A DNA stretch of 64,000 bases from Actinotalea ferrariae. GTDB lineage: Bacteria > Actinomycetota > Actinomycetes > Actinomycetales > Cellulomonadaceae. The stretch covers positions 1 to 64,000 of the forward strand of contig NZ_JACVQL010000051.1 in the NCBI RefSeq assembly GCF_019733465.1, written 5' to 3'. Shown here one piece after another: positions 1-64,000 of this stretch (positions within the stretch are counted from its first letter, which is position 1; the number at the start of each line of letters is the position of its first letter). The notes beneath the pieces were generated by a model. The model was not told where the DNA came from, did no database searches, and saw only the letters and a program-made list of their open reading frames with translations. The position numbers and the translations under genes were made by a program.

Positions 1-388
1 GCGCGGGCTCGGTGTGCCGCGGCGCGGCGTCGGCGGCGTCGGTGGGGCGGTGCGCGCCCTCGTCGTCGAGCCGGCGGCCCGCGGCGAGCATCCCGAAGGA
101 CACGTCGGTCGCGACCACGTCGGCCCCACGGCCGCGGAGCCAGCGCGAGCACTGCGCCGCACCGGACCCGACCTCGAGCACGCGACGACCCCCGACGTCG
201 CCCAGCAGGCGCGCCTCCTCCTCGCGCAGGCCCTCGGGGCACCAGCGGAAGTCGGCCGGGCCGAGGAACTCCCCGTGCTCGGCGAGGTACTCCGCGGCGT
301 TCTCGTCCCACCACCCGCGGGCGGCGCCGCCCCCGGCCTCGTCGGGGACCGCGGCGAAACCGGCCTGGTTGGGCAAGAGAGGGTCCAT
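1..388 (-). CDS. Class I SAM-dependent methyltransferase, N-terminal part (runs off the window)
   Basis: Reading the minus strand from the ATG at 388 gives an open frame of about 129 codons that leaves the window still open. It starts MDPLLPNQAGF, and around residues 68-80 it carries VLEVGSGAAQCSRWL, the glycine-rich SAM-binding motif I of Rossmann-fold methyltransferases. This is followed by VVATDVS, with the acidic residue that usually binds the SAM ribose. Only the cofactor-binding half is visible, so the methyl acceptor cannot be named. It is divergent from the ABC importer operon. The family is well supported; the specific function is unknown. Confidence 0.8.
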   Translation of the reverse strand, partial: MDPLLPNQAGFAAVPDEAGGGAARGWWDENAAEYLAEHGEFLGPADFRWCPEGLREEEARLLGDVGGRRVLEVGSGAAQCSRWLRGRGADVVATDVSFGMLAAGRRLDDEGAHRPTDAADAAPRHTEPA

Positions 389-579
389 GGCAGTAGTTTC
401 GCCGAGTCCCTGATGTGACCGACCGGTAACAACGGCGTGACACGGTGCGGTTACGTTCGGCGCGTCCGGACGCGAAGGTGGCGCCGGGACGTGCAGGACC
501 GAGGACGAGCAGGACCTGACGCATCAGAGCCCACGACATGCAGTACCCCAAACATGTTGTACCCACGAGAGGTGATCGT

Positions 580-2253
580 GTGAGGACCGTAGTGAGGGTG
601 ACGGCGCTGGCCGCCGCAGCCGCGATGGCGCTGACGGCGTGCGCGGCAAGTGAACGAGAGGGCGGGGGCGGCGAGGCCACCGGCAGCGACGAGGGCGGAC
701 GGGACACGTTCATCTTCGCGGCGTCGGCGGACCCGGCGTCGCTCGACCCGGCCTTCGCCAACGACGGTGAGTCGTTCCGCGTGGCCCGGCAGATCTTCGA
801 GGGGCTCGTCGGCACGCAGCCGGGCACGGCGGACCCCGCGCCCCTCCTGGCGGAGGACTGGGAGGTCAGCGAGGACGGCCTGACCTACACGTTCGACCTC
901 AAGGAGGACGTGACGTTCCACGACGGCACGCCCTTCGACGGCGAGGCCGTGTGCGCCAACTTCGAGCGCTGGAACAACTTCACCGGGATCCAGCAGTCGG
1001 AGAGCCTCTCCTACTACTGGCAGAAGGTGAACGGCGGCTTCGCGTCGAGCGACGTCCCCGAGCTCGACGGCACGGGCAAGTACGACAGCTGCGAGGCGCC
1101 CGACGCCTCGACGGCCGTCATCACGATGAAGAGCCCGCTGCCCGAGTTCATCTCGGCGCTGTCGCTGCCGGCGTTCTCCATGCAGTCGCCGACGGCGATG
1201 GAGGAGTACGGAGCCGACGACGTCACCGGCGCCGCCGACGCCCCGATCCTGCCCGAGTACGCGACCGCGCACCCGACCGGCACCGGCCCCTACGTCTTCG
1301 AGTCGTGGACCTCCGGCCAGGAGGTCGTGCTCGTCGGCAACCCCGACTACTGGGGTGAGCAGGGCCAGATCCAGCGGATCGTCTTCCCCGTGATCTCCGA
1401 CGCCACGGCGCGCCGCCAGGCGCTCCAGGCCGGCGACATCGATGGCTACGACCTGGTCGGCCCGGCCGACGTCGTCGCGCTCGAGGAGGAGGGCTTCCAG
1501 ATCGTCAACCGCGAGCCCTTCAACATCCTCTACCTGGGCATGAACCAGGCGAACCCCGAGCTGGCGGACCTCAAGGTGCGTCAGGCGATCGCCCACGCGA
1601 TCAACAAGGAGGCGCTCGTCGCGCAGACGCTGCCCGAGGGCACCGAGGTCGCGACCAACTTCGTGCCGCCGTCGGTCGCCGGCTGGAGCGACCAGGTCGC
1701 GACGTACGAGTACGACCCGGAGAAGGCCAAGGCGCTGCTGGCCGAGGCCGGCAAGTCGAACCTGACCATCGACTTCAACTACCCGACGAACGTGTCGCGC
1801 CCGTACATGCCGACGCCGGAGCAGGTGTTCCAGTCGATCAGCGCCGACCTGCAGGAGGTCGGGATCACGATCAACCCGGTCCCCGAGCCGTGGTCGCCCG
1901 AGTACCTCGACCGCATGCAGGGCACGCCCGACCACGGCCTGCACCTGCTGGGGTGGACCGGTGACTACAACGACACCTACAACTTCATCGGCGTCTTCTT
2001 CGGGGCACCGGCGAACGAGTGGGGCTTCAACGACCCCGAGCTGTTCGAGATGATCGGCGACGCGCGCTACCAGACGAGCGTCGAGGACCAGACCGCGGCC
2101 TACGAGGCAGCCAACGAGGCCATCCTCGAGCGCCTCCCCGGGGTCCCGCTCGCGCACCCGGTGCCCTCGCTCGCCTTCAGCCCGAAGGTGCACGAGTACC
2201 CGGCGTCGCCCGTGCAGGACGAGGTCTTCAACGTCATCACGCTCGACGACTGA
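580..2253 (+). CDS. Peptide/nickel-type ABC transporter substrate-binding lipoprotein (SBP family 5)
   Basis: This is the extracellular solute receptor of the importer encoded by the next three genes. I chose the GTG at 580 because AGAGGTG lies 8 bases upstream and it opens a normal lipoprotein signal: basic MRTVVR, a hydrophobic alanine/leucine stretch and the lipobox LTAC (Cys at about residue 22). An in-frame ATG at 538 would add 14 residues before the signal and has no ribosome site. The mature protein has the SBP_bac_5 pattern: SLDPAF near the N-terminus, then TYTFDLKEDVTFHDGTPFD, and LKVRQAIAHAINKEAL in the middle. About 557 residues is typical of Dpp/Opp receptors. The ligand could be di- or oligopeptides, nickel chelates or oligosaccharides; the sequence does not decide. 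Confidence 0.92.
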   Translation: MRTVVRVTALAAAAAMALTACAASEREGGGGEATGSDEGGRDTFIFAASADPASLDPAFANDGESFRVARQIFEGLVGTQPGTADPAPLLAEDWEVSEDGLTYTFDLKEDVTFHDGTPFDGEAVCANFERWNNFTGIQQSESLSYYWQKVNGGFASSDVPELDGTGKYDSCEAPDASTAVITMKSPLPEFISALSLPAFSMQSPTAMEEYGADDVTGAADAPILPEYATAHPTGTGPYVFESWTSGQEVVLVGNPDYWGEQGQIQRIVFPVISDATARRQALQAGDIDGYDLVGPADVVALEEEGFQIVNREPFNILYLGMNQANPELADLKVRQAIAHAINKEALVAQTLPEGTEVATNFVPPSVAGWSDQVATYEYDPEKAKALLAEAGKSNLTIDFNYPTNVSRPYMPTPEQVFQSISADLQEVGITINPVPEPWSPEYLDRMQGTPDHGLHLLGWTGDYNDTYNFIGVFFGAPANEWGFNDPELFEMIGDARYQTSVEDQTAAYEAANEAILERLPGVPLAHPVPSLAFSPKVHEYPASPVQDEVFNVITLDD

Positions 2254-2256
2254 TCG

Positions 2257-3264
2257 ATGGCCCGACTCGTCCTGCAGCGGCTCGCGCTGCTGATCCCGAC
2301 GCTGTTCGGGCTCTCGATCCTGCTGTTCCTGTGGGTGCGCGCTCTCCCGGGAGGCCCGGCAACGGCCCTCCTGGGGGAGCGCGCGACCCCGGAGGCGGTC
2401 GAGCGGCTCAACAGGCTGTACGGCTTCGACCAACCGCTGCACGAGCAGTACGTCCGGTGGCTCGGGCAGCTCCTCCAGGGCAACTTCGGGGTCTCGAGCC
2501 GCACCCGGCTCCCGGTCCTCGAGGAGTTCCTCAACCGGTTCCCCGCGACCATCGAGCTGACGATCCTCGCGCTGGTCATCGCGGTCGGCGTCGGCATCCC
2601 GCTCGGCTACGTCGCCGCCCGGTACCGCGGCAGGTTCCTCGACCACGGGACCGTCGTGGCATCGCTCATCGGGGTCACGATCCCGGTGTTCTTCCTGGCG
2701 TTCCTGCTCAAGTACCTGTTCGCGGTCCAGCTCGGCTGGTTCCCGTCGGCGGGCAGGCAGAGCCCCGCGATGATCGCGACCCATCCGACGGGCTTCTACG
2801 TCCTGGACGGCCTGCTCACGCGTGAGTGGGACGCGGCGTGGGACGCGCTGCTGCACCTCGTGCTGCCGGCGCTCGCGCTCGGCTCCATCCCGCTCGCGAT
2901 CATCGCCCGCATCACGCGCGCCTCGGTCATCGAGGTCCAGAGCGCCGACTACGTGCGGACGGCGAAGGCGAAGGGGCTCAAGGCGCCCCGGCTGCGCCGT
3001 CGGGTGGTGCTGCGCAACGCGATGCTGCCGGTCGCGACGACGATCGGCCTCCAGGTCGGCCTGCTCCTCTCCGGAGCGGTGCTGACCGAGACGGTCTTCG
3101 CGTTCAACGGGATCGGCAGCTTCCTCGCCGACGCGGTGTTCGACCTCGACTACGCGGTGCTCCAGGGCTTCATCCTCTTCATCGCCGTGGTGTACGCGCT
3201 GGCCAACCTGGCCGTCGACATCTCCTACGGCATCATCGACCCCCGGATGCGAGCGCGCCGATGA
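2257..3264 (+). CDS. ABC transporter permease, DppB/OppB type
   Basis: This is one of two membrane subunits forming the translocation pore of the importer. The 335-residue protein has the N-terminal DppB helix (LLIPTLFGLSILLFLWVRALPG) and about six membrane segments. The EAA loop that contacts the ATPase lies near residues 225-245 (DYVRTAKAKGLKAPRLRRR). It ends with the family-typical DPRMRARR. The start ATG is three bases after the receptor gene stop. The stop overlaps the ATG of the second permease (ATGA), which indicates translational coupling. Confidence 0.93.
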   Translation: MARLVLQRLALLIPTLFGLSILLFLWVRALPGGPATALLGERATPEAVERLNRLYGFDQPLHEQYVRWLGQLLQGNFGVSSRTRLPVLEEFLNRFPATIELTILALVIAVGVGIPLGYVAARYRGRFLDHGTVVASLIGVTIPVFFLAFLLKYLFAVQLGWFPSAGRQSPAMIATHPTGFYVLDGLLTREWDAAWDALLHLVLPALALGSIPLAIIARITRASVIEVQSADYVRTAKAKGLKAPRLRRRVVLRNAMLPVATTIGLQVGLLLSGAVLTETVFAFNGIGSFLADAVFDLDYAVLQGFILFIAVVYALANLAVDISYGIIDPRMRARR

Positions 3265-4241
3265 CCGACCCGACGAGCGCCGCGGCCGGCCCGACCGGCG
3301 TCGCGCTGCCCACCGGCACGGGGACCCCGACGACCGACGCGCCTCGCGGCGGCCCACGCCGCGGTGCGCAGGACGAGGGCGCGAGCATCTGGCGCGTCGC
3401 CCTGCGGCGCCTGCGGCGCAACCCCGGCGCGATCATCGGCGCGGTCATCGTGCTGCTCTTCGTGCTGGTCGCGCTCCTCGCACCGGTGCTCGCCCCGTAC
3501 GCCGAGGGTGCGCTGCCCGGACGTGCGGAGATCCGGCCGACCTTCATCCCCGGGCCGTCCGACGACTACCTGCTCGGGCTGGACCGGTACGGCGGCGACC
3601 TGCTGTCGAAGCTCATCTGGGGCGCGCGGGCGTCGCTCCTCGTGGGTGTCCTCTCGACGCTGCTCGGCCTCCTCGGCGGGGCGCTCCTCGGCCTGCTCGC
3701 CGGGGCGTTCGGCGGCTGGGTCGACACCGCGACGATGCGCCTGGTCGACCTCATGCTGTCCGTGCCGTCGCTGCTCCTGGCGGTCTCGGTGGCCGCGGTC
3801 ATCGGCCAGTCGCCGACCGCCGTCGTCATCGCGATCGGCGTCGTGCAGGTGCCGATCTTCGCGCGCCTCCTGCGCGGCACGATGCTCGCCGAGCGCGGCC
3901 AGGACTACGTGCTCGCCGCGCGGTCGCTGGGGCTGTCGCGCCGCACGGTCACGATGAGCCACGTGCTGCCCAACAGCCTCGGGCCCGTCATCGTGCAGGC
4001 GACGCTCATGCTCGCCACCGCCGTCATCGAGGCGGCCGCCCTGTCCTTCCTCGGCCTCGGCGGCGGCTCGCCGACGACGGCCGAGTGGGGGCGCATGCTC
4101 ACCGCCGCGCAGAACGAGCTCGAGGTCGCACCGCGGCTCGCGCTGTGGCCCGGCTTCTGCATCGCGGTCACAGCCCTCGGCTTCACGCTGTTCGGCGAGG
4201 CCCTTCGCGAGGCGCTCGACCCACGGACGAGGGGACGCTGA
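3261..4241 (+). CDS. ABC transporter permease, DppC/OppC type
   Basis: This is the second pore subunit, partner of the DppB-type permease. The ATG at 3261 overlaps the previous stop (ATGA). It gives a 326-residue protein with a proline/threonine-rich cytoplasmic N-terminus of about 45 residues. The DppC N-terminal helix domain follows (IWRVALRRLRRNPGAIIGA), then the periplasmic-side motif LLGLDRYGGDLLSKLIWGAR. The EAA loop is at about residues 210-235 (DYVLAARSLGLSRRTVTMSH). The C-terminus contains FLGLG, standard for this family. A longer upstream reading in the same frame overlaps the previous gene and was discarded. Confidence 0.93.
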   Translation: MTDPTSAAAGPTGVALPTGTGTPTTDAPRGGPRRGAQDEGASIWRVALRRLRRNPGAIIGAVIVLLFVLVALLAPVLAPYAEGALPGRAEIRPTFIPGPSDDYLLGLDRYGGDLLSKLIWGARASLLVGVLSTLLGLLGGALLGLLAGAFGGWVDTATMRLVDLMLSVPSLLLAVSVAAVIGQSPTAVVIAIGVVQVPIFARLLRGTMLAERGQDYVLAARSLGLSRRTVTMSHVLPNSLGPVIVQATLMLATAVIEAAALSFLGLGGGSPTTAEWGRMLTAAQNELEVAPRLALWPGFCIAVTALGFTLFGEALREALDPRTRGR

Positions 4242-4246
4242 CCCGC

Positions 4247-5986
4247 ATGACCACCACTTCCGGCCCGGGCGAGGCTCGTCCGGGCGGCACGACGCCGCTC
4301 CTGAGCATCCGTGACCTCGAGGTCTCGTTCCGCACGGAGCAGGGGACCACGACGGCCGTCCGCGGCGCGTCGTTCGACGTCCACGCCGGCGAGACCGTCG
4401 CGATCGTCGGCGAGTCCGGCTCCGGCAAGTCGACCACCGCGATGGCCGTCATCGGCCTGCTGGCCCAGAACGGCCACGTCAGCGGCGGCCAGATCCTCTT
4501 CGAGGGCAAGGACATCACCAGGCTCGGCGGCGCGGGGCTCGCGCGCATGCGTGGGACGGACATCGGCATGGTCCCGCAGGACCCGATGTCCAACCTCAAC
4601 CCGGTGGTCCGGGTCGGCGCGCAGATCGTCGAGGCGCTCGAGGACAACGGCGTCGCGCGCGGTGCCGAGGCGCGTCGACGCACCGTCGAGCTGCTCGAGG
4701 AGGCGGGGCTGCCCGACGCCGAGCGCCGCGCCCAGCAGTACCCGCACGAGTTCTCGGGCGGCATGCGGCAGCGCGCGCTCATCGCGATGGGCCTGTCCTG
4801 CCGGCCGCGCCTGCTCATCGCGGACGAGCCGACGTCGGCTCTCGACGTGACCGTGCAGCGGACGATCCTCGACCGCCTCGAGCAGCTGACCGGTGAGCTG
4901 GGCACCGCGGTGCTGCTCATCACGCACGACCTCGGCCTCGCGGCCGAGCGCGCGAGCCGGGTCGTCGTCATGTACCGCGGCGAGGTCGTCGAGACCGGGC
5001 CGGCGGCCCAGCTCCTCACGGACCCGCAGCACGAGTACACCCGGCGGCTCCTCGCGGCCGCGCCGTCGCTCGCCTCGCGGCGCATCCAGATCGCGAAGCA
5101 GTCGGGCGCGACCGAGGCCGTGGCCGACGACCTCCTCGCGGCGTCCGCCGAGGCGCCCCCCGCGGCGGCGGACGACCCGATCGTCGAGGTCGACGACGTC
5201 ACCAAGGTGTTCCACCTGCGCGGCGAGGGGCTGTTCTCGCGCGGGACGGACTTCACGGCCGTCGACCACGTGAGCTTCACGATCCCGCGCGGGTCGACCA
5301 TGGCGATCGTGGGCGAGTCCGGCTCGGGGAAGTCGACCGTCGCGCGCATGATGCTCGACCTGCTCCCGCCCACGTCCGGGACCATCCGCTTCAACGGCGA
5401 GGTGGTGGGCGGCGAGCGTGCCGACCGCCGGGCGGAGGTGAGGTTCCGGCGGCAGGTCCAGCCGATCTTCCAGGACCCGTACTCGTCCCTCGACCCGCTG
5501 TACACGATCTACCGGACCATCGAGGAGCCGCTGCGGGCGCACGGCGAGGGCTCGGCCGCGGACCGCCGCGAACGCGTGCTGCAGCTCATGGACGACGTCG
5601 CGCTCTCACCGGACCTGCTGCGCCGGTACCCGGGCGAGCTCTCGGGCGGTCAGCGGCAGCGCGTGGCGATCGCGCGTGCCCTCGCGCTGAACCCCGATCT
5701 CGTGGTGTGCGACGAGGCGGTCTCGGCGCTCGACGTCATCGTGCAGTCGCAGATCCTGCACCTGCTCGCGGACCTGCAGCAGCGGCTGGGACTGAGCTAT
5801 CTGTTCATCAGCCACGACCTCGCGGTGGTCCGGCAGATCGCGGACCAGGTGTGCGTCATGGAGCGCGGCCGCATCGTCGAGCAGGGCTCGGTCGACGACG
5901 TCTTCGACAACCCGCAGCAGCCGTACACGCAGGCCCTCCTCGACGCGATCCCCGGGCGCAGCCTGGCCCTCGCGGTCGGCGACTGA
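4247..5986 (+). CDS. Fused two-domain ABC ATPase (DppD-DppF type)
   Basis: This is the energising subunit of the importer, with both nucleotide-binding domains in one 579-residue chain instead of two genes. Domain 1 (about residues 15-275) has Walker A GESGSGKS, signature FSGGMRQR and Walker B LLIADEPTSALD, then the Dpp/Opp C-terminal region (HEYTRRLL). Domain 2 (about 315-575) repeats this with GESGSGKS, LSGGQRQR and VVCDEAVSALD, ending in PYTQALL. The Walker B of domain 2 reads CDEAVSALD where the family usually has CDEPVSALD, a mild change. The start at 4247 is 5 bases after the permease stop. An upstream in-frame extension overlaps the permease and is not credible. Confidence 0.93.
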   Translation: MTTTSGPGEARPGGTTPLLSIRDLEVSFRTEQGTTTAVRGASFDVHAGETVAIVGESGSGKSTTAMAVIGLLAQNGHVSGGQILFEGKDITRLGGAGLARMRGTDIGMVPQDPMSNLNPVVRVGAQIVEALEDNGVARGAEARRRTVELLEEAGLPDAERRAQQYPHEFSGGMRQRALIAMGLSCRPRLLIADEPTSALDVTVQRTILDRLEQLTGELGTAVLLITHDLGLAAERASRVVVMYRGEVVETGPAAQLLTDPQHEYTRRLLAAAPSLASRRIQIAKQSGATEAVADDLLAASAEAPPAAADDPIVEVDDVTKVFHLRGEGLFSRGTDFTAVDHVSFTIPRGSTMAIVGESGSGKSTVARMMLDLLPPTSGTIRFNGEVVGGERADRRAEVRFRRQVQPIFQDPYSSLDPLYTIYRTIEEPLRAHGEGSAADRRERVLQLMDDVALSPDLLRRYPGELSGGQRQRVAIARALALNPDLVVCDEAVSALDVIVQSQILHLLADLQQRLGLSYLFISHDLAVVRQIADQVCVMERGRIVEQGSVDDVFDNPQQPYTQALLDAIPGRSLALAVGD

Positions 5987-6075
5987 TCTCACGTCACCGG
6001 GCAGGACCGGACCTGGCAGTGCCGGACCTGACAGGACCGGGACGGACGGCCCGGCCGGTCGACCCGTCGCGTCGC

Positions 6076-6081
6076 TAGGGT
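6076..6081 (+). promoter_or_regulatory. Possible -10 element (TAGGGT) for pfkA
   Basis: TAGGGT fits the actinobacterial -10 pattern TAnnnT and would place the transcript start near 6088, giving a leader of about 60 bases before pfkA. No convincing -35 is visible. The 90 bases between the ABC stop and this site hold GC-rich direct repeats of the type GGACCGGACCTG, but no clean terminator. Confidence 0.4.
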
Positions 6082-6146
6082 GACGGCGCGGGCCGAGCAC
6101 CGGTGCCGGCCCGCGCCCCCCCACCTCGCGACGAAGGAGCTCGCCC

Positions 6147-7172
6147 ATGCGCGTCGGACTGCTCACCGGAGGCGGGGACTGCCCCGGGCTCAACGCGGCG
6201 ATCCGCGCCGTCGTCAAGCACGGGGAGGGCACCTACGGGCACTCGATCATCGGCTTCCGCAACGGCTGGAAGGGTGTCGTCGACGGTGACGTGCTCCCGC
6301 TCGGGCGGGCGCACATCCGCAACGTCCTGCCCACGGGCGGGACGCTCCTCGGCACCGCGCGGTTCCACCCCCACGCGGACGACGGCGGGATCGACGCCGT
6401 GCTCGCGACGCTCGAGGCCGAGCGCATCGAGGCGCTCATCTGCATCGGCGGCGACGGCACGCTCCACGCGGCCAGCAAGGTCGCGGACGCGGGCGTCCGC
6501 ATCGTCGCCATCCCCAAGACGATCGACAACGACGTCGAGGGGACCGACCTGTCGATCGGTTTCCACACCGCGGTCAACATCGCCACGGAGGCGATCGACC
6601 GGGTGCACACGACGGCGGAGAGCCACAACCGCGTCATGGTCGTCGAGGTGATGGGCCGGCACGCGGGCTGGATCGCCGTCAACGCGGGCATGGCCGGCGG
6701 CGCGGAGCTCGTGCTCGCGCCCGAGGAGCCGTTCGACATCGACCAGGTGGTCAAGTTCCTCAAGCACCGGCACCGCGCGCACGCGAGCTTCTCGATCGTC
6801 GTCGTGGCCGAGGGCGCCATGCCGCGCGAGGGCGGCTCGATGGACTACCGCACGCAGCTCGGGAAGTTCGGCGAGATCGTAGCCGGCGCGATCGGCGAGC
6901 GGCTCGCCTCCGAGATCGAGCAGCGCACGGGCTTCGAGACGCGGGTCACGATCCTCGGGCACGTGCAGCGCGGCGGCGCGCCGACGCCGACCGACCGCAT
7001 CCTGGGCAGCCGCTTCGGCGTCGCGGCGATGGACGCGATCTCGGCAGGGACGACCGGTGTCATGACCGCGCTCCGCGGCGACCGCGTCGAGCTCGTCCCG
7101 CTCGCCGACGTGGCCGGACGGGTCAAGCGGGTCCCGGCGGACATGCTGCGCACGGCCAAGGTGCTCGCCTGA
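6147..7172 (+). CDS. pfkA: 6-phosphofructokinase
   Basis: It phosphorylates fructose 6-phosphate to the 1,6-bisphosphate, the committed step of glycolysis, in the cytosol. The protein has 341 residues. It starts with the phosphate-binding GGGDCPGLNAAIR, carries IGGDGTLHAA near residue 100 and PKTIDNDVEGTD near 125, with the catalytic TIDND aspartates, then the substrate motif MGRHAGWIA. The glycine in GGDGT, at the position equivalent to residue 104 of the E. coli enzyme, indicates ATP use. The PKTIDND lysine is shared with pyrophosphate-dependent relatives, so the phosphoryl donor should be stated with some caution. GAAGGAG lies about 8 bases before the ATG. The monooxygenase gene begins at its stop. 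Confidence 0.93.
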   Translation: MRVGLLTGGGDCPGLNAAIRAVVKHGEGTYGHSIIGFRNGWKGVVDGDVLPLGRAHIRNVLPTGGTLLGTARFHPHADDGGIDAVLATLEAERIEALICIGGDGTLHAASKVADAGVRIVAIPKTIDNDVEGTDLSIGFHTAVNIATEAIDRVHTTAESHNRVMVVEVMGRHAGWIAVNAGMAGGAELVLAPEEPFDIDQVVKFLKHRHRAHASFSIVVVAEGAMPREGGSMDYRTQLGKFGEIVAGAIGERLASEIEQRTGFETRVTILGHVQRGGAPTPTDRILGSRFGVAAMDAISAGTTGVMTALRGDRVELVPLADVAGRVKRVPADMLRTAKVLA

Positions 7173-8368
7173 GCACGACCGGCGGGCCGGGGCGGCGCGT
7201 CGCCGTCGTCGGGGCGGGCGTCAGCGGCCTGGCGCTCGCCACGTTCCTCGCGCGCGACGGGTGGCACGTCACCGTGCTCGAGCGCACGCCCGACCTCGGA
7301 CCGGTCGGTGCCGGGATCCTGCTGCAGCACCTGGGTCAGCAGGTCGCCCACCGGCTCGGCATCGGCGAGGCGCTGCGCGCGCTGTCCGCGCCGGTCCGGC
7401 GGGTCGACGGCGCGACGACGTCGGGCATGACGACGATGAGCTTTGCGTACGCCGACGGCGTGCCGGGCGCGATGGGGTGGGGCGTGCACCGGGGCGACCT
7501 CTTCACGCTGCTCCACGAGGCCGCGGTCGACGCGGGGGCCGTCGTGGTGCCGCGCTGCGAGGTCGTCGGCCTGCGCCGGAGCGGCACGGGGTGGTCTGTC
7601 GAGGCGGCCGACGGCGTCGTGCACGGACCGTTCGACCTCGTGGTCGGGGCCGACGGTGCCGGCTCGCGGGTCCGCGCGCTCGCCTTCGAGCCGCGCACGG
7701 ACCGACGGTACGGCTGGGGCGCGGTGTGGGCGATCGTGCCCGACCCCGAGCACCTCGCGGGCGACGCGCTGGTGCAGCGCTGGCGCGACACGCGGACGAC
7801 GCTCGGCCTGCTGCCGACCGGACGCGACCGCGTCTCGATCTTCTGGTCCGTCCGAGCGCGCGAGGCCGACGCCGTCGTCGCCGCCGGACCGGCGGCGTTC
7901 GTCGACCGGGTGGCGCCGCTCGCCGGCCGCTTCGCGCCGCTCGTCGAACGAGTCGCGGACGTGGGGCTGCTCCCGGCCCGCTACCGCGACGTCGTCGTGG
8001 GCTCGCCGGTGGGGGACCGGGTCGTCCTCGTCGGCGACGCCGCGCACGCGATGAGCCCGCAGCTCGGCATCGGGGCCAGCATGGGCCTGGCCGACGCGTG
8101 GTCGCTCGCGTGGGCCCTGCGTGAGCACCGCGACGTCGGTGCGGCGCTCGCCGCGCACGCGGACCTCCGACGCCGCCACGTCACCGCCTACCGGTGGCTG
8201 TCGATGCTGCTGACGCCGGTGTTCCAGTCCGGCCTCGTCCCGATCGGCCCGCCGCGGGACGCCGCGCTCGCCGTCGCGTGCCGCACCGGGTTCGTCCGGC
8301 GCCAGGCGGTCTCGCTGCTCATGGGCACCCGGCTCCTGCCGCGGGGGACGTGGTCGCTGCCGGGCTGA
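7169..8368 (+). CDS. FAD-dependent monooxygenase (PHBH/UbiH fold), apparent CTG start
   Basis: This is a flavoprotein hydroxylase of the class that oxidises aromatic or polyketide-like substrates with NAD(P)H and oxygen. The frame contains the N-terminal dinucleotide-binding motif VAVVGAGVSGLALATFLARD. The middle motif VVGADGAGSRVR follows, and the C-terminal FAD motif VVLVGDAAHAMSPQLGIGAS. The first motif begins only about 12 codons after the pfkA stop, and no ATG, GTG or TTG occurs in frame before it. The best start is a CTG at 7169 that overlaps the pfkA stop as CTGA and sits 5 bases after AAGGTG. A GTG at 7274 would cut off the FAD-binding motif and is unlikely. The substrate is unknown. 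Confidence 0.78.
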   Translation: MSTTGGPGRRVAVVGAGVSGLALATFLARDGWHVTVLERTPDLGPVGAGILLQHLGQQVAHRLGIGEALRALSAPVRRVDGATTSGMTTMSFAYADGVPGAMGWGVHRGDLFTLLHEAAVDAGAVVVPRCEVVGLRRSGTGWSVEAADGVVHGPFDLVVGADGAGSRVRALAFEPRTDRRYGWGAVWAIVPDPEHLAGDALVQRWRDTRTTLGLLPTGRDRVSIFWSVRAREADAVVAAGPAAFVDRVAPLAGRFAPLVERVADVGLLPARYRDVVVGSPVGDRVVLVGDAAHAMSPQLGIGASMGLADAWSLAWALREHRDVGAALAAHADLRRRHVTAYRWLSMLLTPVFQSGLVPIGPPRDAALAVACRTGFVRRQAVSLLMGTRLLPRGTWSLPG

Positions 8369-8431
8369 CGCGGGCTGACGCGGGCGCGGGGGCCGGCGAG
8401 GTCCGGCGTGCATGCACCCGCGCGGCAGTCT

Positions 8432-8460
8432 TTGCCCTCCTTCGTGGCACCGCGTAAGAT
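8432..8460 (+). promoter_or_regulatory. Housekeeping-type promoter of rpsA (TTGCCC, 17 bases, TAAGAT)
   Basis: TTGCCC at 8432-8437 and TAAGAT at 8455-8460 are 17 bases apart, a good sigma-A type arrangement by actinobacterial standards. Transcription would start near 8467, leaving a leader of about 140 bases before rpsA. I see no obvious riboswitch in the leader. Confidence 0.6.
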
Positions 8461-8605
8461 CGACGGCGGTGTGACGTGCCTTCGTCACGCTGGTCTGCCG
8501 GTCCGTCCGCACGTGCCCGCCTCGCGGCCCGTCGCCCCGGTCCCGGCGCATCCCGCACCATCCCTGTCCGCACTACTCCCTGTCCGCATCGGAGCTCGAC
8601 ACTCA

Positions 8606-10087
8606 ATGACCATCTCCACCCCGACGAAGTCGGCCCCTCAGGTCGCGATCAACGACATCGGCTCGGCTGAGGACTTCCTCGCCGCCATCGACGCGACCAT
8701 CAAGTACTTCAACGACGGCGACATCGTCGAAGGCACCATCGTCAAGGTCGACCGGGACGAGGTCCTCCTCGACATCGGTTACAAGACCGAGGGCGTGATC
8801 CCCTCCCGCGAGCTCTCCATCAAGCACGACGTCGACCCCGACGAGGTCGTCAAGGTCGGCGACGCGGTCGAGGCCCTGGTGCTCCAGAAGGAGGACAAGG
8901 AGGGTCGCCTGATCCTGTCCAAGAAGCGCGCGCAGTACGAGCGCGCCTGGGGCACGATCGAGAAGATCAAGGAGGAGGACGGCGTCGTCACCGGCACCGT
9001 CATCGAGGTCGTCAAGGGTGGCCTCATCCTCGACATCGGCCTGCGCGGCTTCCTCCCCGCGTCGCTCGTCGAGATGCGTCGCGTCCGCGACCTCCAGCCG
9101 TACGTCGGCAAGGAGATCGAGGCGAAGATCATCGAGCTCGACAAGAACCGCAACAACGTCGTCCTCTCGCGCCGTGCCTGGCTCGAGCAGACGCAGTCCG
9201 AGGTGCGCTCGACCTTCCTGCAGACCCTGCAGAAGGGCCAGGTCCGCCCCGGTGTCGTCTCCTCGATCGTCAACTTCGGTGCGTTCGTGGACCTCGGCGG
9301 CGTCGACGGCCTCGTGCACGTCTCCGAGCTGTCCTGGAAGCACATCGACCACCCCTCCGAGGTCGTCGAGGTCGGCCAGGAGGTCACGGTCGAGGTGCTC
9401 GACGTCGACTTCGACCGCGAGCGGGTCTCGCTGTCGCTCAAGGCGACGCAGGAGGACCCGTGGCAGGCGTTCGCCCGGACGCACGCCATCGGCCAGGTCG
9501 TGCCCGGCAAGGTCACCAAGCTCGTCCCGTTCGGTGCGTTCGTGCGCGTCGAGGACGGCATCGAGGGCCTGGTCCACATCTCGGAGCTGGCCGTGCGCCA
9601 CGTCGAGCTGCCGGAGCAGGTCGTCAACGTCGGTGACGACACGTTCGTCAAGGTCATCGACATCGACCTCGAGCGTCGCCGCATCTCGCTGTCGCTCAAG
9701 CAGGCCAACGAGGGTCTCGACCCCACCAGCGAGGACTTCGACCCCGCGCTGTACGGCATGGCCGCCGAGTACGACGAGAAGGGGAACTACAAGTACCCCG
9801 AGGGCTTCGACCCGGAGACCAACGAGTGGCTCGAGGGCTTCGAGGCGCAGCGCGAGGCCTGGGAGGCGCAGTACGCCGCCGCCCACGCCCGCTGGGAGGC
9901 GCACAAGAAGCAGGTCGCCGAGGCGGCGCAGGCCGACCTCGACGCCTCGAGCGGCGGCGGCTCGGAGTCGAGCAGCAGCGCCGGCAGCGCGTCGACGTAC
10001 TCGTCGGCGCCGGTCGAGGAGGCCGCGGGCACGCTCGCGTCCGACGAGGCGCTCGCCGCTCTGCGCGAGAAGCTCACCGGCAACTGA
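8606..10087 (+). CDS. rpsA: 30S ribosomal protein S1
   Basis: S1 binds mRNA on the small ribosomal subunit. The 493-residue protein starts MTISTPTKSAPQ and contains four S1/OB repeats, at about residues 38-107, 125-190, 211-280 and 296-367. The last two share the core VKLVPFGAFV/VNFGAFVDL and HISEL/HVSEL. Four repeats instead of the six of enterobacterial S1 is normal for Actinobacteria. The remaining 120 or so residues are charged, then Ser/Gly/Ala-rich, and look disordered. I chose ATG 8606 because it matches the family start; a longer frame from 8408 would cover the promoter. Confidence 0.95.
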   Translation: MTISTPTKSAPQVAINDIGSAEDFLAAIDATIKYFNDGDIVEGTIVKVDRDEVLLDIGYKTEGVIPSRELSIKHDVDPDEVVKVGDAVEALVLQKEDKEGRLILSKKRAQYERAWGTIEKIKEEDGVVTGTVIEVVKGGLILDIGLRGFLPASLVEMRRVRDLQPYVGKEIEAKIIELDKNRNNVVLSRRAWLEQTQSEVRSTFLQTLQKGQVRPGVVSSIVNFGAFVDLGGVDGLVHVSELSWKHIDHPSEVVEVGQEVTVEVLDVDFDRERVSLSLKATQEDPWQAFARTHAIGQVVPGKVTKLVPFGAFVRVEDGIEGLVHISELAVRHVELPEQVVNVGDDTFVKVIDIDLERRRISLSLKQANEGLDPTSEDFDPALYGMAAEYDEKGNYKYPEGFDPETNEWLEGFEAQREAWEAQYAAAHARWEAHKKQVAEAAQADLDASSGGGSESSSSAGSASTYSSAPVEEAAGTLASDEALAALREKLTGN

Positions 10088-10097
10088 CCGCGGTGCC

Positions 10098-10113
10098 CGG
10101 ACCCTCGGGTCCG
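10098..10113 (+). terminator. Short hairpin just after rpsA
   Basis: CGGACCC and GGGTCCG form a 6-7 bp GC-rich stem 10 bases after the rpsA stop, with no U tract. It probably works together with the larger hairpin downstream. Confidence 0.45.
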
Positions 10114-10134
10114 CGGCGCTGCGACGGTCGTCAC

Positions 10135-10168
10135 GACGGGCCGGTCACCTCACGGTGGCCGGCCCGTC
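10135..10168 (+). terminator. Strong hairpin terminator after rpsA
   Basis: Arms 10135-10149 and 10154-10168 form a 15-bp stem with one G-U pair and a TCAC loop. The U tract is absent, as is common in high-GC Actinobacteria. It isolates rpsA from coaE, which has its own promoter. A few imperfect 11-bp repeats of GCCCGGCTGCC follow at about 10194-10233 with no visible function. Confidence 0.75.
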
Positions 10169-10277
10169 GGCGTCTCCGGCCGCGGGGCTGACCGCCCGGC
10201 TGCCGCCCGGCTGCCCCGCACGGCTGCCACCCGGCGTGGCGCCCTGAGGACCGCTGCACGCCGTCGGCAGCGCGACC

Positions 10278-10292
10278 TAGGGTGGGTCCGTG
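10278..10292 (+). promoter_or_regulatory. Leaderless promoter of coaE (TAGGGT, 6 bases, GTG)
   Basis: TAGGGT at 10278-10283 is followed by exactly six bases and then the GTG start at 10290. Transcription should therefore begin at or next to the start codon. There is no Shine-Dalgarno sequence in that gap. This is the layout known for leaderless mRNAs in Actinobacteria. Confidence 0.6.
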
Positions 10293-10913
10293 ACCGTGCC
10301 GTCCCCAGTCCCGCGTCCCCGCCGTCGCGTCGGCCTCACCGGTGGCATCGCCGCCGGGAAGTCGGTCGTCGCCGCGCGCCTCGCCCACCACGGCGCCGCC
10401 GTCGTCGACCACGACGTGCTGGCCCGCGAGGTGGTCGCGCGGGGGAGCGCGGGGCTCGCCGCGGTCGCGGAGGCCTTCGGGCAGGAGGTGCTCACGGCCG
10501 ACGGCGACCTGGACCGTGCGGCGCTCGGCCGCGTCGTGTTCGCGGACGCCGCCGCGCGGGAGCGGCTCAACCACCTGGTCCACCCGCTCGTGCGCGCCGC
10601 AGCGCGCCGCGCGGAGGAGGCCGCCGTCGCGGCGGACGCAGGCGTCGTCGTGCACGACATCCCGCTGCTGGTCGAGAGCGGGCAGGCGGGTCACTTCGAC
10701 GAGCTCGTCGTCGTCGACGCGCCCGCCGAGCTGCGCGTGCGGCGGCTCGTCGAGATGCGCGGGCTGACGGAGGCGGACGCGTGGGCGCGGCTCGCCGCGC
10801 AGGCCGACGACGAGGCCCGGCTCGAGGCGGCCGACGTCGTGCTCGACGGGTCGGGCAGCGTCGCCGAGCTCGAGGAGCAGGTGGACCGGCTCTGGTCGCG
10901 GTGGGCCGCGTGA
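10290..10913 (+). CDS. coaE: Dephospho-CoA kinase
   Basis: It phosphorylates the ribose 3' hydroxyl of dephospho-CoA, the last step of coenzyme A synthesis. The 207-residue protein has the P-loop GGIAAGKS at about residues 14-21. The family motif DHDVLAREVV follows, then LNHLVHPLVR in the lid region and VVHDIPLLVES in the core. It is the short single-domain form; some mycobacterial orthologues carry a C-terminal extension that is absent here. Placement directly after rpsA is common in Actinobacteria. The next gene starts inside the stop (GTGA). Confidence 0.94.
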   Translation: MTVPSPVPRPRRRVGLTGGIAAGKSVVAARLAHHGAAVVDHDVLAREVVARGSAGLAAVAEAFGQEVLTADGDLDRAALGRVVFADAAARERLNHLVHPLVRAAARRAEEAAVAADAGVVVHDIPLLVESGQAGHFDELVVVDAPAELRVRRLVEMRGLTEADAWARLAAQADDEARLEAADVVLDGSGSVAELEEQVDRLWSRWAA

Positions 10914-11551
10914 CGCGCACGATCCTCCTCACCGGCTTCGAGCCGTTCGGGGGCCAGACCGTCAACGCCTCGTGGGAGGCCGTGCGGCGGGTCGAGGCAG
11001 CGTGGTCCGGTCCGGGGCGACTCGTCACGGTGCAACTGCCCGTGTCCTTCCGCGGGGCTCGGCAGGCGCTGCGGCTCGCGGTGCGCGACCACGAGCCGGA
11101 CGTCGTCGTCTGCGTCGGCGAGGCCGGTGGCCGAGCGGCGGTGGGGATCGAGCGCGCCGCGCTCAACGTCATCGACGCACCGATCCCCGACAACGACGGC
11201 TCGGCGCCCGTGGACGTGCCCGTGGTGGCGGGCGCCCCGGCGGCCTTCTTCAGCGGGCTCCCGCTGCGCGCGTGCCTCGCCGCGGGCCGCGCGACGGGCG
11301 TGCCCGTCGAGGTCTCGAACACCGCCGGCACCTACGTGTGCAACGCGACCTTCTACGCGCTCATGCACCTGCTCGCGTCCCGCCCGGACGTCCTCGGGGG
11401 TTTCGTGCACGTGCCGCGGACCCCCGCGCAGGTCGCGCCCGGAGCGCCGTCGCTGAGCACCGAGGCGACCGCGCCGGCCCTCGCAGCCGTGCTGCACGCC
11501 GCCCTCGCGCCCGAGGCGATCGCCGAGGTTGCCGCGGGACGGCTGAGCTGA
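10910..11551 (+). CDS. pcp: Pyroglutamyl-peptidase I (peptidase C15)
   Basis: This cytosolic cysteine peptidase removes N-terminal pyroglutamate from peptides. The 213-residue frame starts TILLTGFEPFGGQTVNAS, the family hallmark. All three expected catalytic elements are present: Glu in CVGEAGGR, Cys in NTAGTYVCN and His in GFVHVPRTPAQ. The GTG at 10910 overlaps the coaE stop; a GTG three codons earlier is an alternative. A small hairpin (GTCCTC, 3 bases, GAGGAC) at 11556-11570 follows the stop. Confidence 0.9.
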   Translation: MTRTILLTGFEPFGGQTVNASWEAVRRVEAAWSGPGRLVTVQLPVSFRGARQALRLAVRDHEPDVVVCVGEAGGRAAVGIERAALNVIDAPIPDNDGSAPVDVPVVAGAPAAFFSGLPLRACLAAGRATGVPVEVSNTAGTYVCNATFYALMHLLASRPDVLGGFVHVPRTPAQVAPGAPSLSTEATAPALAAVLHAALAPEAIAEVAAGRLS

Positions 11552-11645
11552 TCGCGTCCTCGACGAGGACCCGCGGCTGACGGCGTCCTCGGCGGGAGCC
11601 GGCGGCCGTCGCGCGTCGTGCAGGCCTCACGCGCGCCCGGGCGCG

Positions 11646-12350
11646 TCAGCGCAGGAGGGCGGCGCGGTGCCGGGTCGTCCACCCGGCGAGGCGCTCGAAG
11701 ACCGCCACGGCGCCGCTGCGTCCCGCGACCGCGTGGTCGGCGCGCGCCCGCTCGAAGCGGTCGGTCAGCTCCGTGAGCACGGCGCCGGGCTCGTTCCCGA
11801 GGACCGAGCAGACCAGCCGTAGACGACGCGCCTGGTCCCGTACCGGCACGACGTCGCTCGTCAGGTCCGCGAGACCCCAGGCGGCGTGCGCGACGTCGTC
11901 CAGGCGACGGCCTGGTCGCACGTCGTCGTCCCAGTCGATGAGGGCGACGGCTCGGGAGCCGCGGAACACGGTGTTGTGCGGCCCGAGGTCACCGTGCCGG
12001 ACGACCTCCTGGTCGCCCGCCAGGGCGGTGCCGGCCGTGGCGTCGTGGAACGCCCGGACGAGACCTGCTGCGCTGACGAGCTGGTCGTCGTCGAGCAGGT
12101 ACGGACCCGTCCGGGGGACGGTGCCCTCGATCCACGTGACGACCTGGCGACCCTCGGCGTCCACGCCCAGCGTCCGCGGGGCGCCGTCGAACCCCACCGC
12201 CTCGAGGTGACGGAGGACGGCGTCGACGTACGGCGTCCGGGCGTGAGCGGGCCGGCGCACGGTGTCACCGACGCGTACGACGCCCGTGCGGTCCACGTGG
12301 TGCGGTCCCGGCTCGTCCACCACGACATCGTGGCAGGCGCACACGCGCAC
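11646..12350 (-). CDS. Aminoglycoside phosphotransferase-fold (APH family) protein
   Basis: The 234-residue protein belongs to the APH/choline kinase-like fold that transfers phosphate from ATP to a small hydroxylated molecule. It has the catalytic loop HGDLGPHNTVF near residue 137, with the Asp base and the Mg-binding Asn. IDWDDD follows 13 residues later, the equivalent of the kinase DFG motif. The N-terminal part (VTWIEGTVP) matches the hinge region. The GTG start at 12350 is the first in frame. The substrate is unknown, and nothing nearby suggests antibiotic resistance rather than a housekeeping kinase. It lies tail to tail with pcp. Confidence 0.82.
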   Translation of the reverse strand: MRVCACHDVVVDEPGPHHVDRTGVVRVGDTVRRPAHARTPYVDAVLRHLEAVGFDGAPRTLGVDAEGRQVVTWIEGTVPRTGPYLLDDDQLVSAAGLVRAFHDATAGTALAGDQEVVRHGDLGPHNTVFRGSRAVALIDWDDDVRPGRRLDDVAHAAWGLADLTSDVVPVRDQARRLRLVCSVLGNEPGAVLTELTDRFERARADHAVAGRSGAVAVFERLAGWTTRHRAALLR

Positions 12351-12399
12351 AGGCGGCGTGCGGAGGGCCGGTGGCCGGGGGAGCGCTGCCGACGGTGTC

Positions 12400-12606
12400 T
12401 CAGCCCTGCTGCGCGGGGACCATCGACAGGAGGCTGCGGATCTCCGTCTCGACGAAGCGGCGGTGGCCGCCGAGCGTCCGGACGGCCGTGATCTTCCCGG
12501 CGTTGGCCCACCGGGTGACCGTCTTCGGGTCGACCCGGAACATCGTGGCGACCTCGCCCGGGGTGAGGAGGCTCGTGACGGACGTGGTGGAGGGTGCGCT
12601 CTGCAT
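12400..12606 (-). CDS. bldC: BldC-like MerR-family DNA-binding protein
   Basis: This is a tiny DNA-binding regulator of 68 residues consisting almost entirely of a winged helix-turn-helix. The key region is LLTPGEVATMFRVDPKTV, followed by RWANAGKITAVRTLGGHRRF, the sequence style of Streptomyces BldC, which binds DNA cooperatively and controls development. I chose ATG 12606 because AGGA lies about 6 bases upstream and the reading before it is low-complexity, although the frame stays open to 12759. The symbol is by similarity to BldC; in a non-sporulating relative the targets may differ. Confidence 0.85.
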   Translation of the reverse strand: MQSAPSTTSVTSLLTPGEVATMFRVDPKTVTRWANAGKITAVRTLGGHRRFVETEIRSLLSMVPAQQG

Positions 12607-12662
12607 GAGGGTTCCTGTCGTTCGGTGGCTGGGCTGCCCTCGTGGGCCCCTGGCTCTGCGTC

Positions 12663-12678
12663 CCCGCCTCTCGGCGGG
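12663..12678. other. Hairpin in the bldC-uvrB intergenic region
   Basis: CCCGCC, TCTC loop, GGCGGG forms a 6-bp stem followed by TTT on the plus strand. It could lie in the 5' leader of the bldC-like transcript or stop read-through toward uvrB. A perfect 11-base palindrome, GACCTGAGGTC, follows at 12694-12704 and may be a protein-binding site. Confidence 0.4.
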
Positions 12679-12776
12679 TTTGCCCTTGTCGCTGACCTGA
12701 GGTCGGTTCCTGGGGGTCAGGATCGGCCTCTTTCCACCTATCGGGGCGAAACCGGACATGCTTGAGGTGATTGTTG

Positions 12777-12792
12777 TGTGACCTGCGTCACA
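12777..12792. promoter_or_regulatory. Consensus Crp-type site (TGTGA, 6 bases, TCACA)
   Basis: TGTGA at 12777-12781 and TCACA at 12788-12792 match both half-sites of the CRP consensus exactly, with the canonical 6-base spacer. The site lies between the divergent bldC-like gene and uvrB. It is about 110 bases before the uvrB start and about 170 before the bldC-like start, so it could serve either. It suggests cyclic AMP control, by analogy with Crp/GlxR regulators of Actinobacteria. Confidence 0.55.
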
Positions 12793-12875
12793 TGCGAGGC
12801 CGGGGTCGAGCGGCCGCGCGTCGTGCGGCCGAGCGCCGGCGCCCGCCCGGGGCGAGTCGTGTCGGAGGGTCGACG

Positions 12876-12887
12876 TACCGTTGCCCC

Positions 12888-12890
<3 letters not shown>
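12876..12890 (+). promoter_or_regulatory. Leaderless promoter of uvrB (TACCGT, 6 bases, ATG)
   Basis: TACCGT at 12876-12881 is six bases before the uvrB ATG at 12888. The gap TGCCCC has no ribosome-binding sequence, so the transcript probably starts on the start codon. No LexA-type box is visible here, unlike at uvrA. Confidence 0.6.
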
Positions 12891-14990
<2,100 letters not shown>

Positions 14991-15055
14991 GGCGGGGATG
15001 GGCCGTCCGCTGACCAGAGGCAGGGGGCAGCTCAGGCGGCAGCTCAGGGGCGAGC

Positions 15056-15367
15056 TCAGGCGGAGTCGTCCCAGGGACCGAACACGGGCGTCCAGCCGCG
15101 GATCGAGCGTTCGGCGACCAGGCCGCTGAGCGCGAACGGGTCGGCGTCGAGCAGCCGCTCGACCTCGGCGGTGTCCGCCGCGCGGACGAGCAGCAGCGCG
15201 CCGTCCGGCTCGGCGGCGACCCCGTGGGTCGCGCCGCTGTACGGGCCGCTCATGAGCAGCGTCCCGGCGCTGTGCAGCTCGGCGAGGTACGCCCGGTGCG
15301 ACCGTCGCACGCGGTCGCGCTCCTCGGCCCGGTCGTCGTAGGTGTACTGGACGGCGAAGACGGTCAT
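15056..15367 (-). CDS. YciI family protein
   Basis: This is a 103-residue protein of the ferredoxin-like YCII fold. It has the usual short beta-alpha-beta layout with YDDRAEERDRVRRSHRAYL near the start, which provides the conserved His, and LLDADPFALSGLV near the end, which contains the DPF signature. The role of free-standing YciI proteins is poorly known. It is convergent with uvrB; the 50 bases between them hold three imperfect copies of CAGCTCAGG. It is divergent from the kinase gene. Confidence 0.85.
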   Translation of the reverse strand: MTVFAVQYTYDDRAEERDRVRRSHRAYLAELHSAGTLLMSGPYSGATHGVAAEPDGALLLVRAADTAEVERLLDADPFALSGLVAERSIRGWTPVFGPWDDSA

Positions 15368-15437
15368 GTCCCGATCGTCGCCGACTTTTCACCCGACCGG
15401 GTGGCCCACTCGACATGCGGGACGCAGGACCGGCCCC

Positions 15438-15450
15438 TACGTTCGAACGT
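15438..15450. promoter_or_regulatory. TACGTT -10 candidate inside a perfect 12-base palindrome
   Basis: ACGTTCGAACGT (15439-15450) is a perfect palindrome and overlaps a TACGTT that could be the -10 of the kinase gene. A dimeric repressor could bind here. It is not a LexA box, because the GTTC and GAAC halves abut with no spacer. Confidence 0.35.
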
Positions 15451-15506
15451 GAGGGGACCGGCACGGGCGGCGTCACGCTCGGACATACGGCACCAGGAGG
15501 CAGACG

Positions 15507-16892
15507 GTGACGCCAGGGGCAGATGTGGCCCGAGGTGTCCTCCTCGACGACAGGTACCGCCTGGAGGACGTCCTCGGACAAGGCGGTATGGCGACGGTCT
15601 ACCGGGCGCACGACCTCGTGCTCGACCGGGACGTCGCGGTGAAGCTCTTCCCACCCGTCGCGGACGACGCGGACGACCTCCTCCGGCACCGGTCGGAGAT
15701 GCGGGTCCTCGCACAGCTGAGCCACCCGGGGCTCGTCACGCTCCACGACGCGGGCGCCGCCTTCACGGGCGGACCCATGCGCCAGACGTACCTCGTGATG
15801 GAGCTCGTCGACGGCCCCACCCTCGCCGACCGCCTCACCGAGGGGCCGCTCAGCCCACGCCACACGGCCCGGCTGGGCCGGCAGGTCGCCGAGGCCCTCG
15901 CCGTCGTCCACGCGGCGGACGTGGTCCACCGCGACGTGAAGCCCGCGAACGTGCTGCTCGTCGACCGCGACCGGCTCGCCGCCGCGGCTGCCGAGGACCC
16001 GGCCGCCGCCGTCACCACCGGACCGATCGTCAAGCTCGCCGACTTCGGCATCGCCCGGCTCGCCGACGGTGCGCGCCTCACCGTCACGGGGACCACCCTC
16101 GGCACGGCGACCTACCTCAGCCCCGAGCAGGCCGCGGGCTCCCCGGTCGGCCCTCCGACGGACGTCTACGCCCTCGGTCTCGTGCTGCTCGAGTGCCTCA
16201 CCGGCAGGAAGGCCTTCACCGGCACGGTCGTCGAGGTCGCCGCCGCCCGACTCAACTCGGCGCCGCCGATCCCGACGGAGTTCGGCCCCGAGTGGGTGGT
16301 CGTCCTCCAGGGGATGACCCGGATGCGCCCGGAGGAGCGGCTCACGGCGTCGGAGGCGGCGAACCGCCTGGCCGCCCTGGCCGAGGACGGCGTGACGACC
16401 GGCGAGGTGCCCACGGGCGCTCACGCTCTCCCGGCGTACGCGACCTCCGACGACGGCGCCGCCACGGCGGGGCTCGTCGCGCCGCTCGAGGCGGACGGTC
16501 GCGCCTCGGTCGCAGGGCTCCCCGCCAGCATCCCGCCGCGCGTCCCGCCCCCACCGGTGCGTCGGCGCGGCGAGGTCGACGGGGCGCCGGCGGGGCCGGA
16601 CGCGACGCACCAGTTCTCGCCCGCCGAGATCCGCGAGGCCGCCGAGCGCGCGGCGACCAGCCCTCGCCGTCGTCCGACGATGGCCGAGGTCACGGGCCCG
16701 CAGGGCCGCCCGTCGCGGCAGAACCGTCGTGCCGCCCTGGCCGCGCTCGGGGTCGTCGTCGTCGGCGCCGGCGCGCTCGTGGCCGGCCGGCTGGCCGAGC
16801 CCGACGCACCGCCGGAGCCGCCGGCCTACCCGGTCGTCGACGGCACGCTCGGCGACGCGCTCGTCGACCTCCAGCAGAGCGTGGAGCCGTGA
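15507..16892 (+). CDS. Serine/threonine protein kinase (PknB-like), membrane-anchored
   Basis: This is a Hanks-type kinase of 461 residues. The glycine loop is at about residue 20 (VLGQGGMATVYRA), the ATP-binding Lys in DVAVKLF, the catalytic loop in HRDVKPANVLL near 140, and the Mg motif in LADFGIARL near 180. TYLSPEQ ends the activation segment. A Pro/Arg-rich linker of about 130 residues follows, then one membrane helix near residue 415 (ALAALGVVVVGAGALVAG) and a tail of about 35 residues outside. There are no PASTA repeats. The GTG has GGAGG 7 bases upstream. The stop overlaps the lipoprotein gene start, so the external partner may be that protein. Confidence 0.92.
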   Translation: MTPGADVARGVLLDDRYRLEDVLGQGGMATVYRAHDLVLDRDVAVKLFPPVADDADDLLRHRSEMRVLAQLSHPGLVTLHDAGAAFTGGPMRQTYLVMELVDGPTLADRLTEGPLSPRHTARLGRQVAEALAVVHAADVVHRDVKPANVLLVDRDRLAAAAAEDPAAAVTTGPIVKLADFGIARLADGARLTVTGTTLGTATYLSPEQAAGSPVGPPTDVYALGLVLLECLTGRKAFTGTVVEVAAARLNSAPPIPTEFGPEWVVVLQGMTRMRPEERLTASEAANRLAALAEDGVTTGEVPTGAHALPAYATSDDGAATAGLVAPLEADGRASVAGLPASIPPRVPPPPVRRRGEVDGAPAGPDATHQFSPAEIREAAERAATSPRRRPTMAEVTGPQGRPSRQNRRAALAALGVVVVGAGALVAGRLAEPDAPPEPPAYPVVDGTLGDALVDLQQSVEP

Positions 16893-17437
16893 CGGGCACG
16901 GGACGCCGGACGCGGTGCGCGGGACTCCTCCTGGCGGGACTCGTGCTCGCGGGGTGCGGCAGCCAGCCGGAGCTGCACGCCGACACGGCGGCCGAGCTGC
17001 AGGACGGCGTGCTCGCGGTCACCGAGGCCGCCGCCGCCGGCCGGTACGACGACGCGGCGGCCCAGCTCGCCGAGGTGCGCTCGGGCCTCGAGAGCGCAGT
17101 CGACGAGGGGCACGTGAGCGCCACGCGCTACCGCGTGATCGACGACGCGCTCGACCGGGCGAGCACGGAGGTGGCCGCGGCACGCGACGCGGCTGCGGCG
17201 GAGCAGGCGGCCGCCGAGCAGGCAGCCGCGGCTGCCGCAGAGCAGGCCGCAGCAGAGCAGGCCGCAGCCGAGCAGGCTGCGGCAGAGCAGGCAGCAGCGG
17301 AGCAGGCTGCGGCCGAGCAGGCCGCGGCGGAGCAGGCGGGGCCAGGGCGAGGCCCCGGGGGACCGGGCGATGACGGCCCGGGCCGGGGGAACGGCAAGGG
17401 CAACGGCAAGGGGAACGGCGAGGGCGACGACGACTGA
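16889..17437 (+). CDS. Repeat-containing lipoprotein (alanine/glutamate/glutamine coiled coil)
   Basis: The GTG overlaps the kinase stop (GTGA). The 182-residue product has a lipoprotein signal ending LAGC at about residue 23. About 75 helical residues follow, then a run of roughly nine to ten AAAEQ pentapeptides (about residues 100-150, DNA 17196-17338). The tail is Gly/Asn/Lys-rich and acidic (NGKGNGKGNGEG, then DDD). The repeat should form a long alpha-helix or coiled coil at the outer face of the membrane. I recognise no enzymatic domain. Coupling to the kinase suggests it senses or reports an envelope state, an inference only. Confidence 0.75.
   Translation: MTGTGRRTRCAGLLLAGLVLAGCGSQPELHADTAAELQDGVLAVTEAAAAGRYDDAAAQLAEVRSGLESAVDEGHVSATRYRVIDDALDRASTEVAAARDAAAAEQAAAEQAAAAAAEQAAAEQAAAEQAAAEQAAAEQAAAEQAAAEQAGPGRGPGGPGDDGPGRGNGKGNGKGNGEGDDD
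17196..17338 (+). repeat. 15-base tandem repeat encoding AAAEQ
   Basis: Consecutive copies of a 15-base unit with synonymous third-base changes encode Ala-Ala-Glu-Gln-Ala repeats inside the lipoprotein gene. The synonymous drift (GCGGCC, GCAGCC, GCTGCG) shows that the protein repeat is kept while the DNA diverges. Confidence 0.85.
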
Positions 17438-17536
17438 CGCGGCACGAAGGTCGTCAGCCGGCGTGGGCCTGGGGTAGGTCAGCCGCCGCCGCCGTCGAGC
17501 GGGGCAGCCGGTCGCCGTGCGCGTACCGGGCGTCCC

Positions 17537-18235
17537 TCACCAGCCGCGGGCCCACCACGCGTCGAGGTGCGGGCGCTCCGCGCCGAGGGTGGTGTCGCGG
17601 CCGTGCCCCGGGTAGACCCAGGTGGCGTCGTCGAAGACGTCGAAGACGCGCTCGACGAGGTCGGTCATGAGCGACCGGAAGTCGTCGGGCGTCGTCGTGC
17701 GGCCCGGGCCGCCGGGGAAGAGGCTGTCGCCGGTGAGCAGGTGGACCCGTCGAGCCACGGCGTCGGGGGACCGGACCGACGCCGGCTCCCGGTAGGCGAG
17801 CGCGACCGACCCGGGCGTGTGCCCGCGCAGCGCGATCACCTCGAGGGCGGCGTGGCCGACGAGCAGGACGTCCCCGTGGTCGAGCCGCCGCCGCACCGGG
17901 ACGGGGAGGGCGTCGGCGTCGGCCGCGCCGGCGGCGGTGACGGCGCCGGTGACCGCGACCACCGACTCGAGGGCACCGTGGTGGTCGGGATGACGGTGCG
18001 TCGTGACGACCGTCGTGAGCCTCGCCGAGGACGCGCCCTCGCGGACGAGCTCGAGGAGCCGCTCGGGGTCCGCTGCGGCGTCGACCAGCAGCTGCTCGCC
18101 GCTGCGGCGGCACGTGACGAGGTAGGCGTTGTTGTCCATGCCGCCCACCGAGGCCTTGCGGATGACGACCTCGTCGAGCGTCCGCACGTCGCTCGGCCCA
18201 CCGGGCCGGACCTCGCCCGTGTACGACACGCTCAC
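17537..18235 (-). CDS. Metallo-beta-lactamase fold hydrolase (glyoxalase II-like)
   Basis: This 232-residue metallohydrolase has the zinc-binding motif THRHPDHHG (HxHxDH) near residue 78. GHTPGSVAL supplies the third-metal-site His near residue 140, and a LTGDSLFPGGPGRT aspartate segment follows. VYPGHGRDTT is near the C-terminus. The pattern GDSLFPGG with PGHG resembles hydroxyacylglutathione hydrolase-type enzymes, but the thiol ester used by a mycothiol-making actinobacterium is not shown. The GTG start at 18235 overlaps the stop of the GH15 gene upstream (GTGA), and GGCGAGG precedes it. Confidence 0.88.
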   Translation of the reverse strand: MSVSYTGEVRPGGPSDVRTLDEVVIRKASVGGMDNNAYLVTCRRSGEQLLVDAAADPERLLELVREGASSARLTTVVTTHRHPDHHGALESVVAVTGAVTAAGAADADALPVPVRRRLDHGDVLLVGHAALEVIALRGHTPGSVALAYREPASVRSPDAVARRVHLLTGDSLFPGGPGRTTTPDDFRSLMTDLVERVFDVFDDATWVYPGHGRDTTLGAERPHLDAWWARGW

Positions 18236-20112
18236 CCTCGCCTCGCTGCGCCGGCGGTGGCACGGCGCTGCCGGTCGAGCGCGACCGCATGGCTGTGCAC
18301 CGCCCGGACCAGCGCGAGGTGCGAGAGCGCCTGCGGGAAGTTGCCCGCCATCCGGTCGCCGTCGACGTCGTACTCCTCCGAGAGCAGGCCGAGGTCGTTG
18401 GTGAGGCCGACCAGCCGGTCGAGCACCCGTGTCGAGCCCTCGACGTCGCCGCAGCGTGCGAGGGCGTCGGCGAGCCAGAAGCTGCACGCGAGGAAGGGGT
18501 GCTCGCCGCCCACGAGGCCGTCGTCGGTGCGCGACGGCAGGTAGCGGTGGACCAGCCCCTCGCTCACCTCGAGCTCCGCGCGGATCGCGGCGAGCGTGCC
18601 GAGGAACCGCTCGTAGTCGGGCGGCAGGAACCCCACCTGGACCATCTGCAGCAGCGACGCGTCCGTGTGCTCGCCCCCGTAGAACTGGACGAACGTGCCG
18701 CGCGCGGCGTCGTAGCCGTGGGCCAGGACGTCCTCGCGGATCTCGTCGCGGACCGCCCGCCACCGCGCGACGGGTCCCTCGAGGCCGAAGTCCTCGACGG
18801 CTCGCACGGCCCGGTCGACGGCCGCCCAGGCCATGATCTTGGAGTGGGTGAAGTGCTGCGGCTCGCCGCGCACCTCCCAGATGCCGCGGTCCGCGTGGCG
18901 CCAGGTGCGGGTCAGGTCCTCGACCAGCATGCGCTGGAGCGACCACGACTCCTCGGTGTCCTCGAGGCCCGCCTCCCGAGCCATGTGCAGCGCGCTCATG
19001 ACCTCGCCGAGCACGTCGAGCTGCATCTGGTCGACGGCCGCGTTCCCGATCCGGACCGGTCGCGAGCCCGAGTGGCCGGGCAGGTGGTCGAGCAGCACCT
19101 CCGGCAGGTCCCGGCGTCCGTCCGTGCCGTACATGATCTGCAGGTCGCGCGGGTCGCCGGCGACGGCGCGCAGCAGCCAGTCCCGCCAGTCCGTCGCCTC
19201 GCTGCGGTAGCCGTGCTCGAGGAGCGCCTCGAGCGTCAGGGCGGCGTCCCGGAGCCAGCAGTACCGGTAGTCCCAGTTGCGCTCGCCGCCGAAGTCCTCG
19301 GGCAGCGACGTCGTCGGTGCGGCGATGATCCCGCCCGTCCGGCCGTCCGTCAGGAGGCGGAGGACCAGGAGCGACCGCACGACGGCGTCGCGGTAGGGGC
19401 CGTCGTAGTCGGCCGCGTGCGCCCACTGCGCCCAGAGGATGCGTGTGCCCTCGAGGCGCTCGCCGATCGGCATCCGCGGGGGTACGGGATCCCACGACGG
19501 CGTCCACGTGAGCCCGATCTCCATCGACTCGCCGGCCGACATCTCGAACTCGTCGTGATGCCGGTGGTCGACCGCCTGGGGCAGCCGCGGACCGCGCAGC
19601 AGGAGGGCGTCGGGCCCTGCGATCGCCCGGATCGCGGGCGCGCCGTGCGGGTCCTGCACGCGCCGCACCCATGGCTCGATCGCGCCGTAGCCGAAGCGGA
19701 CCACCCACTCGTGCTCGACGACGACGCTGCCCGACGTCACCTCGATGCTGCGGACGAGGTCCGCCCGGCCGTCCGCGAGCGGCATGGCGTCGACCACCAC
19801 GGCGGTGCCCGTCGGCGTCCGGTACGTCGTCTCGAGGACGAAGGAGTCGTCGACGTAGCGGCGGCTCACGCTCGTCGCGTCCTGCACGGTGAGGAGCCAG
19901 CGTCCGTGGTCCGGCGTGCCCAGCAGCGCGGCGAAGCACGCGGGCGAGTCGAAGTGCGGCAGGCACAGCCAGTCCACGGACCCCTCGCGGGAGACGAGCG
20001 CGGCGGTGCGGCCGTCGCCGAGCACGGCGTAGTCCGCGATCGGCGTCGACCCGGGCCGCCGCCGGGCGACGTCGGGGGGCGGCGGACCGGGGTCCGGGGG
20101 AGGCGTCGTCAT
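18232..20112 (-). CDS. Glycoside hydrolase family 15 protein (glucoamylase/trehalase-like)
   Basis: The 626-residue protein has two parts. The N-terminal GH15 beta-sandwich domain begins TPIADYAVLGDGRTAALVS with VDWLCLPHFDSP. The C-terminal (alpha/alpha)6 barrel has GERNWDYRYCWLRDAA, the first catalytic Glu region, near residue 250, and LLSEEYDVDGDRMAGNFPQA, the second catalytic Glu region, near 580. This layout fits the actinobacterial GH15 enzymes reported as trehalases or alpha-glucosidases. No signal peptide is visible, so the enzyme is probably cytosolic. The ATG at 20112 is directly preceded by GGTCAGG. Confidence 0.9.
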   Translation of the reverse strand: MTTPPPDPGPPPPDVARRRPGSTPIADYAVLGDGRTAALVSREGSVDWLCLPHFDSPACFAALLGTPDHGRWLLTVQDATSVSRRYVDDSFVLETTYRTPTGTAVVVDAMPLADGRADLVRSIEVTSGSVVVEHEWVVRFGYGAIEPWVRRVQDPHGAPAIRAIAGPDALLLRGPRLPQAVDHRHHDEFEMSAGESMEIGLTWTPSWDPVPPRMPIGERLEGTRILWAQWAHAADYDGPYRDAVVRSLLVLRLLTDGRTGGIIAAPTTSLPEDFGGERNWDYRYCWLRDAALTLEALLEHGYRSEATDWRDWLLRAVAGDPRDLQIMYGTDGRRDLPEVLLDHLPGHSGSRPVRIGNAAVDQMQLDVLGEVMSALHMAREAGLEDTEESWSLQRMLVEDLTRTWRHADRGIWEVRGEPQHFTHSKIMAWAAVDRAVRAVEDFGLEGPVARWRAVRDEIREDVLAHGYDAARGTFVQFYGGEHTDASLLQMVQVGFLPPDYERFLGTLAAIRAELEVSEGLVHRYLPSRTDDGLVGGEHPFLACSFWLADALARCGDVEGSTRVLDRLVGLTNDLGLLSEEYDVDGDRMAGNFPQALSHLALVRAVHSHAVALDRQRRATAGAARRG

Positions 20113-20199
20113 CCTGACCAGTGTGGTCCCCGTGACGCGGTCGCGCCTGCGGCACGGTGCGTGGCGTGGTGCGTGCGCGACGTCACAGCCCGCTACGCT

Positions 20200-20215
20200 T
20201 CGAACGTCTGTACGT
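20200..20215. promoter_or_regulatory. LexA-like SOS box upstream of uvrA
   Basis: TCGAAC, GTCT, GTACGT matches the actinobacterial LexA box TCGAAC-N4-GTTCGA in the first half fully and in four of six bases of the second half. It lies where the -35 of the uvrA promoter should be, consistent with repression by LexA. uvrA is SOS-induced in many bacteria, which supports the call. Confidence 0.6.
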
Positions 20216-20231
20216 ACCCACGAGCGCCACT

Positions 20232-20243
20232 TAGGATGATGCG

Positions 20244-20246
<3 letters not shown>
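20232..20246 (+). promoter_or_regulatory. Leaderless promoter of uvrA (TAGGAT, 6 bases, GTG)
   Basis: TAGGAT at 20232-20237 is six bases before the GTG start at 20244, so transcription should start at the start codon. The LexA-like box lies 16 bases upstream of this -10. Confidence 0.6.
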
Positions 20247-23105
<2,859 letters not shown>

Positions 23106-23141
23106 CGGACGCCGGGCCGACCGCGTCGCGGCTCGCGCCCG

Positions 23142-23657
23142 TCACACCTCCACGGGAGTGGCGACGAGGTCGTCGGGGCGCTCGACGACGACCGGTCCGG
23201 GCTCGGTCCGTACCGGGAAGTTGACCGACCGCTTGATGAAGCAGTGCTCGCCGGCGCTGCGGTGCACGGCCGCCAGGGTCTCGTCGTCGACCGGGCTGGT
23301 CGCGCGGACGGTGACCCGGGGGCGGAGCACCACGGTCGTGAACTGGCCTGCGCCCGCCGCCTCGACCCGCATGGTGCCGAACGGCTCGTCGACGTAGCCC
23401 GTGACGACGACCCCCGCGCGCGAGGCGAGGTGGAGGAACCACAGCATGTGGCACTGCGCCAGGGCCGCCACGAGGAGCTCCTCGGGGCTCCACCGGGTGG
23501 GGTCGCCCCGGAACGCGGCGTCCGAGGAGCCCAGGAGGGGCGGCTTGCCGTCCGCGCGGATCTCGTGGTCACGGCCGTACGCCGTGTAGCTCGTGGTCCC
23601 GTGCTCGCCGGCGCCGGTCCAGCGGACGGTCGCCTCGTACGTGTGCATGATGCCCAT
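23142..23657 (-). CDS. OsmC/Ohr family peroxidase-like protein
   Basis: This 171-residue protein belongs to the OsmC family of thiol peroxidases. Both conserved cysteines are present, in [13 protein letters not shown] (about residue 75) and in [11 protein letters not shown] (about residue 145), as needed to reduce organic hydroperoxides. The N-terminal half starts [12 protein letters not shown], and [14 protein letters not shown] is typical of the OsmC subgroup rather than Ohr. It faces uvrA tail to tail and lies head to head with uvrC. An ATG three codons inside is an equally good start. Confidence 0.88.
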
Positions 23658-23748
23658 GCCTCAACCTAGCGACGTCGGCGTCCGAGGAGGAGGCGCCGCG
23701 CGCACCGCGAGGGGCTGGGGCTGGTCCGAGGCTGTCGGCGGGCTGGCT

Positions 23749-23764
23749 TAGGCTCGTCACCATG
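23749..23764 (+). promoter_or_regulatory. Leaderless promoter of uvrC (TAGGCT, 7 bases, ATG)
   Basis: TAGGCT at 23749-23754 is seven bases before the uvrC ATG at 23762, with no Shine-Dalgarno sequence between them. This is the same layout as uvrA and uvrB. Confidence 0.55.
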
Positions 23765-25903
23765 GCAGACCCGGCGACGTATCGTCCCCGGCCCGGCGAG
23801 ATCCCGGACTCCCCGGGGGTCTACCGCTTCCGCGACAACCACGGGCGCGTCGTCTACGTCGGCAAGGCCAAGAGCCTGCGCTCCCGGCTCAACAGCTACT
23901 TCCAGGACCTCTCGGCCCTGCACCCGCGCACCCAGCAGATGGTGACCACCGCGGCGTCGGTCGAGTGGACCGTCGTCGGCACCGAGGTCGAGGCGCTGGC
24001 GCTCGAGTACTCCTGGATCAAGGAGTTCGACCCGCGGTTCAACGTCAAGTACCGCGACGACAAGTCCTACCCCTACCTCGCGGTCACGCTGGGGGAGGAG
24101 TACCCGCGCGTGCAGGTGATGCGCGGCGCGAAGCGGCCCGGCACCCGGTACTTCGGTCCCTACGGCCACGCGTGGGCGATCCGCGAGACCGTCGACCTCC
24201 TGCTGCGCGTCTTCCCCGTCCGCACGTGCTCGGCAGGCGTCTTCAAGCGCGCGGCGCAGGCCGGCCGCCCGTGCCTCCTCGGCTACATCGACAAGTGCTC
24301 GGCCCCGTGCGTGGGCCGCATCTCCGCGGAGGACCACCGCTCGCTCGCGGAGGACTTCTGCGACTTCATGGCGGGCGACACGGCGCGGTTCGTCAGGCGA
24401 CTCGAGAAGCGCATGCAGGAGGCGTCGGCCGAGCTCGACTTCGAGAACGCCGCGCGGCTGCGCGACGACATCGGCGCCCTGCAGCGCGCGACCGAGAAGA
24501 ACGCCGTCGTGCTCGCGGACGGCACCGACGCCGACGTCTTCGCCCTCGTGGGCGACGAGCTCGAGGCGGCCGTGCAGGTCTTCCACGTGCGCGGCGGACG
24601 CATCCGTGGTCAGCGCGGCTGGATCGTCGAGAAGGTCGAGGACGTCACCGACGCCGAGCTGGTCGAGCACCTGCTCCAGCAGGTCTACGGCGACGGCGAC
24701 GCACCGCAGACGCCACCGCCGAGCCCGACGGCGAGCGCGGCACGACCCGAGCGCACCGTCGCCGCGACGAGCGCGGTGCCGCGCGAGGTGCTCGTGCCGG
24801 TGCTCCCGCCGGACCCCGCGCAGGTCGCGGACTGGCTCTCGGGGCTGCGGGGGGCCCGCGTCGACGTCCGCGTGCCGCAGCGCGGCGACAAGCGCGCGCT
24901 GGCCGACACCGTCCGCCGCAACGCCGAGCAGGCGCTCGTGCTGCACCGGACCAAGCGGGCGTCCGACCTCACGACGCGCAGCCAGGCGCTGCGCGAGATC
25001 CAGGAGGCGCTGGGTCTCGACAGCGCGCCCCTGCGGATCGAGTGCTACGACATCTCCACGACGCAGGGCACGCACCAGGTCGGGTCGATGGTGGTGTTCG
25101 AGGACGGCCTCGCGCGCAAGTCGGAGTACCGGCAGTTCGTCGTCCGCGGCCCCGACGGGCAGGGCGCGCGGGACGACACGGCCGCGATGCACGAGGTCAT
25201 CACGCGGCGCTTCCGTCGCTACCTCGAGGACCAGGCGCGTTCGGGTGCGCCGGACCTCGGCGACCTCGAGGACGCCACGGCCGAGGGCCACCCGTTCGCA
25301 CCTGACGGCGCGGACCCGGGCGCGGGGCCGACCCCCGACGACGCGGCGTCGCCGCCCTCGGCGCCACCGGCACGACGGCGTCACGAGCCCCGGTCGGGCG
25401 CTGTCGCCCGCGAGGCCGAGCCGGCGCGCGGACGTTTCGCCTACCCGCCGAACCTCGTCGTCGTGGACGGCGGCCCGCCCCAGGTCGCGGCCGCCGCCCG
25501 TGCCCTGGCGGAGCTCGGCATCGACGACGTCGCCCTGTGCGGGCTCGCGAAGCGGCTCGAGGAGGTCTGGCTGCCGGGGGAGGACTACCCCGTGATCCTC
25601 CAGCGCAGCTCGGAGGGCCTGTACCTGCTCCAGCGCGTGCGCGACGAGGCGCACCGCTTCGCCATCCGCCACCACCGCGCGCGCCGCAGCAAGGGGATGA
25701 CCGTCTCCGCGCTCGACAGCGTGCCGGGGCTCGGACCGAGCCGGACGGCCGCCCTCCTCAAGCACTTCGGCTCCGTCGCGCGGCTCAAGGCCGCGAGCGT
25801 CGAGGACATCGCGGCGGTCAAGGGCATGGGCCCGCGGACCGCCCAGGCGGTCCTGGCGGCCCTCGGGAACGATCCAGCATCCGCTGGCATGCTGGAGCCA
25901 TGA
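23762..25903 (+). CDS. uvrC: Excinuclease ABC subunit C
   Basis: UvrC makes both incisions beside the lesion. The 713-residue protein has the N-terminal GIY-YIG nuclease ([19 protein letters not shown], residues 20-40). The UVR domain that meets UvrB is near residues 220-245 ([14 protein letters not shown]). The RNase H-like second nuclease has RIECYDIS and VVVDGGPPQ. The C-terminal helix-hairpin-helix pair contains [18 protein letters not shown]. Two Pro/Ala/Asp-rich insertions (about residues 317-340 and 500-560) lengthen it relative to the 600-residue norm, as in other Actinobacteria. The stop overlaps the rapZ start. Confidence 0.97.
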
Positions 25904-26832
25904 CCGGAGAGCCGCCCCCCACGACCGTGCCGACCGGCATCCCCGCACTCGAGGCAGCCACGCCGGCGCCGCGCACCGAGCTGCCGGAGGTGCTCCTCAT
26001 CACCGGCATGTCGGGTGCGGGGCGCACGCGCGCGGCGGCGGTGCTCGAGGACCTCGGCTGGTACGTCGTCGACAACCTGCCCGCCCAGCTGCTCCCGCAG
26101 CTCGTGGGGATGATGACCCCGGGCGGCGTGCAGCGCCTCGCGGCCGTGGTCGACGTCCGCGGGCGCGAGTTCTTCGCCGACCTCTCGGCGGTCGCGGACT
26201 CGCTGCGCAGCGCGAGCATCACCTACCGCACGATGTTCCTCGACGCGTCGGACCAGGTGCTCGTGCAGCGGTTCGAGACGGTCCGCCGCCCGCACCCGCT
26301 CCAGGGCGACGGCCGGATCCTCGACGGGATCGCGCAGGAGCGCGCCCTGCTGACCTCGATCCGCGAGCGTGCGGACGTCGTCATCGACACGACCGACCTC
26401 AACGTCCACGAGCTGGCCCACACGGTCCGGAGCGCGGTGACCGGCGGCGACGAGGACGCGCTGCGCATCAACGTCGTGTCGTTCGGCTTCAAGTACGGCC
26501 TGCCGCTCGACGCGGACCACGTCGCCGACGTGAGGTTCCTCGCGAACCCCTACTGGGTGACCGAGCTGCGCCACCTGACCGGCAGGGACGAGCCCGTCCG
26601 CGACTACGTGCTGGGCCTCGACGGGGCGCAGACCTTCGTCGGCCGCTACGCCGACGCGCTCGAGCCCGTCCTCGCCGGGTACGTCCAGGAGGACAAGCGC
26701 TACGCGACGCTCGCCGTCGGCTGCACCGGTGGCAAGCACCGCTCCGTCGCGCTGTCGGAGGCCCTCGCGGCCGAGCTCCGCGGCCGTGGGCACCGCGTCG
26801 TCGTCTCGCACCGCGACCTGGGGCGGGAGTGA
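25900..26832 (+). CDS. rapZ: RNase adapter protein RapZ (YvcJ family)
   Basis: This 310-residue P-loop protein has Walker A GMSGAGRT near residue 38, where the usual Lys is Arg, then [11 protein letters not shown]. The C-terminal domain has FGFKYG and CTGGKHRSV near residue 270, which binds small metabolites or phosphate. In enterobacteria RapZ guides RNase E to a small RNA; in Gram-positives the homologue binds nucleotides and its role is less clear. The ATG overlaps the uvrC stop (ATGA). The GTG of yvcK overlaps its own stop, so uvrC-rapZ-yvcK are coupled. Confidence 0.93.
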
Positions 26833-27902
26833 CGTCCGGAGGGACCGGCGGGGTCCACGACCCCGCCGGGCGCATCGCGCGTCCGGCCGGTGCCGGCGCG
26901 CCCGCGGACACCGCGTCGCGCCTGGTCGCGCCGGTCCGCGCCGGCGGAGTCGGCCCGGCGGTGGTGGCCCTCGGCGGTGGTCACGGGCTGTACGCGAGCC
27001 TCTCGGCCTTGCGCCTGATGTCGGACCGGCTGACCGCCGTCGTGACCGTCGCCGACGACGGCGGCTCGTCCGGCCGGCTGCGGCAGGAGATGGACGTGCT
27101 CCCGCCGGGCGACCTGCGGATGGCGCTGTCCGCGCTGTGCGACGACTCGGACTGGGGCCGGACGTGGCGCGACGTGCTGCAGCACCGCTTCAGCTCCGAG
27201 GGCACGCTCGACCGGCACGCCGTGGGCAACCTCCTCATCGTGGCGCTCTGGGAGCTCCTCGGGGACACCGTGGGCGGCCTCGACTGGGTCGGACGCCTGC
27301 TCGGGGCGCGCGGGCGCGTGCTGCCGATGGCGTCGGTGCCCCTGGCGATCGAGGCGGACATCGAGGACGCCGCGGGCGAGGTCCGCGTCGTGCGCGGTCA
27401 GAGCCAGGTCGCCGTCGCCGACGGGCGCGTGCGCCGCGTCCGGCTTCTCCCGGACGACCCGCCCGCGTGCGTCGAGGCGGTGGAGGCGGTCGACGCCGCC
27501 GACTGGGTGGTTCTCGGCCCCGGCTCGTGGTTCACGTCGGTCATGCCGCACCTGCTCGTCCCCGGCCTGTCCGACGCGCTGCACCGCACGCGCGCCCGGC
27601 GGTGCGTGACGCTCAACCTGCACCCGGCGGGCGACGAGGGCGGGATGACGTGCTTCGAGCACCTGGCGGCGCTCCAGGCGCACGCTCCCGACCTGCGGAT
27701 CGACGTCGTCGTGGCCGATCCCGCCGCGATCGAGGACATCGGCGGGCTGCAGGACAAGGCCCGCGAGATGGGCGCGCAGGTGCTCCTGCGCCAGGTGCAG
27801 GTGGGGGACGGCAGCCCGCGCCACGACGCGCTGCGGCTCGCCGCCGCGTACCGCGACGCCTTCGAGGGCGTCCTCGGCGACGTCGGGGGGAGCCCCTCGT
27901 GA
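26829..27902 (+). CDS. yvcK: YvcK/CofD-like gluconeogenesis factor
   Basis: This 357-residue protein has a UDP-sugar-binding fold related to CofD. It starts its core with [18 protein letters not shown] near residue 40, then [25 protein letters not shown] and [20 protein letters not shown], all family signatures. In Bacillus and mycobacteria this protein (YvcK/CuvA) supports cell wall synthesis on gluconeogenic carbon sources. Its place between rapZ and whiA is the conserved Gram-positive arrangement. Confidence 0.92.
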
Positions 27903-27919
27903 ATGGCAGGATGACGCCC

Positions 27920-28900
27920 ATGGCACTGACGGCACAGGTGAAGGACGAGCTCGCCCGGTTGACCGTCGACAAGACGTCGTGCCGCAAGGCGGAGGTCTCC
28001 GCGACCCTGCGCTTCGCGGGCGGCCTGCACATCATCTCGGGCCGCATCGTCATCGAGGCCGAGCTCGACACGGGCGTCGCGGCCCGCCGCCTGCGCCAGT
28101 TCATCTCCGAGGTCTACGGCCACACGAGCGACGTCGTCGTCGTCAGCGGGGGTGGCCTGCGCCGGGGCACCCGGTACGTCGTCCGGGTCGTCAAGGACGG
28201 CGAGTCGCTCGCGCGTCAGACGGGCCTGCTCGACGGGCGCGGCCGGCCGGTCCGCGGGCTCCCGCCCCAGGTGGTCTCGGCGGGCCTCGGGGAGGCGGAG
28301 GCCGCCTGGCGCGGCGCGTTCCTGGCCCACGGCTCGCTGACCGAGCCCGGCCGCTCGGCCGCGCTCGAGGTCACGTGTCCCGGCCCCGAGGCCGCGCTCG
28401 CACTCGTGGGCGCCGCCCGCCGGCTCGGGATCGCGGCCAAGGCCCGCGAGGTGCGTGGCGTGGACCGGGTCGTGATCCGCGACGGCGACGCGATCGGCGC
28501 CATGCTCACGCGCCTCGGCGCGCACGACGCCGTCCTCGTCTGGGAGGAGCGCCGCATGCGGCGCGAGGTGCGGGGGACCGCCAACCGCCTGGCGAACTTC
28601 GACGACGCGAACCTCCGCAGGTCCGCGCGCGCCGCCGTCGCGGCCGGCGCACGGGTCGAGCGGGCGTTCGAGATCCTCGGCGAGGACCTGCCGGAGCACC
28701 TGCGCGAGGCCGGTGAGCTGCGGCTCGCCCACAAGCAGGCGTCACTCGAGGAGCTCGGCCAGCTGGCCGACCCGCCGCTGACCAAGGACGCCGTCGCCGG
28801 GCGCATCCGCCGCCTCCTCGCGACGGCCGACAAGAAGGCCGCCGAGCTGGGCATCCCCGACACCGAGGCCGGCCTCACGGCCGACATGCTCGACGTCTGA
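27920..28900 (+). CDS. whiA: WhiA sporulation/cell-division regulator
   Basis: This DNA-binding regulator has 326 residues, with an N-terminal LAGLIDADG-homing-endonuclease-like domain. Visible segments are [43 protein letters not shown] and [17 protein letters not shown]. The C-terminal helix-turn-helix region reads [20 protein letters not shown]. In Streptomyces WhiA works with WhiB to start sporulation septation; in other Gram-positives it affects division. I chose ATG 27920, matching the family start; ATG 27911 and GTG 27899 are possible in frame. Confidence 0.96.
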
Positions 28901-29018
28901 GCCGGCACCCTCCACGCACCTCCGAGCGGGCCCCGTACCGGGTTCCGCCCGCGGCCAGCACGGCACGGCGCGCCGTCCCAAGGACGGACGTCCCGACGCA
29001 CCGGATGTGTCGTCCGTG

Positions 29019-30149
<1,131 letters not shown>

Positions 30150-30189
30150 CCTCGTCCCGCACGGACTGAACGACAGCTGCACGACCATG

Positions 30190-30237
30190 CGTCCGCGTGC
30201 GCACCGCGGCCCCCGGGTCACGGTGCGCACGCGGACG
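30190..30237 (+). terminator. 17-bp perfect hairpin between gap and pgk
   Basis: Arms 30190-30206 and 30221-30237 pair perfectly over 17 bases with a 14-base loop. There is no U tract. It can act as a partial terminator or as an RNA-stabilising element that lets gap mRNA exceed pgk-tpiA mRNA. Confidence 0.7.
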
Positions 30238-30302
30238 TCGTCATGTCCGGGGTCCCGGTGCGTCCGGGGGACCCCACCGCTCTTCAACCAGGAATGAGGA
30301 CC

Positions 30303-31508
30303 ATGAAGACCATCGAGGACCTCGGGGACCTGCGCGGCAAGCGCGTCCTCGTGCGGTCGGACTTCAACGTGCCGCTCGACGGCTCGACGATCACCGACGA
30401 CGGCCGCGTGCGCGCGGCGCTCCCGACCCTGACGGCGCTGCTCGACGCGGGTGCCCGCGTCGTCGTCACCGCGCACCTCGGCCGCCCGAAGGGCGCACCC
30501 GAGGCGAAGTACTCGCTCGCGCCCGTCGCGGCGCGCCTCGGCGAGCTGCTCGGCCGTCCGGTCGCGCTGGCCGAGGACACGGTGGGCGAGTCCGCGAAGG
30601 CGACCGTCGCCGGGCTCGGCGACGGCGAGATCGCGCTGCTCGAGAACATCCGGTTCGACCCGCGCGAGACGTCGAAGGTGGACGCCGAGCGCGAGGAGCT
30701 GGCCGAGGAGCTCGCCTCCCTCGCGGACGTCTTCGTCTCCGACGGCTTCGGCGTGGTCCACCGCAAGCAGGCGTCGGTGTACGACGTCGCCCGGCGCCTC
30801 CCGTCCGCGGTCGGCTCGCTGGTGCTCAAGGAGGTCGCCTCGCTGCGCAAGGCGACCGAGGACCCGGAGCGCCCCTACGTCGTCGTGCTCGGCGGCTCGA
30901 AGGTCTCGGACAAGCTCGGCGTCATCGCGAACCTGCTGACCAAGGCGGACCGGCTCCTCATCGGCGGCGGCATGGTCTTCACGTTCCTCGCGGCCAAGGG
31001 CCACTCCGTGGGCAGCTCGCTGCTCGAGGAGGACCAGATCGAGACCGTCAAGGGCTACCTGGCCGACGCCGAGCAGCGTGGCGTCGAGATCGTCCTGCCG
31101 ACGGACATCGTCGTGGCGGACGCGTTCGCGGCGGACTCCCCGCACGACGTCGTCGCCGCGGACGCGATCCCGGACGGCCGCATCGGCCTCGACATCGGCC
31201 CGGAGTCGGGCGAGCTCTTCCGCAGCAAGATCCTCGACGCGAAGACCGTCGTGTGGAACGGCCCCGCGGGCGTGTTCGAGTTCGAGGCGTTCTCGGCCGG
31301 CACGCGTGCCGTCGCCCAGGCGCTCGTCGACGCGGGCAGCGCGGGCGCGTTCACGATCGTCGGCGGCGGCGACTCCGCCGCGGCCGTGCGGATGCTCGGC
31401 TTCGACGAGGCCGGGTTCGGCCACATCTCGACCGGTGGCGGCGCGAGCCTCGAGCTCCTCGAGGGCAAGACGCTCCCCGGCATCGCCGTCCTGGAGGAGG
31501 AGGCCTGA
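30303..31508 (+). CDS. pgk: Phosphoglycerate kinase
   Basis: It makes ATP and 3-phosphoglycerate from 1,3-bisphosphoglycerate. The 401-residue protein starts MKTIEDL and has [10 protein letters not shown] near residue 18. HLGRPKG and [11 protein letters not shown] follow in the N-domain, then [12 protein letters not shown] and the C-terminal nucleotide motif [13 protein letters not shown]. The ATG at 30303 fits the family; an ATG at 30294 is in frame. The stop overlaps tpiA by one base (TGATG). Confidence 0.97.
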
Positions 31509-32308
31509 TGGCCACGCAGAACCGCACGCCGCTCATGGCGGGCAACTGGAAGATGAACCTCGACCACCACCAGGCGACGCACCTCGCGCAGAAGCTCGCG
31601 TGGTCGCTCAAGGACGCCAAGCACGACTACTCGGCCGTCGAGGTCGCCGTGCTGGTGCCGTTCACGGACCTGCGCTCGGTGCAGACGCTCGTGGACGCGG
31701 ACAAGTACGAGCTCAAGTACGGCGCCCAGGACGTCTCTGCGCACACCGAGGGCGCGTACACGGGGGAGATCTCCCCGGTCATGCTCGCGAAGCTCGGTGT
31801 CTCCTACGTGGCCGTCGGGCACTCGGAGCGACGCCAGTACCACGGCGAGGACGACGCGCTCTGCGCGGCGAAGGTCGCCTCGGCGTTCGGCCAGGGCATC
31901 GTCCCGATCCTGTGCGTCGGCGAGGGCCTCGACGTGCGCAAGGCGGGCGACCAGGTGGCGTTCACGCTCGCGCAGGTCGAGGGCGGCCTGGCCGGGCTCC
32001 CGGAGGACAAGGCCAAGGACGTCGTCATCGCGTACGAGCCCGTCTGGGCCATCGGCACCGGTGAGGTCGCGACGCCCGAGGACGCGCAGGAGGTCTGCGG
32101 CGCGATCCGCGAGAAGCTCGCCGAGCTCTACTCGCCCGAGCTCGCCGCGGGCGTGCGCGTCCTGTACGGCGGCTCGGTGAAGTCCGGCAACATCGCGGCA
32201 ATCATGGACAAGCCCGACGTCGACGGCGCGCTCGTCGGCGGGGCCAGCCTCGACGCCGAGGAGTTCGCCAAGATCGTCCGGTACCAGTCCCACCAGACGG
32301 GCCTCTGA
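31508..32308 (+). CDS. tpiA: Triosephosphate isomerase
   Basis: It interconverts dihydroxyacetone phosphate and glyceraldehyde 3-phosphate. The 266-residue TIM barrel has [11 protein letters not shown], the catalytic His in [10 protein letters not shown], the catalytic Glu in [13 protein letters not shown], and the phosphate-binding VLYGGSVK and GALVGGASL. The ATG at 31508 overlaps the pgk stop, so translation is coupled. Confidence 0.97.
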
Positions 32309-32334
32309 GCCCCGTCGCACCCGTTTGACCCGCG

Positions 32335-32376
32335 CCCGAGCGGGTGGGCCGACCCTTGTCGGCCGACCTGCTCGGG
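32335..32376 (+). terminator. 19-bp hairpin terminator after tpiA
   Basis: Arms 32335-32353 and 32358-32376 pair over 19 positions with one G-U and one mismatch around a CCTT loop. It ends the gap-pgk-tpiA transcript. Confidence 0.75.
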
Positions 32377-32430
32377 CCGCGGCGCGACACTCACCCGCCC
32401 GGCATGTCGTCCTGGCGCGTGGACGTCGCC

Positions 32431-32436
32431 TATCCT
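32431..32436 (+). promoter_or_regulatory. Possible -10 (TATCCT) of secG
   Basis: TATCCT lies 52 bases before the secG start and after the tpiA terminator, giving a leader of about 45 bases. No clear -35 is seen. Confidence 0.4.
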
Positions 32437-32488
32437 TGTCCGGGCGCCCGCCGGCGCCGCACTTCCGACGCGAGGGACGTACGAGCAC

Positions 32489-32734
32489 GTGGACACTCTG
32501 CGCATCATCCTGCAGGTCCTGCTGGTCCTGACCTCCTTCCTGGTCGTCGTCCTGGTGCTGCTGCACAAGGGCAAGGGCGGCGGTCTCTCCGACATGTTCG
32601 GCGGCGGCGTCTCCAGCGGCGCGGGCAGCTCGGGCGTCGCGGAGCGCAACCTGAACCGGCTCACGATCGGCCTGGCCCTCCTGTGGACCCTCGTCGTCGT
32701 GCTGCTCGGCCTGATCCAGCGCGTCAGCGCGTAA
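32489..32734 (+). CDS. secG: Preprotein translocase subunit SecG
   Basis: This small membrane protein assists the SecYE channel. The 81-residue product has two membrane helices: ILQVLLVLTSFLVVVLVLLH at the N-terminus and LLWTLVVVLLGLIQ at the C-terminus. The conserved loop between them contains GKGGGLSDMFGGG. Position after tpiA is the common actinobacterial order. The GTG start follows GAGGGACG by about 8 bases. Confidence 0.95.
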   Translation: MDTLRIILQVLLVLTSFLVVVLVLLHKGKGGGLSDMFGGGVSSGAGSSGVAERNLNRLTIGLALLWTLVVVLLGLIQRVSA

Positions 32735-32746
32735 GGGAGAGTTTCG

Positions 32747-33094
32747 ATGGCGAGCGGTAGCGCGATCCGAGGGTCCCGTGTCGGGGCCGGCCCGATGGGC
32801 GAAGCCGAGCGCGGCGAGCAGGCACCCCGGTTCTGGGTGTCCTACTGGTGCGCGAACGGGCACGAGACGAAGCCGAGCTTCTCGGAGGAGGGCGGCGCTG
32901 AGGCGCCCGAGACCTGGGACTGCCCGCGCTGCGGCTTCCCCGCGGGGCAGGACAAGGACAACCCGCCGTCGCCCTCGCGCAACGAGCCGTACAAGACGCA
33001 CCTCGCGTACGTGAAGGAGCGCCGGTCCGACGAGGACGGCGCCGCGATCCTCGACGAGGCGCTCGCCGCGCTCCGCGCCCGCCGCGGCGGCTGA
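32747..33094 (+). CDS. rbpA: RNA polymerase-binding protein RbpA
   Basis: RbpA binds sigma factor and RNA polymerase and helps open promoters; it is found only in Actinobacteria. The 115-residue protein begins MASGSAIRGSRVGAGPMGEAERGEQAPR, read in two segments here as ASGSAIRGSRVGAG and EAERGEQAPR. The zinc-binding core reads SYWCANGHE and WDCPRCGFPAG. The basic linker and sigma-interaction domain include PYKTHLAYVKERRS. GGGAGAG lies 6 bases before the ATG. It ends before a bidirectional hairpin. Confidence 0.95.
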   Translation: MASGSAIRGSRVGAGPMGEAERGEQAPRFWVSYWCANGHETKPSFSEEGGAEAPETWDCPRCGFPAGQDKDNPPSPSRNEPYKTHLAYVKERRSDEDGAAILDEALAALRARRGG

Positions 33095-33114
33095 GCAGCC
33101 CCCCCGCACCACCC

Positions 33115-33151
33115 ACGAGGCCCCTGTCGCGATCCGCGGCGGGGGCCTCGT
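33115..33151. terminator. Hairpin between convergent rbpA and O-methyltransferase genes
   Basis: ACGAGGCCCC (33115-33124) pairs with GGGGCCTCGT (33142-33151), a perfect 10-bp stem with a 17-base loop. It can end transcription from both sides. Confidence 0.65.
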
Positions 33152-33223
33152 CGTGCATGCGCCGCGGATGTGCGCGCCACGGATGCACGCGCCGCGTGTG
33201 CGTGCGGTGCTCGTGCAGGCGCG

Positions 33224-33880
33224 CTAGGGGAGCCGGCGGACGAGGAGGAAGCCGTCGTAGCCCTTGTCGCCGACCGTCTGGATCGCGGTCGCCATGAGCG
33301 CGGGGTCGCCCGCGACACGTTCGAGCACGGCGCGCGCGCCCTCGGCGCGGTCGTCGAACGGCGGGCGCACGATCGCGCCACCGCGCACGACGTTGTCGAC
33401 GACGATCACCGCACCGGGACGCGTGAGCTCGAGGGAGAGCTCGAGGTAGCGCACGTTGGAGGGCTTGTCCGCGTCGACGAAGACGAGGTCGAAGGGCTCG
33501 ACGCGCTCCTCGACCAGGCGTGCCGCCGTCTCTGCGGCCGGTCCGACGCGGACGTCCACGACGTCGGCCAGGCCGGCCGCCTCCACGTTGCGCACGGCGA
33601 CAGCGGCGTGGGCGGGGTCGATCTCGAGCGTCGTGACGTGCCGCGCACCCGTGAGCCCGCGCGCGAGGCAGATGGTGCTGTAGCCGGCCAGCGTGCCGAA
33701 CTCCAGCACCCGGCAGGCGCCGTGCACCTGCGCGAGCAGCGTCAGCAGCCGGCCCTGCGCCGCCGAGACCTGGATCGCGGGAAGCCCGGCCTCGTGCGCC
33801 GCGCGGTTGGCGCCGAGCAGCACGTCGTCCGGCGGGAACAGCTGCTCGAGGTAGGCGTCGACGTCGGCCCACTCGCGCAC
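33224..33880 (-). CDS. O-methyltransferase (family 3, CaOMT/COMT-like)
   Basis: This 218-residue SAM-dependent methyltransferase has a short helical N-terminal segment. Motif I is VLEFGTLAGYSTICLARGL near residue 60, then VTTLEIDP with the ribose-binding acidic residue. The catalytic metal region DLVFVDADKPSN follows, and VIVVDNVVRGG. This pattern fits metal-dependent catechol-type O-methyltransferases. It lies 3 bases after pgl on the same strand and probably shares the pentose phosphate transcript. The substrate is unknown. Confidence 0.9.
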   Translation of the reverse strand: MREWADVDAYLEQLFPPDDVLLGANRAAHEAGLPAIQVSAAQGRLLTLLAQVHGACRVLEFGTLAGYSTICLARGLTGARHVTTLEIDPAHAAVAVRNVEAAGLADVVDVRVGPAAETAARLVEERVEPFDLVFVDADKPSNVRYLELSLELTRPGAVIVVDNVVRGGAIVRPPFDDRAEGARAVLERVAGDPALMATAIQTVGDKGYDGFLLVRRLP

Positions 33881-33883
33881 GGG

Positions 33884-34654
33884 TCAGCCCGCCGCGGCCG
33901 CGTCGAGGAGCCAGAGGGTCCGGCCGCGCGCGACGGCTCGGGCCGCGGGCGTCGCGTCGTCGCCGGCGAGCGCACGCCCGACGGCGTCGGCCTTCTCCGC
34001 TCCTGCCGCGACGACCCAGATCTCGTCCGCGGCCTCGAGGGCCGCGTACGTGAGGCTCACGCGCTCCGGCGGCGGCTTGGGCGAGCCGTGCACGCCCACG
34101 ACGGTCCGGTCCACCACGTCGAGCTCCGGGTGGCCCGGGAAGAGGGACGCGACGTGACCGTCCGGACCCATGCCGAGGAGCACGACGTCGAACGGCGGCA
34201 CCTGCGGACCGGCGTCGTCGGAGGGGGCGATGGCGTCCGGCGACGCCGACGTCGCGGCGCGCGCGAGCTCGGCTGCGTACGCCTCGGCCGACTCCTCCGG
34301 CGACGCGGACCGGTCCGGTCCGGGCATCGGGTGGACGTTCTCCCCGGGGACGGCCAGGGCGTCCAGCAGCGCCTCGCGGGCCTGCGTCTCGTTGCGCTCA
34401 GGGTCACCCGTGGGCAGGAAGCGCTCGTCGCCCCACCACAGGTGCACGCCCGTCCAGTCGACCGCGTCGCGGAGCGGCGACGCGGCGACCTCGGCCAGCG
34501 TGCGGATGCCGACGGTGCCGCCGGTCAGCGCGACGTGCAGCGGGCGGTGCGTGCTCTGGGCGTCGATCAGGTGCAGCAGGAGCCGGGCGGCCGTCGCCTG
34601 CGCGAGCGTCGTGGCGTCGGGGTGGACGACGACGACGCGGGCCGGGCCGGTCAC
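33884..34654 (-). CDS. pgl: 6-Phosphogluconolactonase
   Basis: It hydrolyses 6-phosphogluconolactone to 6-phosphogluconate. The 256-residue protein has VALTGGTVGIRTL near residue 43, WWGDERFLPTGDPERN near 75 and VVLLGMGPDGHVASLFPGHP near 150, the family's phosphate-binding and catalytic segments. The GTG at 34654 overlaps the opcA stop (GTGA). A longer frame upstream overlaps opcA and was rejected. Confidence 0.94.
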   Translation of the reverse strand: MTGPARVVVVHPDATTLAQATAARLLLHLIDAQSTHRPLHVALTGGTVGIRTLAEVAASPLRDAVDWTGVHLWWGDERFLPTGDPERNETQAREALLDALAVPGENVHPMPGPDRSASPEESAEAYAAELARAATSASPDAIAPSDDAGPQVPPFDVVLLGMGPDGHVASLFPGHPELDVVDRTVVGVHGSPKPPPERVSLTYAALEAADEIWVVAAGAEKADAVGRALAGDDATPAARAVARGRTLWLLDAAAAG

Positions 34655-35571
34655 GCCGCCCCCACCCGCTCGAGGCCGTCGACCAGGACCTCGCCGTACA
34701 CCTCGTCGGGATCCAGGCGGCGCAGCTCCTCCGACAGGCACTCGCGCAGCGAGCGCATCGGCATCGCGATGGTCCGCTCGGGCTGCCCCGGCTGCTGCAC
34801 GGTGGCGACGAGGCCGTCCGGGCGGGTCACCACGACCGGGCCCGAGGCCCGCTCGAGCACGACCCGCGTGATGCCCTGCACGTCCTTCTCGCGCACGACG
34901 TCGACCGGGCAGCGCAGCGCGTGCGCGAGCCAGGCCGCGAGCAGCGGCACCGACGGGTGCGTCTCGTGGCCGGACACCTCGACCCGCGTGACGGGCTCGT
35001 AGGGCGGCTGGTCGAGCGCCGCGGCCAGCAGCCCCCGCCAGGCCGTGAGCCGGGTCCACGCGAGGTCGGTGTCACCGGCTCGGTGGCCGTCGCGGAGGCG
35101 GCGGAGCGTGCTCAGCGGGTCCGAGCAGGCGAGGGAGTCGGTGATGCGCCGCTGGGCCATCGCGCCGAGCGGGTGCTCGGCCGGGTGCTCGGGCAGCTCG
35201 GCCGGCCACCACGCGACGATCGGCGCGTCCGGCAGGAGCAGCGGCATGACGAGGGTGTCGCTGTGGGCGAGCATCTCCCCGGAGGCGCGCAGCACGACCA
35301 CCTCGCTCGCGCCCGCGTCACCGCCGACGCGGATCTCGGCGTCGAGCCGCGCCGTCGTCCGGCTCGCGTCGCGCGCCAGCACGATGACGCGGCACGGGTG
35401 CTCGCGGCTCGCGTCGTTGGCGGCCTCGATGGCCTGCTCGACGTCCTCCGCCTCGGCGTCGATGACGAGCGTGAGCACGCGGCCGAGGGCGACCGCACCA
35501 CCCTCGTCGCGCAGGCGGACGAGCGTCTTGGTGACCGCCGTCGTGGTCGTGTCGGGCAGGTCGATGATCAT
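34651..35571 (-). CDS. opcA: Glucose-6-phosphate dehydrogenase assembly protein OpcA
   Basis: This 306-residue actinobacterial/cyanobacterial protein is needed for activity of glucose-6-phosphate dehydrogenase. It starts MIIDLPDTTTTAV and has HPCRVIVLARD, VVVLRASGEMLAHSDTLVMP and PIVAWWPAELP, the conserved core. LSEELRRLDPDEVYGEVL is at the C-terminus. It follows zwf by 49 bases, which supports joint function. Confidence 0.95.
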   Translation of the reverse strand: MIIDLPDTTTTAVTKTLVRLRDEGGAVALGRVLTLVIDAEAEDVEQAIEAANDASREHPCRVIVLARDASRTTARLDAEIRVGGDAGASEVVVLRASGEMLAHSDTLVMPLLLPDAPIVAWWPAELPEHPAEHPLGAMAQRRITDSLACSDPLSTLRRLRDGHRAGDTDLAWTRLTAWRGLLAAALDQPPYEPVTRVEVSGHETHPSVPLLAAWLAHALRCPVDVVREKDVQGITRVVLERASGPVVVTRPDGLVATVQQPGQPERTIAMPMRSLRECLSEELRRLDPDEVYGEVLVDGLERVGAA

Positions 35572-35620
35572 GAGGACACCCCTCGGGTCGGACGGGCCGA
35601 TCGGGTCAGGTCACGAGGCG

Positions 35621-37162
35621 TCACGGCCGGCGCCAGGCCCGACCGTCACGCGCCATCATCTCGTCGGCGGACGCGGGGCCCCACGTGCCCGACCGGTAGG
35701 CCTCAGGCGTCCCGTGCCGCGCCCAGTAGGCGGTGATCGGGTCGAGGATCTTCCACGAGAGCTCGACCTCCTCGTGCCGCGGGAACAGCGGCGGGTCGCC
35801 CAGCAGGACGTCGAGGATGAGGCGCTCGTACGCCTCGGGGGAGGACTCGGTGAAGGCGTGGCCGTAGCCGAAGTCCATCGTGACGTCGCGGACCTCCATC
35901 GCCGTCCCGGGCACCTTCGAGCCGAACCGGATCGTCACGCCCTCGTCCGGCTGCACGCGGATGACGAGCGCGTTCTTGCCGAGCTCCTCGGTCGCGGTGG
36001 ACTCGAACGGCAGGTGCGGCGCCTTCTTGAAGACCACGGCGATCTCGGTGACGCGGCGGCCGAGGCGCTTGCCGGCGCGCAGGTAGAACGGGACGCCCGC
36101 CCAGCGCCGGGTGTCGATGTCCACGCGGATGGCCGCGTAGGTCTCCGTCGCCGAGTCGGGCGCGATGCCGTCCTCGTCGAGGTACCCGACGACCTCCTCG
36201 CCGCCCTGCCAGCCGGCCGCGTACTGGCCGCGCGCGGTGTGCCGCGCCAGGTCGGCGGGCACCCGCACGGCCGAGAGCACCTTCTCCTTCTCGGCCCGGA
36301 GGTCCTGCGCGTCGAAGGAGACCGGCTCCTCCATCGCGGTGAGCGCGAGCAGCTGGAGCAGGTGGTTCTGGATGACGTCCCGGGCTGCGCCGATGCCGTC
36401 GTAGTACCCGGCGCGACCGCCGATGCCGATGTCCTCGGCCATGGTGATCTGCACGTGGTCGACGTAGTTGGCGTTCCAGATCGGCTCGAACAGCTGGTTG
36501 GCGAACCGCAGCGCCAGCATGTTCTGGACCGTCTCCTTGCCCAGGTAGTGGTCGATGCGGAACACCGACTCGGGCTCGAAGACCTCCGAGACGACGTCGT
36601 TCAGCTCGCGCGCGCTGGCCAGGTCGTGGCCGAACGGCTTCTCGATGACGACCCGGCGCCAGGCGCCCTCCTGCTGCTTGGAGAGCCCGGACCGCGCGAG
36701 CTGGCGGCACACGAGCGGGAACGCCCCCGGCGGCACGGACAGGTAGAACGCGTGGTTGCCGCCCGTGCCCTGCTCGGCGTCGAGCTCCTTGACCGTCTGG
36801 CTCAGGCGGTCGAAGGCGGCGTCGTCGTCGAACTCGCCCTGGACGAAGCGGATGCCCTTGAGCAGCTGCTCCCACGTGCTCTCGCGGAACGGCGTCCGGG
36901 CGTTCTTCTTCACGGCGTCGTACACGACCTCGGCGAAGTCCTGCGTCGCCCAGTCCCGCCGCGCGAACCCGGTGAGCGCGAAGCCCGGCGGCAGGAGCCC
37001 GCGGTTGGCGAGGTCGTACACGGCGGGCATGAGCTTGCGCTTGGCCAGGTCCCCCGTCACGCCGAAGATCACCAGGCCGCAGGGCCCGGCGATGCGGGGC
37101 AGGCGCCGGTCACGCGGGTCGCGCAGGGGGTTGACCTGCTGCGCGGAGCGCGAGGGGCTCAC
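35621..37162 (-). CDS. zwf: Glucose-6-phosphate 1-dehydrogenase
   Basis: It is the entry enzyme of the pentose phosphate pathway and makes NADPH and 6-phosphogluconolactone. The 513-residue protein has the cofactor motif VIFGVTGDLAKRKLMPAVYD near residue 31. The catalytic segment RIDHYLGKETVQN is near 200 and the structural motif FYLRAGKRLG near 360. The GTG start at 37162 follows the tal stop by 37 bases. Confidence 0.96.
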   Translation of the reverse strand: MSPSRSAQQVNPLRDPRDRRLPRIAGPCGLVIFGVTGDLAKRKLMPAVYDLANRGLLPPGFALTGFARRDWATQDFAEVVYDAVKKNARTPFRESTWEQLLKGIRFVQGEFDDDAAFDRLSQTVKELDAEQGTGGNHAFYLSVPPGAFPLVCRQLARSGLSKQQEGAWRRVVIEKPFGHDLASARELNDVVSEVFEPESVFRIDHYLGKETVQNMLALRFANQLFEPIWNANYVDHVQITMAEDIGIGGRAGYYDGIGAARDVIQNHLLQLLALTAMEEPVSFDAQDLRAEKEKVLSAVRVPADLARHTARGQYAAGWQGGEEVVGYLDEDGIAPDSATETYAAIRVDIDTRRWAGVPFYLRAGKRLGRRVTEIAVVFKKAPHLPFESTATEELGKNALVIRVQPDEGVTIRFGSKVPGTAMEVRDVTMDFGYGHAFTESSPEAYERLILDVLLGDPPLFPRHEEVELSWKILDPITAYWARHGTPEAYRSGTWGPASADEMMARDGRAWRRP

Positions 37163-37199
37163 CGGGCGCCCGCCGGCGCGAGGGCGGTCGTCGGAGCGG

Positions 37200-38384
37200 T
37201 CACTGGCCGGCCTCCTGGTTGCTCGACGAGACGGCGCTGCGCGCCAGACCTGCGGAGACGGTCGTGAGCAGCTCGTCCCAGCTCTTCTCGAACTTCTCGA
37301 CGCCCTCGACCTCGAGCGCCTCCGTGACCTCGCCGAGGTCGATGCCGAGCCCCGCGAGCGCCTCGACCTGCGCCGCCGCGTCGTCGTAGGCGCCCGTGAC
37401 GGTGTCGCCGCGCACGTCCCCGTGGTCGGCCACGGCCTCGAGGGTCCCGCCGGGCATCGTGTTGACCACGCCGGGGGCGACGAGCTCGTCGACGTACCGG
37501 GTGTCGGGGTACGCAGGGTCCTTGACCCCGGTCGACGCCCACAGCGGCCGCTGCGCGTTGGCGCCGGCCGACGCGAGGGCCTGCCAGCGCTCGGCTGCGA
37601 CGACCTCCTCGTAGAGGCGGTAGGCGAGTCGCGCGTTGGCGATCGCGATCGAGCCGCGCAGCGCGGCGGCCTCCGACGAGCCGATCGCGTCGAGCTTCTT
37701 GTCCACCGCGGCGTCGACCCGGGAGACGAAGAAGGAGGCGACCGAGTGGATGCCCGAGAGGTCCCGGCCCGCGTCCCGCGCCTGCTCGAGGCCGGCCTGG
37801 TAGGCGTCGAGCACGGCCTGGTAGCGCTCGAGCGAGAAGATCAGCGTGACGTTGACGCTGATGCCCTGCGCGATGACCGCGGTGATCGCCGGCAGGCCCT
37901 CGAGCGTCGCGGGGATCTTGATGTAGAGGTTCGGCCGGTCGACGGTGCGCCACAGGCGCTCGGCCGTCGCGACGGTCGCGTCCGTGTCCTTCGCCAGGCG
38001 CGGGTCGACCTCGATCGAGACCCGGCCGTCGAGGCCGCCCGTCGCGGCGTGCACGTCCGCGAGCGCGTCGCACGCGTCGCGCACGTCGTCGGTCGTGATC
38101 GTGAAGACCGCTTCGTCCACGTCGGCGCCCGCCGCGGCGAGCTCGGACAGCTGCGCGTCGTAGGCGCTGCCCTTCGCGAGGGCCGACGCGAAGATCGTCG
38201 GGTTGGTCGTGACGCCCACGACGCCGCGCCCGCTGACGAGCTCGGCGAGCCCGCCGCCGCGCAGCAGCTCACGCGAGAGGTCGTCCAGCCAGATCGCGAC
38301 ACCCGCGTCGCGCAGCGCCGCGATCGGTGCCGGTACGGAGGTCGAGGTGCCGGAGGTCGAGGTGCCGGTGCCTGCTTCGGTCAT
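37200..38384 (-). CDS. tal: Transaldolase
   Basis: It transfers a three-carbon ketol unit between sugar phosphates in the non-oxidative pentose phosphate branch. The 394-residue protein begins with a Thr/Ser-rich stretch. It then has [26 protein letters not shown], the Schiff-base Lys in [27 protein letters not shown] and [17 protein letters not shown]. It is the longer actinobacterial type. AAGGAG is 8 bases before the ATG at 38384; longer readings overlap tkt. Confidence 0.95.
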
Positions 38385-38408
38385 GACGTGCTCCTTCGAT
38401 CGGGGTGG

Positions 38409-38434
38409 GGCCCCGGCCGAGACCGGCCGGGGCC
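38409..38434 (-). terminator. 11-bp perfect hairpin between tkt and tal
   Basis: Arms 38409-38419 and 38424-38434 form a perfect 11-bp all-GC stem around a 4-base loop in the 68-base tkt-tal gap. It probably attenuates read-through or protects the tkt mRNA 3' end. Confidence 0.65.
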
Positions 38435-38452
38435 TTCCACGTGGGACGTCGG

Positions 38453-40627
38453 TCAGAGGTCGCCGGTGCCGCTCTCGGTCGGGACGGCCGCGCTGCCCGG
38501 GTCCGCGTCGCCGCGGGCCGCCGTGAGGGACTCGCGTGCCGCCTCGACGACGGCCTCGGGCGTCAGGCCGAACTCGCGGTAGAGCGTCTCGTAGTCCGCG
38601 GACGCGCCGTAGTGCTCGAGCGAGACGGTCCGGCCCGCGTCCCCGACGATCTTGTGCCACGACATCGCGATGCCGGCCTCGACCGAGACGCGCGCCTTCA
38701 CGGCCGCGGGGAGGACCTCCTCGCGGTACGCCTCGTCCTGCTCGGCGAACCACTCCAGGCTCGGGGCGGACACGACGCGCGTCGCGATGCCGTCGGCCTC
38801 GAGCCGCTCGCGTGCCGCGACGGCGATCTGCACCTCCGAGCCGGTCCCGATGAGGATGACGTCGGGCGTCCCGGTGCTCGCCTCGAGCAGCACGTACGCG
38901 CCGCGAGCGACGCCCTCGGCCGACGCGTAGCCGTCCTCGCCGCGCGGGAACGTGGGCACGTTCTGCCGCGTCAGGACGAGGCCGACGGGGTGGTCGGTGC
39001 GCTCGAGGATCGCCTTCCAGGCCTGCGCCGTCTCGTTCGCGTCGGCCGGACGCACGACGACGAGCCCGGGGATGGCGCGGACGGCGGTGAGGTGCTCGAC
39101 CGGCTGGTGGGTCGGTCCGTCCTCGCCGAGGCCGATCGAGTCGTGCGTCCAGACGTAGATCGCGGGGACGCCCATGAGCGCGGCGAGCCGCACGGCACCA
39201 CGCATGTAGTCGCTGAACGTGAAGAACGTGCCGCCGTACGGCCGCGTCAGCCCGTGCAGCGCGATGCCGGAGAGGATCGCGCCCATGCCGTGCTCGCGGA
39301 TGCCGAAGTGGAGCGTCCGGCCGTACTCGTGGCCCTCGAACTCGTGGGTCGAGCGCTCGGGCGGCAGGAAGGACGGCTCGCCCTTCATCGTGGTGTTGTT
39401 CGAGCCGGCGAGGTCGGCGGAGCCGCCCCACAGCTCGGGCAGCACCGGGGCGAGCGCGGAGAGCACCTCGCCCGACGCGGCGCGGGTCGCTACGGCCTTG
39501 CCGGCCGGGAACGTGGGGAGCGCGTCGGCCCAGCCGTCGGGCAGCGACCGCTCGACGAGCCGGTCCAGCAGCGCCGCGCGGTCCGGGTTCGCGGCACGCC
39601 ACGCGTCGTAGCCCTCCTGCCACTGCGCCTGGGCCTGCGCACCGCGCTCGAGGGCCTGACGCGTGTGCTCGATGACCTCGGGCTCGACCGCGAAGGTCGC
39701 CTCGGCGTCGAAGCCCAAGAGCTCCTTGAGCGCGCGGACCTCGTCGCCGCCCAGCTTGGAGCCGTGCGAGCCGTGCGTGTTCTGCTTCGTCGGCGAGGGC
39801 CAGGCGATGATCGTGCGGAGGCGGATGAACGACGGCCGGTCCGTGACGGCCTTGGCCGCCTCGATCGCGGCGGCGAGGGCCTCGACGTCCTCCGAGTAGG
39901 GGCTGCCGTCCGACGTCTGCGTCCAGTCCACCGACTGCACGTGCCAGCCGTACGCCTCGTAGCGCCCGAGGACGTCCTCGGTGAACGCGATCTCGGTGTC
40001 GCCCTCGATCGAGATGTGGTTGTCGTCCCACAGCACGACGAGGTTGCCGAGCTTCTGGGTGCCCGCGAGCGACGACGCCTCCGACGTCACGCCCTCCTGG
40101 AGGTCGCCGTCGGACGCGATCACGTACACGTGGTGGTCGAACGGGCTGGTGCCCGGTGCGGCGTCGGGGTCGAGGAGCCCGCGCTCGCGCCGCGCCGCCA
40201 TCGCGAAGCCGACCGCGCTGGCGAGCCCCTGGCCGAGCGGCCCGGTGGTGATCTCGACGCCCTCGGTGTGCTTGTACTCGGGGTGACCCGGGGTCTTCGA
40301 GCCCCACGTGCGGAGCGCCGCGATGTCCTCGATCTCGAGGCCGTAGCCGGCGAGGTAGAGCTGGATGTACTGCGTCAGGCTCGAGTGCCCGGCCGACAGG
40401 ACGAACCGGTCTCGGCCCAGCCAGTGCGGGTCCGCCGGGTCGTGGCGCATCGTCCGCTGGAAGAGCAGGTACGCCGCGGGGGCGAGGCTCATCGCCGTGC
40501 CGGGGTGGCCGTTGCCCACCTTCTCGACCGCATCGGCCGCGAGGACACGGACCGTGTCGACGGCGCGGCGGTCGAGGTCCGTCCACTCGAGCTGGAGCTC
40601 GTCGGTCGGGCTGGGGGACGCGTTCAC
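38453..40627 (-). CDS. tkt: Transketolase
   Basis: This thiamine diphosphate enzyme moves two-carbon units between sugar phosphates. The 724-residue protein has the substrate His region [12 protein letters not shown] near residue 34 and the thiamine-binding motif [18 protein letters not shown], with [12 protein letters not shown], near 160-200. The pyrimidine domain is near residue 415 ([12 protein letters not shown]), with [26 protein letters not shown] and [10 protein letters not shown]. The GTG at 40627 follows AGAGG by 5 bases; an extension to 40687 lacks a ribosome site. It is the first gene of the minus-strand pentose phosphate operon. Confidence 0.96.
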
Positions 40628-40761
40628 GGAGCCTCTTTCCTGCCCGGACGGTCGCCCGGGTCGTGTCGCCTGGTGCGTTCGGCGCACGCCGTCAGGGGCC
40701 GTGAGCGGCCGGTGACGTGCGCCGGTAGGGGGTCCGGCGGTGTGCGCCGGATCACGCGTCG

Positions 40762-40767
40762 AGCCTA
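40762..40767 (-). promoter_or_regulatory. Possible -10 (TAGGCT) of the tkt operon
   Basis: On the minus strand TAGGCT lies about 135 bases before the tkt start, giving a leader near 128 bases. No recognisable -35 is present. The 296-base tkt-ctaB gap otherwise shows no gene. Confidence 0.35.
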
Positions 40768-40881
40768 CCCGCGGGCGCCCCGATGCGATTGTTGTGCCGT
40801 CAGGTGGACGCGGTGCCTGTGGGGTCGGTCACGTCCGGGCGCCCGACGCGCGGGGCGACCCGCTCACGGCGGCGGCGGGCC

Positions 40882-40887
40882 TACCAT
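40882..40887 (+). promoter_or_regulatory. Possible -10 (TACCAT) of ctaB
   Basis: TACCAT lies 36 bases before the ctaB GTG. The leader would be about 30 bases and includes GGAG 9 bases before the start. Confidence 0.45.
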
Positions 40888-40923
40888 GGTCGTCAGCAAC
40901 CCCGCAGAACGGAGCCCTCGCGC

Positions 40924-41928
40924 GTGCGCACTGCCAGTGGACGCCTCGACGCCGGACCGGGCGCAGCCGTCCCCCCGGTCGACCTCCCCGCGGCGGTGCC
41001 CGCAGGGGCGGAGGGGACGACCCGGCAGGGCGCCCTGGCACGGGCGCTGTCCCGGGCCGGGGCCTACGTCGCGCTCACGAAGCCGCGGATCATCGAGCTG
41101 CTCCTCATCACCACGGTGCCGACCATGATCCTCGCCGAGCGCGGGTTCCCGTCGGTGGGTCTGGTGCTCGCGACCCTCGTGGGCGGCGCAGCGGCGGCCG
41201 CCTCGGCCAACACGCTCAACTGCTACCTCGACCGTGACATCGACAAGCTCATGCACCGCACGAAGCGGCGCCCGCTCGTCACGGGCGAGGTGACCCCGCG
41301 GGCCGCCCTGGTGTTCGGCTACGCGCTCGGCCTGTTCGCGGTCGTGTGGTTCGTGGCGCTCGTCAACGTGCTGTCCGCGGTCCTCGCGCTCTCGGCGATC
41401 CTGCTCTACGTCGTCGGCTACACGATGATCCTCAAGCGCCGCACGCCGCAGAACATCGTGTGGGGCGGGGTGGCCGGCTGCATGCCGGTGCTGATCGGGT
41501 GGTCGGCCGTCACGGACTCCGTGGCGTGGGCGCCCGTCGCGCTCTTCGGCGTCATCTTCTTCTGGACGCCGCCGCACTACTGGCCGCTGTCGATGAAGTT
41601 CCGGGGCGACTACGCCGCGGCCGGCGTCCCGATGCTGCCGGTCGTGGCGAACGACGTGCGCGTCACGTGGGAGATGGTCGGCTACACCCTCGGCATGGTC
41701 GCGTGCTCGCTCGTGCTGGTCCCGCTCGCCGGCATGACGTGGGTCTACGCGGTCGTCGCAGCCGTCCTCGGCGCCTGGTTCCTCGCGTCGACGGTGGCGC
41801 TGCTGCGCCGCGCACGCACGCCGCGCCAGGGCGTCCGGCTGGGCGAGATGCGCGTCTTCCACGGCTCGATCACCTACCTGACGCTGCTCTTCGTCGCCAT
41901 CGCGGTCGACCCCTTCCTGCCGGTCTGA
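40924..41928 (+). CDS. ctaB: Protoheme IX farnesyltransferase (heme O synthase)
   Basis: This UbiA-family membrane prenyltransferase makes heme O for the terminal oxidase. The 334-residue protein has about nine membrane helices. The first Asp-rich motif is [19 protein letters not shown] near residue 98, preceded by [20 protein letters not shown], the family entry helix. The second site region is [19 protein letters not shown] near residue 215. The GTG start is supported by GGAG 9 bases upstream. Divergence from tkt is the common actinobacterial arrangement. Confidence 0.95.
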
Positions 41929-41932
41929 CGAC

Positions 41933-42904
41933 GTGGGCACCGCAGCCCAGGCCGCCGGCGCGGAGCCGTCGTCCGAGCTGCTCCGCGCCGTCGGCGCCTA
42001 CCTCGACCACCTCGCCGTCGAGCGCGGGCTCGCGGCCAACACCCTGAGCGCGTACCGGCGCGACCTCACGCGGTACACGGCCCACCTCGCGGCACTCGGC
42101 CGCACGTCGGTGACCGAGGTCACCGAGGCCGACGTCCGCGACTTCGTCACCGCCGTCCGGACCGGACGCGACGGCGCGTCGACCCTCTCGGCGGCGTCGA
42201 CCGCGCGCGTCGTCGCAGCCGTGCACGGCTGGCACCGGTTCTGCGCCCTTGAGGGCATGACGCCCGACGACCCGTCCCGCGGCGTGCGGCCGCCGGCGCA
42301 GCCCAAGCGGCTCCCCAAGGCGCTCTCGACGGACGACGTCGAGCGCCTCCTCGCCGCGTCCGCGCTCGGCGACGGCCCGGTGCCGCTGCGGGACCGGGCG
42401 CTGCTCGAGCTGCTCTACTCGACCGGGGCGCGGATCAGCGAGGTCGTCGGGCTCGACGTCGACGACCTGGAGCTCGAGCCCTCCGCCGCCGCAGCACGGC
42501 TCTTCGGGAAGGGCAGCAAGGAGCGCGTCGTGCCCGTGGGCTCGTACGCGCGCGAGGCCGTCGAGGCCTACCTGGTGCGCGCCCGGCCCGTGCTGGCCGC
42601 GTCGGGGCGCGGGACGCCCGCCGTGTTCCTCAACACGCGGGGCGAGCGGCTGAGCCGCCAGAGCGCGTGGGCGGTGCTGCGGCAGGCCGCGCAGCGCGCC
42701 GGCATCGCGCGCGCGGACGACGTCTCGCCGCACACGCTGCGCCACTCGTTCGCGACCCACCTGCTCGCGGGCGGTGCCGACGTCCGCGTGGTGCAGGAGC
42801 TCCTCGGCCACGCGTCGGTGACCACGACGCAGATCTACACGCAGGTGACGCCGGACACGCTGCGCGAGGTCTACGCGGCGGCGCACCCGCGCGCGCTGGG
42901 CTGA
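41933..42904 (+). CDS. xerD: Site-specific tyrosine recombinase XerD
   Basis: XerD resolves chromosome dimers with XerC at dif. The 323-residue protein has the N-terminal SAM-like core-binding domain ([20 protein letters not shown]). In the catalytic domain the residues are Arg in [11 protein letters not shown], Lys in [12 protein letters not shown], His/Arg in [12 protein letters not shown], His in [10 protein letters not shown] and the Tyr nucleophile in IYTQVT. It sits before parA-scpAB, the usual xerD-parA-scpA-scpB order, so it is the housekeeping recombinase, not a phage integrase. Confidence 0.94.
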
Positions 42905-42985
42905 CGGCGAGTGCGGTGACGACGGCGGCCGACCGGACGACGGCCCCGCCGGGCGTTGCTGCCCGGCCCGCGGCGGTCGCTGCGG

Positions 42986-43001
42986 TAGCCTCGGGGCCGT
43001 G
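42986..43001 (+). promoter_or_regulatory. Leaderless promoter of parA (TAGCCT, 7 bases, GTG)
   Basis: TAGCCT at 42986-42991 is seven bases before the GTG at 42999, with no Shine-Dalgarno sequence. The 94-base gap after xerD thus carries the promoter of the parA-scpAB operon. Confidence 0.5.
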
Positions 43002-43874
43002 ACCAGCCTGGACCCGGACGCCCCCGCGACGACGGCGACCGACCCGGTCGGACGGCCTCTCCCGGTGTTCCCCGAGCCCGCGCCCCTCGCCTCCCACGGC
43101 CCGGCGCGGATCATCGCCCTGTGCAACCAGAAGGGCGGCGTCGGGAAGACCACGACCACCATCAACCTGGGTGCCGCCCTGGCCGACTACGGCCGCCGCG
43201 TCCTCGTCGTCGACTTCGACCCGCAGGGTGCCGCCTCGGTGGGCCTGGGGACCAGCCCGCACGAGCTCGAGCGCACGGTCTACAACCTGCTCATGGAGCG
43301 CAACGCGACGCTGGCCGAGGTGGTGCGCCCCACGTCGGTCGAGGGGCTGGACCTGCTGCCGGCGAACATCGACCTCTCGGCCGCCGAGGTCCAGCTCGTG
43401 GGCGAGGTCGCGCGCGAGTCGATCCTCTCGCGCGTGCTGCGGCCCGCGGAGGAGGAGTACGACGTCATCCTCGTCGACTGCCAGCCGTCGCTCGGGCTGC
43501 TGACCGTCAACGCCCTCACCGCCGCCCACGGGGTCCTCATCCCGCTCGAGTGCGAGTTCTTCGCGCTGCGCGGCGTCGCCCTGCTCGTGGAGACGGTCGA
43601 GAAGGTCCGGGACCGGCTCAACCCGCGCCTCCAGGTCGACGGGATCCTCGCGACGATGCACGACCCGCGGACGCTGCACTCGCGCGAGGTGCTCGCGCGC
43701 GTGCACGAGGCTTTCGGCGACCAGCTGCTGCACACCGTCATCGGGCGCACGGTGAAGTTCCCCGACTCGTCCGTGGCCGCCGAGCCGATCACGAGCTACG
43801 CCCCGACGCACCCCGGTGCGACGGCGTACCGCCAGCTCGCACGCGAGCTGGTGGCCCGCGGCGATGCCGCCTGA
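42999..43874 (+). CDS. parA: ParA-family ATPase (chromosome partitioning, scpAB-linked)
   Basis: This 291-residue deviant Walker ATPase has CNQKGGVGKTTTTINLGAAL near residue 42, with the signature Lys. VLVVDFDPQGAAS follows, then ILVDCQPSLGLLTVNAL and PLECEFFALRG. It is the ParA/Soj-like paralogue found beside scpAB, with no parB nearby, so it is probably not the main ParA of the ori region. Its Asp in VDFDPQ and length match the group. scpA starts inside its 3' end. Confidence 0.92.
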   Translation: MTSLDPDAPATTATDPVGRPLPVFPEPAPLASHGPARIIALCNQKGGVGKTTTTINLGAALADYGRRVLVVDFDPQGAASVGLGTSPHELERTVYNLLMERNATLAEVVRPTSVEGLDLLPANIDLSAAEVQLVGEVARESILSRVLRPAEEEYDVILVDCQPSLGLLTVNALTAAHGVLIPLECEFFALRGVALLVETVEKVRDRLNPRLQVDGILATMHDPRTLHSREVLARVHEAFGDQLLHTVIGRTVKFPDSSVAAEPITSYAPTHPGATAYRQLARELVARGDAA

Positions 43875-44886
43875 GGTCGCGGTCGCGACCGGACCCACGC
43901 CCGCCGCGGCGGTGACGGCCGAGAGGCCGGACCAGGTCGCGCCGCCCGGACGCGCGGACGACGGCGCGCCGGCCGGTGCCGGGAGGGCCGTGCAGGGCGG
44001 TGGCTTCGAGGTCCACCTCGAGAACTTCACCGGACCGTTCGACCTGCTGCTGGGCCTCATCGCCAAGCACAAGCTCGACATCACCGAGGTCGCGCTGGCG
44101 CAGGTCACCGACGAGTTCATCGCGGCCGTCCGGGCGGCCGAGCGCACCGACGCGCCCTGGGAGCTCGGCCGGATCAGCGAGTTCCTCGTGGTCGCCGCGA
44201 CGCTGCTCGACCTCAAGGCCGCCAGGCTGCTGCCCTCGGGGGTCGTCGAGGACGCCGAGGACCTCGAGATGCTCGAGGCGCGGGACCTGCTCTTCGCGCG
44301 GCTGCTGCAGTACCGCGCGTACAAGGAGATGGCCGCGGCCCTGGGTGACCGTCTCGCGACGCAGGCGCGCAGCCTGCCGCGTGCCGTCGCGATGGAGCCG
44401 GAGCTCGCGGCGCTCCTGCCCGAGCTCGTGCTCGAGATCGGGCCGTCCGAGCTCGCGATCCTCGCGGCCCACGCGCTGCGCCCCAAGGAGGCGCCCGCGG
44501 GCGTCGACCTCTCGCACCTGCACGCCCCCGCCGTGAGCGTCCGCGAGCAGGCGGCCGTGCTCGTCGACCGGCTGCGCCGCACCGGTTCGGGCTCGTTCCG
44601 TGCGCTCGTGCAGGACGCCGACTCGACCCTGGTCGTCGTCGTGCGGTTCCTCGCGCTCCTCGAGCTCTTCCGCGAGGGCGTCGTCGCCTTCGACCAGATC
44701 GACCCGCTCGGCGAGCTGACCGTGCGGTGGACGGGCTCGGAGGACGGCGACGTCGAGGTGGTCGACGACTACGACGGCGACGCGCCGGAGCCCGCGCCGC
44801 CGGCGCCCGCAGAGGCCGCAGCCCCGGTGCCCGCAAGACCGGAGACCACGCCGGCCGACGCCGGTGACCAGGAGGGACCCGCATGA
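43864..44886 (+). CDS. scpA: Segregation and condensation protein A
   Basis: ScpA is the kleisin subunit of the SMC condensin complex. The 340-residue protein has a variable N-terminus, then GGFEVHLENFTGPFDLLLGLIAKHKLDI (read here as FEVHLENFTGPFDLLLG and LIAKHKLDI). EFLVVAATLLDLKAARLLP follows, and the C-terminal winged helix includes FLALLELFREGVVAFDQ. The acidic Ala/Pro tail is disordered. The ATG at 43864 overlaps parA by 11 bases. Confidence 0.93.
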   Translation: MPPEVAVATGPTPAAAVTAERPDQVAPPGRADDGAPAGAGRAVQGGGFEVHLENFTGPFDLLLGLIAKHKLDITEVALAQVTDEFIAAVRAAERTDAPWELGRISEFLVVAATLLDLKAARLLPSGVVEDAEDLEMLEARDLLFARLLQYRAYKEMAAALGDRLATQARSLPRAVAMEPELAALLPELVLEIGPSELAILAAHALRPKEAPAGVDLSHLHAPAVSVREQAAVLVDRLRRTGSGSFRALVQDADSTLVVVVRFLALLELFREGVVAFDQIDPLGELTVRWTGSEDGDVEVVDDYDGDAPEPAPPAPAEAAAPVPARPETTPADAGDQEGPA

Positions 44887-45599
44887 GCGAGACGGGGCAC
44901 GTCGCGACCGACGAGGGCGCGGAGCCGGAGGTCGAGGCGGTGGACGAGCCGGGAGACGCCGCACCGGCAGCCTCCCCAGGAGCACCCGCCTCCGTCGACG
45001 AGCTCGCGTTCGACGTCGCGGACCTCCCGGGCGGGGCGGCGGCGGCGATCGAGGCCGTCCTCATGGTCGCGGACACGCCCGTGAGCGCCGTGCAGCTCGC
45101 GACGGTGCTCGGCCTGCCGACGGCCGAGGTCGAGGAGACGCTCGTCGCGCTCGCCGAGGAGTACCGGGGCACCGGCGGAGGCCGGCCGCGCGGGTTCGAG
45201 CTGCGGCACGTCGCGGGCGGCTGGCGCATCTACTCGGCGTCCGCGCACGCCGACGTCGTCGGCCGCTTCGTGCTCGACGGGCAGACGGCGCGCCTGACGC
45301 AGGCCGCGCTCGAGACGCTTGCCGTGATCGCCTACCGCCAGCCCGTCACGCGCGGGCAGGTGTCCGCCGTCCGCGGCGTGAACGTGGACTCCGTGGTCCG
45401 CACCCTGACCGCACGCGGCCTCGTGGCGGAGCTCGGCACGGAGCCCAGCGGCGCGGTGCTCTACGGCACGACGTCGTACTTCCTCGAGCGGCTCGGCATG
45501 ACGAGCCTCGACCAGCTGCCGCCGCTCGCGCCGTACCTGCCCGACATCGAGTCGCTCGGCCTCGACGACCAGCGCACGACCGAAGGGGTGGACGCATGA
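44883..45599 (+). CDS. scpB: Segregation and condensation protein B
   Basis: ScpB dimers bind ScpA in the SMC complex. The 238-residue protein has an acidic N-terminus of about 55 residues and then two winged-helix domains. Visible segments are AIEAVLMVADTPVSAVQLA, FELRHVAGGWRIYS, QAALETLAVIAYRQPVTR and VRGVNVDSVVRTL. The C-terminal part reads YGTTSYFLERLGM. It overlaps scpA and rluB by ATGA at both ends. Confidence 0.94.
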   Translation: MSETGHVATDEGAEPEVEAVDEPGDAAPAASPGAPASVDELAFDVADLPGGAAAAIEAVLMVADTPVSAVQLATVLGLPTAEVEETLVALAEEYRGTGGGRPRGFELRHVAGGWRIYSASAHADVVGRFVLDGQTARLTQAALETLAVIAYRQPVTRGQVSAVRGVNVDSVVRTLTARGLVAELGTEPSGAVLYGTTSYFLERLGMTSLDQLPPLAPYLPDIESLGLDDQRTTEGVDA

Positions 45600-46378
45600 G
45601 CCCGCGCAACGACGGAAGGGCCGGGCGCGCCCCGGTCCGTGACGTGCACGACCCGGACGGCACCCGGCTGCAGAAGGTGCTCGCCACCGCCGGCCTCGGT
45701 TCGCGCCGGGCGTGCGAGAACCTCATCGCCGCCGGTCGCGTCGAGGTCGACGGCGTGGTGGTGCGCGAGCTCGGCGTGCGCGTGGACCCGCGCCGCGCGG
45801 TCGTGCACGTCGACGGCATGCGCCTGCAGCTCGACACCTCGCTCGTGACGCTCGCCCTGAACAAGCCGCTCGGCGTGGTCTCGACGATGCACGACCCCCA
45901 GGGCCGCCGGTCCCTGTCCGAGTTCGTCGCGGACCGCCAGGAGCGCCTGTTCCACGTCGGCCGGCTCGACGCCGAGACCGAGGGCCTGCTCCTCATGACG
46001 AACGACGGCGAGCTGGCCAACCGGCTCTCGCACCCGTCGCACGGCGTGCAGAAGACCTACCTCGCGACCGTCGAGGGTCGCGTCAAGGGCGCCGTCGGCG
46101 TGAAGCTGCGGGCCGGCGTGCGGCTCGAGGACGGTCCCGCGGCCGTGGACGAGTTCCGCGTCGTCGACACGGCGCCCGACGCCACGCTCGTCGAGCTCGT
46201 CCTGCACGAGGGGCGCAACCACATCGTGCGCCGCCTCATGGAGGAGGTCGGGCACCCGGTCACGCGGCTCGTGCGGACCCAGGTCGGGCCGATCCGCCTG
46301 GGCGACCTCCGGCCCGGTCGCACGCGCGTGCTCGGCCGGGAGGAGCTCGGCGCCCTCATGACGGCGGTGGGCCTGTGA
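45596..46378 (+). CDS. rluB: 23S rRNA pseudouridine synthase (RluB/RsuA family)
   Basis: It isomerises uridine to pseudouridine in rRNA. The 260-residue protein has an N-terminal S4 RNA-binding domain (LQKVLATAGLGSRRACENLI). The catalytic core has the Asp motif HVGRLDAETEGLLLMTNDG near residue 120, KPLGVVSTMHDP and EGRNHIVRRLM. The family match to RluB-type is good; the exact uridine is not shown. It closes the parA-scpAB-rluB operon. Confidence 0.93.
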   Translation: MSPRNDGRAGRAPVRDVHDPDGTRLQKVLATAGLGSRRACENLIAAGRVEVDGVVVRELGVRVDPRRAVVHVDGMRLQLDTSLVTLALNKPLGVVSTMHDPQGRRSLSEFVADRQERLFHVGRLDAETEGLLLMTNDGELANRLSHPSHGVQKTYLATVEGRVKGAVGVKLRAGVRLEDGPAAVDEFRVVDTAPDATLVELVLHEGRNHIVRRLMEEVGHPVTRLVRTQVGPIRLGDLRPGRTRVLGREELGALMTAVGL

Positions 46379-46451
46379 GCGCGCCGCGCGGGGCGCTGGG
46401 TACGCTGCCCGGCGGCCGGCCGCCCGGGGCGCGGCCGGACGGGGGTGCACG

Positions 46452-46814
46452 ATGACGGTCCGCGCGATCCGCGGCGCGACGCAGCTCGAGGGCGACGAGC
46501 GCGAGCACCTCTTCGAGCGCACGACGGAGCTCGTGCAGGCGGTGCTCGCCGCGAACGACCTGGGCATCGACGAGCTCATCTCGATCTTCTTCACGTGCAC
46601 GCCCGACCTGCGCAGCGACTTCCCCGCCACGGCCGCGCGCGAGATGGGCCTCGGCGCCGTGCCGCTCATGTGCGCGGTCGAGATCGACGTGCCGCACGCG
46701 CTGCCGCGCGTCGTCCGGCTCATGGCGCACGCGAACCTCGACCGCCCGCGGGACGACGTGCGGCACGTGTACCTCCACGGCGCGACGGTGCTGCGCCGCG
46801 ACCTGGCCCAGTGA
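46452..46814 (+). CDS. aroH: Chorismate mutase, AroH type
   Basis: It converts chorismate to prephenate for phenylalanine and tyrosine synthesis. The 120-residue protein is of the trimeric AroH fold: VRAIRGATQLEGDERE, LISIFFTCTPDLRSDFPA, the AAREMGLGAVPLMCAVEIDVP segment (read in two parts, AAREMGLGAVP and LMCAVEIDVP) and VRHVYLHGATVLR. GGGGGTG is about 7 bases before the ATG. tyrA begins inside its stop, an obvious functional pair. Confidence 0.93.
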   Translation: MTVRAIRGATQLEGDEREHLFERTTELVQAVLAANDLGIDELISIFFTCTPDLRSDFPATAAREMGLGAVPLMCAVEIDVPHALPRVVRLMAHANLDRPRDDVRHVYLHGATVLRRDLAQ

Positions 46815-47965
46815 GCGGCCCTGCGGACCGGCCCGTGAACGGGCCGGCGGGCGCACCGGTGGCGGCGACGCGCGGACCTGTCCGCGTGGTCGGCACCGGC
46901 CTCCTGGGGACGAGCATCGGCCTCGGCCTGCGTGGGCTCGGCGTGGACGTCGTGCTCCACGACCCGTCGCTGACGACCGTGCTCCTCGCGCAGGACGTCG
47001 GCGCGGGCCGGGTCGCGACCCCGGACGACCAGGACGTCCGCCTCGTCGTCGTGGCCGCGCCGCCCGACGTGACGCACGACGTCGTCCTCGCCGAGCTCGA
47101 GGCGTTCCCGGACGCCGTCGTCACGGACGTCGCGAGCGTCAAGGGCGCCGTGCTCGACGCGCTGCGCGACGCGGGCGCGGACCTCAGCCGGTACGTCGGC
47201 TCGCACCCGATGGCGGGCTCCGAGCGCAGCGGCCCGACCGCCGCGCGCGGCGACCTCTTCACGGGCCGGCCGTGGGTCGTCGTCGGCTCGGGGGAGTCGT
47301 CGAGCGTCGCCGTGCTGGCGGTGCGAGACCTGGTGTCCGACCTGGGCGCGACCCCCGTGATGCTCGACGCGTCGACGCACGACGCGGCCGTCGCGCTCGT
47401 CTCGCACGTCCCGCAGATCGCGGCGTCGCTCGTCGCGGCGCGCCTGCGCGAGGCGGACCCCGCGGCGCTCGACCTGGCGGGCCAGGGGCTGCGTGACGTC
47501 ACGCGCATCGCCGCGAGCGACCCGGCGCTGTGGACGTCGATCCTCGCCGCCAACGCGGACGCGGTGGCACCGGTGCTGCGCGCGTTGCGGGACGACCTCG
47601 ACGCCGTCGTCACCGCGCTCGACGGCGCGGCGTCGACCGGTCCGTGGAGCGCGCCGCCCCGCGGCGCCCTCGGCTCGGTCGCGGCGGCCATCGCCGCCGG
47701 CAACGCGGGCGTCGCCCGCATCCCCGGCAAGCACGGCGGCGTGCGGACGACGTACGACGTCGTCACGGTGCTCGTGCCCGACCAGCCGGGGGAGCTCGCA
47801 CGGCTCCTCGTCGAGGTCGGCTCGGCGGGGATCAACCTGGAGGAGCTGCAGCTCGAGCACGCGCCGCACCGGGCGGTGGGCCTCGCGTCGATCTCCGTGC
47901 TGCGCGGGCTCGGCGGCCGGCTCGAGGACGAGCTGCGCGGACGTGGATGGAGGCTGGCCGGATGA
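46811..47965 (+). CDS. tyrA: Prephenate dehydrogenase with ACT domain
   Basis: It oxidatively decarboxylates prephenate to 4-hydroxyphenylpyruvate. The 384-residue protein has the NAD-binding GTGLLGTSIGLGL near residue 27, VTDVASVKGAV, and the catalytic His region VGSHPMAGSERSGP near residue 135. The helical dimerisation domain contains ALVSHVPQIAASL. The C-terminal ACT domain (VTVLVPDQPGELARLLVEV) begins near residue 315 and probably binds tyrosine for feedback control. GTGA overlaps with aroH and ATGA with cmk. Confidence 0.94.
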   Translation: MSGPADRPVNGPAGAPVAATRGPVRVVGTGLLGTSIGLGLRGLGVDVVLHDPSLTTVLLAQDVGAGRVATPDDQDVRLVVVAAPPDVTHDVVLAELEAFPDAVVTDVASVKGAVLDALRDAGADLSRYVGSHPMAGSERSGPTAARGDLFTGRPWVVVGSGESSSVAVLAVRDLVSDLGATPVMLDASTHDAAVALVSHVPQIAASLVAARLREADPAALDLAGQGLRDVTRIAASDPALWTSILAANADAVAPVLRALRDDLDAVVTALDGAASTGPWSAPPRGALGSVAAAIAAGNAGVARIPGKHGGVRTTYDVVTVLVPDQPGELARLLVEVGSAGINLEELQLEHAPHRAVGLASISVLRGLGGRLEDELRGRGWRLAG

Positions 47966-48675
47966 ATGGGCTCGTCATCGCGGTCGACGGGCCCTCGGGC
48001 TCGGGCAAGTCGAGCGTGTGCCGGCAGGTCGCCGCGCGTCTCGGCCTCGCGTACCTCGACACCGGGGCGATGTACCGCGCGGCGACGTGGTGGTGCCTCG
48101 CGCAGGGCGTCGACCTCGCCGACGGCCCCGCCGTGACGGCGGCGGTCCACGCCATGGTCCTCGAGCTCGACCTCAACCCGCGGCTGCCGGTGTTCCGCGT
48201 GGAGGGCACGGACGTCGGGACGGCGATCCGCGCGGGTGAGATCTCGGCCGTCGTGAGCGCCGTGGCGACCAACCTCGACGTGCGCGCCGACCTCGGGGCG
48301 CGTCAGCGCCGGGTCATCGAGGTCGAGCGCGGTGGGGAGGGCTTCAGCGAGGGGCGCGGCGTGGTCGTCGAGGGGCGCGACATCACGACGGTCATCGCGC
48401 CGGACGCCGACGTGCGCATCCTGCTGACCGCGAGCGAGGAGGCGCGGCTCGCGCGCCGGGCCCGCGAGCTGCACGGGTCCGACGACGCCCGCAGCGTCGC
48501 TGCCACGCGGGACCAGGTGGTCCGCCGCGACGAGCAGGACTCGACCGTCGTGGAGTTCCGCACGGCCGCGGACGGCGTCGTCACCGTCGACTCCTCCGAG
48601 CTCGACCTCGAGCAGACGGTCCAGGCCGTGCTCGCCGTCGTCGCGCGCGAGACGGGCGCGGCGGCCGACCGGTGA
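47962..48675 (+). CDS. cmk: Cytidylate kinase
   Basis: It phosphorylates CMP and dCMP. The 237-residue P-loop kinase has VDGPSGSGKSSVCRQVA near residue 8, YLDTGAMYRAATWW, VVEGRDITTVIAPDAD near 133 and RDEQDSTVVEFRTA near 190. These are the NMP-binding and lid elements of the family. The ATG at 47962 overlaps the tyrA stop. Confidence 0.95.
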   Translation: MNGLVIAVDGPSGSGKSSVCRQVAARLGLAYLDTGAMYRAATWWCLAQGVDLADGPAVTAAVHAMVLELDLNPRLPVFRVEGTDVGTAIRAGEISAVVSAVATNLDVRADLGARQRRVIEVERGGEGFSEGRGVVVEGRDITTVIAPDADVRILLTASEEARLARRARELHGSDDARSVAATRDQVVRRDEQDSTVVEFRTAADGVVTVDSSELDLEQTVQAVLAVVARETGAAADR

Positions 48676-48682
48676 CCGCGCG

Positions 48683-49390
48683 GTGAGCGACGCCGTCCGG
48701 GTGCCCGGAGCGGCCGGGCCGCGGTGGTCGCGGTGGGTCGGGCGCTTCCTCGCGCGCGTCGTGTGGGACACCCGGGTGGTCGGCCGCGAGCACGTGCCGC
48801 GGACGGGTCCGGTCATCCTCGCCGCGAACCACCTCGGCGTCGTGGACGGTCCGCTGGTCCACGGCGTCGTGCCGCGCGGTACGCACATCCTCGTCAAGGA
48901 GGAGATGTTCCGCGGCCCCGTCGGTGCCGTGCTGCGCGCCGCCGGCCAGATCCCGGTGGACCGCACGGGCGGACGGCCGGCACTGGCCGCCGCCCTTGCC
49001 GTGCTGCGCCGGGGCGACGCCGTCGGGATCTTCCCCGAGGGCAACCGCGGACGCGGCGACGCGTCGACGGCCCGCGCGGGCGTGGCCTGGCTCGCCGTCA
49101 ACTCGGGAGCGCCCGTGGTGCCCGTGGCGGTGCTCGGCACGCGGCGCACGGGGGAGTCGGTGGGGCACGTGCCCGGCGCGCGGCGTCGTCTGCACATCGA
49201 GTTCGGACCGCCCGTCGTCATCGAGCGCCCCGCGGGCGCCTCGGGCCGCGCCGCCGTGGCGCACGCCAACGACGTGCTCCGTACGGCTCTCGCCGCGCAC
49301 GTGCTCGACGTCAGCCGGCGCAGCGGGTTCGCGCTGCCGGACGACGTCCCCGACGACCGCGGTGAGGGTGGCGCGCACCGCGGCACGTGA
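48683..49390 (+). CDS. plsC: 1-Acylglycerol-3-phosphate acyltransferase family (PlsC)
   Basis: It transfers an acyl chain to lysophosphatidic acid or a similar acceptor at the membrane. The 235-residue protein has the catalytic HX4D motif in LAANHLGVVDGPLV near residue 50. The acceptor-binding IFPEGNRGRGD is near 115 and VPVAVLGTRRTGESV near 150. The cmk-plsC-der order is common in Actinobacteria. The GTG start lies 7 bases after the cmk stop. Confidence 0.9.
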   Translation: MSDAVRVPGAAGPRWSRWVGRFLARVVWDTRVVGREHVPRTGPVILAANHLGVVDGPLVHGVVPRGTHILVKEEMFRGPVGAVLRAAGQIPVDRTGGRPALAAALAVLRRGDAVGIFPEGNRGRGDASTARAGVAWLAVNSGAPVVPVAVLGTRRTGESVGHVPGARRRLHIEFGPPVVIERPAGASGRAAVAHANDVLRTALAAHVLDVSRRSGFALPDDVPDDRGEGGAHRGT

Positions 49391-49432
49391 GCGGGTTCGT
49401 CGCGGACCCGTCCGGCAGGGGAGGATGGGCCC

Positions 49433-51031
49433 ATGACCGACCAGCACCGCGACGACAGCGCCCTCGACCACAGCGCCCTCGACGACAGCGCCCTGGAGGA
49501 GAGCGCGCTCGACGACGGCGCGTCGGACGACAGCGCCTTCGCCACAGGTGCGGCCGACGCCATCACCGCCCCCGACGCCTCTCTCCCGCAGACGCCCGAG
49601 GAGCTCGCCCGCGAGCAGGCGCTGCGCGCCGGGCTCACCGAGTTCGAGCTCGGCGAGGAGGACCTCGCGCTGCTCGACGGCGAGGCCCGCGACGACGCCG
49701 ACGCGCCCGCGGCCGGTCCGGTGCCGGTGCTCGCCGTCGTCGGTCGCCCGAACGTCGGCAAGTCGACGCTCGTGAACCGCATCCTCGGCCGGCGTGAGGC
49801 CGTGGTCGAGGACACGCCGGGCGTCACGCGCGACCGCGTGAGCTACCCGGCCGAGTGGGCCGGCCGCAACTTCACGCTCGTCGACACCGGCGGCTGGGAG
49901 GTCGACGTCGCCGGCATCCACGCGCGCGTCGCCGAGCAGGCCGAGGTCGCGATCGACCTGGCCGACGTCGTGCTGTTCGTCGTCGACGCGACCGTCGGTG
50001 CGACGTCGACCGACGAGCAGGTCGTGCGGCTGCTCCGCAAGGCCGGCAAGCCGGTCGTGCTCGCCGCGAACAAGGTCGACGGGCCGCGCAGCGAGTCCGA
50101 CGCGGCCGAGCTGTGGAGCCTCGGGCTCGGCGAGCCGCACCCCATCTCGGCGCTGCACGGGCGCGGCACCGGCGACCTGCTCGACGCCGTCGTCGAGAAG
50201 ATGCCCGAGGTGTCCGCGAAGGGCACCCTGCGGCCCGGTGGGCCGCGGCGCGTGGCGCTCGTCGGTCGCCCGAACGTCGGCAAGTCGAGCCTGCTGAACA
50301 AGATCCTCGGCGAGGACCGCGTGGTCGTCGACGCCGAGGCCGGCACGACGCGCGACCCCGTCGACGAGCTCGTCGAGCTCGGCGGCAAGGCGTGGTGGTT
50401 CGTCGACACGGCCGGCATCCGGCGGCGCGTGCACCAGACGTCCGGCGCGGACTTCTACGCGTCGCTGCGCACGCAGGCCGCGATCGAGAAGGCCGAGGTC
50501 GCCGTCGTGCTCGTCGACGCGAGCGTGAAGATGACCGAGCAGGACACGCGCGTCATCTCGCAGGTCGTCGAGGCGGGGCGTGCGCTCGTCATCGCCTACA
50601 ACAAGTGGGACCTCATGGACGAGGACCGTCGCCCGTTCCTCGAGCGCGAGATCGAGCAGGACCTCGTGCAGGTCCAGTGGGCACCGCGGGTCAACGTGTC
50701 CGCGAAGACGGGCTGGCACAAGGACCGCCTGGTGCCCGCGATCGAGCGCTCGCTCGCCTCGTGGGACATGCGCATCCCGACCGGCCGGCTCAACGCCTTC
50801 CTGGGCGAGCTCGTGGCCGCGCACCCGCACCCGCTGAGGGGCGGCAAGCAGCCGCGCATCCTCTTCGCGACCCAGGCCGACACGCGCCCGCCGCGCTTCG
50901 TCATCTTCGCCACGGGGTTCCTCGAGGCGGGCTACCGGCGCTTCATCGAGCGGCGCCTGCGCGAGACGTTCGGCTTCGAGGGCTCGCCCATCTCGATCTC
51001 GGTGCGCGTGCGGGAGAAGCGCAAGCGGTGA
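49433..51031 (+). CDS. der: Ribosome biogenesis GTPase Der (EngA), extended N-terminus
   Basis: This double-GTPase acts in 50S subunit assembly. The 532-residue protein has two G domains. The first starts [16 protein letters not shown] at about residue 100, with DTGGWE and AANKVDG. The second starts [15 protein letters not shown] at about 275, with DTAGIRRR and YNKWDLM. A KH-like C-terminal domain ends VRVREKRKR. The first 95 or so residues are an acidic extension beginning with repeats of the type DDSALD, not part of the core family. The ATG at 49433 follows GGGGAGGA by 7 bases. Confidence 0.95.
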
Positions 51032-51047
51032 GCCCGTCGCTGATCCC

Positions 51048-52133
51048 ATGAGCGCCTCGACCGACCGTCCCGTGCAGCGTGCCCGGCACCCCGGGCCGCT
51101 GCTGCGGTGGGGCCTGCCCCGCGACCCGGCGGCGTCGTCGCACCTCGCGGCGTTCGTCGTCGGGGCGGTCGTCACCGTGCTCCTCACGCGTGGCCTCCTC
51201 GCAGCCGCGGACTACCCGCAGGTCGGCGGGGACGGGCTGCACGTCGCGCACGTGCTGTGGGGCGGGCTGCTCATGGCCGTCGCGTTCGTCGTGCTCCTGT
51301 CCTTCGCCGGTCCGGTCGTCCGGCCGATCGGCGCGGTGCTGGGCGGCATCGGCTTCGGGCTGTTCGTCGACGAGGTCGGCAAGTTCGTGACGTCGGACAA
51401 CGACTACTTCTACGAACCGACGGCGGCGCTGATCTACCTCGTGGTCGTCGCGCTCGTCCTGCTCGGCGAGGCGCTGCACGGGCGCACGCGGCACCACCCG
51501 ACCGAGCACCTGGCGGCAGCCGCGGACCACGCCGTCGCGGGGCTGGTCGGCGGCTTCACGCCGCACGCGCGGCAGGACGCGCGGGAGGCGGTGGAGCGGG
51601 CCGAGTCCGAGGCGGACGGTCCCGTGCGCGGGGCGGCGGAGGTCCGCGCGCTGCTCGACGTCGTCGACGACGACCCCAGCGAGCTGCCCAACCCGGCCGA
51701 CGTCGTGGGCCGCGCGGTCGTCCGCACGCTGCGGCGCCTGGTGAGCGCGCGGTGGGTGCCGCGGGTCACGGTGGCCGTGCTGCTCCTCACGTCGCTCGGC
51801 ACCGTGGTGCGCGGGCTGATGGCGTGGCGCGCGGGCACGGACGTGCCGGACTGGATGATCGTCGCGATGCTCGCGAGTGCGGCCGTCTCGGCGGGATTCG
51901 CGGTCTCGGGTCTCGTCGTGGCACGTCGCGACCGGCTGCGGGCCTACCGCCGGTTCCGTCGGGCGGTGCTCGTCAGCCTCCTGGTGACGCAGGTGTTCGT
52001 GTTCCGGCTCGAGGAGTGGGCCGCCACGACGGGCCTGGTGATCGACCTGCTGGTCCTGGGGCTCGTCGCCGCCGAGATCGCGCAGATGCACGACCAGCAC
52101 GACCGCCGTCGGGCCGGACGCGCGCGGCCCTGA
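51048..52133 (+). CDS. Multi-pass membrane protein of unknown function
   Basis: This 361-residue protein has at least six hydrophobic helices. Near the N-terminus is [20 protein letters not shown], then [20 protein letters not shown] and [18 protein letters not shown], and [15 protein letters not shown]. Around residues 250-330 are [19 protein letters not shown] and [17 protein letters not shown] cytoplasmic segment of about 80 residues rich in Glu/Ala lies between the halves. The sequence [20 protein letters not shown] is the most distinctive part. I do not recognise a named family. It follows der by 16 bases and may share its transcript. Confidence 0.8.
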
Positions 52134-52160
52134 CGTCCCGCCCGCGCCAGGTCACGGGGG

Positions 52161-52313
52161 TCACCCGGCGTCGAAGCGCTCCTCGTCGTCGTCCTCGCCG
52201 AGGACCGGCGACGACGGCGTCGGGTCGGACTCGTCAGGGCCCGTCCCCGCGTCGAGCGGTGCGTCGGAGGTGGTGGTGTCGTCGTCGTCGCCCGGACGTC
52301 GCTCGTCGGTCAT
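52161..52313 (-). CDS. Small acidic protein of unknown function
   Basis: This 50-residue open frame starts MTDERRPGDDDDTTTSDA and ends DDDEERFDAG. It is very acidic and probably disordered. AGGGA is 6 bases before the ATG. It lies between two plus-strand genes, next to the minisatellite. Short Asp/Glu-rich frames arise easily in GC-rich DNA, so existence is moderately supported. Confidence 0.45.
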   Translation of the reverse strand: MTDERRPGDDDDTTTSDAPLDAGTGPDESDPTPSSPVLGEDDDEERFDAG

Positions 52314-52384
52314 GGCCGTCCCTTCGTCACCCGCCGCCCGGTCGGACGGCTGCGACCAGCAGACCACGCGCCTCCGCCACCCGC

Positions 52385-52480
52385 AGGTGGGCGCGGAGGT
52401 GGGCACGGAGGTGGGCACGGAGGTGGGCACGGAGGTGGGCACGGAGGTGGGCACGGAGGTGGGCGCAGAGGTGGGCGCGG
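52385..52480. repeat. Minisatellite, eight 12-base units
   Basis: Eight consecutive copies of AGGTGGGCACGG or near variants run from 52385 to 52480; the first and last two differ at one or two positions (GCG or CAG for ACG). All reading frames stay open because 12 is a multiple of three, but no frame has codon use or context of a gene. It lies in the 257-base gap between the small acidic protein and the 79-residue protein. Confidence 0.9.
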
Positions 52481-52570
52481 TTGCCGGTCCATCGCGGCGG
52501 ACGGACAGTGGTCTCGTCCGCACCATCCACCCCGTACGACGCACTGCGTACGACCGACGAGGGAGCAGCC

Positions 52571-52810
52571 ATGGCCACCGGGGAGACCGGCTTCGACGAC
52601 GTCACGTTCGACCTGATCTCGGTGCAGTACCACTCGCTCAAGGCGGGGCACGACTACGGCCAGTACGTCCGCGACGCCCGCAACGCGGGCAAGGAGGACA
52701 TCGCGCAGTTCTTCGAGGAGGTCATGGCCGAGGACGCGCGCCGCGCGCACCGGTGCCACGAGTTCCTGCGCGAGCTGGGCGGGACCGACAACACGAGCCC
52801 CCAGGGCTGA
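52571..52810 (+). CDS. Small helical protein of unknown function
   Basis: This 79-residue protein starts MATGETGFDDVTFDLIS and has a helical, charged middle (QYHSLKAGHDYGQYVRDAR, then DIAQFFEEVMAEDARRAHR). Several His, Glu and Asp residues could suggest a metal site or a short ferritin-like helical pair, but that is a guess. Protein-like codon use and a following stop support a real gene. GAGGGAGCAGCC precedes the ATG. Confidence 0.75.
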   Translation: MATGETGFDDVTFDLISVQYHSLKAGHDYGQYVRDARNAGKEDIAQFFEEVMAEDARRAHRCHEFLRELGGTDNTSPQG

Positions 52811-52816
52811 GTCACC

Positions 52817-52864
52817 CCTGGCCGGCTCGGCCTGCGCGCTCCTGGCCGGCTCAGCCTGCGCGCT
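52817..52864. repeat. 24-base tandem duplication at the 3' end of the ArsD-like gene
   Basis: Two adjacent 24-base copies (52817-52840 and 52841-52864) differ at a single base. The right copy includes the last codons and stop of the ArsD-like gene. Confidence 0.85.
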
Positions 52865-53411
52865 GGAGCACCGGCTCCGCGCCCTCCCGCGCAGGTCCGC
52901 GGGTGGCGAGGGGCACCGCTCCGCGGGTGTCGAGGGGCACCGACGAGTCCCGATCCGTCACGCCGGCCACGAAGGCGCCGAGGGCGGCGATCGCCACACG
53001 CGGGTCGCCCTCGACGTCGGCCGGCGCGAGCGTCTCGGCACCGGTGTCCGGGCGGGTCGGGTGCAGGTCGACGGCCAGCGCCGTCTCCGCCCGCTCGCGG
53101 GCGAGCTGCTCCTGGACCCCGCCCCACTCGGCCAGCTGCTCGCGCGTGGGGTAGCTGCCGTGCCATCGCATCCGGCCGTCGACCAGGACGACCGGCAGCA
53201 CCGCCGGTCCGAGCACGTTCATGAGGAACCGCACGGCGTCGTGCTCGACGAACCGCCCCGGCTGGCCGGACAGCGTCGCGCGGACGACGTCCACCCCGTG
53301 CGCGGCGAGCCACTCGACGTCGGCGGCGAAGTGGCAGGCCTCGGGCTCGTCGTCGTGCTCGACGTAGGCGGCGGGGCACCAGGTAGGGGCGAAGACCTCG
53401 ACGGTCGTCAT
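52851..53411 (-). CDS. ArsD-like protein (arsenic metallochaperone/regulator family), orphan
   Basis: The first 100 or so residues follow the ArsD fold: MTTVEVFAPTWC, then ACHFAADVEWLAAHGVDVVR, LSGQPGRFVEHDAVRFLMN, GPAVLPVVLVDGRMRWHGSY and PTREQLAEW. Classical ArsD has Cys12-Cys13 and Cys18 to carry arsenite. Here Cys12 is kept but residue 13 is Pro, and the only other Cys is at about 26. The tail of about 80 residues is not part of the family. No arsA, arsB, arsR or arsC is in the window. The family is clear; retention of arsenic binding is doubtful. Confidence 0.8.
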   Translation of the reverse strand: MTTVEVFAPTWCPAAYVEHDDEPEACHFAADVEWLAAHGVDVVRATLSGQPGRFVEHDAVRFLMNVLGPAVLPVVLVDGRMRWHGSYPTREQLAEWGGVQEQLARERAETALAVDLHPTRPDTGAETLAPADVEGDPRVAIAALGAFVAGVTDRDSSVPLDTRGAVPLATRGPAREGAEPVLQRAG

Positions 53412-53442
53412 GACGGGCCTCCAGCGACGTCGGCGGATGACC

Positions 53443-53456
53443 TGTCAAATATGGCA
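53443..53456. promoter_or_regulatory. Quasi-palindrome upstream of the ArsD-like gene
   Basis: TGTCAAATATGGCA agrees with its reverse complement at 10 of 14 positions and is unusually AT-rich for this genome. It lies 32 bases before the ATG and could be an operator or the -10 region. Confidence 0.35.
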
Positions 53457-53567
53457 CCGATCCGAGGTGTCGGCTCGGCGAGAGATGACGGTTCGGCGGC
53501 GCGCTGACCTGCGGCTCCGTCGCGGAGCGCCCTGCGGCTCCGCCACCGAGCGGCGGGCGGCGCCCCC

Positions 53568-54074
53568 TCAGGGAGCGCGGTGCGTGGTCCAGGTGGTCCC
53601 GTCCCAGTACTGCTGCCCGGCGCCGTCCGGTGCCGGGTACCAGCCGGCCGGCGGGCCGTCCTGGACGGAGGGGACCGGGGGGACCGGGCCCGCGAAGTGC
53701 GCGTTCGGGAACTGCTGCGCCAGCACGACGTTGACGTTCCCCGGCGCCGCGACGACCTGGTGCGCCTGGCACGCCATGACGAGCGACGCGATCCAGCCGA
53801 TGACGCTCCACCCGAGCAGCACGTTGATCAGCGCGATCGACCCGTGGTTCGCCCTGCCGCGCGACGCGGCGATCGCCCACGGCAGCATGTACCCCGCCGT
53901 CACGACGGCGAGGACCCACGCGACCACCTGCACGCCCGCACCGGGGTCGCGCTGGTCGGTCAGCAGGGCCGGGGCGGGCGACCAGCCGTGCGCCTGGGCG
54001 ACGGGCTGCGCCACCGGCTGGAGGTGGGCGGGCGCGCCGTGGGGCTGCGTGCCGTAGGGCTGGAGGTCGCTCAC
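53568..54074 (-). CDS. Membrane protein with superinfection-immunity-like (Imm) domain and DUF2510
   Basis: This 168-residue protein has a Gln/Pro-rich N-terminus. Two membrane segments follow: VQVVAWVLAVVTAGYMLPWA and ALINVLLGWSVIGWIASLVM, whose LLGWSVIGW core is the hallmark of the Imm_superinfect family named after phage T4 Imm. The C-terminus is a DUF2510 motif, PPAGWYPAPDGAGQQYWDGT. AGGACGAG is about 7 bases before the GTG at 54074. The phage-related name reflects homology only; most bacterial members have no known function. Confidence 0.8.
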   Translation of the reverse strand: MSDLQPYGTQPHGAPAHLQPVAQPVAQAHGWSPAPALLTDQRDPGAGVQVVAWVLAVVTAGYMLPWAIAASRGRANHGSIALINVLLGWSVIGWIASLVMACQAHQVVAAPGNVNVVLAQQFPNAHFAGPVPPVPSVQDGPPAGWYPAPDGAGQQYWDGTTWTTHRAP

Positions 54075-54258
54075 GGGCTCGTCCTGTCGTCGTCGTGCAC
54101 CGGCGTCGGGGCGCGACCAGCGTGGCACGCCGGTCGGACGGACACGCCGCCGACGACGCCCGGGCACGGGTGAATCTGCTCGGTGCCGGCCCGCCGTCGT
54201 GTCGGTGGGCGCCCCTACGTTCTGGCCGACGGCAGGTCGGACGACGGAGGGAAGGCGC

Positions 54259-54786
54259 ATGTGCCGGGAGTGCGATGCGGAGGCGTGGGCGTGGGGAGCG
54301 GACCAGGAGGACGAGTGGGCGTGGCTCGACGTGGCCGGGGTCGGGGTGCGTACGGCGGACCGCCATCGGCACCGGATCGCGGAGGTCGGCTGGTCCGTCT
54401 GCACGGTGCCGGGTGATCGGTTCGACCTGCCGTACGCGTACACGGTCGGGCTGACGAGGTACCACGGCCATCCCGAGGTGATCGTGAGCGGCGTCGACGC
54501 GTGCGGCGCGATGGACTACCTCGATGCGATCGGCGAGCGCATCCGGGCGAGGGAGCGGTTCGGGTTCGGGGACACCCTGACGCTCGGCCGTGAGAGGGCC
54601 GTGCTGCTCGCGGTCGACAACCCGGAGCGGCTCGAGCGCGCACAGGCCACCTACGGTCGACCCGGCGGTCCGGCCGTGCCCGCCCTGCAGCTCGTGGTGG
54701 GCGACGGCGCGGGGCGCATGCCGTGGGAACCCGGGTGGAGCGGCTGGGCGCAGGTCCTCTACGGGACCCCGCGCTCGGCGGCGTGA
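54259..54786 (+). CDS. DUF4262 domain protein
   Basis: This 175-residue protein has a Cys-containing N-terminus (MCRECDAEAWAW). The DUF4262 region follows: HRIAEVGWSVCTVPGD, PYAYTVGLTRYHGHPEVIVSG, and near the end LQLVVGDGAGRMPWEPGW. No catalytic role is known for this family. GGAGGGAAGG lies 4 bases before the ATG. Confidence 0.85.
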   Translation: MCRECDAEAWAWGADQEDEWAWLDVAGVGVRTADRHRHRIAEVGWSVCTVPGDRFDLPYAYTVGLTRYHGHPEVIVSGVDACGAMDYLDAIGERIRARERFGFGDTLTLGRERAVLLAVDNPERLERAQATYGRPGGPAVPALQLVVGDGAGRMPWEPGWSGWAQVLYGTPRSAA

Positions 54787-54906
54787 CGGCGCACCTGCCA
54801 CGGGTGCCGTGACCTCGGCGGCCTCGCGCACGGCTCCGACCGGCGAGCCGTGCGCGAGTGGCGCGACGTCGGCGTGCGGGTGTGTGGAACCCGATCGCGG
54901 CTGCGG

Positions 54907-54912
54907 TAGAGT
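54907..54912 (+). promoter_or_regulatory. Possible -10 (TAGAGT) of tRNA-Pro
   Basis: TAGAGT lies 35 bases before the mature tRNA 5' end, with TGGAAC 16 bases upstream as a weak -35. Confidence 0.45.
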
Positions 54913-54946
54913 TCTCACGGCCCTTCCGCCCAGCGGCGGGGCCGAT

Positions 54947-55037
<91 letters not shown>

Positions 55038-55040
<3 letters not shown>

Positions 55041-55073
55041 AGGGCCGCACCGCTTCGGCGGGGCGGCCCTTCT
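55038..55073 (+). terminator. tRNA-Pro terminator hairpin
   Basis: AGAAGGGCCG (55038-55047) pairs with CGGCCCTTCT (55064-55073), a 10-bp stem just after the tRNA. A structural copy with compensating base changes follows the second att site. Confidence 0.75.
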
Positions 55074-55080
55074 GCGAATC

Positions 55081-55096
55081 GGGGGAGCCTAGGGGG
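55081..55096 (+). repeat. GGGGGAGCCTAGG motif, copy 1 (inside attL)
   Basis: GGGGGAGCCTAGGGGG shares its core GGGGAGCCTA with two fuller copies at 57200-57218 and 57429-57447. It lies about 40 bases from the att repeat, as the third copy does. Confidence 0.6.
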
Positions 55097-55145
55097 CGCC
55101 CAAGTTGCGTCAAGGGGTCACTGCGGGACTCCACTCGTGGTGACG

Positions 55146-55986
55146 ATGGCGAAACGACGCGAGGAGCTCGTCGCGCTGGTGGAGTGCGTGTCGCGGAGCA
55201 TCGGTGCGCGACATTGTCGCCGCGACACTCGAGGGCAGATGGATCGACACGGGCATCATCGCCGTCTCCTTCGTCCCCGCCGTCGGCGACATTGCGGGAG
55301 CGGCCGCAAAGTTCGCGAAAGCGCTGCCGCGCATGGCCGAACCGGCTGCCGCAGCTGCGCGCCGTTGGCTGATGAACCTGTGGTCGTACGCGGACGACGC
55401 CGGGATGGCCGGTCACCGGAGCATCGACGACGTCGTCGCCGATTTCCGGCCGGCCTACCCGGACGTCGTGAGTCGCCTCGAGAACCCGGACATCCCCGCC
55501 GAGCGTATCGCTGCGATCCTCAATAAGAACTTGCCGGCGAGAATTCAGAACTACCCCGTTCTCGCCGACGAGGGCAAGGTGATCCTCCGGTTCGACTACC
55601 CGAACGAGAATCTCAGGCCGGGCTCCTACTTCTCGGGCCGCTCCGCCGAAAACTGGATTCGGGAGGTGATCGGCTCGTCTCCTCGTCCATCAATGCAGAC
55701 CTTCCCCGACTTCGTGCACAACGGTAGAACTCTCGGCCATGTGGGTCGGGTGCACGACGCGGCCTACCGAGTCGGGGTCCGGAACGTCCTGGTCGAGATA
55801 AAGATGGGGGTCGGGGCAAGGTCTGGGCGCCAGATCGCCATGGACGCCAGCTTGTTGCGAACGGTGTGTCTGTGCAGTGGCACTACGTGATGTCGGCATG
55901 GACGGGGCGAACTGGACCCTCAAATGCGAATCTCTCGAGACTGACGGAGGCTGGAATCCGTCGTGATACACTTCCCGGTCTCGTGA
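55146..55986 (+). pseudogene. Polymorphic toxin C-terminal region, PD-(D/E)XK-like nuclease, frameshifted
   Basis: The main frame (from GTG 55204) encodes a pre-toxin hydrophobic segment (IIAVSFVPAVGDIAGAAAKF). The nuclease region contains FPDFVHNGRTLGHVGRVHDA and VLVEIKMGVG (ExK motif), then GRQIAMDASLL. At 55857 a base appears to be lost, and the frame runs into a stop at 55888. The adjacent frame continues with ANGVSVQWHYV, TGRTGPSNANLSRL and TEAGI, the expected toxin end. At about 55959 one extra base restores the first frame, which closes VVIHFPVS and stops at 55984-55986. A further frame change near 55203 separates a possible upstream part (REELVALVECVSRSIG). Full-length proteins of this type have large N-terminal delivery regions, missing here. 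Confidence 0.7.
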
Positions 55987-57056
55987 TGCAAATCGTCGAA
56001 TTGCGGTTGGAGTCGCCGGAGCGGGCGGCGGAGTTCTGCGCGTACACGATCGCACGGGAGCCGTGGTTCTTGGCGGAGCTGGCCCGGTGGATGGCTGACA
56101 CGGGTGGTCCGCTGGAGCAGATGGACGCCACGGCGGAGTCGCTGGTGCCCTTGTGGGAGTGGTTTATCAGCTTCGTCGACGCGGATCTTCCCGGGTTGCC
56201 GGCGGACGCGGTGTGGGCGCTGTCACCGGTGGTCGACCACCGATTGCCCGTCCGTGCCTGTGCGGCGGGGGAGCGGGTGATGCACTACGTGCGCCTGGTG
56301 CTGGAGCACTACGAGCCGGAGGCGCAGTGGACAGTGTTGGGCGGGACGGCGGACTACGCCCACTTTCAGGACACTGGTCTCCCGTGGCCGCAGAGGGCTG
56401 ATGGCATTCAACCGTGGGAGTTCGTGCTGAACCTGGCCTCGCACGTCGGTGAGGGAACGGCGCGGTTCCGGCAGGCGACGGCGCTGGCAGAGGTGGTGCG
56501 GTCGGTAACCGGCACGACCCTTTCCGCCACGAGTGGTGATGAGCGGGGCGCTTCGGTGCTGGCGTCGTATCTGAGCGCTGATCTCGGGCCGATGCCGGAG
56601 TTCGCGCGGGTGTCGCCGGTGGTGCGGTGGTGGGCCGAGGACGACGCCGGCCACGCGCCGGCACGGACGGCACCGGAGCCTCTTCAGGGGGGGTTCTTCG
56701 AGCGGGAGGACCGGGTGCTGGCGGCCGGTTCGGGGCGGGCGATCGCAGAGGAGCGGGACGACCGGTTGCGCCCGCTGGACGTCGAGCAGGTCGCCGCCGC
56801 GCTGACAGCCATCGGTTTCACCGCCGGGGACGGCGCGGTAGGGGCCCAGCACCTGCTCGACGAGCAGCCGGTGAGCGTACACACCGAGGATCTGCAGGCG
56901 ACGGCCGAGCCGGCATGCCACAGGGGTTCTCTGCGCCGTCTGGACATCGCGGGACCGCTGGCGACCGACCAGGGCTGGGAGCGCCTAGAGAGCACGATGA
57001 CCGCCCTCGCCCGACAGCTGCGCGCCCGCTACACGGACCCGGACGCCTTCGACTGA
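55986..57056 (+). CDS. Putative immunity protein paired with the toxin remnant
   Basis: This 356-residue protein starts MQIVELRLESPERAAEFCAY. The ATG at 55986 shares a base with the toxin stop (TGATG), the translational coupling seen in toxin-immunity pairs; the frame is open further upstream only because it is the shifted toxin frame. The sequence is acidic and Trp-rich, with AREPWFLAELARWMADTGG and LVPLWEWFISFVDADLPG. I know no family name for it. The role as antidote is inferred from position and from similar gene pairs in Actinobacteria. The gene is intact while the toxin is not. Confidence 0.6.
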   Translation: MQIVELRLESPERAAEFCAYTIAREPWFLAELARWMADTGGPLEQMDATAESLVPLWEWFISFVDADLPGLPADAVWALSPVVDHRLPVRACAAGERVMHYVRLVLEHYEPEAQWTVLGGTADYAHFQDTGLPWPQRADGIQPWEFVLNLASHVGEGTARFRQATALAEVVRSVTGTTLSATSGDERGASVLASYLSADLGPMPEFARVSPVVRWWAEDDAGHAPARTAPEPLQGGFFEREDRVLAAGSGRAIAEERDDRLRPLDVEQVAAALTAIGFTAGDGAVGAQHLLDEQPVSVHTEDLQATAEPACHRGSLRRLDIAGPLATDQGWERLESTMTALARQLRARYTDPDAFD

Positions 57057-57199
57057 CGCTCGTCACCCCGAGTGACGCCCCCGCCGCCGCCCGGCGACGC
57101 CCGCTACTTTCCATGCCGCGCTCACGCCTGCCGGTTCGGATTAACCCGTCGTCCTTCCTAGCGCGGTCGCCTGCATGCGCATCACTGCCCCTGCCGGGT

Positions 57200-57218
57200 G
57201 CCTAAGGGGGAGCCTAAG
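57200..57218 (+). repeat. GCCTAAG-GGGGA-GCCTAAG direct repeat, copy 2
   Basis: Two GCCTAAG units flank GGGGA. 35 bases further on, ATGGAC occurs twice with a 10-base period (57253 and 57263). The region 57057-57320 otherwise contains no gene I can support; it is the right arm of the island. Confidence 0.7.
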
Positions 57219-57320
57219 TCGGCGGACTAGGGGCGGACGAAGCCGAACGCCGATGGACGCGTATGGACCCTGACCTGCGGGATCGGCGAGAAGAGACGGC
57301 TCGCTGAGCGGGGGAGCGGA

Positions 57321-57384
57321 GACTGGGGGTCAAGGGGTCGCAGGTTCAAATCCTGTCATCCCGACAGTGAAAGAGCAGGTCAGA
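57321..57384 (+). repeat. attR: 64-base copy of the tRNA-Pro 3' end
   Basis: This is identical to 54977-55040. It is not a tRNA gene because the 5' half is missing. Confidence 0.92.
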
Positions 57385-57415
57385 GGCCCGCACCGCTTCG
57401 GCGGAGCGGGCCTTT
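57384..57415 (+). terminator. Terminator hairpin after attR
   Basis: AGGCCCGC (57384-57391) pairs with GCGGGCCT (57406-57413), followed by TT. The loop CACCGCTTCGGCGG is nearly that of the tRNA-Pro terminator, while the stem differs by paired substitutions. Confidence 0.65.
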
Positions 57416-57428
57416 GAGTTGCTGGAAC

Positions 57429-57447
57429 GCCTACGGGGGAGCCTACG
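57429..57447 (+). repeat. GCCTACG-GGGGA-GCCTACG direct repeat, copy 3 (outside attR)
   Basis: It has the same architecture as copy 2. TGGAC again occurs twice 10 bases apart (57455 and 57465). Its presence outside attR suggests a second element was once integrated beyond it. Confidence 0.7.
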
Positions 57448-57515
57448 TACGTCCTGGACGAACATGGACGCGGGCAGCACGGGCGTGGACAACCCCCAGA
57501 GTCGGCCGGCGGACG

Positions 57516-57564
57516 ACTGGGCTCATCACCCAGAGGTCCCAGGTCTAGATCCTGCCGCCGCTAC
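57516..57564 (+). pseudogene. Degenerate 3' half of an initiator tRNA (CAT anticodon)
   Basis: CTGGG CTCATCA CCCAG forms an anticodon stem-loop with CAT, followed by AGGTC, a T-arm-like CCAGG TCTAGAT CCTG and a 3' end CGCTAC. The order and bases resemble the 3' half of actinobacterial tRNA-fMet with several mismatches. The 5' half is absent, so this looks like an old att remnant. The 260 bases from here to the YceI gene hold only the hairpin and promoter elements listed next. Confidence 0.6.
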
Positions 57565-57577
57565 AGAGTGACGAAGG

Positions 57578-57597
57578 CCCGGACCTCACGGTCCGGG
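57578..57597 (+). terminator. Hairpin after the tRNA remnant
   Basis: CCCGGACC, TCAC, GGTCCGGG is a perfect 8-bp stem at the place where a tRNA terminator would be. Confidence 0.6.
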
Positions 57598-57732
57598 CGT
57601 TCGTCGTTCCTGCAACCAGCCCACGCCTATCGACCGCGTCGACCGCCTGAAGGCAGCGCGCCGGGGTTCATCCTGTCCGGGCGGGTGGAGTCTGCGCAAT
57701 GCGGTGCCGCCAGCTGCACCACGTACGATGTG

Positions 57733-57746
57733 GTTGACCTTTCAAC
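57733..57746. promoter_or_regulatory. MarR-type inverted repeat upstream of the YceI gene
   Basis: GTTGA, CCTT, TCAAC is a perfect 5-bp inverted repeat with the TTGA/TCAA core typical of MarR operators. It lies 78 bases before the YceI start. No marR gene is in the window. Confidence 0.45.
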
Positions 57747-57823
57747 TGGTCGCCGGGAACGGGCCCGCTTCGGTCCTCGTGCCGGTGGCGGACGCATCGG
57801 CGACACGGCCACTCAGGAGCAGC

Positions 57824-58393
57824 ATGACCGCCGTCGCCATGAGACACAGTGAGCTTCCCGCCGGGCTGCCCCAGGGCACGTGGCTGATCGACCCGTCGCA
57901 CTCGCAGGCGACGTTCTCTGTGCGCCACGCCGGGATCGCGCGGGTCAGCGGGACCGTCGACATCACCGAAGGGCTCATCGTCGTCGGCCACAACCTGGTG
58001 CTGACGTCGGTGACGGCGACACTCGATGGGACGACGGTCAGCACGGGAGATCCCGCTCGCGACGAGCACCTGCGCAGCACCAACTTCTTCGACACCCGTA
58101 ACCACCCCGAGTGGTGGTTCTCCTCCAACGTGGTCACCGTCCGCCCGGAGGGCTACGTGATCACCGGCTTCCTCGGACTCAACGGGGTGACCCGCTCCGT
58201 CGACCTCGCGACGCGGTTCGAGGGCACGGCGGTCGATCCCTTCGGCGCACTGCGCGCGGGCTTCTCGGCGAGCGCCCGCATCTCTCGCCGCACCTTCAAC
58301 CTCACGTGGAACTCGGTGCTGGAGACAGGCGGTGTGCTCGTTGCCGACGATGTGCGCCTCCAGTTGGAGATCTCCGCGATCGCACGGACCTGA
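57824..58393 (+). CDS. YceI family protein (polyisoprenoid-binding fold)
   Basis: This 189-residue lipocalin-like beta-barrel protein has no signal peptide. It has [18 protein letters not shown] near residue 20, [35 protein letters not shown] near 80 and [11 protein letters not shown] near 155, the standard YceI blocks. Cytosolic actinobacterial members are often stress-induced and controlled by MarR proteins. AGGAG precedes ATG 57824 by 4 bases; a longer in-frame start would run over the operator. Confidence 0.9.
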
Positions 58394-58500
58394 CGCCGGC
58401 GCCGCCGCGCCGCCACATGCCGCGACCGCAGTCTGCTGCGTCCACGGCGCCGTGCTGTGCGGCGTGTGGAGTCGGATCCCTGGACTCTGGTGCCACTTGG

Positions 58501-58626
58501 CCCTTGGAGGAGGGCCTCGGCTTCAGCACCGAGTCGATCCACACCTGGCGCCGCCAGGACCGCGTCGACCGCGGCCACGCGCCGGGGCTGACCTCGGCGG
58601 AGAAGTCTGACTTGACGGCCGCCATC
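58501..58626 (+). pseudogene. IS3-family transposase OrfA fragment
   Basis: One frame reads [20 protein letters not shown], followed by [20 protein letters not shown]. This matches the helix-turn-helix and linker of IS3-type OrfA proteins. Both ends are lost and no inverted repeats are visible. The surrounding 58394-58790 has no intact gene. Confidence 0.65.
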
Positions 58627-58794
58627 GGCATCACAGCATGGTTCCTCTGGCGGGCAGCAGAGCGTCGGTACTCGACGATGTCGGGCAGCCGCAGACGTGG
58701 CGGATACGCGAACCGTCGCCTCGGGTGTGGCGTTCGTACTCGTCACAGTCGATCTACGTCGTCTCCCGAGCCACGGGCGACCTCCTCGAGATCC

Positions 58795-59181
58795 TACGCT
58801 GGCGCGGCTGACCTGCTGCTGCCCGGTGACGACTACGGGTGGCCGGAGACCGAGGGCGTCGCGGGCTCGACCGGCGTCGCACCGATCGCGACGATCCATC
58901 CCGACGACGCCAGCCCGTCGGGCGTCGCGTACGCGGAAGGCTCGTTGTGGATCGGTGCGCTGGGCGGGCGCAGGCTGTGGCAGCCGGTCGAGGCGGGGTC
59001 CGCGACGGCCGACCCGATCGACCACCTGGTCGGCGACCACGGGCGCATCCGCACCGTCGAGACGGCTCCCGACGGCTCCCTCTGGCTCGTCACGTCGAAC
59101 ACCGACCGAGCCACCTGGGGCGGCACCGAGCCTCGCCCCGGGGACGACCGCATCCTGCGGGTCGAGGTCACGAGGCCCTGA
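58795..59181 (+). pseudogene. C-terminal fragment of a PQQ-type sugar (glucose/sorbosone) dehydrogenase
   Basis: The frame ending at 59181 reads [57 protein letters not shown] and [11 protein letters not shown]. These are the last third of Asd/GSDH-family beta-propeller proteins. The upstream two thirds are missing and the sequence before it is scrambled, so it cannot fold as a complete propeller. It adjoins the transposase fragment, which suggests insertion and deletion. Confidence 0.75.
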
Positions 59182-59220
59182 GGGGCGCGACGACGCCGTG
59201 GACGGCAGGGAAGCCGAGCC

Positions 59221-59784
59221 TCAGCGCTGCTCGCCCTCCCGGCGCGCGCGCCAGGCCTGCTGCTTGACCCGGTTGCCGCACGCCTGCATCGAGCACCACT
59301 TGCCAGCGCGAGCTCTCGAGTGGTCGTAGAACGCCCACCGGCACGCGTCGTTCGCGCAGACCTTGAGCCGGCGCCAGGTGTCCTCCGTCATGGCCGCCGC
59401 GACGACCGCCAGCAGCGTGCCGAGAGCTGCGTCCACGCCCTTCGCGGTGGGTCGCGCGGCCCATCGCGGGTCGGCGGTGAACGCGAGCTGCAGGCCCGCG
59501 CGGTCGGCCGTCTCGTTGAGGGTCGCGACCGCGTCGGCCGCGACGGGCGCACCGTCGTGGTTGGACGCCATCGCGGAGCGCAACGCCTCGCGGAGCTCCA
59601 CGGCGCGTCGGAGGTCGGTCTGGTCGGCGGTCACCTCGCGTCCGAGCAGCTCGGCGTCGCACAGCCAGGCGACGAGGCGCTCGGGCGTGGTCAGGGTGTC
59701 GGTCGCGGCCTCGATGTCCGACGTGTTGACGAACCGGCGGACGGTCTCGAGCCGGCCCGGCGCCGCGGACCCTGGCGCACCCAT
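59221..59784 (-). CDS. CGNR zinc-finger (ABATE domain) putative regulator
   Basis: The 187-residue protein has an N-terminal ABATE region (RFVNTSDIEAATDTLTTPERL). The C-terminal CGNR zinc finger reads VCANDACRWAFYDHSRARAG and WCSMQACGNRVKQQAWRAR, with four cysteines and the eponymous CGNR. These proteins are thought to be DNA-binding regulators. The divergent MFS gene begins 56 bases away and is the likely target. Confidence 0.9.
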   Translation of the reverse strand: MGAPGSAAPGRLETVRRFVNTSDIEAATDTLTTPERLVAWLCDAELLGREVTADQTDLRRAVELREALRSAMASNHDGAPVAADAVATLNETADRAGLQLAFTADPRWAARPTAKGVDAALGTLLAVVAAAMTEDTWRRLKVCANDACRWAFYDHSRARAGKWCSMQACGNRVKQQAWRARREGEQR

Positions 59785-59796
59785 GCCGCGAGTCTA
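59782..59796 (-). promoter_or_regulatory. Leaderless promoter of the CGNR gene (TAGACT, 6 bases, ATG)
   Basis: On the minus strand TAGACT (59796-59791) is six bases before the ATG at 59784, with no ribosome site between. On the other strand TAACCT at 59827-59832 may be the -10 of the MFS gene, 8 bases before its ATG. Confidence 0.55.
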
Positions 59797-59840
59797 CGAG
59801 CCCTTGATCGGCCTGGGTCAGCGGCGTAACCTCTGAATGC

Positions 59841-61142
59841 ATGGCAGCGGTTACGGGGGACCCGCCGGCATGGTCCGTGCCCAACTTCCGGCGGCTGTGG
59901 GTCGCCTCGGCCGCGTCGTCGTTCGGGTCCGAGGTGTCCGAGATCGTGCTGCCTCTGCTGGCGATCACGACCCTGTCGGCCACCGCGTCGGAGGTGGGCT
60001 GGATCCGCACGGCGCAGTTCCTGCCGTTCCTGCTCGCGACCCTCCCGCTGGGTGTCCTCGTCGACCGTCGACGGCACCGGCGGCGGGACATGCTCGTCCT
60101 CGCCGACGTCGGCCGCTTCGCGCTCTTCGCCGGCATCGCGCTGCTGGTCTGGGCCGGCCTGTCGGACGTCGCGCCGCTCTACCCGCTGCTGTTCGCGATC
60201 GGGACGCTCACCGTCCTCTACCAGGTCGCGGACTTCGCGTTCCTGCCGAGCGTGGTCCGTCCCGGTCAGCTCGTCGACGCGAACGGCAAGATCGCGGCCA
60301 CGAGCTCCGGGAACGAGATCGCCGGGCGGGGCGTGGGTGGCGTCCTGGTGCAGGCGGTCTCGGCGCCGGTGGCCGTCGCGGTCGACGCCGTCGCGTTCGG
60401 CGTGTCCGCGCTCGCGCTGCGCCGGATCCGGGTGGACCAGCTGCAGCCGTCGGACGAGGCGGAGAACCCGCGGGTGCGGACGGGACCGGCGTACCGCGAC
60501 GCCGTCGCGGGGGTGCGCTACGCCGTGCGCGACCGGTACGTCCGGGCCCTGCTCGGCGAGGCGACGACGTACAACCTCTTCAACGAGCTCTTCCTCGTCG
60601 GGCTGCTGCTGTGGGCCGTGCGCGACCTCGGCCTCGGCGCCGCCACCATCGGCCTCGTCCTCACGGCGGGCGGGCTCGGGTCCTTCCTCGGCGCGTGGTT
60701 CGGCTCGCGGCTGACCGGGCGCTTCGGGTACGGGCGGGTCCTGGTGATCAGCATGCTGATCGGCAACACGGCACCCGTGGGGACCGCGGCGGTCGGCACC
60801 GGGGGCGCCACCGGGATCGCCGTGCTCTGCGCGCTGTTCGCGCTGGTCGGCATCGGCAGCGGGATCGCGAACGTGCATGCGGTCAGCCTGCGGCAGACCG
60901 CCGTCCCGGAGTCGCTGCGCGGGCAGGTGAACGCCGCGTACCGCCTGATCTCCTGGGGCGTGGTCCCGGTCGGCGCCGCCGCGGGCGGGCTGGTCGCCGA
61001 GCAGCTCGGGGGCCGGGGCGCGATGCTCGTCGGCGCGGTCGGGGTGGCGTGCGCGACGGCGTGGGTGGCGCTGTCCCCGGTCCGGCGTCTGCGTCGCATC
61101 GAGGACGCCGGGCGCGGTACGCAGGCCGGCGTGGGGTCGTGA
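59841..61142 (+). CDS. MFS efflux transporter (EntS/MFS_3 type)
   Basis: This 433-residue transporter has about 12 membrane helices. It starts AWSVPNFRRLWVASAASSFG, with PLLAITTLSATASEVGWIRT and FLPFLLATLPLGVLVDRRRHRR, the loop 2-3 motif of the family. The second half has FFGSRLTGRFG-like text (WFGSRLTGRFGYGR) and VNAAYRLISWGVVPVGAAAG. The group mostly exports drugs or siderophores; the substrate is unknown. Confidence 0.9.
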   Translation: MAAVTGDPPAWSVPNFRRLWVASAASSFGSEVSEIVLPLLAITTLSATASEVGWIRTAQFLPFLLATLPLGVLVDRRRHRRRDMLVLADVGRFALFAGIALLVWAGLSDVAPLYPLLFAIGTLTVLYQVADFAFLPSVVRPGQLVDANGKIAATSSGNEIAGRGVGGVLVQAVSAPVAVAVDAVAFGVSALALRRIRVDQLQPSDEAENPRVRTGPAYRDAVAGVRYAVRDRYVRALLGEATTYNLFNELFLVGLLLWAVRDLGLGAATIGLVLTAGGLGSFLGAWFGSRLTGRFGYGRVLVISMLIGNTAPVGTAAVGTGGATGIAVLCALFALVGIGSGIANVHAVSLRQTAVPESLRGQVNAAYRLISWGVVPVGAAAGGLVAEQLGGRGAMLVGAVGVACATAWVALSPVRRLRRIEDAGRGTQAGVGS

Positions 61143-61247
61143 CGCCCGGGCCCCGACCGGCCACCACGTCCGGGTGCACAGCACCCTCGACGCCGGCGCG
61201 GCGACCCACCGTTCGCCGACTCACGCGGCCCGCAGCACAGTAGGCAC

Positions 61248-63245
61248 GTGACGACCGAGACCGTCCCCGACGACGGGGACCGCTCCGGACCGAGCAGGCG
61301 CGCGCTGGTGGCCGCGGCCGTCGTTGTGCTGGCCGTGGTCGCGGCGGCCGTCGTCGGCGGGCTCCGGGGTGGTCGCGCCGCCCCGGCCGAGCCTGCGCCC
61401 GCCGCCGCGGTGAGCGAGGGCTCCGGTGAGGTCTCGGCGTTCCCGGTGCCCGGGACCGCCGTCGTGCGCCCCGAGGCGCAGCTGAGCTTCCGCGGCGACG
61501 TCGGCGACCTCTCGGGCCTCGAGGTGGTCGGATCGCGCTCGGGGGAGCACGCGGGCACCCTCGTCGAGCACTCGGACGGCGGCGGGGCGAGCTTCCTGAC
61601 CGACGAGCCGTTCGAGCAGGGGGAGCGGGTCACCGTGTCGACCGGGCTGCCGGTCCGCGGGACGGACGACGGCGAGTACACGCTGACGGTCGCGGAGCTG
61701 GGTCAGCGCCCGCCGCTCGAGCCGCCGCCCGTGCAGAGCGTCGAGGACGCGCGGGCCCGCGCGTCGGCCGGCGGGGCGTCGGCCGACCCGGCCCCGACGG
61801 AGATGGGCTCCGCACCTGGAGGTCCGGCGGCTTCGGGGGAGCCGTCCCCGACGCCGTCGGCCGACCCCGTCCTCGCCGTCGAGCACGTCCACGAGTTCGC
61901 GTCGGCGCCCGGCATCGAGCCGCCACGCGTCGAGGTCACGGGGCCGGAGGCCGGCACGACCGGCCCCGACGACGAGGGCTCGCCAGGCCTCACCGCCCTC
62001 GGGATCAAGAACGGCTACGGGCAGAAGGGCCCGATCCTCCTCGACGACGCGGGGGAGACGGTCTGGTTCCGGCCCCTCGACGGCGTCGACGCGCGCGACG
62101 TGCAGGTCCAGACCCTCGGGGGCGAGCCGGTGCTCACCTGGTGGGAGGGGCGCATGAACGTCGGCTACGGCTACGGCGAGGCCGTCGTGGTCGACGAGGC
62201 GTACGAGGAGGTGGCGCGGGTCCGGATGACGAGCGGCTACGACGCCGACTCGCACGAGTTCCGCCTCACCGATGCGGGTACGGCCCTGCTCATGGCCTAC
62301 GAGCCCGTGCGCATGGACCTGCGACCGGTGGGCGGTCCGGCCGACGGCCAGGTGGTCGACAACGTGGTGCAGGAGATCGACGTCGCCACCGGCGCGCTGC
62401 TCTTCGAGTGGCACAGCGTCGGCACGGTCGGCCTCGACGAGTCCTACCTCGAGCTGCCCGAGGACCACGTCCCGTACGACTACTTCCACGCCAACTCGAT
62501 CGACGTCGACGACGACGGGGACCTGCTCGTGTCCGCGCGCCACGTGTGCTCGGTCGTCTCGCTCGACCGCGTGACGGGTGCGGTCGAGTGGCGGCTCGGC
62601 GGGCGCGAGAGCGACCTCGAGATGGGCGCGGGCGCCACCTTCCTCAAGCAGCACGACGCCCGACGTTCTGCCGACGGCACGCTCACGGTCTTCGACAACG
62701 GCGGCACCTGCGGTGGCACGACGCGCGAGAGCTCGCGGGGTCTGGCGCTCGTCGTCGACGAGGTGGCGATGACGGTCGAGGTCGCGCGGGAGCACCCGCA
62801 CCCCGAGGGGCTCTTCTCCGAGAGCCAGGCGAACTACCAGGAGCTCGAGGACGGCTCCGTGTTCCTCGGCTGGGGGAGCCTGCCGCGGTTCACGCTGATG
62901 AGCGCCGACGGCGAGGTGCTGCTCGACGGCACGGTGCCCGACGAGCTGTCGGTCACGTCCTACCGCGCCCACCGGGTCGAGTGGACGGGCCGACCGTCGG
63001 CCGACCCGGCGGCCGTGCTGGTCGAGGCCGACGGCACTGCGGCGGTGCACGTGAGCTGGAACGGTGCGACCGAGGTCGACCGGTGGCGCGTGCTCGACGA
63101 GGCGGGTGCGGAGGTCGCGTCCGCGGCGCGCGCGGGGTTCGAGACGGTCCTGCCCCTCGGAGCGGCCGCGATCGACGGCGACCTGCGGGTCGAGGCCCTG
63201 GACGCGGCGGGCGAGGTGCTGGGCGAGGCCGACGTCGCGGGCTGA
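61248..63245 (+). CDS. Arylsulfotransferase (ASST) family exported protein
   Basis: The 665-residue protein has an N-terminal anchor (ALVAAAVVVLAVVAAAVVGG). An Ala/Gly/Pro-rich region of about 200 residues follows, then a beta-propeller-like domain from about residue 240. It has ENGYGQKG-like text (IKNGYGQKGPILLDDAGETV), VNVVQEID-like text (NVVQEIDVATGALLFEWHS), DYFHANSIDVDDDGDLLVSA and FLKQHDARR. The His residues in FHANS and KQHDA match the ASST substrate site. Donor and acceptor are unknown. The gene is alone, with its own GTG start after a 105-base gap. Confidence 0.88.
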   Translation: MTTETVPDDGDRSGPSRRALVAAAVVVLAVVAAAVVGGLRGGRAAPAEPAPAAAVSEGSGEVSAFPVPGTAVVRPEAQLSFRGDVGDLSGLEVVGSRSGEHAGTLVEHSDGGGASFLTDEPFEQGERVTVSTGLPVRGTDDGEYTLTVAELGQRPPLEPPPVQSVEDARARASAGGASADPAPTEMGSAPGGPAASGEPSPTPSADPVLAVEHVHEFASAPGIEPPRVEVTGPEAGTTGPDDEGSPGLTALGIKNGYGQKGPILLDDAGETVWFRPLDGVDARDVQVQTLGGEPVLTWWEGRMNVGYGYGEAVVVDEAYEEVARVRMTSGYDADSHEFRLTDAGTALLMAYEPVRMDLRPVGGPADGQVVDNVVQEIDVATGALLFEWHSVGTVGLDESYLELPEDHVPYDYFHANSIDVDDDGDLLVSARHVCSVVSLDRVTGAVEWRLGGRESDLEMGAGATFLKQHDARRSADGTLTVFDNGGTCGGTTRESSRGLALVVDEVAMTVEVAREHPHPEGLFSESQANYQELEDGSVFLGWGSLPRFTLMSADGEVLLDGTVPDELSVTSYRAHRVEWTGRPSADPAAVLVEADGTAAVHVSWNGATEVDRWRVLDEAGAEVASAARAGFETVLPLGAAAIDGDLRVEALDAAGEVLGEADVAG

Positions 63246-63424
63246 GGCGTGAGGACGCCGACGGGCGGCCGGCATGCGCCGACCGCCCGTCCACAGCATC
63301 CGCACCGGCAGACGCCTCTCGGCGCAAGGCCGCTCTCGGCGGCTGGAGGTGGAGCCCGGGGTCATGGACCGGTGCGGCATCCGTGACAACGCGGTGCCCC
63401 GGACGGATGTTCCCGGACCGGGGC

Positions 63425-63865
63425 TCAGCGGATGAGGTCCAGGGTCTTGACCTTGAGGATCGCGTGGATCGCGGCCTCGATGGAGTCCTCGTCCTCCGGG
63501 CCCTCGCCGGCGGGCTCGTCACCGCTCTGGATGGCCACCAGGCTCAGCGGCTTCGTCGTCGTCGAGCTGGCGCCGTACGAGTAGTACAGGGAGACGGGCG
63601 CCTCGTTGCGCAGCACGTCGTACATGCGCGTGAAGTCGCCCGACGGGATCTGGGCGAAGACCGTGATGCCGTCGTAGTTCAGGCCGCCGACGTTGATGGC
63701 CCACCCGCTCATGCTCGCGTAGGACGGGAAGAAGAACAGGGTCGCCTTGTTCTGGATGCCGTGCGCGAGCACCGGCCCGGCGATCGTGAGCCGGGTGTAC
63801 TGCGTCGAGGTGTTGCGGGCGACCTGCACGGTGTACGACTCGATCGGGATGGTTCCTGAGGGCAT
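63425..63865 (-). CDS. Orphan protein of unknown function
   Basis: This 146-residue protein starts MPSGTIPIESYTVQVARNTS. It is rich in beta-forming residues (LTIAGPVLAHG, TLFFFPSY, GWAINVGGLNYDGITVFAQ) and ends in an acidic helix (EDEDSIEAAIHAIL). AAGGAG is 8 bases before the ATG. There is no signal peptide. I do not recognise a family. Codon use is normal for the genome. It stands alone: 63246-63424 and 63866-64000 show no other gene. Confidence 0.75.
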   Translation of the reverse strand: MPSGTIPIESYTVQVARNTSTQYTRLTIAGPVLAHGIQNKATLFFFPSYASMSGWAINVGGLNYDGITVFAQIPSGDFTRMYDVLRNEAPVSLYYSYGASSTTTKPLSLVAIQSGDEPAGEGPEDEDSIEAAIHAILKVKTLDLIR

Positions 63866-64000
63866 CGTGCGCTCCTTCGACGTCGACCGGCTGCAGCGAT
63901 GGCCGGTCGGGCGGGACGGGTTCCCGCCTCTGCTGGTTGAGGAGCGCGCCGCGGCCGTCCTGTGACAGCCGCTCGCGGACCGGTGCCCGCGGGACGTGAC

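Follow-up and report, generated by a model that had tools for sequence, protein, structure and literature searches.

A decayed 3′ half of tRNA-fMet beside a tandem tRNA-Pro array in Actinotalea ferrariae: the probable fossil of a displaced tRNA end

Displaced tRNA fragments that mark the ends of integrated islands are well known, as described in the Islander work (PMC4383910). In Actinotalea ferrariae, a displaced tRNA-Pro half is followed, 132 bases further on (57384 to 57517; the preliminary description of this DNA saw the proximity correctly and gave 130), by what appears to be the end of a different gene, that of the initiator tRNA, raising the question of what this piece is and how it came to lie beside an island at another tRNA. 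The genome has 4.26 Mb of high GC content in 426 contigs, and the window, that is, the whole stretch of 64,000 nucleotides analyzed here, belongs to contig C374. The only tRNA gene in the window is tRNA-Pro, and the intact tRNA-fMet gene is found on another contig, C113; the cognate intact tRNA that lies upstream, on the same strand, in a tRNA-integrated island is missing from the window.

The fragment (57517..57564, plus strand) covers the gene from the anticodon stem to the terminal CTAC and is identical to the intact tRNA-fMet gene on C113 at 42 of 48 bases. In the match to the second fMet copy of this genome (C124:13160-13257), the similarity continues through the hairpin that follows (88%, E 6.8e-28), which bears out the earlier reading of this site as a decayed 3′ half of tRNA-fMet with its terminator. 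The local alignment to the genome's own tRNA-fMet, proposed as a check in the preliminary description, gave a score of 66, clearly above chance: 2000 dinucleotide shuffles yielded a mean of 13.4, a standard deviation of 2.3 and a maximum of 26, and the runner-up among the 30 own tRNA genes compared (43 tRNA matches were found in the genome) reached only 24. When the whole window was scanned on both strands in 104-base pieces with a step of 26, the fMet fragment had the top score, followed by tRNA-Pro (49) and the displaced Pro half (41). Chance resemblance to tRNA-fMet is excluded.

A covariance model of fMet 3′ ends, trained on 27 such ends, taken from relatives and C124 with the window left out, finds 57517-57604 at 85.3 bits, the next match being the Pro half at 29.7 bits; the 27 sequences of alignment A1 were picked by an exact 43-base fMet string, so that their invariance holds by construction and is not evidence. 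The covariance search suggested earlier thus succeeded with the fMet-specific model, whereas the general Rfam tRNA model did not report the fragment at E values up to 10; nor did ARAGORN. This silence is expected because the fragment is a decayed half. The complete cloverleaf of a functional tRNA gene is absent, the 5′ half being missing; what is present, by both alignment and covariance model, is a 3′ piece of a tRNA gene of this genome, as in displaced tDNA.

The fMet-type terminator hairpin (57570..57605, plus strand) consists of the arms 57570-57585 and 57590-57605, which form 15 of 16 pairs; the hairpin is therefore not perfect, as had been stated, its arms being 94% complementary with one mispair. 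An Rfam threonine-leader match (29.7 bits against a cut-off of 55) was taken as spurious. The short tail 3′ of the hairpin (57606..57621, plus strand) resembles, by eye, the tail of some relatives' chromosomal fMet loci, and the match in genome G058 extends to query position 123. In genus g3, intact fMet genes carry the same terminator class, with all 28 examined loci of full length, so that chromosomal fMet genes are a normal place for this terminator. The same class is also found on short repeated tails in genomes G007 and G004 and, therefore, mobile modules may carry it as well. On the minus strand of one G007 locus (L123; G007:C41:50001-60000), three fMet acceptor ends, each with terminator and tail, lie in a row (1205-1277, 5295-5369 and 7915-7967), 2.6-4.1 kb apart and 32-39 kb from the intact fMet gene; in the two copies checked, TGACCTG precedes the GATCCCCCCGCTAC core by 49 bases, and a 737-aa ORF between two of the copies looks DUF262-like by eye.

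Upstream of the fragment, the integration target, an intact tRNA-Pro (GGG) gene, is located at 54947..55021 on the plus strand (ARAGORN; Rfam RF00005, 64.5 bits). It is followed, on the same strand, by the remnant of a first Pro element (55041..57320) with two long ORFs, 55204-55890 and 55866-57056, and by the displaced tRNA-Pro 3′ half (57321..57384), an exact 64-nt repeat of 54977-55040. Neither long ORF has a Pfam match at E 0.01, and accordingly no integrase, recombination or conjugation gene was recognised in them; the 2.3-kb cassette between tRNA-Pro and the displaced half (55041-57384), with its two long overlapping ORFs, is possibly a small non-autonomous module. Past the Pro half come a hairpin (57384..57414, plus strand; 90% to 55041-55071) and, at 57420..57494 on the plus strand, a probable left-end arm belonging to a second tRNA-Pro element: sequence matching all or part of this segment is found in 8 genus genomes, where it starts, by comparison of coordinates, 3-28 bases 3′ of the tRNA-Pro match; all 8 have an intact tRNA-Pro and a displaced Pro half as well. 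The earlier claim of accretion beside the tRNA-Pro attR agrees with this arrangement, in which, as expected of tandem accretion at tRNA-Pro, an exact 64-nt repeat is succeeded by a second left-end-like arm. A Pro-type arm after the second Pro half suggests that the first Pro element was succeeded by a second, whose body has since been lost. Tandem accretion is reportedly a feature of ICESt1, too.

The fMet half starts 22 bases past the end of the arm match. In displaced fMet halves, TGACCTG precedes the anticodon loop by 62-63 bases in 4 of the 7 tested and by 75 in another; the motif is absent upstream of our fragment, as it is at the displaced halves L043 and L045. Because a Pro-type arm lies upstream and the fMet-element arm motif is missing, the junction (57495..57516, plus strand) is probably a break, and the tandem Pro array thus appears, from its sequence, to end in a broken junction with the fMet fragment. 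The two tRNAs have an exact 20-nt stretch in common, and hybrid integration at this stretch was considered and rejected, given that the fragment aligns to tRNA-fMet from the anticodon stem to the 3′ end. Some further short sequences were noted in these regions: TGACCTGC at 57271-57278 and its reverse complement GCAGGTCA at 57375-57382 flank the Pro half, and TGACCTG upstream of several fMet halves has a counterpart in CAGGTCA-like bases after an element-type fMet half in genome G008; these could possibly be sites for recombination proteins.

Is tRNA-fMet a target of integration in its own right? The segment 57410-57640, used as a query, has a match in 18 of the 19 genus genomes. Displaced fMet halves that carry the fragment's terminator class were found in A. 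ferrariae itself (C124) and in six other genomes (G002, G003, G005, G009, G013 and G017), whereas those of G008 carry the other terminator class. In four genomes, the intact fMet gene is on the same contig as the displaced half, at a distance of 90 kb (G002), 9 kb (G005), 52 kb (G009) or 93 kb (G017). A tyrosine integrase (PF00589, E 7.9e-25) adjoins the C124 half, and its homologues, with 57-81% identity over the aligned stretches, are located beside the fMet halves of G002, G005, G008, G009 and G017; none was detected at E 1e-10 in the stretches searched in G013 and G003. These displaced halves, several of them beside one integrase family and, in four genomes, at 9-93 kb from the intact gene, mark tRNA-fMet as a hotspot of integration in this genus. 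The possibility that one integrase family serves both tRNA targets found no support: the homologues of the C124 integrase occur in fMet loci only, and 45 Pro-locus stretches searched at E 1e-10 contained none, although these stretches are 1.6-20 kb long (31 are under 4 kb and several overlap), so that a distant integrase would be missed. By eye, the intact tRNA-fMet on C113 (L040, 8335-8409) and the C124 half with its integrase (L039, 13160-14524) look like the two ends of one element split over contigs, and both sides contain short repeats of the GTACGC type.

The fragment in the window begins at gene position 28. Among 10 other displaced fMet halves, the one on C124 begins at 26, others at 31, 32 and 32, five at 33, and one, a gapped match, at 7, so that the fragment starts within 5 bases of the usual start (31-33). 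Elements integrated into tRNA-fMet leave a fragment of this kind at their far end (attR), and it is plausible that this one was itself once an att site. The view that this is the remnant of a tRNA att site, put forward in the preliminary description, is accordingly supported in part: the kind of fragment, its start near the usual boundary, and a terminator and tail like those of displaced halves and of relatives' fMet loci all fit, but the arm motif present at 5 of 7 displaced halves is lacking and no integrase is seen beside the fragment.

The fragment is also the most changed of the 77 distinct fMet 3′ ends in the fetched loci, with differences at 6 of 43 positions; the other 76 show no change (66 ends), one (7), two (2) or three (1), in a count of unfiltered ends reaching the 3′ end that, at a BLAST E limit of 1e-6, misses pieces still further decayed, for instance the G007 tails. 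Judged by eye from the alignment, the T-loop of the fragment has three of the six changes, and the anticodon loop, T-stem and acceptor arm have one each. With this much damage, the fragment cannot be a working tRNA half, and it probably does nothing now.

A Pro half followed after 145-175 bases by an fMet half, searched as an exact pattern, was found in only 1 of 221 family genomes, A. ferrariae itself, a count that is a lower bound given that the exact pattern misses decayed cases. The fMet model, applied to the 45 Pro-locus stretches (one of which is the window, with several overlapping), detected nothing else above 38.2 bits, most of the weaker matches being to the Pro 3′ ends. Seven single-contig genomes have both places listed, and in these fMet and Pro are 0.63-1.52 Mb apart (two of these genomes, G112 and G170, were entered by their fMet match, which may not be the intact gene); adjacency of fMet and Pro is, therefore, not the usual state.

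The sequence on the other side of the fragment offers little to tie it to either hotspot. The GC content is 64-71% in the 1-kb windows starting at 55.0-58.0 kb compared to 71-79% on either side, so the fragment lies inside a GC-poorer stretch. A YceI gene (PF04264) is found 3′ of the fragment; the YceI part has DNA matches of 65-70% in many genus genomes, and two Antribacter records hold homologues of the protein (54-56%), neither of which has a tRNA within 10 kb. At the other 12 of 14 YceI loci, BLAST revealed a single weak fMet-like match, in an archaeal bin, and otherwise no fMet or Pro pieces. The ORFs of the right flank (57605-65474) have no homology to the fetched Pro or fMet right flanks, with two weak exceptions, namely, a 124-aa stretch with a 69% match 14 kb from the fMet copies of G007, which also occurs far from fMet in G007:C6 and G011, and, in the right flank of fMet in G017, a 63-aa stretch with 43% identity. 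Thus, apart from these two stretches, a native fMet or Pro flank is unsupported in the stretches fetched. The segment 58466-58624 has 81-94% matches at several places in G002 and G018 and, in part, G009, and looks by eye like a remnant of an IS3-type orfA. Elsewhere in the window, at 12621-12694 on the minus strand, there is a c-di-GMP-I riboswitch aptamer (42.8 bits).

Taken together, we consider the fragment to be, with a probability of roughly two in three, the fossil of a displaced tRNA-fMet 3′ end that entered the Pro island and was severed from its element by a deletion. An fMet-associated tyrosine integrase would have made the original split at a chromosomal fMet locus, and the fragment would later have reached the Pro hotspot by way of a mosaic element or by inter-island recombination. 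A deletion could then have removed the body of the Pro element along with the arm of the fMet element, after which the fragment would have drifted in sequence. No intermediate stage of this history was found, either with the pattern in the 221 family genomes or with the model on the 45 Pro-locus stretches.

The main rival, which we regard as possible but unlikely, is that an element of the Pro array carried a whole tRNA-fMet with its terminator as cargo and that the deletion of the body took the 5′ half, too. In its favor, 62 records of a plasmid collection match, and of the three inspected, two align to tRNA-fMet over 75 of 75 positions and one over 68 (one of the three being a 2.66-Mb Nocardia record that may be chromosomal), and five family genomes, four from genus g3 and one from g17 (loci L209-L213), contain two full-length tRNA-fMet genes 1.9-10.9 kb apart; the upstream junction, moreover, is a break in any case. 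A random break, however, would by our estimate land that near the usual att boundary (within about 5 bases) in only about 1 case in 7, the tail after the hairpin is like that of chromosomal fMet loci, and none of 50,697 phage records matches at E 1e-3, so a phage origin has no support either. Alternatively, recombination between a Pro element and an fMet element might have fused two islands, leaving a Pro left end, an fMet right end and, to the right of 57605, a flank that once lay beside tRNA-fMet. Such a fusion should yield just this pairing of a Pro-type left end with an fMet-type right end, and both the 20 nt common to the two tRNAs and the 124-aa stretch with its G007 match would fit; still, we find this improbable, considering that the genome's own fMet locus by eye keeps both its left-end-like side (C113) and its right end (C124), that the fragment is no hybrid at the common 20 nt, that the 124-aa stretch also occurs far from fMet, and that no other common right-flank gene emerged except for the 63-aa stretch. 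An assembly error joining two contigs is very improbable: the assembly is fragmented, in 426 contigs, and both neighbors are repeated sequences, but the junction is inside a 65-kb contig, and the fragment is not identical to either of the other fMet pieces in the genome (C113 and C124) and, therefore, is not a misplaced copy of one of them. A broader proposal, that modules bounded by tRNA tails move between unlike tRNA hotspots in the family, joining Pro left ends with fMet right ends, seems doubtful to us; if modules do change hotspot in this way, the fragment would be the mark of a chimaeric element or of a tail-bounded module that switched hotspots.

Compared to known systems, the displaced fMet end that we favor resembles the displaced tDNA described for Islander (PMC4383910) in being a 3′ tDNA fragment on the same strand as the upstream tRNA, with a boundary near the anticodon loop and the terminator retained. 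Unlike in that description, the intact gene upstream is tRNA-Pro rather than the cognate fMet, no integrase is seen among the two long ORFs in between, and the fragment is decayed (PMC4383910). For Actinobacteria, tandem elements, tRNA remnants serving as sites and related integrases using different tRNAs have been described (PMC3218068). As in the tandem AICEs reported there at one tRNA, two Pro-type element ends lie in a row, in this case mostly deleted, whereas the array ends here in a fragment of another tRNA and its two long ORFs, without Pfam matches, show no recombination or conjugation gene (PMC3218068). The fragment is likewise comparable to the tRNA-gene remnants used as integration sites in that account, being a tRNA 3′-end remnant without a gene, although no element was recognised as inserted at it (PMC3218068). 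Displaced tRNA halves and tandem accretion are, then, already known, and the non-cognate neighbor is the only unusual point.

The fragment marks both tRNA-Pro and tRNA-fMet as hotspots within a single actinobacterial genus and indicates that a piece of one can end up beside the other. Islander matches every tRNA fragment to its own tRNA within one replicon, so a finder of this type would not use an orphan, non-cognate fragment (PMC4383910). Because finders that rely on such pairing would pass over orphan fragments, scars of this kind could serve to trace exchange between islands.
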